A DNA stretch of 39,807 bases. It comes from a virus. The position numbers and the translations under genes were made by a program. Positions 1 through 39,807 of the stretch are shown here, one piece after another (the first letter of the stretch is position 1; every line of letters begins with the position of its first letter). The DNA is taken from positions 1 through 39,807 of the IMG/VR virus record IMGVR_UViG_3300008110_000299; one strand, 5' to 3'. The notes under the pieces were generated by a model that saw only the letters and a program-made list of their open reading frames with translations, had not been told where the DNA came from and did no database searches.

Positions 1-92
1 ATTCAAAATCAGCTGCGACATTGAATGTTACTGACTTTCCGGTCATTAAATACCATACCCCTACACTGTGAAGGGTCGGTATATCTATATCC

Positions 93-174
93 CCTTATAT
101 ATCACTATGCTGCATTGCAACAATCTACACCATATCAGCAAAGCCTTATATATCCCAATGCTGCAATGCAACAA
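93..174. repeat. Two 31-bp imperfect direct repeats
   Basis: Copies at 93-123 and 144-174 both start CCTTATATATC and end TGCAACAA, and differ at three of 31 positions. They start 51 bp apart. They are AT-rich at the left and contain ATGCTGCA. Iteron-like or operator-like use is possible but unproven. Confidence 0.75.
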
Positions 175-224
175 ACCACCATCGATGATAAAGCCTCGCG
201 CACCTACACCAAGCTTCAGGCATA

Positions 225-346
225 CATACGCAGCAGCTTTGCTGCCTACAACAAACAACAAAACAATTAAATGCCGAAAAGCCTCGCATGACATAGGCAT
301 CACTCGCACATGTAATGCAAGCGTCATACGCCGCAGCTTTGCTGCC
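225..346. repeat. 22-bp repeat with hairpin, copies exactly 100 bp apart
   Basis: Copies at 225-246 and 325-346 (CATACG, one variable base, then GCAGCTTTGCTGCC) match at 21 of 22 positions. Each contains a GCAGC/GCTGC stem with a TTT loop. Flanking words such as AAGCCTCGC also recur (191-199 and 279-287), so a roughly 90-100 bp unit appears to be degenerately duplicated. Confidence 0.7.
288..316 (+). promoter_or_regulatory. Degenerate sigma70 promoter copy
   Basis: ATGACA (288-293), 17-bp spacer, TGTAAT (311-316). It is preceded by GAAAAGCC as in the stronger promoters at 362 and 1295, so it may be a decayed or weak copy of the same cassette. Confidence 0.35.
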
Positions 347-361
347 AGAAAAGCCTTACAC

Positions 362-391
362 TTGACAGGGCTATTGAAATGTTTGTATAAT
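362..391 (+). promoter_or_regulatory. Near-consensus sigma70 promoter, early copy 1
   Basis: TTGACA (362-367), 18-bp spacer, TATAAT (386-391). The -10 box is followed by TGAGGCCGAAACAGCGAT, shared with the promoter at 1295-1323. It would drive the gene at 450 and those downstream. Perfect -35 and -10 hexamers indicate recognition by the host housekeeping sigma factor. Confidence 0.85.
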
Positions 392-449
392 TGAGGCCGA
401 AACAGCGATGTTACTGCTTCAAAACGCTACACTACCGAAGGTAAACACC

Positions 450-623
450 ATGCAAATCGAACAAATCATCACTGCCCTACACAATGCAAAGCTGTACGAA
501 GCAGCAAAGCTGCAATGTGGCTTCGTTAACATTGACAATCTGTCAATGCTTGTAGCGATAGCTACTGGTAAGGTTGCAACAATCAAGGAATTATTTGCAG
601 TGTACACTTACACTTGGGAGTGA
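450..623 (+). CDS. Small early protein, 57 aa, unknown
   Basis: First gene after the promoter at 362-391. I choose the ATG at 450 (protein starts MQIEQIITAL) because CCGAAGGTAAACACC just upstream is a variant of the leader used by the next genes; an upstream in-frame ATG at 408 lies too close to the promoter start site. The product is a short, mostly helical soluble protein with one Cys. I do not recognise a family. Position suggests an immediate-early role. Confidence 0.6.
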   Translation: MQIEQIITALHNAKLYEAAKLQCGFVNIDNLSMLVAIATGKVATIKELFAVYTYTWE

Positions 624-639
624 CCAACATACTGTGTCG

Positions 640-655
640 TCCCCCTAAAGGGGGA
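640..655 (+). other. Hairpin between early genes
   Basis: TCCCCC-TAAA-GGGGGA forms a compact stem of about 6 bp with a 4-base loop, between the stop at 623 and the start at 697. No T-run follows, so it is not a standard intrinsic terminator. It may be a processing or stabilising element. Confidence 0.5.
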
Positions 656-696
656 TGGTTACAAAAACCCTTCAACATTACTGAAAGTAAACTATC

Positions 697-936
697 ATGA
701 AACAATCACTCAAACGCATTTTCTTCATCTATAGCGAAGCTACTCTCGCTGTGTTTTTCGCTGCAATGTCGTTGCTTGAAGTAGCTTGCTACTTTGCTAT
801 TCCGTCATCGGTGAGCCTTATCGGTGAGCTTGCATTGGGTGCTGCAATAGGCTTTGCCTTGATAGCTGCATTGATGGTAAATGTAATTTACCGGAATGAA
901 AAGCGTAACAGCAACCAAACCTACAACATTATCTGA
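697..936 (+). CDS. Small membrane protein, 79 aa
   Basis: Start preceded by ACTGAAAGTAAAC, the local leader variant. A basic N-terminus (MKQSLKR) is followed by two hydrophobic segments, roughly residues 15-35 and 43-64, and a polar basic tail ending NQTYNII, so it is predicted to be a two-span inner-membrane protein. Family not recognised. It is followed by another very small membrane protein at 945 and may form an envelope-directed early pair with it. Confidence 0.7.
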   Translation: MKQSLKRIFFIYSEATLAVFFAAMSLLEVACYFAIPSSVSLIGELALGAAIGFALIAALMVNVIYRNEKRNSNQTYNII

Positions 937-944
937 AAGATAAT

Positions 945-1064
945 ATGAAACACATCATCAATTGGCTGACAAACCCTCAGCCTGTGTCATTAATGACATT
1001 CATGTCACCCGTCATAGTGCTTGCTGTGATGTTTATCGGCTTCGCTTTACTGAAAGTAAACTAA
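945..1064 (+). CDS. Tiny membrane protein, 39 aa
   Basis: ATG at 945 follows TCTGAAAGATAAT, a relative of the leader used around it. The 39-residue product has a polar N-terminus (MKHIINWL) and one long hydrophobic stretch from about residue 16 to 36. Its last codons (LLKVN, stop at 1062-1064) are made of the same ACTGAAAGTAAAC sequence that serves as ribosome binding site for the gene at 1066, so the two reading frames share this element. Function unknown. Confidence 0.55.
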   Translation: MKHIINWLTNPQPVSLMTFMSPVIVLAVMFIGFALLKVN

Positions 1065-1065
1065 C

Positions 1066-1317
1066 ATGTTCAACCTCATTCGTAGTCACCTCGCAAAAGC
1101 CGTAGGCTTTACTGTCATTGGTAAGGGCAGCAAGAAACGCCATTACACATTCACATTCAGCGAAGCTGCTGAGTGGGCAGCATGCTATGGCAGACATGGT
1201 GGTGCAAGCATATACAAGGGTGGCCTATGGGTAGCATCCAGAGGCAAGCATACGAAACCTACGGTTTTTAAAGCTAGTCGGAAAGCCCCTACATTTGACA
1301 GGGCTATTCAAGCTTGA
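1066..1317 (+). CDS. Small basic early protein, 83 aa, unknown
   Basis: Starts one base after the preceding stop with leader ACTGAAAGTAAAC. The protein is basic, Gly- and aromatic-rich (KGSKKRHYTFTF, YGRHGG, YKGGLW), perhaps a small nucleic-acid binding protein, but no family is recognised. Its 3' end contains the -35 box and spacer of the promoter at 1295-1323, so the C-terminal residues TFDRAIQA are dictated by a promoter. Confidence 0.65.
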   Translation: MFNLIRSHLAKAVGFTVIGKGSKKRHYTFTFSEAAEWAACYGRHGGASIYKGGLWVASRGKHTKPTVFKASRKAPTFDRAIQA

Positions 1318-1323
1318 TATAAT
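1295..1323 (+). promoter_or_regulatory. Consensus sigma70 promoter, early copy 2
   Basis: TTGACA (1295-1300), 17-bp spacer, TATAAT (1318-1323): a perfect consensus promoter. The flanks match copy 1 on both sides (GAAAGCC upstream, TGAGGCCGAAACAGCGAT downstream), so about 65 bp has been duplicated. A CAGC-GATTTT-GCTG stem-loop (1335-1348) follows in the transcribed leader. It drives the GP88-family gene at 1374. Confidence 0.9.
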
Positions 1324-1373
1324 TGAGGCCGAAACAGCGATTTTGCTGCAACATTCCTGAAAGGAAACACATC

Positions 1374-2129
1374 ATGTTCAAGTCTAAAGCTTTGCTTTCC
1401 ATCAATGCTGATGCAAAAACTAGCAAGGGTGAAACCTTCGGTTTTCTGACAGGCATTCTCTATCTAGCACCTTACCTTTCCACTAAGTGGAACACATGCA
1501 GCATGGCAGCTAAAGCTGAATGTGGCGAGGCATGTCTGTACACTGCTGGCCGTGGTGCAATGTCAACTGTGGCAAATGGCCGCATCAACAAAACCATTTG
1601 GTTTTTTACTGAACGCAATAGTTTCATGCAACAGCTTGCTGTTAACATTCGACAGCTAGTGAGCAAAGCTGCTAAGCAAAGCTTAGTTCCATTGGTTAGA
1701 CTCAATGGTACTAGCGACATTCGCTGGGAAGCTGTAAGCTTCGTTGATACCGATGGTGTGGAATACTCTAGCATCTTCGATGCTTTCCCTACAGTACAAT
1801 TCTACGACTACACAAAGGATGTGAATCGTAAGGGTTTACCCTTAAATTACGATCTGACATTCTCATACAGTGGTGTCGTAGGCTTTCAGCCTTATGTCAA
1901 CAAAGCCATTGAAAATGGCATGCGAATGGCTGTCGTTTTCCGTAGTGTCGCTGCTATACCGAAGGTATTTAAAGGCATGTCAGTTATCGGTGGCGATAAC
2001 AGTGACATTCGTCACTTAGAGGATAAGGGTGTGGTTGTTGCATTGTATGCTAAGGGCAAAGCGAAGCTTGATATGACGGGCTTTGTCGTTGATGCAGCTA
2101 AGCCTGTATTCATGCTGCAAGCCGCCTAA
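1374..2129 (+). CDS. GP88-family phage protein, 251 aa
   Basis: Start set at 1374 by the exact CCTGAAAGGAAAC leader; an upstream in-frame start would lie inside the promoter's transcribed leader. The protein resembles the phage gene-product-88 family: a Cys cluster C42-x7-C50-x3-C54 (CSMAAKAECGEACLYTAGRG), then RINKT, RLNGTSDIRWE, FYDYTK and LTFSYS motifs in that order. The biochemical activity of the family is not established to my knowledge; the cysteines could bind a metal or Fe-S cluster (inference). It has its own consensus promoter and a long non-coding region behind it, suggesting strong early expression. Confidence 0.75.
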   Translation: MFKSKALLSINADAKTSKGETFGFLTGILYLAPYLSTKWNTCSMAAKAECGEACLYTAGRGAMSTVANGRINKTIWFFTERNSFMQQLAVNIRQLVSKAAKQSLVPLVRLNGTSDIRWEAVSFVDTDGVEYSSIFDAFPTVQFYDYTKDVNRKGLPLNYDLTFSYSGVVGFQPYVNKAIENGMRMAVVFRSVAAIPKVFKGMSVIGGDNSDIRHLEDKGVVVALYAKGKAKLDMTGFVVDAAKPVFMLQAA

Positions 2130-2305
2130 GCTTAGGCATTCCGTGTAAGGTTGCGAGTCAGCCTTATGCAGAGTGTCTGTACCATGATGATGCGAATAGC
2201 CATGTGATGATGGGTTGCGTTGTGGCACAGGGATTCAGGCCAAGCTAAGCATATGTTATGCGAGGCAAAAGCCGACTAAGTTGTAGGGTTGTTTTTCTGC
2301 AACAG

Positions 2306-2335
2306 TTGACAGTGCAAGTTAAATGTTTGTATAAT
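2306..2335 (+). promoter_or_regulatory. Near-consensus sigma70 promoter, early copy 3
   Basis: TTGACA (2306-2311), 18-bp spacer, TATAAT (2330-2335), followed by TGAGGCC as in copies 1 and 2. It shares AAATGTTTG before the -10 box with copy 1. Transcription would start near 2342 and run into the boxA-like element and the long early cluster beginning at 2610. Confidence 0.9.
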
Positions 2336-2360
2336 TGAGGCCAAGCTGATCACAGCAAGT

Positions 2361-2374
2361 CGTTCTTTAAAAAT
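2361..2374 (+). promoter_or_regulatory. rRNA-type boxA antitermination site (putative)
   Basis: CGTTCTTTAAAAAT lies about 20 bases after the expected start of the promoter at 2306-2335. It resembles the boxA of bacterial rRNA operon leaders (E. coli TGCTCTTTAACA), the site bound by NusB and S10, and especially the GTTCTTTAAAAAT form I recall from betaproteobacterial rRNA operons. Antitermination by host Nus factors would help polymerase cross the long early cluster. The match is seen; the function is inferred. Confidence 0.5.
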
Positions 2375-2609
2375 CAAATGCTAGTGTCGGTGAGGGTGTG
2401 TGTTTCTTAGCAGGGCATGCATCATCACTATGGACTAGCCCAATCTGTACAGGGTGAATGTACAGGGCATGCTGACATATCATGCTGATAATATGTGAGT
2501 GAATCCATTGTGGCTGTTGGGTGATGGCTAGACAATGGGTTTCAGTGAGGGTATCAATGATGCACTGACTGAAGCTATTTCGCTTCGATTACCATAGGTA
2601 AACAACACC

Positions 2610-2786
2610 ATGAAAATCATTGAAAATGACGATGGTTCTTATATCCGTCAATGGAAATGTGCATGTAACAGGGTGCTTGAGACTGACAGGCACAGTGCTG
2701 GTGATGTAGAGTGCGACTGTGGTCGATGGTTCAATACCTTCGGTCAGCAACTGCAAGACCCTGCTAATTGGCACGATGATTATTAA
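2610..2786 (+). CDS. Small zinc-ribbon-like protein, 58 aa
   Basis: ATG at 2610 follows AGGTAAACAACACC. Two CxC pairs (C17-A-C19 and C35-D-C37) in the order WKCAC ... ECDCGRWF look like a minimal zinc ribbon. Short phage proteins of this design are common, but I know no function. It is the first gene after the boxA leader and is followed by the peptidase-like gene after 18 bases. Confidence 0.7.
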   Translation: MKIIENDDGSYIRQWKCACNRVLETDRHSAGDVECDCGRWFNTFGQQLQDPANWHDDY

Positions 2787-2804
2787 TTCCTGAAAGGAAA
2801 CAAC

Positions 2805-3233
2805 ATGGCTAAAACAATTATCCCTGTCACTGCTGGTGTATCAACATGGGGTGAGAATGCTGACTGTACAGTCAGGGCATTGGCTAACAGCGCTGGCTTA
2901 GTTTATGGCAATGCTCATAAGATATTGCGTCAACATGGCAGGAAAGACAAGCGAGGCTGCACCTGTAATGTGTGGCACGATGCATACATTTCCAATGGCA
3001 TGTCACTGGTAGGTGTCTACGGCACAACCAAAGGGGCACGATACCTAGCGAAGAAAATATCTGTTGTGGCACAGGCTGGCACAACCCTCGGTAGCATATT
3101 GCCTAAGCTTACAAACGGCAGCTACATTGTCATCATTACACGGCATGCATTGGCTGTGGTGAATGGTGGTGTCGTTGACATGAATTTAAATCGGTCTAAC
3201 AGCCGTGTCATTGCAGTGTACAAACATTCCTGA
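2805..3233 (+). CDS. Putative papain-like cysteine peptidase, 142 aa
   Basis: Exact CCTGAAAGGAAAC leader before the ATG. The N-terminus has a candidate nucleophile in NADCTVRALA (C21, at the start of a helix). A candidate catalytic His follows in ITRHALAVVNGG (H114), with Asp/Asn at 125-127 (VDMN). This C-H-D/N order and the NGSYIVIITRHA strand resemble C39/NlpC-like papain-fold phage proteins. Extra cysteines (C52, C54) are present. Enzymatic activity is inferred from motif order only; the substrate is unknown. Its early position would suit host takeover or self-processing. Confidence 0.5.
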   Translation: MAKTIIPVTAGVSTWGENADCTVRALANSAGLVYGNAHKILRQHGRKDKRGCTCNVWHDAYISNGMSLVGVYGTTKGARYLAKKISVVAQAGTTLGSILPKLTNGSYIVIITRHALAVVNGGVVDMNLNRSNSRVIAVYKHS

Positions 3234-3246
3234 AAGGAAACATATT

Positions 3247-3486
3247 ATGGAACACAATTATACAATCATCCTCTACCCATATACTGTAGCTTCAAGCTCC
3301 GGTGTTGTGCAGATATCACCCTCTACACAGTATGGGTATTGGGAATTCTCAGACGGCAGCGAAGGTGGTGGGCTGTGGTTTGAGGGTAAAGAACTGGTAG
3401 ATTTCGATGGGCATTATGTCCTGCCAGCTAGAGTATGTAAGGCACTGCGAGACAATGGCTACATACTAGACGAATCGTTCGATTAA
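3247..3486 (+). CDS. Small early protein, 79 aa, unknown
   Basis: Start at 3247 (MEHNYTIILY) set by the exact leader repeat at 3229-3241, which overlaps the stop of the peptidase-like gene. Acidic, aromatic-rich, Gly/Ser-rich in the middle (SDGSEGGGLWFEG), ending ILDESFD. No family recognised; probably a small soluble beta-rich protein. Confidence 0.65.
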   Translation: MEHNYTIILYPYTVASSSGVVQISPSTQYGYWEFSDGSEGGGLWFEGKELVDFDGHYVLPARVCKALRDNGYILDESFD

Positions 3487-3506
3487 CTCCTGAAAGGAAA
3501 CATAAT

Positions 3507-3653
3507 ATGTTTACATATGTACATATTAAAGACAGTTTCACAATTGCATTCAATGGCAATATATACATGGTGATCGATACACTACTTGATGTTTCAGTTA
3601 AATTTAATTCTTATGATGATGCATTAGAATATATCGAATCAGAAACTATTTAA
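3507..3653 (+). CDS. Small early protein, 48 aa, unknown
   Basis: The exact leader repeat at 3489-3501 precedes the ATG. The 48-residue product starts MFTYVHIKDS and ends EYIESETI: a likely beta strand-rich N-terminus and an acidic helical C-terminus. AT-rich compared with its neighbours. Function unknown; supported mainly by the leader and spacing. Confidence 0.6.
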   Translation: MFTYVHIKDSFTIAFNGNIYMVIDTLLDVSVKFNSYDDALEYIESETI

Positions 3654-3687
3654 TTGTTCGTTAACACACTCCTGAAAGGAAACACAC

Positions 3688-4077
3688 ATGAAAGTATTCG
3701 TATACTTTAACCTGCACCGCAAGCTGTTCAGTATCAAGGCACTTGAGGGTGACATGAAGGGGCGTGTCATAGCACATCGTCAACAGGTGCTGCTCACCAA
3801 TGCGACATTCAAGGTGTCTGAGGCAGGACGGCAGCGTGTCATCCGTGAACAGCGCAAGAATGTACATGCTGGTGTCAGTGGCACATGGTTTGATGCTGCT
3901 AAAGCTGGTGGCAGGGCACATGAGTTCATCAGCATGAATGGCTCACTCATTATGTATAACCCCTACAAATACGATTCGTTTGTTCACCGATATGGTGAGC
4001 ATCCGATAAAGTCTGCAAGAGTTGTAGCGCTGTCTGTCAATGACAGCAAGCGTCCATCCATCCACACTTGGGAGTAA
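3688..4077 (+). CDS. Early protein, 129 aa, unknown
   Basis: Preceded by the exact leader repeat at 3671-3683. Basic protein starting MKVFVYFNLHRKLFSIKAL, with RQQVLL, GRQRVIREQRK and a C-terminal RVVALSVNDSKRP segment. It resembles a recurring class of phage hypothetical proteins with a MKVFVYFNLHRK-type start, to which I cannot assign a function. The end overlaps the ribosome binding site of the next gene (GGGAG at its last codons). Confidence 0.7.
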   Translation: MKVFVYFNLHRKLFSIKALEGDMKGRVIAHRQQVLLTNATFKVSEAGRQRVIREQRKNVHAGVSGTWFDAAKAGGRAHEFISMNGSLIMYNPYKYDSFVHRYGEHPIKSARVVALSVNDSKRPSIHTWE

Positions 4078-4082
4078 TTAAT

Positions 4083-4388
4083 ATGCTGCTTAAACTAGGC
4101 AAATGGAATGTTCGTATCGTCAATACTGGCGACACTTATGGCAGGGCTATGTGCCTTACTAATGACAAAGCACCGATGGTAGAGTTCTACGATGTGCGAT
4201 ATCCACATACTCAGTATGGACAGTTTGTCTCACGCTATTATATCTCCACCATACTTAGTCAAGACAGCCGTGGTGGTGAGTACTCTAACGGACTGTGCCT
4301 AGATGGTAGAGTGCCAGCGTGGCAAGTGTCTGCTGAGGATATGGCACAGGTTGTAACCTTTCTGAAAGAACATAATGCAAACACCTAA
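4083..4388 (+). CDS. Early protein, 101 aa, unknown
   Basis: I choose ATG 4083 over an in-frame TTG at 4068 because GGGAGTAATTAAT gives a Shine-Dalgarno at suitable distance. The protein (LGKWNVRIVNTGDTYGRAM ... VEFYDVRY ... SRYYISTIL) looks like a soluble alpha/beta protein ending in a helix (AEDMAQVVTFLKEHN). It is a recurring phage hypothetical type with no known activity. Its end overlaps the next gene by 14 bases. Confidence 0.7.
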   Translation: MLLKLGKWNVRIVNTGDTYGRAMCLTNDKAPMVEFYDVRYPHTQYGQFVSRYYISTILSQDSRGGEYSNGLCLDGRVPAWQVSAEDMAQVVTFLKEHNANT

Positions 4389-4596
4389 ATGTTATTATAG
4401 TTTTGCCCAACATAATGATGACGATATTAATAATTGGAGCGTCATTGTAGATGGGATGCCAATATGCAGCAAGCGTACATTCCCTGAAGCTGTGCGCTGT
4501 GCTGAGAGTTTCAACCTAACACCATCAGAATACTTTTGGAATGGTGTAATAGGACAGTTTATTCAACTAGTTAATATTGAAGAGGTGAAAGCATGA
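4375..4596 (+). CDS. Small protein, 73 aa, unknown
   Basis: Overlaps the preceding gene by 14 bases; ATG at 4375 lies after GAAAGAACATA. The product has two Cys (C6, C31 and a third at C42) and a PEAVRCAESF helix that resembles the helical half of small phage proteins binding partner proteins. Its stop overlaps the next start (ATGA at 4593). Function unknown. Confidence 0.6.
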   Translation: MQTPKCYYSFAQHNDDDINNWSVIVDGMPICSKRTFPEAVRCAESFNLTPSEYFWNGVIGQFIQLVNIEEVKA

Positions 4597-4757
4597 CAAT
4601 ACCAGAAACTATTGGTGCAGATATTGCCAAACAATGCAAGTGGGTAGGCGAAGATATTATGTCTGCTTTTCTTGAGGCACTGACTGATGCCAATCACCAT
4701 ACTTTGCGTTCACGGATTGAAGATGCATATAATAATTATCTTGATGAAATATCATGA
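4593..4757 (+). CDS. Small protein, 54 aa, unknown
   Basis: Translationally coupled by ATGA to the gene before (4593-4596) and to the gene after (4754-4757). Starts MTIPETIGAD and is almost entirely helical, with LTDANHHTLRSRIEDAYNNY. Family unknown. The perfect overlaps on both sides are the main support. Confidence 0.6.
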   Translation: MTIPETIGADIAKQCKWVGEDIMSAFLEALTDANHHTLRSRIEDAYNNYLDEIS

Positions 4758-4924
4758 ATGCATACCGGCAGACACATTATCATTTCTTCTTGAACTGTGC
4801 AGACCACAGGCTTGCTCATGGACTAGCGACACTATCCCTTGACCATATACAACGGGGCAAGTGGCTGAGTGAAGATGAGATTAAAGACTTTACAATTGCT
4901 TACATGATGGGGAATGAGCTATGA
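4754..4924 (+). CDS. Small protein, 56 aa, unknown
   Basis: ATGA-coupled at both ends. Starts MNAYRQTHYHFFLNCADHRL and ends DFTIAYMMGNEL; His- and aromatic-rich at the N-terminus, helical throughout. No family recognised. Probably one of a set of co-translated small host-interaction proteins. Confidence 0.55.
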   Translation: MNAYRQTHYHFFLNCADHRLAHGLATLSLDHIQRGKWLSEDEIKDFTIAYMMGNEL

Positions 4925-5139
4925 CAACACACATAGACATGTTTAATGTAGACAACTACTACACATGGGAAATGGCAGAGTTGCAAGGCGCTGTATATAC
5001 AGTGGCTATACATTCTGTTGACGAACCCCATCATGGTGCTGGTAAATACATTATGGATGACATACTTGCTGCCATTAATGTAACATGTGAGATGTTAGAT
5101 GGTAGCCCACATGTTAGAACCCGTATAAGGAGCGAATGA
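4921..5139 (+). CDS. Small protein, 72 aa, unknown
   Basis: ATGA overlap with the previous gene. Contains WEMAELQGAVYTVAIHSVDEP and a helix IMDDILAAINVTCEMLDG. Acidic. No family recognised. The stop is one base from the next start, with AAGGAGCGA near its end serving as the next gene's ribosome binding site. Confidence 0.6.
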   Translation: MTTHIDMFNVDNYYTWEMAELQGAVYTVAIHSVDEPHHGAGKYIMDDILAAINVTCEMLDGSPHVRTRIRSE

Positions 5140-5140
5140 A

Positions 5141-5371
5141 ATGGCTAAAGTAGTATTTGAAAACAATGAATATATTCTCAGAGATGATTGGGGTATTGAT
5201 GATGTTCGCAACATTATAGATTATGCTGACATTACAAAGGCTAAGTCTTTCACAGATGACGATTGTGTCCGTGTGCTTGAGATGGTAGCGGAGAGTTTCG
5301 ATGCTAACTATGGCATCACATGGGATAGTTTGGAGCATGCCATCACTACATATATAGAGGATTCAAAATGA
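5141..5371 (+). CDS. Small acidic protein, 76 aa, unknown
   Basis: Strong AAGGAG ribosome binding site in the end of the preceding gene. Acidic protein starting MAKVVFENNEYILRDDWGID, with two predicted helices separated by DDDC and ending TYIEDSK. Resembles small phage proteins made of a strand-turn-helix core; function unknown. Its end carries GAGGATTCAAA, a leader word repeated before the next three genes. Confidence 0.65.
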   Translation: MAKVVFENNEYILRDDWGIDDVRNIIDYADITKAKSFTDDDCVRVLEMVAESFDANYGITWDSLEHAITTYIEDSK

Positions 5372-5433
5372 GTGACGCAGTTATATACTTGCTGCACATG
5401 ATTGAGATCGTTATACTTTTTATTATCCATTGA
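5368..5433 (+). CDS. Possible 21-aa membrane peptide
   Basis: ATGA overlap with the gene before and GAGGATTCAAA upstream. Encodes 21 residues, MSDAVIYLLHMIEIVILFII plus His, nearly all hydrophobic. It could be a real tiny membrane peptide or only a coupling leader for the gene at 5447. Evidence is limited to the overlap and the ribosome binding site. Confidence 0.35.
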   Translation: MSDAVIYLLHMIEIVILFIIH

Positions 5434-5446
5434 AAGAGGAAACAAA

Positions 5447-5605
5447 ATGAAGTATTCAGTAACAGTGGCGTTCAGCCTTTTGCAAACCATTGAGGTGGAT
5501 GCAGACAGCAAAGATGATGCTATGCTCGCCGCATGGGACTTGTTCGACCAAGCCAAGGCAGTGCTTGGCGAGGGGGAGATTATCTGTGTAGAGGAATCAA
5601 AATGA
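5447..5605 (+). CDS. DpnD/PcfM-like small protein, 52 aa
   Basis: Start at 5447 with AAAGAGGAAACAAA upstream. MKYSVTVAFSLLQTIEVDADSK followed by DDAMLAAWDLF and an acidic IICVEESK tail fits the strand - EA(D/S)SK - helix pattern of DpnD/PcfM-like small phage and plasmid proteins. The gene at 5602 has the same architecture, so these are tandem paralogues. The molecular role of the family is not known to me. Confidence 0.6.
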   Translation: MKYSVTVAFSLLQTIEVDADSKDDAMLAAWDLFDQAKAVLGEGEIICVEESK

Positions 5606-5778
5606 AAACATTTAAAATAGTTATGACCCGTACAGTTTATCAATGTGCTGAAATTGAAATAGAAGCATCCTCTAAATCAGAAGCTGTGCAACAAGTATTA
5701 GATACTCCAGAGCAGCATGTGTGGGATACAGACTTTATATTAGATTATGAAATTGCTTACCTAGAGGAATCAAAATGA
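5602..5778 (+). CDS. DpnD/PcfM-like small protein, 58 aa
   Basis: ATGA-coupled to 5447-5605 with the GAGGAATCAAA leader. MKTFKIVMTRTVYQCAEIEI then EASSKSEAVQQVLD and a terminal LEESK mirror the preceding protein (IEVDADSKDDAM ... EESK). Both are predicted strand-strand-helix folds. The two probably arose by local duplication. Function unknown. Confidence 0.6.
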   Translation: MKTFKIVMTRTVYQCAEIEIEASSKSEAVQQVLDTPEQHVWDTDFILDYEIAYLEESK

Positions 5779-6008
5779 AACAGTCAGACTATTCAAGACT
5801 TGAAGACATGTTAGGCCGTGCATATGAGTTGGCTGCACAGGTTGTGAACGGAGACAAGGCAGACACCTCACTTGCTGAGGAAGTATGTGGTGAGTGTGCT
5901 GAACTACTGGCACTCATGGATAATGACATGGGTGTATTCGGTGAAGAGGAAGTGATCGATAAAGAACTGCAATCTTTGGCTCTCATGTTACAAAAGGAAA
6001 CAAAATGA
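5775..6008 (+). CDS. Small acidic helical protein, 77 aa, unknown
   Basis: ATGA-coupled and preceded by GAGGAATCAAA. Entirely helical and strongly acidic (SLAEEVCGECAELLALMDND, FGEEEVIDKEL), with CGEC as its only Cys pair. An acidic helical protein of this size could be a DNA mimic or an anti-host factor, but nothing beyond composition supports that. Family unknown. Confidence 0.6.
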   Translation: MKQSDYSRLEDMLGRAYELAAQVVNGDKADTSLAEEVCGECAELLALMDNDMGVFGEEEVIDKELQSLALMLQKETK

Positions 6009-6277
6009 AAACATTCACAGTGATTGTATACTCCGATGCAGGGCATGCATGGGGCAAGGTGAAGCGTCAAGTGCTGGTGAATCTAGGCATTGCAGACAAG
6101 GTGTCTACATACAGCTACCAGTACAAGGACAATGTATATCTTGAAGAGGACTGCGATCTCAGGCTATTGATGGAGGCACTGCCTGAAACAACTCGCATTA
6201 AGTTTGTTGAGAAGCACACCGATAATAACAGCCGCATCCGTTCATACTCTCATTACTCCACAGAAAGCGCAACATGA
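6005..6277 (+). CDS. Conserved phage protein, 90 aa, unknown
   Basis: ATGA-coupled, leader AAAAGGAAACAAA. Contains VYSDAGHAWGKVKRQVL, KVSTYSYQYKDNVYLEEDCDL and a C-terminal HTDNNSRIRSYSHY: a pattern I recognise from many tailed-phage hypothetical proteins found among early genes. Single-domain soluble protein; function not established. Confidence 0.75.
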   Translation: MKTFTVIVYSDAGHAWGKVKRQVLVNLGIADKVSTYSYQYKDNVYLEEDCDLRLLMEALPETTRIKFVEKHTDNNSRIRSYSHYSTESAT

Positions 6278-6420
6278 TAGATACTAGAGTGCCATCGATT
6301 ACACTGGTATATAAACTAGTGAACGCTGCTATACATGAGTTTGAAGATAAAGAATATGAAGAAGCTATTGAGTCACTTGAGTTGGCGAAGCGAACTCTTG
6401 AGGATATAGCAGATGTTTAA
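6274..6420 (+). CDS. Small helical protein, 48 aa, unknown
   Basis: ATGA-coupled to the preceding gene; overlaps the next gene by 8 bases. Starts MIDTRVPSIT and continues as acidic helix (EFEDKEYEEAIESLELAKRTLEDI, written here in part). The helix pair looks like a single TPR-like hairpin. Function unknown. Confidence 0.55.
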   Translation: MIDTRVPSITLVYKLVNAAIHEFEDKEYEEAIESLELAKRTLEDIADV

Positions 6421-6652
6421 TATGCTGGCAATAAGCGCTGGTTGTTTTGCCATATTATCCTTTGCCTTTTGGGTAGGTGGTGAGACTGAGCGTATGAAGC
6501 AAGAGCTTATAGCTGCACAGATAGAGAGCAGGTGCTACGCTAAGGGTAAGTTTGAAGCATTTGTTGCCAAGGATGGCACAGACTATGCTTGTTTCAAACA
6601 AAACATTGAGACAAAGAAGATTAGCAGATCATCAATTGTTATGGGAGAGTGA
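6413..6652 (+). CDS. Membrane-anchored small protein, 79 aa
   Basis: Start at 6413 or the in-frame ATG at 6422; the first overlaps the previous stop. An N-terminal hydrophobic segment of about residues 4-21 (LAISAGCFAILSFAFWVGG) is a likely uncleaved anchor, followed by a soluble charged domain with two Cys (C41 and C60). Family unknown. Confidence 0.6.
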   Translation: MFNMLAISAGCFAILSFAFWVGGETERMKQELIAAQIESRCYAKGKFEAFVAKDGTDYACFKQNIETKKISRSSIVMGE

Positions 6653-6654
6653 GC

Positions 6655-6819
6655 ATGTCATTGGAATATATGCTTGGGTATATGCAAGGACGCAGAGGAC
6701 AATTTCGTTGTCGGCAAAATGTCAGTGATGAGTATAATGCCGGATACTTGAAAGGGTTTGCGCTATATGAAGGTGACATGATGATACTGAGACAACTAGT
6801 TAATAGGTACAACAAATGA
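6655..6819 (+). CDS. Small basic protein, 54 aa, unknown
   Basis: Starts two bases after the previous stop (GGGAGAGTGAGC gives the ribosome binding site); ATGA overlap with the next gene. Basic, with GYMQGRRGQFRCRQN and YNAGYLKGFALYEGD. The repeated Gly-Tyr-x3-Gly spacing (GYMQGR, GYLKGF) resembles the ribosome-modulation-factor-like pattern, but too weakly to call. Confidence 0.5.
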   Translation: MSLEYMLGYMQGRRGQFRCRQNVSDEYNAGYLKGFALYEGDMMILRQLVNRYNK

Positions 6820-7094
6820 AAGGTGCTTACATGATTACCGATATTGATATCAATGACTTTGAAGTGCTGCCAGTGCGTGAGCTTTACAAGTGTAGGCCAC
6901 GAAGCTATGTGCAGCTACCAACTGGTGAGGTGTTCTTCTACGATCACATTGACGGCTCGTACAGCTACTGCCTGAACATGTTCGGTGAGGTGTGTCACTT
7001 GGCTGCATGGCAGAGTGTGCATCCGCTTGATAGGGTCAGGCTTTGGATACCAGCACTTGATAAAGACCCTTCACCTAAGTCGGACATTGCTTGA
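6816..7094 (+). CDS. Small protein, 92 aa, unknown
   Basis: ATGA-coupled to 6655-6819; a second in-frame ATG at 6831 (MITDIDIND) is an alternative start. Contains PTGEVFFYDHIDGSYSYCLN and a Cys-containing middle. Soluble alpha/beta protein of unknown family. The -35 box of the next promoter overlaps its stop codon region (7091-7096). Confidence 0.6.
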   Translation: MKGAYMITDIDINDFEVLPVRELYKCRPRSYVQLPTGEVFFYDHIDGSYSYCLNMFGEVCHLAAWQSVHPLDRVRLWIPALDKDPSPKSDIA

Positions 7095-7120
7095 CAAATA
7101 TTTAACTTCTCGTTTATAAT
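7091..7120 (+). promoter_or_regulatory. Near-consensus sigma70 promoter
   Basis: TTGACA (7091-7096), 18-bp spacer, TATAAT (7115-7120). It differs from the early cassettes after the -10 box, but its leader also has a stem-loop, CAGC-AATTTC-GCTG (7130-7143), then TAGGAAAC before the ATG at 7167. It drives the DUF932 gene and probably the integrase and replication region. Confidence 0.9.
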
Positions 7121-7166
7121 CTAACCCCTCAGCAATTTCGCTGGCTTCTCAATAGGAAACATCCGT

Positions 7167-8009
7167 ATGTCTAAACATGTCATCTTCTCCCGCAATGCCA
7201 ACAACACAGCCCTGACAACAGAGCGTATCCAACAGCTATCCCCTGCTGTGTTCGCCACTACCAAGCATGACCGCTTGACTGATCGTTATGTTGCACTGCA
7301 CACTAGCGATCTCATCCCTGTGATGCAGGACTATGGATATGCTCCAGTGCAAGCAGCACAAAAGCGTAGCCGTAAGGTAGCTGCTGAGCATTCAGCCCAC
7401 ATGATTGCCTTTGCTCGTACTATCGACACTGACTTTGCTCAGGGTGATGTGCGTCCTGAAATCATCCTGTACAACAGCCATGATGGCAGCAGCAGCGTCA
7501 AGTTGTTTGCTGGTGCATTCCGATTCATCTGCTCTAACGGCATCGTTGCTGGTGACGGCTTCCAGAATCGTATGTATCACAACACCTCTGCATTGTCAGG
7601 CTTTGAAGACATGCTGCGTAACACAGTGGCTAACCTGCCAGCTATGATGGAGCGTATCAACCTGCTCAAGAGTGTGCAGTTGTCCAGCGCCACAGCCTAT
7701 GAGATGGCTAAGCGTAGTGTTGCTACTCGTTGGGACATGTACGATACACAGGAGAAGGGTGTCTATGCCATCGAGAAAACCATCACCGATGTGCTTGCCA
7801 TCAACCGCAATGAGGATGACCACATGGATGCATTCACTGTGTTCAACCGCATTCAAGAGAGCGTCATCCGTGGCAAGGCATTCGTCAAGAGCTTGACTGA
7901 GGCAACACCACACGGCTCTATCCGTAAGGCTCGACCCATCAACAGCGTGAAAGAAAACATCCGCATCAATGGCGAGTTGTGGGACATTGCTGAAGAGATG
8001 GCTGCGTAA
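7167..8009 (+). CDS. DUF932 phage/plasmid-like protein, 280 aa
   Basis: First gene after the promoter at 7091-7120, leader TAGGAAACATCCGT. Contains the hallmarks of DUF932: QLSPAVFATTKHDRLTDRYV at residues about 23-42, HTSDLIPVMQDYGY, AAQKRSRK, HMIAFAR, then PEIILYNSHDGSSSVKLFAGAFRFICSNG (partly quoted). The family is widespread in phages and plasmids; its function is not firmly known, though its distribution with replication and anti-restriction genes suggests a DNA-related role. Having its own promoter suggests high expression. Full length for the family as I know it. Confidence 0.85.
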   Translation: MSKHVIFSRNANNTALTTERIQQLSPAVFATTKHDRLTDRYVALHTSDLIPVMQDYGYAPVQAAQKRSRKVAAEHSAHMIAFARTIDTDFAQGDVRPEIILYNSHDGSSSVKLFAGAFRFICSNGIVAGDGFQNRMYHNTSALSGFEDMLRNTVANLPAMMERINLLKSVQLSSATAYEMAKRSVATRWDMYDTQEKGVYAIEKTITDVLAINRNEDDHMDAFTVFNRIQESVIRGKAFVKSLTEATPHGSIRKARPINSVKENIRINGELWDIAEEMAA

Positions 8010-8024
8010 CTAGTGTAGTACTTG

Positions 8025-8052
8025 ATGCACATCATTTAAGTATGGTGTGCAT
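8025..8052. other. Long inverted repeat between DUF932 and ARH genes
   Basis: ATGCACATCAT (8025-8035) and ATGGTGTGCAT (8042-8052) form an 11-bp stem with one G-T wobble and a 6-base TTAAGT loop. No T-run follows, so it is not a classic terminator. It could act as an operator, an mRNA processing site or a partial terminator separating the two genes. Confidence 0.7.
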
Positions 8053-8077
8053 TGACAACAACACAAGGGGTATATGT

Positions 8078-8908
8078 ATGGATAAAGACTATGCAATTGG
8101 CATGTTTATTGGCACAGCTATTGGTGATGCACTTGGCGCACCACTAGAATTTACACAGCCAAACACAGGGCATCCGCTCACTGAGATGGTGGGTGGTGGC
8201 GCTCACGATACTGCTGTTGGTGAGTGGACAGATGACACAGCCATGATGGTATGCATTGCCGATGCGTACATCAACTTCAAAACCTTTTCACCGAAGGTGA
8301 TTGCTAATAATTTCGTTGATTGGAAACGCTACGGCACACATGGTACTCGTGACTATTGCTTTGACATTGGCCGTACAACATCTGATGCACTGTCGAGCAT
8401 TGAGAAGTCCCGCATCTATGGTGGCAGCACAGACTACAAGACCAGCGGCAATGGTTCTATCATGCGAATGGCAGCTAATGTTATGGTCAATCACAGATGC
8501 ATGGCACTAGCTATTGGCGAGTCTGTTGCGACAGCACTGATTACACATGGCACAAAAGACACTGTGCAATATGTATCGGCACTGGCTGAAGAGCTTCATC
8601 GTGGCAGCAGACTGTCTTGCTATGATGGTCTGCGTGTCAAAGGTGCTGATAAGATTGATGGCTCTGTGATGGGTTGCTATGCTTCAGCATGGGATAGCAT
8701 TGCTCGTACAACAAACTTTAAAGACGCTGTTGTACATGCCATCAACAAGGGTGGTGATGCTGACACAGTGGGTGCTGTCACTGGTATGATTGCTGGCCGT
8801 ATCTATGGCTACTCTGCCATCCCTCAGCGCTGGCTCGACAAGCTGGTCAAGCATGATGAGTTGCTCAGCATGGCTGAAGACCTATACAACCTGTACGAAG
8901 AAGATTGA
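8078..8908 (+). CDS. ADP-ribosylglycohydrolase (ARH/DraG family), 276 aa
   Basis: Removes ADP-ribose from modified targets using a binuclear Mg site in this family. Start at 8078 (MDKDYAIGMFIG); in-frame upstream sequence lacks family similarity. Motifs: GTAIGDALGAPLEF (D17), WTDDT (residues 50-54, metal ligands D52 and D53), SGNGSIMRMA, and GGDADTVGAVTG (D227, D229, T230). All key acidic residues are present and the length matches full-length ARH/DraG proteins, so it is probably active. It could reverse host defensive ADP-ribosylation or regulate a phage ADP-ribosyltransferase; an ART-like segment exists in the virion protein at 25205-29329. The target is unknown. Confidence 0.9.
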   Translation: MDKDYAIGMFIGTAIGDALGAPLEFTQPNTGHPLTEMVGGGAHDTAVGEWTDDTAMMVCIADAYINFKTFSPKVIANNFVDWKRYGTHGTRDYCFDIGRTTSDALSSIEKSRIYGGSTDYKTSGNGSIMRMAANVMVNHRCMALAIGESVATALITHGTKDTVQYVSALAEELHRGSRLSCYDGLRVKGADKIDGSVMGCYASAWDSIARTTNFKDAVVHAINKGGDADTVGAVTGMIAGRIYGYSAIPQRWLDKLVKHDELLSMAEDLYNLYEED

Positions 8909-8909
8909 C

Positions 8910-9263
8910 ATGACAATACAATCAACAAGTGACGGCGCTGCTGTCGTTGACACAGAGTATTTCTGGATACCTATAGATGAGCATACACCAAGAGGTGCAA
9001 AGCTACAGCTGTTGGGGCAGGGTGGCGTAGCCATCTACTCCATTTATAATGGTGATAAATTCTGGACACACTGGTGTCCTTTGCCTAAGAACTCTCGTAA
9101 GATCAAACCATATCCGTCTGTAGTTCCAGATGATATTGAAGAGCTTAGCGTAGAGTGGTACAGCATTGGGCAGATGCTTATTGGTGCGGTACTTGCGGCA
9201 CTTGTGGTGGTGGCTGCGCTTTTAATATTCACTGGCATGTACATAGGCAGGATGCTCATATGA
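8910..9263 (+). CDS. C-terminally anchored membrane protein, 117 aa
   Basis: Starts one base after the ARH stop and is ATGA-coupled to the integrase gene. A soluble N-terminal part (WIPIDEHTPRGAKLQLLGQGGVAIYS, partly quoted; WTHWCPLP) is followed by one strong hydrophobic segment around residues 84-112. The GVAIYSIYNGDKFWTHWCPLPK region resembles small phage proteins of unknown function found among early genes. Membrane topology is predicted only from hydrophobicity. Confidence 0.65.
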   Translation: MTIQSTSDGAAVVDTEYFWIPIDEHTPRGAKLQLLGQGGVAIYSIYNGDKFWTHWCPLPKNSRKIKPYPSVVPDDIEELSVEWYSIGQMLIGAVLAALVVVAALLIFTGMYIGRMLI

Positions 9264-10357
9264 AACTACCACGCTACCTATTATCCTTCATCCGCTATGA
9301 CACTACACATTACCGCTACAACCCTCCAGTAGATGCGATTGATGCTGGTATAGTTGAGCGTAAGGCATGTGGCACAGACTACGAAGCTGCTGTCGAGTAT
9401 GCTGAGAACCATAACGCAATCATGGATTCGTGGCGTAAGGAACACCGCTACTTAAAGAACTTGTCTGAGAAGTCTAGGGTTGAAGACCTGTTCAAGTCTT
9501 ACATCAACAGCATTGGCTACAAAGCTCTGTCGCCAAAGAGCAAGACTGATTATGTCTACTACTTGAAGCAATGGTTTCATGACACCACAGTGGCACAGGA
9601 ACTATACAGGACAAGGCTGTGTGACATTGCCACACCAATGTGTCAGCGTATCTACGACAAGCATGCAGAGAACAGTGTTAGCCTTGCCAATCACACACTG
9701 GCTGTCTATCGTTTGTTGTTTAGCTTTGCTATTCGCAATGGCTTTACAAAGCACAACCCTTTCACTGAGGTGAGTAGACGGCAAGACAAACCAAGGCGTG
9801 TGGTGTGGGAAAAGAAACACATCAAGCAATTCATGGACAAGGCATTCACCAAGTATGAGTGGCGTAACATTGGACTGCTGGTGTACATGGCCTACTCATG
9901 GGGTCAGAGGCTAGGCGACATGCGACTGCTCACATGGGACAACTACGATGCTGACACAGGGGTGATGAAGCTGGAGCAGAGCAAGCGCAGGGCAAGGGTG
10001 GAGATACCAACCAGCGCTGCCTTGCGTGAGATGCTGGCACAGCAGAAGGCTGACATTGGCTGGCAGAAGTACATTGTCCCGTCCCCTATTGGTGATGGTA
10101 GTGGTGGATTTAAACCTTACACTCTATTGCAATTGGCTAAGGTTGGTGGCACAATCATGCGAGAGTCTGGCATACCAGATCACCTTAAGATGATGGACAT
10201 GAGGCGAACAGCAGTGACCGAGATGATTGAAGCTGGTGTACCGCTGACCAATGTCATGTCTGTCACAGGACATGCAACAACACATAGCCTTACACCTTAC
10301 ATTAAGAACACATTAAAGAGTGCATCTGTTGCACAGGATATGAGGGATATGATATGA
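9260..10357 (+). CDS. int: Tyrosine recombinase / phage integrase, 365 aa
   Basis: Site-specific recombinase expected to join phage and host attachment sites. I place the start at 9260 (MKLPRYLL), coupled by ATGA to the previous gene. An N-terminal arm and SAM-like core-binding domain (about residues 70-170) precede the catalytic domain. Catalytic residues: R217 (GQRLGDMRLL), K242 (SKRRARVEIP), R315 (MMDMRRTAVT), H338 (VTGHAT), Y347 (LTPYIKN). The usual first His of the HxxR box is replaced by Met (M312). No attP-like site or repressor gene is recognised nearby; it could also resolve genome multimers. Confidence 0.88.
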   Translation: MKLPRYLLSFIRYDTTHYRYNPPVDAIDAGIVERKACGTDYEAAVEYAENHNAIMDSWRKEHRYLKNLSEKSRVEDLFKSYINSIGYKALSPKSKTDYVYYLKQWFHDTTVAQELYRTRLCDIATPMCQRIYDKHAENSVSLANHTLAVYRLLFSFAIRNGFTKHNPFTEVSRRQDKPRRVVWEKKHIKQFMDKAFTKYEWRNIGLLVYMAYSWGQRLGDMRLLTWDNYDADTGVMKLEQSKRRARVEIPTSAALREMLAQQKADIGWQKYIVPSPIGDGSGGFKPYTLLQLAKVGGTIMRESGIPDHLKMMDMRRTAVTEMIEAGVPLTNVMSVTGHATTHSLTPYIKNTLKSASVAQDMRDMI

Positions 10358-10629
10358 ATAAAGAAGACATCATCCGCATGGCGCATGAGGCTAATGTGTA
10401 TTGCACTACTCGCCAACCAACTCTTGACGCTATGCTTCAGCGCTTTGCCGAGGTTGTCGCAGCAGCAGAGCGTGATGCAATCTACGATCAGTGGCACTCA
10501 TGTGTCATGTCAGACTTAGAGAACGGCGTGAAGTGGTTGAATGAAAAGGCTGCTGCTGAATGGCATACAAACTATCCAGCGCAGAGTAATCTATTTCCAT
10601 CATGGGTTGAATCAAGGGGCAGCAGATGA
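10354..10629 (+). CDS. Conserved small phage protein, 91 aa
   Basis: ATGA-coupled to the integrase. MNKEDIIRMAHEAN ... LQRFAEVVAAAERDAIYDQW is a pattern I recognise from numerous phage hypothetical proteins (DIIRMA-x-EA followed by RFA-x2-VAAAER). Helical; function unknown. Confidence 0.7.
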   Translation: MNKEDIIRMAHEANVYCTTRQPTLDAMLQRFAEVVAAAERDAIYDQWHSCVMSDLENGVKWLNEKAAAEWHTNYPAQSNLFPSWVESRGSR

Positions 10630-10820
10630 ACAAGACACTTGAAGCATGGTTGCGTGGGTACATACTGTTCGATGTAAACGGTACAAGGTTCTTGCGCTAC
10701 AACTCAGCGCTGTCTAAACGCAAGTCCATTGAGGGGGATGTGGAGTTCAACGGCTTGCACATCTTTAAAGGGTGGCAGTGCTTTTTTGTTCGCTTTGATA
10801 AACCGCAGGAGATTGTATGA
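10626..10820 (+). CDS. Small basic protein, 64 aa, unknown
   Basis: ATGA overlaps at both ends. Starts MNKTLEAWLRGYILFDVNGT; basic middle (RFLRYNSALSKRKS) and an aromatic C-terminus (GWQCFFVRFDKP). Probably beta-rich. No family recognised. Confidence 0.6.
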   Translation: MNKTLEAWLRGYILFDVNGTRFLRYNSALSKRKSIEGDVEFNGLHIFKGWQCFFVRFDKPQEIV

Positions 10821-11080
10821 CACCAGAGCAAACACTTGATTGGCTGGCCCAACAACACTTCGATCAGTGCCGTGAAGACCGCCCTGTTCAGCATTGGATT
10901 CGCAAGATGAAGTCTGAGTTGCCAGAGCAAGAGCCTATGACACAAGACGAAGCACCCGCAAGTCCGAAGGACGCAGCCCTGAAGCTGGCGCTGGAGTACA
11001 TTGAAACAAATGCACATGAGCGTAGGCATGTTCGATGGGCAATTAAAGAAGCCTTGGCACAGCCATCGAAGCCAAACTAA
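10817..11080 (+). CDS. Conserved small phage protein, 87 aa
   Basis: ATGA-coupled. An acidic, Pro-rich linker (LPEQEPMTQDEAPASPKD) leads to ALKLALEYIETNAHERRHV and AIKEALAQP, the repeated C-terminal motif of many phage hypothetical proteins. Function unknown. The gene ends directly before AGGAGAAGAACAC, the ribosome binding site of the next gene. Confidence 0.65.
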   Translation: MTPEQTLDWLAQQHFDQCREDRPVQHWIRKMKSELPEQEPMTQDEAPASPKDAALKLALEYIETNAHERRHVRWAIKEALAQPSKPN

Positions 11081-11093
11081 AGGAGAAGAACAC

Positions 11094-11645
11094 ATGAAAG
11101 TAACAATTGGTAAATATAAAAACTGGTTTGGTCCTTATCAACTAGCTCAGGCTCTTTGCTTTTGGATGAAGGATGACACCGATTGTGTACACAAGTTTGG
11201 TGAGTGGTTGGCACATGGCAGTGTGCGTCCTACACCAAAGAAAGGTGACACGATTGTGTTGAGAGATATGCTCAAGCAGCTACAGGCAAGTAAACATGGT
11301 GCGCCTCATGTTGATGACAAGGATGTGCCAGCTGAGTTGAGGTCAACAGCAGCACCGCCCAAAGAAAATGAATATTGTGTTGATGACAATCATTTCAAAC
11401 GATGGGATTGGGTGATGGCAGAAATGATCTTTGCTTTTGAAAGTCAATTCAATGATTGGGAAGAGAGGTTTCACACTGGCACTCATGACATAGGCTGGAT
11501 TCACAATGACAGTGGAGCATATGAAATGATTAAAGGTGACAGGGATACATACAAGTATGACATGAAAGGTGCTGCTGCTTATCAGAAGCGGATATCAAAT
11601 GGATATAAATTGTTCGGTAAATATTACGAAAACTTATGGGACTAA
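11094..11645 (+). CDS. Conserved phage protein, 183 aa, unknown
   Basis: Start at 11094 after AGGAGAAGAACAC, a leader repeated exactly before the gene at 11658. The protein begins MKVTIGKYKNWFGPYQLAQA, with LCFWMKD, GEWLAHG, LRDMLKQLQASKHGAPHVDD, and ends FGKYYENLWD. I recognise this mosaic (KYxxWFGPYQ, LKQLKxxKHGxPxVDxxDVP) from many tailed phages, where it remains uncharacterised. Likely a soluble helical protein. Confidence 0.75.
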   Translation: MKVTIGKYKNWFGPYQLAQALCFWMKDDTDCVHKFGEWLAHGSVRPTPKKGDTIVLRDMLKQLQASKHGAPHVDDKDVPAELRSTAAPPKENEYCVDDNHFKRWDWVMAEMIFAFESQFNDWEERFHTGTHDIGWIHNDSGAYEMIKGDRDTYKYDMKGAAAYQKRISNGYKLFGKYYENLWD

Positions 11646-11657
11646 GGAGAAGAACAC

Positions 11658-11810
11658 ATGAGTGCATGGTTGATTGCCACTATCGGCGTGGTATATTTAG
11701 TGGTTGCTGCTGATTTAATTATCAAAGGCAACATAGGATTGGGCATAGCCTTCGTTGGCTACAGCTTAGGTAATGTAGGCTTGTACATTGCAGCAAAGGC
11801 TGTAGCATGA
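11658..11810 (+). CDS. Small membrane protein, 50 aa
   Basis: Preceded by AGGAGAAGAACAC (11645-11657); ATGA-coupled to thyX. Two hydrophobic helices (residues about 3-20 and 26-47, with GLGIAFVGYSLGNVGLY) joined by a short polar turn (IKGN). A predicted double-spanning inner-membrane protein of unknown function. Confidence 0.65.
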   Translation: MSAWLIATIGVVYLVVAADLIIKGNIGLGIAFVGYSLGNVGLYIAAKAVA

Positions 11811-12454
11811 GCGAAGTTAAACTGGTATGGGCAACGCCCGATCTTGATAAGCATCTAGCTTACATTGCACGGGTAAGCAATCCCAACAATCAAGACAACC
11901 CCAACAAGGAAGGGCTGTTCAAGTACATGATGCGTGAGGGACATGTCAGTCCCTTTGAAATGTGCAACATGTGTGTAGAGATTACGACAACCCGTGACAT
12001 TGCACGACAGGTGTTGAGGCACAGGAGCTTTAGCTTTCAAGAGTTTAGCCAGCGCTATGCCAGCACCGATGCTCTGCCAGCATCCGGTATTCGTGAATGC
12101 CGAATGCAAGATGATAAGGACAGGCAGAACAGCATAACAACTGATGACATCAACCTTCAAAACATATGGGCTGATCTTCAAAGGAGTGTGCTTGATATGG
12201 CTGAGGCCAATTACACTAATGCACTGGCTTTAGGCATTGCCAAAGAGCAAGCAAGAGCGCTGCTGCCTGAAGGCTTAACCACCAGCCGCATGTACATGAA
12301 CGGCAACATGCGTAGCTGGATACACTACTTGAATAGCAGGTTGCACAAGTCAACACAAAAGGAACATCGTATTGTTGCACAGCAAGTGTTGAATGTGATG
12401 TATGATGTTGCTCCTCTCACTGCTGCTGTATTCTTTCCAAAGGAACTTTCATGA
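11807..12454 (+). CDS. thyX: FAD-dependent thymidylate synthase ThyX, 215 aa
   Basis: Converts dUMP to dTMP using methylene-tetrahydrofolate, FAD and NADPH. The ThyX signature RHR-x7-S is present as R71-H72-R73 ... S81 (RHRSFSFQEFSQRY), within the expected N-terminal half. EGHVSPFEMCNMCVEI and the C-terminal ALLPEGLTTSRMYMNGNMR segment (LP-x-G/TS and R for dUMP and FAD binding) also fit. Length matches the family. ATGA-coupled on both sides. With NrdA and NrdB it forms a phage-encoded dNTP supply. Confidence 0.93.
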   Translation: MSEVKLVWATPDLDKHLAYIARVSNPNNQDNPNKEGLFKYMMREGHVSPFEMCNMCVEITTTRDIARQVLRHRSFSFQEFSQRYASTDALPASGIRECRMQDDKDRQNSITTDDINLQNIWADLQRSVLDMAEANYTNALALGIAKEQARALLPEGLTTSRMYMNGNMRSWIHYLNSRLHKSTQKEHRIVAQQVLNVMYDVAPLTAAVFFPKELS

Positions 12455-12708
12455 CATGTAAATGCACTGACGATAACCCATTCCTATGGAATGTAAATCG
12501 TAGATCATCATCGTTTGCCAATGACCCTTTGTATACGGCAAGACTTAGTAGCGGAAAAACAACAGGTCAAATTATGACGGATGTTGTAAAGAAGAAACGC
12601 GAAGAGAATGTAAACTATGGTTCAGTCTATGGGTTGAACAATGACAGAGAGGCGGCAATGCTTCGTGCTAAATTGTTTAACATCTTTGCAAGAACTCCAC
12701 CAAAATAG
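12451..12708 (+). CDS. Small basic protein, 85 aa, unknown
   Basis: ATGA-coupled to thyX and ending 4 bases before the primase-helicase start. N-terminal CKC plus PFLWNVNRRSSSF, then a basic region VVKKKREENVNYGSVYGLNND. Could be a small nucleic-acid-binding accessory factor, judging only by charge and position. No family recognised. Confidence 0.6.
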   Translation: MTCKCTDDNPFLWNVNRRSSSFANDPLYTARLSSGKTTGQIMTDVVKKKREENVNYGSVYGLNNDREAAMLRAKLFNIFARTPPK

Positions 12709-12712
12709 AGAC

Positions 12713-14323
12713 ATGGCTTTCATAAAGACACATACCCGCTGTGAGAAATGTGGCAGCAGTGATGGCTGTGCTATCAATAATGATAGATCAACCTACTGTT
12801 TTGTTTGTTCTGTATATACACCACCTGATGATGAGAAAGAATACACTGTGATTGATGTAGAAATTAAAGCGCCAGATATGTCGTTCCTCAAGAACTATGG
12901 CAATGGCAATGCTGTGTCTGTTGTCGATAGACGCATTACTAAAACAACAATGGAACGCTTCGGTGTTGTTCGTGATGAGGACAAGTATTACTTTCCCTAT
13001 TACGACAAAGACCTACAGCTTGTAGCTGCTAAGGTCAGAGGTGTGAAGGACAAGACCTTCGTTGCCAGTGGTGCATGGTCTAGAGGCACACTGTTCGGGC
13101 AGAACCTCTTTCCCACTGGTGGCAAGTACATCACCATTGTAGAGGGTGAGTTTGATGCACTGGCTGCATACCAAATGACAGGTAGCAAGTGGCCTGTCGT
13201 TAGCATTCGCAATGGTGCAGCATCGGCTGTCAAAGACTGTCGTGCCAACTACGAATACTTGAACAGCTTCGACACCATTGTCGTTTGCTTTGATGGTGAT
13301 GCTGCTGGTATCAAGGCCAGCAAAGAAGTGGCTGAGCTTTTCGGTAGCAAGTGCAAGGTGTTCAAGCCTGTTGCTGATCACAAGGATGCGTGTGATTGGC
13401 TTGCTGAAAGCAAAGAAGCAGCATTCGTTGATCGCTGGTGGAAGGCTGAGTCCTTTGTACCGGATGGCATTGTAGCTGGCAGCACCCTGTGGGATGTGGT
13501 GTGTACACCTATGGCACCAGCCGATTGCAACTACCCGTGGGCAGGGTTGAATGAACTCACCTATGGCCTACGCTTTGGTGAGCTTGTCACTGTCACTGCT
13601 GGTAGTGGCTTAGGCAAGAGCCAAGTGCTGCGTGAGGTGGTGTGGCATCTGTTGCAGAAGACTAAGGACAACATTGGTCTGATGTTCCTTGAAGAGAGTG
13701 TTCGCAAGACAGCGCTGTCGATGATGAGCTTGGCTGCTAACGCACCATTGCATCTACCTGACTCTGTTGTGTCCAATGAAGAGCGTGAACGAGCCTTTGC
13801 TGAGACACTTGGCACAGACCGACTGTTCTTGTTTGATCACTTCGGCAGCACATCAGTGGAGAACATTGTCAATCGTGTACGCTACATGGCAAAGGGCATG
13901 GGATGTAAGTATGTATTCCTTGATCACCTGTCCATCATTGTGTCAGCACAAGACAATGGTGATGAGCGCAAAGCCATTGACGAAATCATGACGAAGCTGC
14001 GTATGCTGGTGCAAGAAACCAACATTGCCCTCATCATTGTTAGTCACCTGAAACGACCAGCCAATGAAGGCCATGAGGAAGGTGCAGTTACTTCGCTTGC
14101 ACAGCTTCGCGGCTCTGCCGCAATTGCACAGCTGTCAGACATGGTGATTGGTCTTGAACGCAATGGACAATCTGAAGACCCTGTGATTCGCAACACCACT
14201 AAGGTGAGAGTGTTGAAGAATAGATACAGTGGGCAGACAGGACCAGCCTGTCACTTGCATTACAACAAGCACACTGGTAGAATGTTGGAAGTTGAACCTG
14301 AACCTGATGGAGAATTGCTATGA
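12713..14323 (+). CDS. T7 gp4-like primase-helicase, 536 aa
   Basis: Replicative helicase with an N-terminal primase part. Start at 12713 (MAFIKTHTRC). A zinc-binding module with C10-x2-C13 and C29-x2-C32 comes first, then a TOPRIM domain with E144 (VEGEFDALAAY) and D194/D196 (FDGDAAG), then a RecA-type helicase domain with Walker A GSGLGKS (297-303), a Walker B region FLDHLSIIV, and a C-terminal RGSAAIAQLSDMVIGLERN arginine-finger/H4 region. Length is close to T7 gp4 (566 aa). It sits directly before the polymerase cluster and probably works with it at the fork. Confidence 0.93.
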   Translation: MAFIKTHTRCEKCGSSDGCAINNDRSTYCFVCSVYTPPDDEKEYTVIDVEIKAPDMSFLKNYGNGNAVSVVDRRITKTTMERFGVVRDEDKYYFPYYDKDLQLVAAKVRGVKDKTFVASGAWSRGTLFGQNLFPTGGKYITIVEGEFDALAAYQMTGSKWPVVSIRNGAASAVKDCRANYEYLNSFDTIVVCFDGDAAGIKASKEVAELFGSKCKVFKPVADHKDACDWLAESKEAAFVDRWWKAESFVPDGIVAGSTLWDVVCTPMAPADCNYPWAGLNELTYGLRFGELVTVTAGSGLGKSQVLREVVWHLLQKTKDNIGLMFLEESVRKTALSMMSLAANAPLHLPDSVVSNEERERAFAETLGTDRLFLFDHFGSTSVENIVNRVRYMAKGMGCKYVFLDHLSIIVSAQDNGDERKAIDEIMTKLRMLVQETNIALIIVSHLKRPANEGHEEGAVTSLAQLRGSAAIAQLSDMVIGLERNGQSEDPVIRNTTKVRVLKNRYSGQTGPACHLHYNKHTGRMLEVEPEPDGELL

Positions 14324-14571
14324 TAAAAGATGTTGAGAAAATTGTTGACTATTATCGGACTAGAGCAAATCAATTTGAGAATCTTGAGGAAGCTATTGAT
14401 TACTTTGAGAAAGGCAAGTCAGAGAATTGGATGTGGGAATATCTACTTGAGTACGGTCTGCAAAAAGAAGAAGCTGACAAGATGTTTAATCTTCTTGATG
14501 ATAAGACGATTGATATGTTAGCTGGATTTAAAGTAAGTTTTATTATTGGTATTGCAGATGAGCAAGGGTAG
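14320..14571 (+). CDS. Small acidic helical protein, 83 aa, unknown
   Basis: ATGA-coupled to the helicase gene. Acidic and helical: IVDYYRTRANQFENLEEAID, GLQKEEADKMFNLLDD. Overlaps the next gene by 14 bases. Might be a helicase or polymerase accessory by position, but no family is recognised. Confidence 0.6.
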   Translation: MIKDVEKIVDYYRTRANQFENLEEAIDYFEKGKSENWMWEYLLEYGLQKEEADKMFNLLDDKTIDMLAGFKVSFIIGIADEQG

Positions 14572-14761
14572 CGCACAGCGTCCACGCTCAGTGGCTGATG
14601 AGGAATGGGCTAGTCGATGGAACTCCATCTTCGGTAAAGACAGTGTTGAAGATTTCAAACTGTCGGTAAATGTTGATAAGTACCTACCAATTGAAACATT
14701 AAGGAACGAACATGAGCGAGATAGAAATCTATTGGCAAGCGATAAGAAAGAAGAGTCCTAG
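14558..14761 (+). CDS. Conserved small phage protein, 67 aa
   Basis: Start at 14558 (MSKGSAQRPRSVADEEWASR), preferred over a TTG at 14546 because the MSKGSxxRP start is the one I recognise in many phages. WNSIFGKD follows. Found near replication genes in tailed phages; function unknown. Overlaps both neighbouring genes. Confidence 0.7.
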   Translation: MSKGSAQRPRSVADEEWASRWNSIFGKDSVEDFKLSVNVDKYLPIETLRNEHERDRNLLASDKKEES

Positions 14762-14870
14762 ACCTTTACCAGAGTTTAAGAACTTGCACATTAGTCACCA
14801 GCATATGATTATTCAAAGCGTCAACTTGTTACTAGCTGTCATCAATGGTGCATCTAATGACATGGCTTGA
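14712..14870 (+). CDS. Possible overlapping small protein, 52 aa
   Basis: ATG at 14712 follows AAGGAACGAAC, a good ribosome binding site, and overlaps the end of the preceding gene by 50 bases in another frame. Product starts MSEIEIYWQAIRKKSPRPLP and has a hydrophobic-helical C-terminus (MIIQSVNLLLAVINGAS). It fills an otherwise empty gap up to the peptidase-like gene. Family unknown. Confidence 0.55.
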   Translation: MSEIEIYWQAIRKKSPRPLPEFKNLHISHQHMIIQSVNLLLAVINGASNDMA

Positions 14871-15240
14871 TCGAACCCTGATAAGGGGTGATTTCCTTTG
14901 TCTGTGTACAACAGAAGCTGAGTTTGTAAAAGAACTTAAGCGAACAAAGGTGCCTACCCCGTGGCCTAAGTGGATTGATGATGATGCTCTTGCCATGACA
15001 CACTATGTTGTCACAGCCAAAGGCAACAGAGTTAGTTTCGTATGCATTGCTGATAAGAAACTAGATGGTATTCCAACAGCGGGTTTGCTGGTGCATGAGG
15101 CTGTGCATGTGGTGCAGGAATACTTCAGATACATTGGTGAAGAATCACCAAGCATTGAGTTTCAAGCATACGCCATACAGGAAGTGAGCAATCATTTAAT
15201 GTATGCTTATTCAGATAAACAATTAAAGAAGAGGAAATGA
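14857..15240 (+). CDS. Putative zinc metallopeptidase (HExxH), 127 aa
   Basis: I choose ATG 14857 (MTWLDRTLIR) because related phage proteins begin with a WLD-x2-L motif; ATG 14845 is an alternative. The HEAVH motif (H80, E81, H84) is followed by E101 in IEFQAYAIQEV, a plausible third zinc ligand as in gluzincin-like minimal metalloproteases. The protein is much smaller than cellular peptidases and has no signal sequence. It is usually found near phage replication genes; substrate unknown. The gene ends one base before the polymerase start region with AAGAGGAAATGAA as ribosome binding site. Confidence 0.65.
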   Translation: MTWLDRTLIRGDFLCLCTTEAEFVKELKRTKVPTPWPKWIDDDALAMTHYVVTAKGNRVSFVCIADKKLDGIPTAGLLVHEAVHVVQEYFRYIGEESPSIEFQAYAIQEVSNHLMYAYSDKQLKKRK

Positions 15241-15241
15241 A

Positions 15242-17302
15242 ATGGATTGGGTATACGACATTGAGACATACCCCAACTGCTTCACCTTCACAGCCGTATG
15301 TGCAGACAACTCACGCACTCATGTGTACGAATGCTCGACACGAAAGAATGATGTGTCGCAATTGTTTGAGTTCTTAGACATGTTGCATGACAAGAAGCAC
15401 AGGATGGTGGGCTTTAACAACAAAGGCTTTGACTATCCAGTGCTGCATGCTTTGCTTGAAGTGAGGGCTAAAGCTGTCACAGTGTCGGGCAAAGCTGTTG
15501 CCAAGAAAGCATACAAGGTTGCACAAGACCTCATCTCTGTACAAGCTGAGCATAACAATGCTCGTTTAAAAGAGCATATAAAGCAGATCGATCTATTTAA
15601 GATACATCACTTCGACAACAAGGCACGAGCCACTAGTCTGAAGATGATTGAATTTAATATGAAGTCTGACAGCATTGAGGACTTGCCATTCCCTGTTGGC
15701 ACTGAGCTTACCGACAGTGAGATTGATGTGTTGCTTAAATACAACATGCATGATGTTATCAAGACGCTCGACTTCTACAACATATCATTGAACGCCATCC
15801 GGTTTCGTGATGAGTTGTCAAAGAAGTACAAGCGTGACTTCACCAATCACAATGATACAAAGATCGGCAAAGACTACTTCATCATGCAGCTTGAGAAGAC
15901 AATGCCAGACTCATGCTACAAGAAAGACAGTACTGGTAAGAAGGTTATTAACCAGACTAAGCGTCCATTGATTGCCATCAAAGACTGCTTGTTCAGCTAC
16001 TATGACTTCCAGCGTCCAGAGTTTCAGGCAATCTTTGAATGGTTCAAGAAGCAGACCATTACTGAAACTAAGGGTGTGTTCTCTGACATTGCAGAAGACA
16101 AGCTTGAGCGAGTGGCGATGTTTGCTGACATGAACATCATGCGTAAGAAGTTTAAGGCAGAGCAGATAGACGAAGAGCTTGCTGTGTTTAAAGCTGCTTA
16201 CCCTGCTGGCTGGATTGATAAGGTGGAGTTGAAGGCCAAGAAGAAAGGCCAGCCTGTCTATTCCTACTGGTACTGCTGGCATGAAGCTGAGACATTGAAT
16301 GTCATGGTTGATGGCTTTCGCTTTGACTTCGGCACTGGTGGCATTCATGGCAGCTTGTCATCATGCATCGTAGCTGAGAGCGATACTCACCAGCTTATTG
16401 ATGCTGATGTTAGCTCTATGTATCCGAACATTGCCATTGCCAACAGGGTGTATCCAGAACACCTCACTGACAGGTTCTGTGACATCTACAAGGATGTGTA
16501 CGAACAGCGTAAGAGCTACCCCAAGGCTAGTGCTGAAAACGCTATGCTGAAGCTGGCATTGAATGGTGTGTATGGTGACAGCAACAACCAGTACAGCCCC
16601 TTCTATGACCCTCAATACACCATGACCATCACCATCAACGGACAGCTTAGCCTGTGCCTGTTGGCTGAGAAGCTGTTGACTATTGAGGGCTTGTCGTTGG
16701 TACAGGTCAACACCGATGGTGTCACTGTGTTGTGTCCACGCAACATGATGGACAGGTACAACACCATCTGTGAAGCATGGCAGCAGCAGGTAGGATTGCA
16801 ACTTGAGTATGCCAACTATTCAAAGATGATTATCCGTGATGTGAATAACTACCTTGCCTTCTACACAGATGGTAAAGTTAAACGCAAGGGTGCTTATCAG
16901 TATGAAGGATTGGGCTGGCATCAAGATCAAGGCGGCTTAGTCATCCCTATGGCAGCTGAAGCAAACATGATTTATGGTACAGACATTAAAGATTTTGTAC
17001 AAAACCATAAAGACATGTACAATTTCATGCTGAGAACAAAGGTGCCACGCAATAGCAAGCTTATGCTGGTGATGGATGATGGTACTGAAATACAACAGCA
17101 AAACATTTGTCGTTACTACGCTTGCAAAGATGGTGGTAAGCTGGTTAAAATCATGCCAGCATTGATTGAGGGTGGTGAAGATAGACGGTTGTCAATTGAC
17201 AGCAGTTGGAATGTTAAGACATGCAACAACATCAAAGACTTCGGCAATGATATTGACTATGATTATTACATTGCAGAAGCTGAGAAGCTTGTTGTACAAT
17301 AG
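15242..17302 (+). CDS. DNA polymerase, family-B-type, 686 aa
   Basis: Template-directed replicative polymerase. The N-terminal 3'-5' exonuclease domain has D6/E8 in VYDIETYPN and a second acidic region VGFNNKGFDYPVL. The palm has motif A DVSSMYPN (D389), motif B KLALNGVYG (K437, N441, Y444, G445) and motif C NTDGV (D492). These are family B motifs (DxxSLYP, KxxxNSxYG, DTDS) rather than family A ones, with Gly in place of the usual Ser in motif C. Shorter than cellular PolB. It follows the helicase and precedes SSB and exonuclease genes. I am sure it is a polymerase; the family call is strong but motif-based. Confidence 0.85.
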   Translation: MDWVYDIETYPNCFTFTAVCADNSRTHVYECSTRKNDVSQLFEFLDMLHDKKHRMVGFNNKGFDYPVLHALLEVRAKAVTVSGKAVAKKAYKVAQDLISVQAEHNNARLKEHIKQIDLFKIHHFDNKARATSLKMIEFNMKSDSIEDLPFPVGTELTDSEIDVLLKYNMHDVIKTLDFYNISLNAIRFRDELSKKYKRDFTNHNDTKIGKDYFIMQLEKTMPDSCYKKDSTGKKVINQTKRPLIAIKDCLFSYYDFQRPEFQAIFEWFKKQTITETKGVFSDIAEDKLERVAMFADMNIMRKKFKAEQIDEELAVFKAAYPAGWIDKVELKAKKKGQPVYSYWYCWHEAETLNVMVDGFRFDFGTGGIHGSLSSCIVAESDTHQLIDADVSSMYPNIAIANRVYPEHLTDRFCDIYKDVYEQRKSYPKASAENAMLKLALNGVYGDSNNQYSPFYDPQYTMTITINGQLSLCLLAEKLLTIEGLSLVQVNTDGVTVLCPRNMMDRYNTICEAWQQQVGLQLEYANYSKMIIRDVNNYLAFYTDGKVKRKGAYQYEGLGWHQDQGGLVIPMAAEANMIYGTDIKDFVQNHKDMYNFMLRTKVPRNSKLMLVMDDGTEIQQQNICRYYACKDGGKLVKIMPALIEGGEDRRLSIDSSWNVKTCNNIKDFGNDIDYDYYIAEAEKLVVQ

Positions 17303-17307
17303 GTTTT

Positions 17308-17359
17308 CTTCTTTAGTAAAAGAAGCGGCATAGGTAGCCTCGTTAGTGCTACTGTTTTT
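17308..17359 (+). promoter_or_regulatory. Two hairpins before the SSB gene
   Basis: CTTCTTT-AGTA-AAAGAAG (17308-17325) and GTAGC-N9-GCTAC (17334-17352), the latter followed by TGTTTTT, form a weak terminator-like leader between polymerase and SSB genes. A poor promoter-like pair (TTGCAG 17271-17276, 18 bp, TACAAT 17295-17300) precedes it. This may set SSB expression apart from the polymerase by attenuation or mRNA processing. Confidence 0.45.
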
Positions 17360-17373
17360 AAAAAGGAAATGAT

Positions 17374-17793
17374 ATGACTGAAGAAGTTAAAGCTATCAAG
17401 ATTAAAGCAGATGTATTCTGGTGTCAGCATGACAAGATCAATGAGATGAGTGGAAAGTTCCAACTCAACCTGTGCAATCTTTCTGATGCGGCAGTAGCTG
17501 CATTCGAACAGATGGGCATCAGTGTTCAGATCGGTGAAGACAAGAAAGCCGACATGGGTAAATACATCACATGCAAATCTGAGAAGCCTATTCGGGTATA
17601 CGATACAGATGGTGATGAGATTGTTGGAACACAGATTGGTAATGGCAGCAAAGCCAAAGCACTTGTTGGTTCATATGATTGGACATACAAGAACAAGAAG
17701 GGTGTTAGCCCTGCCCTGCGTAAGCTTGTCATCACTGACCTTGTAGAATATGCAGCCGCTGGTGGCAATCTCGATGATGATGACATCTTGTGA
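17374..17793 (+). CDS. gp2.5-like single-stranded DNA-binding protein, 139 aa
   Basis: Start preceded by AAAAAGGAAATGAT. An OB-fold-sized protein with VFWCQHDKINEMSGKFQLNL and YITCKSEKPIRVYD near the middle and GSYDWTYKNKKGVSPALRKL near the end. The very acidic C-terminal tail (DDDDIL) is the classic signal of T7 gp2.5-type SSBs, which use it to contact polymerase and helicase. Located between polymerase and exonuclease genes, as expected for replication. Family assignment rests on this architecture. Confidence 0.7.
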   Translation: MTEEVKAIKIKADVFWCQHDKINEMSGKFQLNLCNLSDAAVAAFEQMGISVQIGEDKKADMGKYITCKSEKPIRVYDTDGDEIVGTQIGNGSKAKALVGSYDWTYKNKKGVSPALRKLVITDLVEYAAAGGNLDDDDIL

Positions 17794-17941
17794 ACTAGAG
17801 CAAGCTGAGCGGCATGCCTACATCAGTGGTGACACTGGTAAGGCTGCTCTCTTAGCCAAGATTAGCGATCTACAGCGTGAGGTTGATAATCTTGAATATA
17901 GGCTTGACGAAGAAGATGACAACAGCACTGATCGACAGTGA
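17780..17941 (+). CDS. Short coiled-coil protein, 53 aa
   Basis: Overlaps the acidic tail codons of the SSB gene and the start of the exonuclease gene. Start may be ATG 17774, 17777 or 17780; MTSCELEQAERHAY is the last option. Heptad-like helix KISDLQREVDNLEYRLDEED suggests a coiled coil. Function unknown; frame overlap and coding length support it moderately. Confidence 0.5.
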   Translation: MTSCELEQAERHAYISGDTGKAALLAKISDLQREVDNLEYRLDEEDDNSTDRQ

Positions 17942-18623
17942 CATTGTTGCATATCGTATAGCATTCGCATGCCAGAATGAAAACGAAGTAACTGCTAGGC
18001 GTAGGCTTGACAGCTACTTAACAGACATTCTTGTATGCGGTGTTGACAGCACATACCCTGCTTGCTTCGTAGATAGTTGGCAATTGTTTCTCACTGGAAA
18101 GAATAACTTCCGGTATGACATTGCAACAACAGCTGTCTACAAAGGAAATAGGATTGCCCCAAAGCCCGAACATTTGTTAGCATTACGCAAGCATATGATA
18201 GAGGAATGGGGCGCTTGTGTTTCTGATGGTCACGAAGCTGACGATGATGTAGCCATAGCTGGCACCACACTAGGCGATGATGGCATCATGGTGTCATTGG
18301 ATAAGGACATCGATCAGGTGGCAGGGTGGCACTACAACTTCGTAAAGAAGACAGGCTACTATGTCACTGAAGCAGAAGGCTTATTCAAACTATACTGTCA
18401 AATATTGACAGGAGACACAGCAGATAACATCATCGGTATCAAAGGTGTTGGTCCAGTAAAGGCTAGCAAGATACTAGATGATTGCGTCTATGAGTACGAC
18501 ATGTACTGTCGTTGTGTTGAAGCATATGATGGCAATGAAGATCGTGTAATTGAGAATGCTCGATTACTTTATTTACGCAGAACAAAGGACGAACCTTTAT
18601 GGACCCCACCAGAGAAGACATGA
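17916..18623 (+). CDS. 5'-3' exonuclease (FEN/T7 gp6-like), 235 aa
   Basis: Removes RNA primers or resects DNA 5' ends. Start at 17916 (MTTALIDSD). Acidic metal ligands: D7/D9 (LIDSDIVAY), E107-A-D109-D110-D111 (HEADDD), D129/D131 (SLDKDID), then a helix-turn-helix DNA-binding part GDTADNIIGIKGVGP (residues 166-180). This order defines the PIN-fold 5' nuclease family; size matches stand-alone phage enzymes. Because the polymerase is family-B-like and has no 5' nuclease domain, this gene supplies that activity. Confidence 0.9.
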   Translation: MTTALIDSDIVAYRIAFACQNENEVTARRRLDSYLTDILVCGVDSTYPACFVDSWQLFLTGKNNFRYDIATTAVYKGNRIAPKPEHLLALRKHMIEEWGACVSDGHEADDDVAIAGTTLGDDGIMVSLDKDIDQVAGWHYNFVKKTGYYVTEAEGLFKLYCQILTGDTADNIIGIKGVGPVKASKILDDCVYEYDMYCRCVEAYDGNEDRVIENARLLYLRRTKDEPLWTPPEKT

Positions 18624-18943
18624 AACCAAATGATGTGGCGATGATACTGCGTCCAATCATTGTAGAAGGCGAAGAATGGGATGGAGGTTTTGAAGTATTG
18701 ATTGCTGGTATTGGACCTATAACAATGCCAGAAGATAGCATCCGTGAGTTGATCAGCATGGCAATGTTGGTAGCTACTACTATTCCTATGATGGAGAGTG
18801 ATTCAGAGCTTACAGAAAAGATCATGATTGAGTGCGCTAAGGTGTACGGCGATGCTGATGATGTTGATATTCAAACCATGATAGCTACAGAGGAAGGTTT
18901 GTCACTCACTGTTAATAGCAAAACAGTTGGAGGTGTACATTGA
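18599..18943 (+). CDS. Phage protein, 114 aa, unknown
   Basis: Overlaps the exonuclease end by 25 bases; alternative ATG at 18620. Contains MILRPIIVEGEEWDGGFEVLI, GIGPITMPEDSIRELISMAM and an acidic helical tail (YGDADDVDIQTMIATEEG). Looks like a small soluble alpha/beta protein; similar phage hypotheticals exist but have no known function. Its 3' end carries GGAGG for the next gene. Confidence 0.7.
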   Translation: MDPTREDMKPNDVAMILRPIIVEGEEWDGGFEVLIAGIGPITMPEDSIRELISMAMLVATTIPMMESDSELTEKIMIECAKVYGDADDVDIQTMIATEEGLSLTVNSKTVGGVH

Positions 18944-19377
18944 TTGAACAGTGCAGTACTTGTTTCTATTTTAATCAAGAGAAACAACAAGAGCCTTGCT
19001 ACAACTGTCATGGTTATTGTAACTGGGTAGCTAAAGACTTCTTAGCTAATGTCAGCGACACACCTATCATACTGAAGACGGGCGTTAAGTATGATCAAGA
19101 CAAGCCTCAGTGGACACTAGTACCCTTCAAAGCATTGGACGAAGTGGTGAAGGTGCTAACCATTGGTGCAAGGAAGTATGCTCCTGACAACTGGAAGAAA
19201 GTTCCTAACGCACGACAGCGCTACATTGATGCAGCGTTCCGTCACATGTCAGCCTACGCTGCTGGTGAAAAGCTTGATGATGAGACAGGTAAGAGTCACT
19301 TGGCACATGCTATGTGCTGCTTGTTGTTCTTGCTAGCGTTTGATCTGGATAAAACTTTGGAGAAAACTAATGGCTAA
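18940..19377 (+). CDS. dATP/dGTP diphosphohydrolase, 145 aa
   Basis: Predicted to hydrolyse purine dNTPs to monophosphates. The start is TTG at 18940, supported by GGAGG six bases upstream and by overlap with the previous TGA. N-terminal Cys cluster C5-x2-C8 ... C20-x2-C23-x3-C27 looks zinc-binding. The core KYDQDKPQW, GARKYAPDNWKK, RYIDAAFRHMSAYAAGE, KSHLAHAMCCLLFLL matches the phage dATP/dGTP diphosphohydrolase (MazG-fold-like) family. Related proteins shape purine pools in phages with 2-aminoadenine DNA, but no PurZ-like gene is seen here, so the role is probably general dNTP balance. Confidence 0.82.
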   Translation: MIEQCSTCFYFNQEKQQEPCYNCHGYCNWVAKDFLANVSDTPIILKTGVKYDQDKPQWTLVPFKALDEVVKVLTIGARKYAPDNWKKVPNARQRYIDAAFRHMSAYAAGEKLDDETGKSHLAHAMCCLLFLLAFDLDKTLEKTNG

Positions 19378-19543
19378 GGTTACTGTCACTGTTGAGTTTC
19401 ATGTAGACGTAGATGATCTTGGTGCTGCTTACAGCAATGAAGATTATCTGATTGAGGAAATTAAAGATCAAGTATCTTATGGCCTATACAGGTTTGATGC
19501 TCAAGAGATTGTCTTCACTCGTGTTGACATTGAAGGACTATGA
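19370..19543 (+). CDS. Small acidic protein, 57 aa, unknown
   Basis: Start at 19370 (MAKVTVTVEFHVDVDDLGAA) with TTTGGAGAAAACTA upstream; overlaps the previous stop by 8 bases and the next start by ATGA. Strand-helix-strand pattern: VTVTVEFHVDV, a helix, then AQEIVFTRVDIEG. Ferredoxin-like mini fold is possible. Function unknown. Confidence 0.6.
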   Translation: MAKVTVTVEFHVDVDDLGAAYSNEDYLIEEIKDQVSYGLYRFDAQEIVFTRVDIEGL

Positions 19544-19731
19544 TGGAAAACATTGTTATTCACTTAGCCAACAATGGTTTCATTGTCACCTATAACGAAG
19601 AGTTCTCTCAACAAGACTACATTGCATACGACATTACAGAAGTTTGCGACATTGTTCGTGACATCTTACGGGCAGCAACATACAATGTTGACATGTCTAA
19701 TGTTGTAACAAACACTGTGCCAAATGCATAA
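19540..19731 (+). CDS. Small acidic protein, 63 aa, unknown
   Basis: Start ATG 19540 or 19543 (MMENIVIHLANNGFIVTYNE). A strand NGFIVTYNEEF followed by a helix (ITEVCDIVRDILRAATYNV) resembles small phage proteins with a strand-helix core. Overlaps the HNH gene by 8 bases. Function unknown. Confidence 0.6.
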   Translation: MMENIVIHLANNGFIVTYNEEFSQQDYIAYDITEVCDIVRDILRAATYNVDMSNVVTNTVPNA

Positions 19732-20092
19732 CTCCGGTGAATGGACTGACGCGAGGTTCCGAAGCTTCATCACTTCGGCACTTCGTGCTGCGTCCAGACG
19801 CTGGCCTCCTAAGTACAAGTCTTTGAAAGAAGCCTTTGTCGGTAAGAAGGTTAATGCAAAAACTGGTAAGATTGCAATGCACTACAAGTGCGTTACCTGC
19901 GATGGCATCTTCGTTGCTGCTGATGTACAGGTAGACCACATCCACCCTGTCGTTGACCCTAAGAAGGGCTTCGTCAGTTGGGATGTGTACATTACTAGGA
20001 TGTTCTGTGAGATTGAAGGACTACAAGTGATGTGCAAACCCTGCCATAAAGAGAAAACTACACAAGAGAAACTTGAAAGGAAAACGAAATGA
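19724..20092 (+). CDS. HNH endonuclease, 122 aa
   Basis: Zinc finger-flanked HNH nuclease: C56-x2-C59, then VDHIHPVV (D71, H72), and C104-x2-C107-H108 (CKPCHKEKT). N-terminal WTDARFRSFITSALR and RWPPKYKSLKEAFVGKK are typical of a phage HNH family found in replication regions of podophages. It is not inside an intron or intein as far as I can see, so it is probably a phage DNA-processing or host-DNA-degrading enzyme rather than a homing nuclease. ATGA-coupled to the RNA ligase gene. Confidence 0.85.
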   Translation: MHNSGEWTDARFRSFITSALRAASRRWPPKYKSLKEAFVGKKVNAKTGKIAMHYKCVTCDGIFVAADVQVDHIHPVVDPKKGFVSWDVYITRMFCEIEGLQVMCKPCHKEKTTQEKLERKTK

Positions 20093-20979
20093 GCTTCATC
20101 AAATATCAACACATTGAGAAGTTTGGCAACACTGAAGTAGAAGGCATTGAGGTTGGCACATGCTATGTGTTTCCAAAGCTTGATGGCACTAACGCTAGCG
20201 TGTGGATACATGAAGGCAAGATGTGTGCTGGTAGTAGGAATCGTGAGTTGTCATTGGACGCAGACAATGCTGGCTTCATGAGAGCTATGATGGATGACTC
20301 TGATGTTGTTCCATTCCTGTACAGCAATCCTCATCTTGTACTGTATGGTGAGTGGCTTGTTCCTCATACACTGAAGACATACAGCGATGACGCATGGCGC
20401 AAGTTCTATGTGTTCGATGTTGGTGATCGTGCGAAGGAACGGCTGCTGTCATACGATGAGTACATGCCAATGCTGCGTGATGCTGGCATCAACTACCTTG
20501 CACCACTTCGTATCATCAAGAACGGAAGCATTGATCATTTCACTGATTGTCTTGAACAAAACATCTTTATGATTAAAGATGGTGCTGGTGTTGGTGAAGG
20601 TGTTGTCATCAAGAACTACGACTATCAGAACAGGTATGGTCGGCAAGTATGGGCAAAAATCATCACCAATGAATTCAAAGAGAAGCATCACAAGGAGATG
20701 GGCGCACCTGTCACCGGTTGTGAAATCGTTGAAGAAAAGATTGTTGACAAGTTCGTAACACAGGCTATGATCGACAAGGTGGTGGCGAAGATTGAGAACG
20801 ACAACAACGGATGGTCTTCAAAGAACATTCCTCAGTTGATCAACACAGTGTTCTATGACCTGATTAAAGAAGAAGCTTGGGAGTTTGTCAAAGCTCATAA
20901 GAATCCTACAATCAATTTCAAAACACTGTCACACTACACAACCGCTAAGATTAAAGAACTACGAAAGGACATCTTCTAA
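20089..20979 (+). CDS. RNA ligase (Rnl2-like nucleotidyltransferase), 296 aa
   Basis: ATP-dependent polynucleotide ligase expected to seal RNA nicks. Motif I is K30-LDGTN (covalent AMP lysine K30). Then SRNRE (R50), YGEW (E88), FYVFDV (motif IIIa), EGVVIKNY (motif IV, E170, K175) and WAK (motif V, K190). A C-terminal helical domain follows from about residue 200. No polynucleotide kinase/phosphatase gene is visible nearby. A plausible use is repair of tRNA or rRNA cut by host defence nucleases; whether substrates are RNA or nicked DNA-RNA is not known. Confidence 0.85.
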   Translation: MSFIKYQHIEKFGNTEVEGIEVGTCYVFPKLDGTNASVWIHEGKMCAGSRNRELSLDADNAGFMRAMMDDSDVVPFLYSNPHLVLYGEWLVPHTLKTYSDDAWRKFYVFDVGDRAKERLLSYDEYMPMLRDAGINYLAPLRIIKNGSIDHFTDCLEQNIFMIKDGAGVGEGVVIKNYDYQNRYGRQVWAKIITNEFKEKHHKEMGAPVTGCEIVEEKIVDKFVTQAMIDKVVAKIENDNNGWSSKNIPQLINTVFYDLIKEEAWEFVKAHKNPTINFKTLSHYTTAKIKELRKDIF

Positions 20980-21185
20980 TGAAAATTACAGTTGAATCTA
21001 TTAAGGAGAACGAAGACGGGTCTGCTGATTGCAATATCTATCTTGATGAGGAAGCTAAAGACTTTCTAATTCGCTATGCCATCATTGCCTGTCTAACAGA
21101 GGCTATTGAGAATGGTAGGAAAGCAACCCCTCCTGTTGCAGAAACAACACAGGATGAGAATAAAGAAAGCAAGGCAGATGAGTAG
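20979..21185 (+). CDS. Small acidic protein, 68 aa, unknown
   Basis: Starts in the stop region of the ligase gene (TAATG). MKITVESIKENEDGSADCNI then a helix DEEAKDFLIRYAIIACLTEAI and an acidic, low-complexity tail (ETTQDENKESKADE). Resembles small phage proteins with an ITVESIxENEDGSA start. Last gene before the terminator at 21212-21230, so it ends this transcription unit. Confidence 0.65.
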   Translation: MKITVESIKENEDGSADCNIYLDEEAKDFLIRYAIIACLTEAIENGRKATPPVAETTQDENKESKADE

Positions 21186-21211
21186 GGTATAACTGTCTTC
21201 CATCTTTTATC

Positions 21212-21230
21212 GGGGCTTCGGCCCCTTTTT
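21212..21230 (+). terminator. Intrinsic terminator GGGGC-TTCG-GCCCC-TTTTT
   Basis: Perfect 5-bp GC stem with a TTCG tetraloop and five T residues, 26 bases after the stop at 21185. It separates the replication unit from nrdA; some read-through or a promoter I cannot see must feed nrdA. Confidence 0.92.
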
Positions 21231-21249
21231 CACCTGCCTGAATAGCATT

Positions 21250-23055
21250 ATGAATAGGAACATGAATAGTATTATGAATAAATACCCAGTGGTATTGGAC
21301 AAATCTAGAGACTCTTTATTTGATGAACTTGGACTACAACGCCTTAAAGAAAGCTACATGCGCGAGGATGAAACTAGCCCACAGGAGCGCTTTGCTGCTG
21401 TATCGTCAGCGTTTGCAACCAATGCTGCACATGCTCAGCGGCTGTATGAATACAGTAGTAAGCACTGGCTTAGTTATTCTACGCCTATCCTGTCTTTCGG
21501 TAGGTCTAAGCGTGGTCTGCCTATCAGTTGTTTTCTTAACTATATTGATGACAGTGCAGAGGGTCTTGTTGACAATCTATCTGAAACTAACTGGCTCTCG
21601 ATGTTAGGTGGTGGTGTCGGTATCCACATGGGTATCCGCAACAGCGATGACAAGTCTGCTGGCATCATGCCTCACTTGAAAATCTATGACGCTAGTTCAT
21701 TGGCCTACAAGCAGGGTAGCACACGGCGCGGTAGCTATGCTGCCTACCTCAACATCAATCATCCAGACATCATTGCCTTTCTTGAGATGCGTAAGCCAAC
21801 AGGTGATCAGAATTTACGCACATTGAACCTGCATCATGGTGTCAATCTGTCTGACAAGTTCATGTCCATCATTGATGAGTGCATGAAAGACCCTGATGCT
21901 GACGATGCCTTTGAGCTAGTTAATCCATCTAATCAACAGGTTGTTGAGGTGGTGTCAGCTAAATACTTGTGGCAAAAGATTCTTGATCTTCGCATGCAAA
22001 CTGGTGAACCCTATCTTGTCTTCATTGATACAGCCAATGCTGCTGTGCCACAATGGCTCAAGGACAAGGGACTCACCATCAATGGCAGCAATCTCTGCAC
22101 TGAAATCTTCTTGCCAACAAGTGAGAAGCGCACAGCCGTGTGCTGCTTGTCCTCTTTGAATCTTGAATACTACGATGATTGGAAGAACAATGAATATTTT
22201 ATCAACGATGTTATGGAAATGCTGGACAATGTACTTCAGTACTTTATCGACAATGCTCCTACCCACATTAGTCGCGCTAAAATCAGTGCCACTATGGAGC
22301 GTAGTGTCGGGTTGGGCGCGTTAGGCTTTCATGCCTACCTGCAAAAGAAACGCATTAGCTTCAATGGTGTGCTGGCAAAGAGTATCAACATTGAAATGTT
22401 CAAGCACATTCATAACCAGTGTCTCAAAGCCGATGAGCTTTTAGTTGAGCTTCGTGGTCCATGTCCTGACTCTATGTTCTCTGAGAAGCCTCGCCGCTTC
22501 AGCCATCACATGGCAGTAGCACCTAACGCTAGCAGCAGCCTCATCATGGGCAATACATCCCCATCAATCGAGCCTTATCGCGCTAATGTATACCGTCAGG
22601 ATACATTAAGTGGTGCATTCGTTCACAAGAACAGGTTCCTTGTTAAAGAGCTTGAGGCGCTTGGAATGAACGATGATGACACATGGGCATCAATCATTGG
22701 CAATGACGGCTCTGTGCAGCATCTGGACATCCCTGACATCATCAAGGGAGTGTTCCAGACAGCAATGGAGATTGACCAGCGATGGATTATTGAGCATGCT
22801 GCTGACCGCCAGAAGTACATTGATCAGGGTCAGAGTGTGAATCTATTCTTTCCAGCGACTGTGAGCATCAAGTATTTGCACAGCATCCACTTCATGGCAT
22901 GGAAGAATGGACTAAAGAGCTTATACTATCTACGCTCAGAGAAGGTCAAGAAGGCTGACAAGGTTGGCTCTCAGATTAAACGACAGCGCATTGAAGATGA
23001 GATTGATTTGAAACAAATTGCAGATGGTGACACCTGCTTAGCTTGCGAAGGATGA
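21250..23055 (+). CDS. nrdA: Class I ribonucleotide reductase alpha subunit, 601 aa
   Basis: Reduces ribonucleotides to deoxyribonucleotides with the NrdB subunit. Active-site residues: C94 (LPISC), N281-L-C283-T-E285 (radical Cys and Glu), C298/C299 (partner Cys region CCLSSLNLEYY), tyrosines YY in LKSLYYLRSEK, and redox-tail cysteines C596 and C599 (CLACEG). No ATP-cone is present at the N-terminus, so overall dATP inhibition may be absent. Shorter than E. coli NrdA (761 aa). Start could be ATG 21250, 21262 or 21274; three ATGAATA units repeat there. No intein or intron. Confidence 0.93.
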   Translation: MNRNMNSIMNKYPVVLDKSRDSLFDELGLQRLKESYMREDETSPQERFAAVSSAFATNAAHAQRLYEYSSKHWLSYSTPILSFGRSKRGLPISCFLNYIDDSAEGLVDNLSETNWLSMLGGGVGIHMGIRNSDDKSAGIMPHLKIYDASSLAYKQGSTRRGSYAAYLNINHPDIIAFLEMRKPTGDQNLRTLNLHHGVNLSDKFMSIIDECMKDPDADDAFELVNPSNQQVVEVVSAKYLWQKILDLRMQTGEPYLVFIDTANAAVPQWLKDKGLTINGSNLCTEIFLPTSEKRTAVCCLSSLNLEYYDDWKNNEYFINDVMEMLDNVLQYFIDNAPTHISRAKISATMERSVGLGALGFHAYLQKKRISFNGVLAKSINIEMFKHIHNQCLKADELLVELRGPCPDSMFSEKPRRFSHHMAVAPNASSSLIMGNTSPSIEPYRANVYRQDTLSGAFVHKNRFLVKELEALGMNDDDTWASIIGNDGSVQHLDIPDIIKGVFQTAMEIDQRWIIEHAADRQKYIDQGQSVNLFFPATVSIKYLHSIHFMAWKNGLKSLYYLRSEKVKKADKVGSQIKRQRIEDEIDLKQIADGDTCLACEG

Positions 23056-23056
23056 T

Positions 23057-24013
23057 ATGAATAAAGTTGGCGATATTACCGAAGAGCGTATTACATTCAA
23101 ACCGTTTAAGTATCCGTGGGCATACGATGCTTGGCTGCAACATGAGCAGAGCCATTGGCTGCACACTGAGGTGCCAATGTCTGAGGATGTTAAAGACTAC
23201 AAGAAGCTGAAGAAAGATGAGCAGGAGTTTCTGACAAAGATACTTCGCTTCTTTGTACAGGGTGATCTGGACATTGGCAGTGGATACCATGACCATTACA
23301 TCCCTGTGTTCAAGCAGCCAGAGGTGAAGATGATGCTGTCAGGCTTTGCCTCACGCGAAGCTTTGCATGTGGCAGCATACGCTCACTTGATTGAAACACT
23401 TGGCTTGCCTGAGTCTACATACAATGAGTTCTTGCAGCACAAGGAAATGGTGGAGAAGCATAACTATGTGCAAGGATTGGATGACGCACCAATGGCTGCA
23501 AAGATTGCCACCATCAGCGCATTCGGTGAAGGCATGCAGCTATTCTCTAGCTTTGTTATGTTGCTAAACTTCGCACGAAATGGTAAGCTAAAGGGGTTGG
23601 GTCAGATCATTGCATGGTCTATTGTTGATGAAACACAGCATGCTGAAGGCATGATAAAGGTATATCGTGAATATGTTAAACACCACAAAGATGAAACTAC
23701 ACCTGAACAAATTAAAGCTATTGCTGAAGAAATGGTTCAGATCGAAGACGCTTTCATTGATCTTGCTTTTGGAATGCTTGATGTGGAAAAGCTTACCAAA
23801 GAAGAAGTGAAGAAGTATATCCGCTACATTGCAGACAGACGGCTGATCTCTATGGGGATGAAGGGCATCTACAAGATCAAGAAGAATCCTTTGCCGTGGG
23901 TTGATGGTATGTTGGGAACATCACACACCAACTTCTTTGAGCAGCGTGTAACAGACTACAGCAAGGGTGCCACCACTGGCACATGGGATGATGTATGGGG
24001 GAAAGCAGCATGA
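23057..24013 (+). CDS. nrdB: Class I ribonucleotide reductase beta subunit, 318 aa
   Basis: Radical-generating ferritin-like subunit. Metal ligands and radical residue: E101-x2-H104-x3-Y108 (REALHVAAYAH), E158 (FGEGMQ), E192-x2-H195 (VDETQHAEG). The radical tyrosine Y108 is conserved at the expected spacing, which supports a tyrosyl-radical class Ia-like enzyme. The first ligand region (WLHTEVPMSEDVKDY) seems to use Glu or Asp in the usual place. The C-terminal tail (TGTWDDVWGKAA) probably docks on NrdA. Starts one base after nrdA; overlaps the next gene by ATGA. Confidence 0.93.
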   Translation: MNKVGDITEERITFKPFKYPWAYDAWLQHEQSHWLHTEVPMSEDVKDYKKLKKDEQEFLTKILRFFVQGDLDIGSGYHDHYIPVFKQPEVKMMLSGFASREALHVAAYAHLIETLGLPESTYNEFLQHKEMVEKHNYVQGLDDAPMAAKIATISAFGEGMQLFSSFVMLLNFARNGKLKGLGQIIAWSIVDETQHAEGMIKVYREYVKHHKDETTPEQIKAIAEEMVQIEDAFIDLAFGMLDVEKLTKEEVKKYIRYIADRRLISMGMKGIYKIKKNPLPWVDGMLGTSHTNFFEQRVTDYSKGATTGTWDDVWGKAA

Positions 24014-24210
24014 CTGATGATGAACGACTCAAAGAACTAGTAGCTGAGTTCTTTACAAACTACTTAGACTACACTGAGGATAGCGACAGCGGTGTGATGT
24101 TCAATCCAATTTACATCTCATGTTGCAGGGCGCTGAAGATTGAGCCACTAGAGAAACTTCTTATTGAAATGAAGACGCTTGCTGGTGTTAGCAATAAAGG
24201 GCAAACATGA
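24010..24210 (+). CDS. Small acidic protein, 66 aa, unknown
   Basis: ATGA-coupled start at 24010 (MTDDERLKELVAEFFTNYLD) in the last codons of nrdB. Acidic helical protein with CC at C37-C38 (ISCCRALKIEPLEKLL). Could interact with RNR by position only. Overlaps the next gene by ATGA. Confidence 0.6.
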   Translation: MTDDERLKELVAEFFTNYLDYTEDSDSGVMFNPIYISCCRALKIEPLEKLLIEMKTLAGVSNKGQT

Positions 24211-24683
24211 TTGAGGTTGCTGTTAGTGCAGCTATGCTAGTCGAAGCAAGAGATAAAGCAGCAGAGATGGGCAGGTTGTACAACAGCATCATCAGAGGGG
24301 CTGGTAACATTGCGGGATTCATAGGTGAGTCCATAGCTCAGCAAGTGTTAGGCGGGGAACTAAACAACACCTACGACTATGATCTTGTGTTACCATCTGG
24401 CAAGACTGTTGATGTAAAGACAAAGCAGACCAGTGTTAAACCGCTTGAAACCTATGAGTGCTCTATTGCTGCACTTAATACAACCCAAGAGTGTGACTAC
24501 TACTGCTTTGTTCGCGTCAAGAATGACTTCACTGTTGGCTGGTATCTTGGTATGTATGACAAGAAACAATACATGATTGATTCAGTCTTTATGAAGAAAG
24601 GAACTGTTGACTCCAGCAATGGTTATACAGTAAAATCTGATTGTTACAATCTCAAAATCTCTAGCTTGAAAGATATGATATGA
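24207..24683 (+). CDS. PD-(D/E)XK-type nuclease, 158 aa
   Basis: Predicted DNA endonuclease. GFIGESIAQQVLGG (E41 in a first helix), then YDYDLVLPSGKTVDVKTKQT gives D57/D59, D69 and K71 in the D-x(n)-D-x-K arrangement of PD-(D/E)XK enzymes. Strand YYCFVRVKNDF and a beta-rich C-terminus fit the fold. Phages use such enzymes for host-DNA degradation or junction resolution; the exact role is unknown. ATGA-coupled at both ends. Confidence 0.72.
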   Translation: MIEVAVSAAMLVEARDKAAEMGRLYNSIIRGAGNIAGFIGESIAQQVLGGELNNTYDYDLVLPSGKTVDVKTKQTSVKPLETYECSIAALNTTQECDYYCFVRVKNDFTVGWYLGMYDKKQYMIDSVFMKKGTVDSSNGYTVKSDCYNLKISSLKDMI

Positions 24684-24973
24684 ATCACCCTAATAATCTA
24701 CCAGAAAAGAAAACAACAGTTGACATCACTGGTATGTCAGCAAAGATCAAGGAAGTTGTGTACACAACAGTACCGGACAGCACACTAACCCTGTGTCTGT
24801 TGTACATGAAGAACGGGTATGTTGTGATTGGCAAGAGCGCATGCGTTGATGCTTCTAAGTTCAATGCTGCTCTTGGAGAAAAGTATGCGTATGAAGATGC
24901 GCTTAACGCCCTGTGGCCTTTGGAGGGCTACTTGATGGCAGAACGACTGATGGAGAGTAAAGATGCAGGTTAA
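24680..24973 (+). CDS. Phage gp49-like (Phage_gp49_66) protein, 97 aa
   Basis: N-terminal ITGMSAKIKEVVYTTVPDST, then LTLCLLYMKNGYVVIGKSACVD, FNAALGEKYAYEDALNALWP and GYLMAERL: the NG(F/Y)xVxGxSACVDxxxF pattern identifies the phage gp49/gp66 family. This family is common in dsDNA phages; function unknown. ATGA-coupled to the nuclease gene and overlaps the next gene by 11 bases. Confidence 0.82.
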   Translation: MNHPNNLPEKKTTVDITGMSAKIKEVVYTTVPDSTLTLCLLYMKNGYVVIGKSACVDASKFNAALGEKYAYEDALNALWPLEGYLMAERLMESKDAG

Positions 24974-25172
24974 GTCAGAACGATTTCCACCACTGCGTAT
25001 TCAAGCAGAGCAGGGCTACAAAGCCTTCTACAAGGGGTGGCTGGTCAACAGCTACAACCCTGACACCATTGCTGGTAAGGAGTGGCAGCGAGGCTTTGAC
25101 TTTGCCTACTTTGAGAACATCCATTACTTAACCAACTGGGTTAGTGACAAGCACAAAGCAGTGCAGCAGTAA
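24963..25172 (+). CDS. Small protein, possibly ribosome-modulation-factor-like, 69 aa
   Basis: Last gene of the rightward half, ending 4 bases before the terminator. EQGYKAFYKGWLVNSYNP ... GKEWQRGFDFA has the GY-x4-G ... NP ... W-x2-G pattern seen in ribosome modulation factor-like phage proteins. The similarity is short and basic charge is modest, so the call is tentative. A role in host translation is only an inference. Confidence 0.5.
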   Translation: MQVKSERFPPLRIQAEQGYKAFYKGWLVNSYNPDTIAGKEWQRGFDFAYFENIHYLTNWVSDKHKAVQQ

Positions 25173-25176
25173 TGAA

Positions 25177-25205
25177 AAAGCCAGCTTAGTTGCTGGCTTT
25201 CTTTT
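25177..25205. terminator. Bidirectional intrinsic terminator
   Basis: AAAGCCAGC (25177-25185) and GCTGGCTTT (25192-25200) form a 9-bp stem with a 6-base loop, with T-runs on both strands (CTTTTT after it on the +, TTTTTC on the -). It lies between the convergent rightward early/middle genes and the leftward late operon, whose last gene ends at 25205. Confidence 0.93.
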
Positions 25206-28200
25206 TAGCGTCTAGTTGCTAGACCACCTCTTGCAAGCTTGGGAGTTATCTCCCTCACCTTCTGCAATGATATCTTTCGTTTGTCTTGCGCTTTTGCAGA
25301 TGCAGGATAACCAGCATCTGTTGCTGAGAAATCATCAAGCACTTCTCGCAGCTGCCTGAGATTCTGAGCTTTTTGTTTAGCTCCTATGCCGTCAAGAATA
25401 TCAGCAACCCTTGGAAGTTCTTTAACAATATCACCATATTCAATCATTTGATCTATAGTAGATTGATACTGTTGACCTGTGCCAGCACGAATAGCACCTT
25501 TAGACATGCTCATGTACGAGTTCATCAGATCACGAAGACTTGTGTACGACATGTAAGCAAGCTTAGCAGCTTCTTTTGGATTCTTTGACTCAACAGTTTT
25601 CTTTATATACTCTTTTGTGACATCACGATCTTCTAAGATTTCAGCTTTTGTTTTGATGCCAGTTAGAGCTTGATTGAATTGCTCATTTGAAAACTCACGA
25701 TCTGTTGACACACCTTTCAGCGTAGGATTTCTTCCTTTGACACGAAGCTTGTTAGCCTCAAGCAGCATGTCTTCTGTCTCATTAAAGCCAGCACGAGGCA
25801 ACGATATAGGACGAACAACATCAGGCGCACCAGTGATGGCACGAATGATAGTGTTCATATCTTTCTTATCATAGTTACCAGTACTCATGTTAATTCGTGA
25901 GAACATGTAATCAGCATAAGGAATCTCTGTATACAGATAGTTCTGAGGATTGCGACCACCGAATGTAGCAGCATTAAATCCAAGATTCAAATCTTTAGTG
26001 AACGATGGTGCGCCAACATACATCTCTGCATGAGGGGTAGTGTGCTGTGATGGGTCAAAGAAACCAGACTTCTTAAGCCTATCAATATTCTCAGTGGTGC
26101 TGCCGTGATACAGCCGCATTGGTGGAACATCTTTGTACTTCTCACGCAATTGTTCAAGCTTAGCTTGTAACTTAGTAGCCATACCTTTTGCATCAGCAAG
26201 TTGCTCAGGATTTTTAGGTGAAAGTTCAACACCTGTTTTTGCACGATACTCACCAAGCAGCGTACCAAGTACTTCATCATCAACAGTTGCAAAGTTTAAA
26301 TCTTTACGCAGTCTAAGGAACGAGTCTTCACGCTTGTTCTTAATCTCAGCAATAATGTTATTACGCTGAGTAGTATTTGTTGTACGAACTTGTTTATTCA
26401 GATCACCAGACAATACCTGTTCAACTTTATCCTCAGCTAGGCGTGGCCTACCAAGTGATTTAGTTGGTGCTATCACTTCACTCAACAAGTTTCCTTCATC
26501 ATCATAGAAAACTTCGTCAGTCAAAGACGCAGCACTATCGTCTGTCTTCTTACCAAACGGATTTGCTGGCATCTCATTCCATTTAACACCAGCAGCTTGA
26601 CCAGTATACGCATGAGCAGTCTGCATATAGTCATCGTAGTTGGCAATCTTCCAGTTCTTTAGGAATGCAGCATCATAGTTCTCAGCCATCAGCTTCTCAC
26701 CAGCAGCGTACTGATCTGGTGTGAATGTGTTAGTGGATGGAATAACTTCATCAAGTTGCTTAGAAGCATCATCAAGCGGATTGGGCATAGGAGCGGTTTC
26801 AACAGCGGCAGCAGGGGTAGGCATAGCCTCTTCCATTTGACGCGCTATAGGGGCTTCTGGTGGGGCTGGTGATGGTTCAACAACAGGCTGCTTGGCAACA
26901 GTCTTCTTAACGGTTGGGATGGCTGTAGTTGTTGGAGCAGCTACAGGTGTAGATAGATTCTTGTTGAGAATGTTATCAATTACCGATTCATTCATAGTAC
27001 CAGAAGGGGCATTCATTGTTCTGAGCTTAGACAAGAAGCCTTCAACTGGAATGTTAGAGGCTGCTTTACCGGCAAGCTTAGACGCAACCACACCACCAAC
27101 AGCAAACCTTAAGTCACCAAGCATTGCCTTATATGCGTCAACTTGCATATAGTCATTGGCTTCTTCAAGCGTCTTACCTTGATTGTCTTTAGCGTAGCGT
27201 TCATTGATAACCTTACGCTCATCACTGGTAAGCTTATTAAATTGCATCTTCTTAACACGAAGAAGATCGTCACTCATAAACTTAGCATCGGTAATGTCCC
27301 GTGCTATGCTAGTCATTTCGCTAACAGAATTACCAAGCGCCATCTTCTGTTCTGTTGGGCTTAGTTTCTGATATCGCTCATCACTCATTGCCCGTCTAAT
27401 TGTTTCAATAACTAATGGGTTTGCCGTTTCAACAAAGGCACGATCATAGCTCTTGTCACCAGACGAAGGACCATACAGCTTGTATGGGTCAATACCAAGT
27501 CTAACGATTTCAGATTCAGCAGGAGTCTTTGCTGGAGTTTCACGGACACCAACCAAGCTGTAGAAGAACTCACCTTCTTTGTACACTGGACCATCACGCA
27601 AGCGAGGAACAGCTTCAGGCAAGTTCTCTTTAAGGATTGGCAGCTTGCTTTGAACACGCTGAGCGCCAGCTTCAACCAACGTAGGAACAGGCATTCCCAT
27701 AACTGTCTTATCACCAGTGATGACATTAGGGTCACGCTGGATAGAGCCTTCCTCACGGAACAAATCAAGAAACTCATAGGCACTCTTGAATACAAACGGC
27801 TGTGAGAATCGTGCAGTGAAGTCACCCAATACTTTACCAATTGCAATCTCAAGCTTATCTGCGTCTTTCTCAGAAGACACAGCGGCGAATACCTGATCAA
27901 GTAATTGAGCTTGTGTACCAGCTGGCATTTTCATACCAACAATGGCTTCAACCATTTCAGCTGTCTTTGGCTCAAGGCCAAGCTTGCGTTTGGCTAAGAA
28001 GTCAGCAACGGCAAGTGTTGGTCCAAGCGGGAAGATTGAGCGAGTATCATAAGTACCACCATCATCCTTCTTCATATTAAACCAATCAGTGTCTTGGTTG
28101 TTTAGACGATAGTCATACGCAGCAGCAAGCGCTGCCGTACCAACAATACCTTTAGCAATGTTCTCTTGACCTTGACGAATCAAACCATCACCAGCATTAG

Positions 28201-29329
28201 AGCCAGAGGCTTTCATAAGTGCGCCACGATAGAGGTCTTCCACGCCAGAGGCTGCACCAAACACACTATACCTATACTGAAAGGCAATAGCATTAGACAT
28301 AAAGCGTGGGAAGGTGACAAGTAAACTACCACCGGGAAATTCAGCGGCCTTAACAAATAGATTACCGGCTGCTTCCGCACCAGATTCAAAGGTTTCAATA
28401 CCTTTCTTTTGCACCTTCGGTGTGTACGAGAAGGTTGCCTTCAGCGTTTCGTCTGTAGCTTGTTGCAGGATGGACGCAGGAATTGCTTTGCCTTCACCAA
28501 TTACCTGATACATATCTAAACCAGCACGGCGCATGTGCTTCTCAACAGCAGCGTTGAAGATTGCTTTACGGAAGAAAGCATCCTGTGCCACGTTTAATGT
28601 GTTAAACACTTGAGCAGCTTTAGAAAGTTCTTTGGTGCTAGACTCTTGTGTGGCGCTTAACAAATTGTTACGCAGAGCAGGATTGTGCTGAAGCAAGTTG
28701 TTCGTCACTTCAGTAGACAAACCATTCTTAGCCATGTAGCCATACACGCTGAATGCGTCACGGAAAGTATCACCAAGACTACTCATTGCTGTGTCAATAC
28801 GCTTACCGCTGGCAGCACCATCTAGTGTGCGACCAACAGTGTACATTGCGCCCTCAATCAACGATGCTGCTGAGTTGTAGGTAAGGCCGACTGTTGTGCC
28901 CATGACGTTACGCACTGTAGTGCCAATGCCGCTAACAACAAATGCTTTTGATTCACGCTCAAGGGTGCGTACACCTTGACCAATTCGACCAAGAGCAGAT
29001 ACATATTCATCTGGCTTGTTAAACAACCCATCGACAATCTTAGCAGCTTCAGGGTCAATCTGAGTCATGCGATTAAGAATCTTAGACGCAGCAGAATATT
29101 GCTGCATCACACGAGCAGCATCGGAAACAGTCATCAAGTTTGCTTGTGCAAATTGATCAACACTCAGTCCTTCTCTACGGATGGCTTGTTCGAGAACAGC
29201 ATCGTCAATGGTGTCTAGATTTGAGAAGACGCTGGCGATAGCGTCACTTGTTTTCTGGTTTGGTTTTAGACGGAAGGTTGGGTCAGCATCAATGACATGC
29301 ATTGCCACCCGTACAGCACGAGCAGACAA
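25205..29329 (-). CDS. Large internal virion (ejection) protein with ART-like segment, 1374 aa
   Basis: Last gene of the late operon, in the place of podophage internal core/ejection proteins. Residues about 1-700 are helical with amphipathic or hydrophobic patches (SGIGTTVRNVMGTTVGLTY; GIVGTAALAAAY), suiting a protein ejected with DNA. A Pro/Ala-rich linker spans about 780-880. Near residue 1073, LYHGSTTENID, GFFDPSQH, APSFTKD and LYTEI (H1075, E1135) resemble the H-x-E type ADP-ribosyltransferase fold found in polyvalent phage proteins; this is tentative. The start (TTG 29329) has no good ribosome binding site, unlike every other gene here, and joins the preceding frame if one T is added (see findings). 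Confidence 0.7.
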   Translation of the reverse strand: MSARAVRVAMHVIDADPTFRLKPNQKTSDAIASVFSNLDTIDDAVLEQAIRREGLSVDQFAQANLMTVSDAARVMQQYSAASKILNRMTQIDPEAAKIVDGLFNKPDEYVSALGRIGQGVRTLERESKAFVVSGIGTTVRNVMGTTVGLTYNSAASLIEGAMYTVGRTLDGAASGKRIDTAMSSLGDTFRDAFSVYGYMAKNGLSTEVTNNLLQHNPALRNNLLSATQESSTKELSKAAQVFNTLNVAQDAFFRKAIFNAAVEKHMRRAGLDMYQVIGEGKAIPASILQQATDETLKATFSYTPKVQKKGIETFESGAEAAGNLFVKAAEFPGGSLLVTFPRFMSNAIAFQYRYSVFGAASGVEDLYRGALMKASGSNAGDGLIRQGQENIAKGIVGTAALAAAYDYRLNNQDTDWFNMKKDDGGTYDTRSIFPLGPTLAVADFLAKRKLGLEPKTAEMVEAIVGMKMPAGTQAQLLDQVFAAVSSEKDADKLEIAIGKVLGDFTARFSQPFVFKSAYEFLDLFREEGSIQRDPNVITGDKTVMGMPVPTLVEAGAQRVQSKLPILKENLPEAVPRLRDGPVYKEGEFFYSLVGVRETPAKTPAESEIVRLGIDPYKLYGPSSGDKSYDRAFVETANPLVIETIRRAMSDERYQKLSPTEQKMALGNSVSEMTSIARDITDAKFMSDDLLRVKKMQFNKLTSDERKVINERYAKDNQGKTLEEANDYMQVDAYKAMLGDLRFAVGGVVASKLAGKAASNIPVEGFLSKLRTMNAPSGTMNESVIDNILNKNLSTPVAAPTTTAIPTVKKTVAKQPVVEPSPAPPEAPIARQMEEAMPTPAAAVETAPMPNPLDDASKQLDEVIPSTNTFTPDQYAAGEKLMAENYDAAFLKNWKIANYDDYMQTAHAYTGQAAGVKWNEMPANPFGKKTDDSAASLTDEVFYDDEGNLLSEVIAPTKSLGRPRLAEDKVEQVLSGDLNKQVRTTNTTQRNNIIAEIKNKREDSFLRLRKDLNFATVDDEVLGTLLGEYRAKTGVELSPKNPEQLADAKGMATKLQAKLEQLREKYKDVPPMRLYHGSTTENIDRLKKSGFFDPSQHTTPHAEMYVGAPSFTKDLNLGFNAATFGGRNPQNYLYTEIPYADYMFSRINMSTGNYDKKDMNTIIRAITGAPDVVRPISLPRAGFNETEDMLLEANKLRVKGRNPTLKGVSTDREFSNEQFNQALTGIKTKAEILEDRDVTKEYIKKTVESKNPKEAAKLAYMSYTSLRDLMNSYMSMSKGAIRAGTGQQYQSTIDQMIEYGDIVKELPRVADILDGIGAKQKAQNLRQLREVLDDFSATDAGYPASAKAQDKRKISLQKVREITPKLARGGLATRR

Positions 29330-29343
29330 ATCACTTTGAATCT

Positions 29344-30426
29344 TTAATCAGTTAATGCAGTGGCAGGGTCAATCTCATCTAAAATCCTACGACCTTCTTG
29401 CTTGTTAAACTGAGACACAAGCTCATCCATATTTTGTGAAATAGGATCAGCAACCATTCTCTCAAACTCTGTGACAGGAGCGTTAGGGTCTTTGGGTACT
29501 TTAGCCTTGAGAAGCTTTTCACTAAACTGTTCAGCGCCAGACTTACCGCCGGTTATAGCAAGAGCGCCACGGCCTTCAAGGAATCCACCAACACTACCAA
29601 ACAATGCTGCCACACCTAGCTGTGCAGGGTCAAGGTCTTTTGGCTCTTCACGCATTGCCTTAGCAACTTCTTGCTTCTTCTTTTGTTCAATTACGTTTTG
29701 ACCAACACCAAGACCAGCCTCTGTAGCTGTAGTGATAGCAGTGATGCCAGTAGGTGTAAGCAAGCTAGCAATCTTAGACTTGGCAGCAGCCTCACCAGCC
29801 TCACCAATGATGGATTTAGTGGCAACTTTACTTGCTTCTTTAACAGCAGTTTTCTTCAAGCCAGTAGCAACACCAAAACCAATGTAGTTTGTCAGGTCAG
29901 TCAATGCTGCTTTAGCAATGTCCACATATGGACCAACACCGGGTTGACCACCCTTGCTGCCAGCACTTGCAATCTCATCATACAGACGATTACCAAGTGC
30001 CAGCTTCTCTTGATCTGGCAAGGGAGAGTTTCGCAGCTTGTTCAGCGCAGCAACATTAGAGAATGTATTCCATTCTTCACCACGCATGTTAGCCATGAAG
30101 CTGTTAACAAACTCTTTCTTGTCAGTACCTTCTTTGTATGTGGAGTTCATTGCCACTTTAGAATAGTCAGTGATGACCTTAAAGATTTCGGGATTGCTAT
30201 ACAACTCATCGTAAGTAAACTTAGGCTTGTTGCGTTCAGCTTCAGCTTCTACGCGAACCTTCTGAGCAACATCATCCCTACGGAATGGCTTTGCCATTGT
30301 GCCAAAAGCTGGCTTAGTTAAATCAACTTCGGGTGCGGGAGCAGGTGGCTTTGCTGGAATTAAATCAGCATAGTTATCTGCACCACCAGCTTTAGCAGCG
30401 GGTATCAAATCAGCATAATCTGCCAT
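29344..30426 (-). CDS. Virion protein with YADLIP repeats, 360 aa
   Basis: Starts by TAATG overlap with the preceding gene. The N-terminus repeats YADLIPA twice (residues 4-10 and 19-25) before a Pro-rich linker, then a helical region and a hydrophobic stretch (GVATGLKK, LLTPTGITAITTATEAGLGV). Such repeated DLIP-type motifs occur at N-termini of large phage internal proteins. It ends 14 bases before the 1374-aa gene, and the two may be fragments of a single ~1740-aa protein. Probably a virion component ejected with DNA. Confidence 0.65.
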   Translation of the reverse strand: MADYADLIPAAKAGGADNYADLIPAKPPAPAPEVDLTKPAFGTMAKPFRRDDVAQKVRVEAEAERNKPKFTYDELYSNPEIFKVITDYSKVAMNSTYKEGTDKKEFVNSFMANMRGEEWNTFSNVAALNKLRNSPLPDQEKLALGNRLYDEIASAGSKGGQPGVGPYVDIAKAALTDLTNYIGFGVATGLKKTAVKEASKVATKSIIGEAGEAAAKSKIASLLTPTGITAITTATEAGLGVGQNVIEQKKKQEVAKAMREEPKDLDPAQLGVAALFGSVGGFLEGRGALAITGGKSGAEQFSEKLLKAKVPKDPNAPVTEFERMVADPISQNMDELVSQFNKQEGRRILDEIDPATALTD

Positions 30427-31826
30427 TACAAATCCTGTCCTGTAGCTTGTTTAAATCGTGCTTTAACAGCAGCGGAATCAGCGCCTCCACTAATTGCAGC
30501 ATTTGCTTTTCTACGCTCCTCTTGTATATTAACTTGAGGTGCTGCCGCTGGCCTACCACCACTTGATGATGGGGGTAATACTGGTGCTGCTGTCGCTGGT
30601 GTAGCTGGAGCAGCTTCTGTAAGTTGTGTTGGTGCTTTGAAGCTATTCAATACGCTGGCAACATCCCTATTGATTGGCATGCCCTTGTTGTCGGTATACA
30701 TCGACAAAGCAGATTGGGCGGCGCTTGCTTGCAAATCAAGAATGCCTCTACGAACAGCCGCATCTGTTCCAACATAGCTAAAGCCTGTGCTGCCATCTGG
30801 TTTCTCAATGATGGCAAGTTGTTTCGATTTAACCAAATCACCATACTTCGCAGCAAGGGCACGACCAACAGCAGCGCTAGTAAAGGTGTTGAGTGTAGAC
30901 AGGTTTGGAACCTTACCTTCACCATCATCTCCACGAACTTTCTTAGCCTCAGCTTCACGGCGCTCAAGCTCCCATATCCTAGCCAACTCTGCGTCAGCAC
31001 GTTTCTTTTCTTCAGGAGTACCGTTCAAAGAAGCGTTCTTAAGAGTAACAATCTTTTCAGAGAACTTTGTCTGTTCACTACTCATGTTATCTTTAATAGA
31101 TTTAATAACGACTAGCTCTGCATTTGCACTTCCAAGGGCAACATCGTCTTTGTTTTTAGCAGCTAAAAGAGCTTTAGCTTTAGCATCATCTTCTTGTTGA
31201 GCAAAAGTCTTCGGAGGACGAAGCTTAGACATGTCGTATGTAGCATTAACTGTATCTACTGGACGAACAAATCCCTGTGCCGCTTTAAGACGCTCAAGCG
31301 GAACACCAAGCGCTTGTGCCTGTTCAATCATGGCTTTCTCTTTAGCAGAGCTACTAGACTTACTCAGCATATCCCTGATGATGTTGCCAGAAGAAGGCTC
31401 AAGTTGTTTAGTAACTGTATCTTTAGCAGCAATAGGAAGAACAGACAACATCTTAACGCGCTCAAGAGCGGTGGCTGTTGATGAGTTGTCGTTTACAACC
31501 TTGGCAAAGTTACCAAGCTTAAAGCTTCCAGCATCAAAGCCATCCTTCTTGATGTAATCAGTAATCGAAGTCATTACAGGTGCGCTAGTAGCAACAGCGT
31601 ATAACTCGCTCTCAGTAGCTGTTGGGTCATACGTCTTCAAGATATTAATGTTGTTGACTAGCTCAGCTTCTTTCTTTTTATTATCTTCAACTACAGTTTT
31701 GTAATTGGTATAGAGATTCTTAACAGCCTCAGTTCCTCTAAGTTCTGCAAGCTTTCGTTCTTTTTGAATGTCTTCAACAGCAGCTTCAGCAAAGCCACCA
31801 GCGAATGAGCTTAGATTAAATCCCAT
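30426..31826 (-). CDS. Helical internal virion protein, 466 aa
   Basis: Start overlaps the previous stop. MGFNLSSFAGGFAEAAVEDI leads into long charged helices (KERKLAELRG, KKKEAELVNNI) with a central KFSEKIVTLKNAS region and a Pro/Ala-rich tail (PATPATAAPVLPPSSSGGRP, partly quoted) ending VKARFKQATGQDL. Coiled-coil content and position between the 172-aa and 360-aa genes suggest a core or ejection protein like podophage gp14/gp15-class proteins, without sequence proof. Confidence 0.6.
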   Translation of the reverse strand: MGFNLSSFAGGFAEAAVEDIQKERKLAELRGTEAVKNLYTNYKTVVEDNKKKEAELVNNINILKTYDPTATESELYAVATSAPVMTSITDYIKKDGFDAGSFKLGNFAKVVNDNSSTATALERVKMLSVLPIAAKDTVTKQLEPSSGNIIRDMLSKSSSSAKEKAMIEQAQALGVPLERLKAAQGFVRPVDTVNATYDMSKLRPPKTFAQQEDDAKAKALLAAKNKDDVALGSANAELVVIKSIKDNMSSEQTKFSEKIVTLKNASLNGTPEEKKRADAELARIWELERREAEAKKVRGDDGEGKVPNLSTLNTFTSAAVGRALAAKYGDLVKSKQLAIIEKPDGSTGFSYVGTDAAVRRGILDLQASAAQSALSMYTDNKGMPINRDVASVLNSFKAPTQLTEAAPATPATAAPVLPPSSSGGRPAAAPQVNIQEERRKANAAISGGADSAAVKARFKQATGQDL

Positions 31827-32334
31827 TTACATTCTCCATTGTTGTGGGCTTACGAGCCATCAATCCAGACAATTCAATAACAGGCGCTGCTGTTTCATCT
31901 GATGTAGTTTCTTTTGTAGCCATTGCTTTCTTAATAGCAGCATTAATAACACGAGCAGGTATCTGTGTATCGTCAGGATCAGCAGGGAATATTGTGTATT
32001 CAACCTTGTGTATCTCAGCAACAGTCTTCAGCATCTCAATGATGACAGGCATAACCAATAGGCCAGCATCAATTGTATGAACACCAGCAGCAACACCAGA
32101 AAGCATTAAGGCTTCTGCCATAGAAGCCAAAGGAACTTTTGTTTCAACTACGTCTAGCGTACTATTGATAACATCAGGGGAAGATAGTTTATCAATATAC
32201 TTCTGAGCAATCTCATCAGTCTTAACAAGCTTAGGCGGGTTTAACCAATTGTGACTCTTAGGCATATCTGTCCAAGAACCACCAATCGGTACTGGTTTAA
32301 TGACATCAACTGGTGACAGATTATTTGCGGCCAT
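31816..32334 (-). CDS. Late protein, 172 aa, unknown virion-associated
   Basis: Overlaps both neighbours. MAANNLSPVDVIKPVPIGGS start, then WTDMPKSHNWLNPPKL and a hydrophobic region LMLSGVAAGVHTIDAGLLVM before a charged C-terminal tail. It could be a small virion protein or chaperone of the ejection proteins. No family recognised. Confidence 0.55.
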   Translation of the reverse strand: MAANNLSPVDVIKPVPIGGSWTDMPKSHNWLNPPKLVKTDEIAQKYIDKLSSPDVINSTLDVVETKVPLASMAEALMLSGVAAGVHTIDAGLLVMPVIIEMLKTVAEIHKVEYTIFPADPDDTQIPARVINAAIKKAMATKETTSDETAAPVIELSGLMARKPTTMENVNGI

Positions 32335-32533
32335 TTGTCATTTCCTCTTTAGCTTTACGAATACCATAAACAAATTGAGCAATGACATCAAGCTCACTAC
32401 GCTTCTCAGTACCACTGTCTTTCTCAGGCATCCTTGACGAAAGAAATCCTTTAGACTTTGGTTTGTTTTCTTTGGAAGATTGTGTAACAAGTATTGCTTC
32501 GATCTTGTCAATATAGCTTTTAATGTGTTTCAT
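32321..32533 (-). CDS. Small late protein, 70 aa, unknown
   Basis: I choose ATG 32533 (MKHIKSYIDKIEAIL) over an upstream TTG because GGTAAG lies just before it. Basic and Ser/Lys-rich middle (SSKENKPKSKGFLSS) and a C-terminal helix (VIAQFVYGIRKAKEEM). Overlaps the start of the 172-aa gene by 14 bases. Function unknown. Confidence 0.55.
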   Translation of the reverse strand: MKHIKSYIDKIEAILVTQSSKENKPKSKGFLSSRMPEKDSGTEKRSELDVIAQFVYGIRKAKEEMTNGRK

Positions 32534-32538
32534 AATAC

Positions 32539-34545
32539 TTACCAACCTTTAATAACTTCAAACGCAAGCTTTCCCCAAGCAGCAGCGGAAGCGGCGTCTG
32601 CTGTTGTTTGCGCTGCTGATGTAGCGGCAGACTTGTTAATAGACGCAACCGCCAAGTCCCTAATCCTATCCTTCTCGCTTTCGCCTGTCTTGAATGAGTA
32701 TGATAACAGATCACGATATGTTTGTGATAGCTGTGCGTATGTAGAAGAAGACAAGTCTGTAGCATTCTTAGCATTGACAGCGTTGGCTGCGTTGATAGCA
32801 GCAGTGTTTGCTGTTGAAACATCAGCCAAGATTTTAGCATTAGCTACATTAATCTCAGCAGACATGCGTGAGTTAAATTCAGAACGATCATTGGCTTCTT
32901 GTGCATTAAACTTAATCAACTCATTAGCAGCGTTCAGATTTGCAACCCTAACCTTGTTGGTTTCAGAAGCATTGTATTGCTGAGCAGTGAGAGCAAGTGT
33001 AGCAGATATCTTATCGGCTTCCAATTTATTGCTGGCGTTAGTGGCAGCAGCAGCGTTGGCGTAGCCAGCGTCACTGGTCAACGAATCAGCAATTGCCTTT
33101 GCTTTAAACACAGAAGTTTGCTGTGCAATGTCAAGATTCTTAAGGTCCATGTTCAAGAAAGCTTTGGCATTATCAACAGCAACAAGTTGTCGATTGTTTA
33201 GATTGGCTGTTTCAAGAGAAGCAACCTGTGCGGCTTCAGCAAGCTGCATAGCATTACGCGCTGACAGGTTAGCAATGTTTGTAGTGCTGGCAATACGCGC
33301 ATTCTCAAGAGCAATGGTGACAGTGGCATCAAAGTTCCTGTTAGCAATGTCGCTGATTGTGGCAGCATTCTTAACACGAGTTTGAAAAGCTTGATCAAAC
33401 TCTTGCCCAAGAAAAGCAGCACGTTGCTTACCAAGATCAAGGGCAATAGCCTGTCGATTAGACAAGTTCTGCAAAGCCATTGTCTCTTGTATCTTTGCAT
33501 CAGCAGCAGCAATGGGCGATGCAGCCTCAAGCGTTGCTTGGATAATTGCTTGACCAGCCATGCTGGAAGCACCAACACCACGAGCAGCCATCTGTGCTGT
33601 AGCTGCTCTCATAGAAGCAGCAGCCCATGCAGGTGGTTTACCAGCATCGAAGTTTGTCAGGAGCTTGTTAAGCTGACCTTGTACAGTCATCTCTTCAGCA
33701 ACAACACCCTGAGCAGCCTGAGTCTTGGCAAGGCTTTCTTCAACCTTTGCCATATCAACAGCAGGGCCAGCTACCATTTCACCAGCTTGCACTGTACGCT
33801 CAGCAACCGGAGCAACGGTGGTGGCTGTTGCCTGAGCAGCTTCAACACCGCCAACGGCAGAGGTTGTTGGCTCTTGTGTGACGGCTTTTGCCGTTGCTGC
33901 ATCAGACACAGCACCCTGCACAGCTGGCATAGCAGCTAGACTTTCAGCAACAGAAGGAGCAGCAAATGTTGGAGCAACAGTGGCAGCGGTCACTGGAGCA
34001 GAAGGAGTAGCAGTGGCAGCTTCAGCAATCTGTGCTGGTATAGCTTGTGCAGCAGCTGGTGCTGTAGGAGATGCTATCCTCATTGCATCTGTAACTTCGG
34101 TAGTAGCAGCTGTATAACCCGGTGCAGCAGTTAGTGTTGGAGCGCCAGCGTCTGGTGCAACAGTTGAGATTGGTGTAGTTATTAGCTTAGGGGGAGTAGT
34201 TGGTGGCCCTGATCTTGGAACTTGAATACGATCACCCGTTGGTGAATAAGCGTACACCATTCCTTCATTCGGTATCACCGCTGAATAAGCCCCCATAGGA
34301 GGGGCATCGTAGCTATAGCCTTCTGGTAAAACATTACCACCCTCAGCATACTTACGCATCGGAACCTTGGCGACAACCATACCACCCTTAGCCATACGCT
34401 CTGCAAACTTAGAAGTGACAGCAGCATAGCGCTGAGCGTCAGAAGGTGTAGATGCAAGATACTCATCGAACATCTGCATTGGACCATCATAGCCCATCTT
34501 ACGAGCTACAATCTCTTTTTGTTTTGCTGTAAAGTTTTCAGCCAT
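32539..34545 (-). CDS. Alanine-rich coiled-coil virion protein, 668 aa
   Basis: N-terminal MAENFTAKQKEIVARKMGYD ... FDEYLAS and KGGMVVAKVPMRKYAEGG resemble structural proteins of marine and freshwater phages that I recall as uncharacterised. Residues about 115-260 are low-complexity Ala/Thr/Pro. From about 260 to 660 it is a long Ala/Asn-rich helix with many repeats of an AxxAxxxNAxN kind (coiled coil). It ends AWGKLAFEVIKGW. Probably an elongated internal or tail component; function inferred from composition and location. Confidence 0.65.
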   Translation of the reverse strand: MAENFTAKQKEIVARKMGYDGPMQMFDEYLASTPSDAQRYAAVTSKFAERMAKGGMVVAKVPMRKYAEGGNVLPEGYSYDAPPMGAYSAVIPNEGMVYAYSPTGDRIQVPRSGPPTTPPKLITTPISTVAPDAGAPTLTAAPGYTAATTEVTDAMRIASPTAPAAAQAIPAQIAEAATATPSAPVTAATVAPTFAAPSVAESLAAMPAVQGAVSDAATAKAVTQEPTTSAVGGVEAAQATATTVAPVAERTVQAGEMVAGPAVDMAKVEESLAKTQAAQGVVAEEMTVQGQLNKLLTNFDAGKPPAWAAASMRAATAQMAARGVGASSMAGQAIIQATLEAASPIAAADAKIQETMALQNLSNRQAIALDLGKQRAAFLGQEFDQAFQTRVKNAATISDIANRNFDATVTIALENARIASTTNIANLSARNAMQLAEAAQVASLETANLNNRQLVAVDNAKAFLNMDLKNLDIAQQTSVFKAKAIADSLTSDAGYANAAAATNASNKLEADKISATLALTAQQYNASETNKVRVANLNAANELIKFNAQEANDRSEFNSRMSAEINVANAKILADVSTANTAAINAANAVNAKNATDLSSSTYAQLSQTYRDLLSYSFKTGESEKDRIRDLAVASINKSAATSAAQTTADAASAAAWGKLAFEVIKGW

Positions 34546-34565
34546 TGTTGTTACTACCTTTTATA

Positions 34566-35030
34566 TTAAGCCACAAGGCCGTTTAAGTATGCAGTCTTAC
34601 CATCTTTTTTAGTAGCTGTCAATGTTTGGCACTTGAGATTATTAGCATCATATGATACATGAACCCATCCGCTATCTGGAATACCCGGAGTATAAAACTC
34701 TAAAATCAATTGTGTATATTGTAAACTATCTTTGATGTATTGTGCAAGTGTTGCGTTAGGAATACCGGCAATTTCAATGTCAGCAGCTTGCCCCTTACAA
34801 TGATCGCTGGTGCGACTCCCGCCAACAGCAGCATTGACATCTGGACTACGATATCCACTGTTGACTTTAATGCCAACACCATAGTGGTCACGCAATGGCT
34901 GCAACACTTTCTCAGCCAGCAGTTTCAGATTTGCAATGTCAGCTTCTGTTGGTTCATTGGGCATGCCTTTACGCAGAGCAGTTTCGCTCTTTGTCATTTC
35001 ATGCAAGGAGAAGTTTGCTGTCAGATTCAT
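34566..35030 (-). CDS. Endolysin, peptidase M15 family, 154 aa
   Basis: Cleaves peptidoglycan cross-links, by family knowledge. Zn-ligand motifs: SDHCKGQAADIE (H77, D84) and GWVHVSY (H124), plus R61 in VNSGYRSPDVN; this is the M15_3-type D-Ala/D-Glu peptidase pattern. No signal peptide, so it needs the holin next to it. ATGA-coupled to the holin gene. Intact length for phage M15 endolysins. Confidence 0.9.
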   Translation of the reverse strand: MNLTANFSLHEMTKSETALRKGMPNEPTEADIANLKLLAEKVLQPLRDHYGVGIKVNSGYRSPDVNAAVGGSRTSDHCKGQAADIEIAGIPNATLAQYIKDSLQYTQLILEFYTPGIPDSGWVHVSYDANNLKCQTLTATKKDGKTAYLNGLVA

Positions 35031-35437
35031 TTGCTATTCTTCATTTCAATAATCTTCTCTAATGTACGACCACCAAAATAGGCAGACATAATTAGCATAC
35101 CCCATTGACCTAGTAGGTTAACGTAGCTTTCTTTAGCATCATATCCAAAGGCGCTCATCATTGCAAATAGAAAGTATCCAACAAAGATAGCGACTAGTGA
35201 CATTGGACGGATATTCTTAGACAACCAGCTATCGCTGTTCATGTCAGCAGTCCAACGACCACTAACATTATTCTGTTCTGTCTTATACATCTCAGTGTCA
35301 TTAGCCATCTTAGCCAACTCACCATCCTGTGCCATCTTAGCTAAGTCAAGTTGTGCTTTAGCTTTAGCTTCAGGGTCTGGAATAAGTTTGTCAATTAGCT
35401 TACCGCCAACTTCTAATAGTGCTGTGAGAGGAAACAT
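35027..35437 (-). CDS. Holin, 3TM GTA-type family, 136 aa
   Basis: ATG 35437 preferred because AAGG lies 6 bases upstream; a TTG at 35443 overlaps the previous stop but is too close. N-terminal helix (LLEVGGKLIDKLIPDPEAKAK), then GRWTADMNSDSWLSKNIRP, a motif I recognise from the gene-transfer-agent-type 3TM holin family, and two transmembrane segments (about residues 80-97 and 105-123). Ends with a basic tail. Makes the membrane lesion that lets the endolysin reach the wall. Confidence 0.82.
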   Translation of the reverse strand: MFPLTALLEVGGKLIDKLIPDPEAKAKAQLDLAKMAQDGELAKMANDTEMYKTEQNNVSGRWTADMNSDSWLSKNIRPMSLVAIFVGYFLFAMMSAFGYDAKESYVNLLGQWGMLIMSAYFGGRTLEKIIEMKNSK

Positions 35438-35439
35438 AC

Positions 35440-35934
35440 TCAACCTTTCTGAAAACTACAATTACCGGCACACTGTTCAAGTATCTCAATTGAGAAATAA
35501 CCAATGGCACCTACCATAATAAAAAATACAAGTCCTATTAGAATGAGTTCAATGACCTCATCCATTTCTTTCTTACGCTTTGCAGCTGCTTCTCGCTCAC
35601 GCCTAGCATCATGGGCAGACTCCACATCCATTGCTGCTGCTCGTGATTTAATCTTGTTCCAAACATCTATCTTGCCACTCTGCATAAACAGAAGTTGTAG
35701 CTCATCTTCAAAGCGCTTAGCCTGATCTAGAGCCATCTCAATCTGGATGGCAGTACCCATTGATGACTTAGACTTCTTTGCCTGTACAACTGCTTTAGTT
35801 GCTGTTGACTTGGCATCGAAGTACTTGCCTAAAACAGGACCAAGCGAAGACACATCGTCAACAGTTTTGCTAACCTTCTTGATTAGCGCAACCGCTGCCT
35901 GTATACCTGCTAGCGCTGTTAAAGGATCAATCAT
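35440..35934 (-). CDS. Lysis-cassette protein with C-terminal transmembrane helix, 164 aa
   Basis: Start at 35934 (MIDPLTALAGIQAAVALIKK) is fixed by ATGA overlap with the small gene before it. Long helical charged core (KKSKSSMGTAIQIEMALDQAK, DARREREAAAKRKKEMDEV) and one strong TM segment near the C-terminus (ELILIGLVFFIMVGAIGYF). The family is common beside 3TM holins in environmental phages, but its role is unknown; spanin-like or antiholin function is possible. Confidence 0.65.
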   Translation of the reverse strand: MIDPLTALAGIQAAVALIKKVSKTVDDVSSLGPVLGKYFDAKSTATKAVVQAKKSKSSMGTAIQIEMALDQAKRFEDELQLLFMQSGKIDVWNKIKSRAAAMDVESAHDARREREAAAKRKKEMDEVIELILIGLVFFIMVGAIGYFSIEILEQCAGNCSFQKG

Positions 35935-36047
35935 TTCTTTTCTTTCCAAACAAGACACCAAACGTGCTGTCTATCAGAAGACCACGACCATCTCTTGCAC
36001 TCATAAACAACATAAGCAGCAGGAGGAGGTGGTGGCAGAGCATCCAT
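35931..36047 (-). CDS. Tiny Trp-rich lysis-cassette protein, 38 aa
   Basis: Starts in the previous stop (TAATG) and ends in ATGA with the next start, so both boundaries are coupled. Product MDALPPPPPAAYVVYECKRW is followed by Trp-rich SWSSDRQHVWCLVWKEKK: five Trp, two Cys and a Pro run in 38 residues. No TM segment or lipobox. A real gene by its perfect coupling; function unknown. Confidence 0.65.
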   Translation of the reverse strand: MDALPPPPPAAYVVYECKRWSWSSDRQHVWCLVWKEKK

Positions 36048-36274
36048 TAGTGACTCTTAAAGTCTTGGATAAAGACGGCTATGGCAGCAATGAGGCCACC
36101 AATCCACAGCAAAGGCTTTGCCAGCTTGCTCAGGGTTTCTAACACTTTGAACGCGCCTTGAGCAGCAGCAAAGGCTGTTGTTACATCTTTAGTGCTTTCG
36201 CTTAAGGCATCAACTTTGCTTTCAACAGCCACCAGCCTGTCGTATATTTCGCGGTGGGTGATGTCTTCGGTCAT
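36047..36274 (-). CDS. XhlA-like holin/antiholin, 75 aa
   Basis: MTEDITHREIYDRLVAVESK amphipathic N-terminal helix, coiled-coil core, and one C-terminal TM helix (PLLWIGGLIAAIAVFIQDF). This one-TM tail-anchored layout matches hemolysin XhlA-type phage proteins. It may be a second holin or an antiholin regulating the 3TM holin at 35027-35437. ATGA-coupled upstream and TAATG-coupled downstream. Confidence 0.72.
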   Translation of the reverse strand: MTEDITHREIYDRLVAVESKVDALSESTKDVTTAFAAAQGAFKVLETLSKLAKPLLWIGGLIAAIAVFIQDFKSH

Positions 36275-36453
36275 GGTGTATCAGCCGGTAATGGCGTGTT
36301 GCCCTCTGCCAGCCATGCAAGGTATTGCTGGTAGTCGGTGTTGTCTGGGTCGAAGGGGATGCCATACTGTCTACCTACTGCATCATTTCCTATGACACAT
36401 GAAGGCTCATTAAAATCAGGTGCAGATGAAACTGCTTTTTTATAGCTAATCAT
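36271..36453 (-). CDS. Small tail-fibre-associated protein, 60 aa
   Basis: Follows the 360-aa fibre gene with no gap. MISYKKAVSSAPDFNEPSCV then DPDNTDYQQYLAWLAEGNTPLP: the NxDYQxYLxWLAEGNxPxPAD motif is typical of short proteins encoded after phage tail-fibre genes, resembling tail-fibre assembly C-termini. Likely an assembly helper or a part of the fibre tip. Confidence 0.65.
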   Translation of the reverse strand: MISYKKAVSSAPDFNEPSCVIGNDAVGRQYGIPFDPDNTDYQQYLAWLAEGNTPLPADTP

Positions 36454-37536
36454 TTATAACTCCGCAGAAAAATCAACATAGCAACTAACGCCATTAGGAA
36501 TAATTAAGGCTGGTCTACCAGTAGTTAATCCTGCACCTGACGCAATAAAGTCCAGTGAAGCAGTTGTGATAGAAGAAGATTGCGCTGAAAGAGATGTTAT
36601 TACTGGCGCACCCGAACCATCAAATATTCTTAATGTTGTCCCACCACTAGAACTTCCAGTAGGAGATGTCCTCATTGGATTAGCAAAGTTTGTACCGCAC
36701 ATTTGACCAGTAGTTGAATTACCTACCACACCAATTAAAAATGCTTGATTAGATGCCCCACTGCTTGAATACTTCACATAATACCGTTGACAAAGCGCCA
36801 ATTCTGTCCCATAAGGCCGGTAGTCAAACGATGTGGCTGTGCTGCCTTTTTCAAGCTGTACGCCTGTGATGTAGAAGGTTGCTCCGTTTGTGCCGACTAC
36901 GCTTGTTGCGCCTGTGGCTGAGAAGTATCCCGCCGCCGCCCAAGCACCCGCAGTTCCGCTATATGTAGAACCCACACCAAGACCAAAACGAATCGTCATG
37001 CCAACGCCGTTGGTAGTTAACCAAGTTCCGCCAGTATCGCCAGCAATAGTTATTGTCTTATATTCGTATGTGTTTGCAACTGAAATTGTATAAGTAAAGG
37101 GATATGACCTGTCATTTGCTGCATTATTAATAGCACCGCCAAATGTTCCAGTCAAACTTGAGCGAACCCAAAACGATAGCGTTACTGTTGCTGCGCCAGC
37201 CGCACCCCACCCCAAATCAAAAACATTTAACCCCTCAACCCTCTGGTTAATCATAAAATAATCAGCCGCAACAATAGAATAGGCAGATGATGAAGTAGTC
37301 AACAAACTTTTAATAAAACCCGTTGCGGCAGTTGAACTTTGCTGCGCTGTTAATTTTGATGTCTGTGAAACGCTGTACTGCCACCTGTCAATTGTGTATG
37401 TGCCATCCGTAGGCGTAACACTCGCCCCAGCGTTCCTCTGATCCAAAACCATTTGGCCGTTGATGATGCGGTTCTTGAAGCCGTTGTACTGGGCTTGGGT
37501 GTCCAGCATCCCTGCGTTTACTGTTGTGAGTGTCAT
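36454..37536 (-). CDS. Tail fibre / carbohydrate-recognition protein, 360 aa
   Basis: Starts in ATGA overlap with the 53-aa gene. Begins MTLTTVNAGMLDTQAQYNGF, then NRIINGQMVLDQRNAG and YTIDRWQ, a combination I recognise in many tail-fibre or tailspike tip proteins that form beta-sandwich carbohydrate-binding domains. The C-terminal half is Ser/Thr/Gly-rich beta structure, with VQLEKGSTATSFDYRPYGTE. Probably a receptor-binding protein. Host glycan unknown. Confidence 0.78.
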   Translation of the reverse strand: MTLTTVNAGMLDTQAQYNGFKNRIINGQMVLDQRNAGASVTPTDGTYTIDRWQYSVSQTSKLTAQQSSTAATGFIKSLLTTSSSAYSIVAADYFMINQRVEGLNVFDLGWGAAGAATVTLSFWVRSSLTGTFGGAINNAANDRSYPFTYTISVANTYEYKTITIAGDTGGTWLTTNGVGMTIRFGLGVGSTYSGTAGAWAAAGYFSATGATSVVGTNGATFYITGVQLEKGSTATSFDYRPYGTELALCQRYYVKYSSSGASNQAFLIGVVGNSTTGQMCGTNFANPMRTSPTGSSSGGTTLRIFDGSGAPVITSLSAQSSSITTASLDFIASGAGLTTGRPALIIPNGVSCYVDFSAEL

Positions 37537-37694
37537 GCCAGTTGCTCCTCAGTGGGTCGTGCCAGTGTCGGGTGTTCCCAACTTTTGATGTAATCGCCCT
37601 TGCCGTCAGAGTCGTTCTGGAGGGTGATGGTGGTGGTGAAGTCCTGCTGAGTCAGCGCGGGGTACAGCGCCATGATTTTGTCGTAAAGTGTCAT
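37533..37694 (-). CDS. Short XkdW-like tail protein, 53 aa
   Basis: MTLYDKIMALYPALTQQDFT start, NDSDGKGDYIKSWEHP middle, and ARPTEEQLA end. The YIxxWxxPxxxRPTxEQL pattern resembles XkdW-type small proteins encoded between tail fibres. ATGA overlap with the fibre gene at 36454 fixes its end. Likely a fibre assembly chaperone or linker. Confidence 0.68.
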   Translation of the reverse strand: MTLYDKIMALYPALTQQDFTTTITLQNDSDGKGDYIKSWEHPTLARPTEEQLA

Positions 37695-37695
37695 G

Positions 37696-38157
37696 TTATG
37701 CGCCCCGCGCTAAAAACGCTTGAAAAAATGTAAAGCCATTTGACGAATCTACAATTGGTGTTCCGCTTTTTACGCCTATGTATATGTAGGCTTCAACATA
37801 ATCTGTTGATCCATTGCAATATACTAAACAACTTCCAGAAAAGTCGTTAACAAACGTATTTGTCGCAATAGTTCCAATGTCCTGCAAGCGTTTATAATTA
37901 CTTCCATTTTTATAACAAAGAAGAATTGATCTTGACGGCTCGCCAGAACCGTATGGCCCTGCTCCAATATTTATTTGATAGTAACCAGCAACAGTAGGCG
38001 TAAATCTAGAAGACGCAAAATTACTGTTGGTGTCATATTCTTCCGTACCAAAAACTATTTTTGTGTATGTGTCCGCAGATATTGTTTGCGGCGTACTTGA
38101 ATAAGCACTAAACGCTGGGCCGTTGCCCAGTGCTGCGAGAGTTACTGCTGCTGTCAT
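37696..38157 (-). CDS. C1q-like fibre domain protein, 153 aa
   Basis: Beta-sandwich protein: YDTNSNFASSRFTPTVAGYY followed by QINIGAGPYG matches the C1q/TNF-like jelly-roll domain in phage fibres (DTxSNFxxxxFTPxVAGYYQ). The C-terminal FFQAFLARGA closes the fold. C1q-like trimers serve as adhesion heads in phages. ATGA overlap upstream. Lower GC and codon use differ from neighbouring fibre genes, hinting at recent acquisition. Confidence 0.75.
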   Translation of the reverse strand: MTAAVTLAALGNGPAFSAYSSTPQTISADTYTKIVFGTEEYDTNSNFASSRFTPTVAGYYQINIGAGPYGSGEPSRSILLCYKNGSNYKRLQDIGTIATNTFVNDFSGSCLVYCNGSTDYVEAYIYIGVKSGTPIVDSSNGFTFFQAFLARGA

Positions 38158-38387
38158 GCTAGTTGCTCCATGATTGTCTTCAGTGCGGCCACGTCAGCGG
38201 CAGCGTCAACAGCGGTCTGCATGTCAGCGTATTTGGTACGGATAGCTGCACGGGCAGCTTCAGCGGCTGCGGCCTCTGACGGGATGGTGGCCTTTACATC
38301 CAGTGGCGCAAACTCTTGGGCACGGGCGGCTCTACGCGCATCATGCGTGATGGCCTTGGCCTTAGTTAGGTCGATTACGATGCCCAT
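38154..38387 (-). CDS. Small helical tail-associated protein, 77 aa
   Basis: ATG 38387 (MGIVIDLTKAKAITHD) chosen over GTG 38393 because GAGGAG lies 7 bases before it. KAITHDARRAARAQEFAPLD then an Ala-rich helical tail (AAAAEAARAAIRTKYADMQT). This type recurs between fibre genes of environmental phages. Coiled coil; function unknown, perhaps fibre assembly. Confidence 0.65.
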   Translation of the reverse strand: MGIVIDLTKAKAITHDARRAARAQEFAPLDVKATIPSEAAAAEAARAAIRTKYADMQTAVDAAADVAALKTIMEQLA

Positions 38388-38551
38388 GTCCACGCTCCTC
38401 TAAATGTTCTGTCTGACGGAATGTCTGCAACATCCACAATTGCGTACTCAGCGCCCTCTGGAATGTCTTTCATACAGGCTTCAATAGTCTCTGCGGGGAT
38501 GATGACAGCTACGCCGCCGTCTGTGGTTTTGTAGATGATTCTTTGGGTCAT
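38375..38551 (-). CDS. Small tail-associated protein, 58 aa
   Basis: Begins 9 bases after the 384-aa fibre stop with ribosome binding site AAAGAACACC. MTQRIIYKTTDGGVAVIIPA then CMKDIPEGAEYAIVDVADIP and a RTFRGAWTW end. The pattern (IIYxTxDGGVAVIxPxxE ... DVxDIPxDRxFRxAW) is common beside phage tail fibres. Overlaps the next gene by 13 bases. Function unknown. Confidence 0.7.
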   Translation of the reverse strand: MTQRIIYKTTDGGVAVIIPAETIEACMKDIPEGAEYAIVDVADIPSDRTFRGAWTWAS

Positions 38552-38560
38552 GGTGTTCTT

Positions 38561-39715
38561 TCAGCGAAAAACAGTGGCAGTAATAAACTCATTGTCTGAG
38601 GGATTTTCTGTTAACTGTCTACAGATAATTCTTAGGCTACCTGCGGCTAATCCGTTAACAGTAAATACCCTTGACGCATTTTGCAATATTTGCATTGACG
38701 CTGAATAATTTGCGTCAGGCATTGCAGTAGTAAAGTTAATTGTGTAATCACCAGTTCCGTTATCCGTAATACTCGACACATTCCCACTTGCGCGAATCGC
38801 CACAGTGCCAGTGCCGTTGAAGTTGACCCATGCGCGGCAACCGTAAGCCGTGGCAACAGAGCCGTAGCCTGAGTTGAATTGAAGAAGTCCTGCGGCGGTT
38901 AAACGAGCTTGTTCTGTACCACCAGCCGTATCTCCGCTTGTACCGCCTGTGCTAAATGCTAAATACCCAGTGCTGGAAGCAATCCTTGTTGTGTTTGCCG
39001 AACCCAGTGTTGCGGAGCCGTCTTCAAAAACAATGGATGTCAATTGCCCAGAAGTTCCTGAACGAGAAAAACGACTAGCCGCAGCAGCCGTGCTTCTAAT
39101 ATCCAGTGTTACTGCTGGCGAAGTAGTCCCAATTCCCACATTCCCGCTGACCGCTGCCAAATTAACCCCGGTGTTGAATGTCGTAGACCCAGTTACTGTC
39201 CCGCCTGTCAGTGGTAGGGCGTTGGTCAGCGAAGTGAGGGTGTAGTATTCAATCGTCACCAGATCGCCAGCAGTTGCTGCGTTTGCCAGAGTGATTGTGG
39301 TTCCGTTGGTGGCTGTGAAGTCAGCGTTGCCCAGCCTTGCACCGTTGCGGAACACCTGTACGAAGCCGGGGGTGTAGCTGCCAGCCGAAGCAAACACAGT
39401 CTGTCCAGCCGTGGCAGTCAGGTCAGTTGAACTCAGGAACGCAGTGTTGCCCGGTGAGGACGAGCCAATCACTGGCAGACCTAAGTACAGCACAGCAATG
39501 TTGTTTGTCCCTGTCGGCGGGGCTGGGCTGAACGTCAGGGTTGTACCGATGACGGAGTACAGGTTGGGGTTCTGCACCACGCCACTGATGGCGACCATGA
39601 TGGAAGTTGTGCTTGCTGGAGCGTATGTCAGCGTAAAGGCAGTGGTTGTGCCGTTACCAGAGAACTGATCGAACGGAAACGCTGCTGTGGTTGGCTCTGC
39701 GCCGATGTAGCTCAT
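38561..39715 (-). CDS. Tail fibre protein, 384 aa
   Basis: Starts MSYIGAEPTTAAFPFDQFSG, the conserved start of many environmental phage tail fibres, with an N-terminal repeat domain (TAFTLTYAPASTTSIMVAIS, GFVQVFRNGARL). Middle TGGTVTGSTTFNTGVNLAAV and GNVGIGTTSPAVTLDIRSTA are the GIGTTSP fibre-shaft motif. The C-terminal domain is beta-rich (TGTVAIRASGNVSSI). Likely a shaft protein of a host-recognition fibre. ATGA overlap with the upstream partial gene. Confidence 0.85.
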   Translation of the reverse strand: MSYIGAEPTTAAFPFDQFSGNGTTTAFTLTYAPASTTSIMVAISGVVQNPNLYSVIGTTLTFSPAPPTGTNNIAVLYLGLPVIGSSSPGNTAFLSSTDLTATAGQTVFASAGSYTPGFVQVFRNGARLGNADFTATNGTTITLANAATAGDLVTIEYYTLTSLTNALPLTGGTVTGSTTFNTGVNLAAVSGNVGIGTTSPAVTLDIRSTAAAASRFSRSGTSGQLTSIVFEDGSATLGSANTTRIASSTGYLAFSTGGTSGDTAGGTEQARLTAAGLLQFNSGYGSVATAYGCRAWVNFNGTGTVAIRASGNVSSITDNGTGDYTINFTTAMPDANYSASMQILQNASRVFTVNGLAAGSLRIICRQLTENPSDNEFITATVFR

Positions 39716-39807
39716 TTAGGGAACTCCTCTTTAACTGCCGTGATAGCGGCTTTCCATGCGTCCATGCCACCGTGGTAGAGCAGATCAAGCTGGTCAGCAA
39801 TTGATGG
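39712..39807 (-). CDS. Partial tail protein, C-terminal 31 aa
   Basis: Only the end of the gene lies in the window; it enters from the right edge. The frame reads PSIADQLDLLYHGGMDAWKA and ends VKEEFPK, overlapping the next start as ATGA. IADQLDxLYHxGxxxWKxxIxxVKxxFPK is a common C-terminal motif of phage tail proteins. Marks the continuation of the leftward late operon. Confidence 0.7.
   Translation of the reverse strand, partial: PSIADQLDLLYHGGMDAWKAAITAVKEEFPK

Follow-up and report, generated by a model that had tools for sequence, protein, structure and literature searches.

A gene for a large virion-module protein, whole in related phages, is interrupted by one missing base in an uncultured phage record

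The window, which is the whole stretch of DNA analysed here, is 39,807 bases long and corresponds to a linear virus record in IMG/VR from an uncultured, probably marine phage; given that its long relatives measure 54-60 kb, the 39.8-kb record probably lacks part of the genome. Two open frames adjoin on its minus strand. The first (30426-29344) encodes 360 aa from an ATG start, ends in ATALTD and a stop, and corresponds to the N-terminal part of a protein of ~1,740 aa. The second (29347-25205) lies one base out of register, is open for 1,380 codons beginning LKIQSDLSARAVRV, and has as its first start codon a TTG at 29329, giving 1374 aa. The upstream frame is closed by TAA at 29346-29344 and the downstream frame is preceded by TGA at 29350-29348; the two overlap by four bases (29344-29347), with one codon shared between the stops. 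The minus-strand junction as a whole (29344-29350) is one base shorter in the window than in its relatives, and it is the missing base that creates the TAA. A first-pass annotation of this DNA had interpreted the two frames as one large internal virion protein split by a one-base frameshift, and the split was borne out, with coordinates, frames and peptides exact and the relatives continuous.

Two further details of the layout required revision. The second piece had been described as having a TTG as its only start and no Shine-Dalgarno (SD) sequence. The TTG is indeed a poor candidate, since its duplex with the anti-SD (-2.3 kcal/mol) equals the background, which we defined from 82 internal start-like codons (median -2.4, best tenth at or below -5.7 kcal/mol). 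What had been missed is an in-frame ATG at 29302-29300, located 27 nt past the TTG and about 42 nt past the stop, with an SD-like GGGTGG just upstream (29300-29317, minus strand) and a duplex energy of -7.0 kcal/mol, which is within the best tenth; this is a possible internal or re-initiation start. Coupling through ATGA or TAATG had also been ascribed to almost all other late genes, which goes too far: the nine neighbouring minus-strand junctions comprise three overlaps of 1-4 nt, one overlap of 11 nt and five gaps.

The relatives used to evaluate the junction were 22 distinct IMG/VR contigs from 22 samples that cover it, and these were found in a viral contig collection by protein searches, first with the two pieces separately and later with a profile. 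All 22 have one uninterrupted frame across the junction, the opposite of the separate proteins with the same junction that the first-pass annotation had named as the outcome counting against a split gene. Over the junction stretch they share 46-100% aa identity with the intact copy L003, and they align across it without a break, so the continuation in the second piece is not due to chance. Complete ORFs among the relatives are mostly 1,724-1,776 codons long, with two shorter ones (L060 and L067) of about 1,100. Among the long relatives the closest is the IMG/VR contig 3300042542_000678 (G003; 59,458 bases), which carries the locus (L003/L049) as one frame of 1,753 codons, with an aa identity of 94-95% to the first piece and 83% to the second. 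A single ORF of 1,745 aa is present in both G003 (L003) and contig 3300044630_000214 (L002), and the first piece matches residues 1-358 of the former at 94-95% identity. In both contigs this is the same gene, at these aa identities and with the same neighbours as in the window, the difference being that their ORF is uninterrupted and has one base more at the junction. The segment at the break is strongly conserved, with P352, A353, T354, A355, L356, T357, D358, K360, Q362, D364, S366, A367 and R368 invariant in nine relatives, which argues against it being a harmless linker. The contig of the nearest relative of all, L001 (93.8% nt identity), begins past the junction.

To determine how isolated the lesion is, all gaps between the window and G003 that were not divisible by three were listed. 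Only the gap at 29345, which has identical flanks, shifts the frame of conserved coding sequence without being compensated; the others were compensated nearby, lay outside genes or fell in the first 270 bases, which are repeat-like and could not be aligned. The idea that frame errors are generally frequent in this record was rejected on these grounds. A second copy of the shifted junction was not found when the viral collection, from which records very close to the window may be missing, was scanned for the exact flanks with 0-3 spacer bases; the only matches to that pattern were two fused copies.

Both pieces are under purifying selection. Compared to L001, the second piece has a dN/dS of 0.096 over 1,234 codons, with differences by codon position of 32/22/147. 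Relative to L003, dN/dS is 0.12 for the first piece and 0.07-0.09 for the first 600 codons of the second, and rises to 0.25-0.30 in later parts (0.25, with a dS of 0.96, for codons 900-1374). Together with the relatives, these values delimit a faster-evolving C-terminal part at approximately 25205-26500 on the minus strand, inside an extension of ~630 aa that is described below. As judged from these codon comparisons, the second piece is under strong purifying selection. A decaying pseudogene was ruled out by the dN/dS of about 0.1, and a chance ORF by the conservation of 1,380 codons across relatives. With a second piece that shows no decay, the break, if real, must be very recent.

Four origins for the split had been proposed at the outset: an assembly error, a true mutation, a programmed -1 shift and re-initiation. 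Programmed -1 (or +2) ribosomal frameshifting would account for two frames that overlap and continue each other, as these do. However, no in-frame heptamer of the X-XXY-YYZ type was found in the last 300 nt, the only such heptamer there being an out-of-frame CCCAAAG at 29496, which upholds the earlier statement that no slippery site is present; in addition, the -1 frame is closed by the TGA at 29350, leaving one codon for a slip, and not one of the 22 relatives uses two frames. With the slippery site absent, a one-codon window and a layout that is not conserved, we consider programmed frameshifting to be effectively excluded. A conserved split, coupled genes and conserved re-initiation were likewise rejected because the relatives are all fused. 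A different proposition is that the split is real and tolerated in this phage, with re-initiation at the TTG (29329) or the ATG (29302) yielding chains of 360 and ~1,365-1,374 aa that assemble together. The fair SD-like match at a start about 42 nt beyond the stop and the selection that persists on both parts are compatible with this. Nevertheless, the SD-like DNA is coding in the fused relatives and is thus not an adaptation, the TTG has only a background-level SD, and no relative has the split, so that we regard re-initiation as improbable. The specific version with a genuine shorter junction in the population and two chains (360 and ~1,365 aa) made through re-initiation at 29302 is very improbable; were it true, the two-chain phage would constitute a natural experiment indicating that the protein tolerates a cut near residue 360.

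This leaves an assembly error or a true mutation. The locus is one gene with a single one-base break, most likely attributable to a consensus error or a chance recent mutation rather than to a new mechanism. The gene would encode a mostly helical virion-module protein of ~1,740 aa and is interrupted in this record by the loss of one base near codon 360. As to the cause, we favor, with reasonable though not full confidence, the view that the assembled consensus of this environmental contig is in error, since a living phage population would hardly have a broken form of a conserved virion protein as its consensus. Indel errors in short-read data usually fall in long homopolymers. The lost base lies outside any long homopolymer and no other such error was found in the 39.8 kb, and both the site and the clean remainder of the record count against a consensus error. 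A real recent mutation ranks second as a cause and is possible, if somewhat doubtful. In its fullest form, which we consider unlikely, one base was truly and recently lost in the sampled phage, or in a substantial fraction of its population, and the gene is left damaged, in defective genomes or in a lineage that has not yet been purged. Such a recent loss would be in keeping with a single lesion downstream of which there is no decay, at a site without a long homopolymer, in a window with no other frame error. Conversely, the segment is strongly conserved in all 22 relatives, and a broken virion protein should vanish fast from a phage population, making it unlikely to be the consensus. The finding is an ordinary one, in that the gene is whole in every relative examined and has a one-base break in the window. 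In annotation, both ORFs should be recorded as one interrupted gene, and not as two virion proteins or as a frameshift-dependent gene.

The interrupted gene is the last of a minus-strand late module, following tail fiber-like genes and genes of 668, 172 and 466 aa, and it converges on the ribonucleotide reductase side, which is the arrangement of HMO-2011-type phages, a group described in PMC6918029 and PMC9038755. The neighboring 668-aa protein is homologous to HMO-2011 phage1322_25. A profile built on the core of the relatives to detect distant homologs matched proteins of Caudoviricetes sp. ctYwJ313 (2e-79), Roseobacter phage CRP-2 (gp44; 6.6e-27) and Puniceispirillum phage HMO-2011 (HMO-2011_22; 1.1e-24). 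In the two cultured phages the homolog is a single ORF, of 1,128 aa in HMO-2011 (phage1322_22, ADW08437.1) and 1,121 aa in CRP-2, and both phages share the order of a ~700- to 1,000-aa gene, small genes, a ~500-aa gene and the large gene, converging on the ribonucleotide reductase module. These homologs are distant in sequence and lack the ~630-aa C-terminal extension. The core homolog in the assembled genome of ctYwJ313 (MW202701), UOF80713.1 (1,218 aa), has the same synteny and is also a single ORF, which stops at the KGGLATQM motif of the core without the extension. Thus, kinship to the large virion-module protein of HMO-2011-type phages is evident from both profile and gene order. A single ORF is characteristic of all the relatives but not of the window record as assembled; since that exception is the lesion itself, it does not exclude the kinship.

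The label of internal virion protein given in the first-pass annotation is plausible from gene order and from the HMO-2011-type kinship, but no domain match shows it. Searches of Pfam, PHROG and PDB sequences gave no significant relevant match for the large protein, and specifically none to any solved structure or any established family of ejection proteins. A DNA-level search of a phage collection, a protein search with the 360-aa piece and a search for a host or prophage among cellular genomes returned nothing useful. The T7-type internal virion (ejection) proteins are gp14-gp16. The large protein resembles them in its placement after the tail genes, its very large size and its mainly helical prediction, although the latter is of low confidence, and no sequence or domain match to them was found. 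The core is predicted to be nearly all helical, at very low confidence (mean pLDDT 41.5). On the grounds of gene order and of kinship to HMO-2011-type phages, it is plausible that the ~1,740-aa protein is a putative internal virion or ejection protein. Its wider relevance is that a virion-module protein of this size, absent from Pfam and PHROGs, is common to a group of uncultured phages and has relatives, each a single gene, in the abundant HMO-2011-type phages.

The long form of the protein consists of a core of ~1,115 aa and the C-terminal extension of ~630 aa (L003:8269-10158). A KGGL-type motif closes each of these parts, and L060 and ctYwJ313, which are shorter, end at the first such motif. 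The presence of the same motif at the core boundary and at the end of the extension suggests that a C-terminal signal was copied and the extension attached behind it as a module. Within the extension, at approximately 25900-26130 of the window, is a conserved pattern, [YF]HG...PSFT...PYADY, reminiscent of ADP-ribosyltransferases. That resemblance was unsupported by a fold search with a medium-confidence model of the C-terminal 381 aa, which gave no match with E <= 0.001.

Several other differences between the window and G003 were observed. The DNA of G003 is about 88-96% identical over much of the window, yet the polymerases of the two are unrelated: at the same place the window has a 686-aa family-B-type polymerase (15242-17302; phrog_1252) and G003 a 570-aa polymerase (L037:16495-18207; phrog_17, 'DNA polymerase I' families), which amounts to a swap at one site. 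At the start of the window, positions 1-1350 align to G003 (L037:921-2481) in several overlapping, out-of-order blocks, as though short segments had been repeated or rearranged. Lastly, window positions 39188-39715 span both ends of the G003 contig, an alignment that suggests that this contig is circularly permuted.
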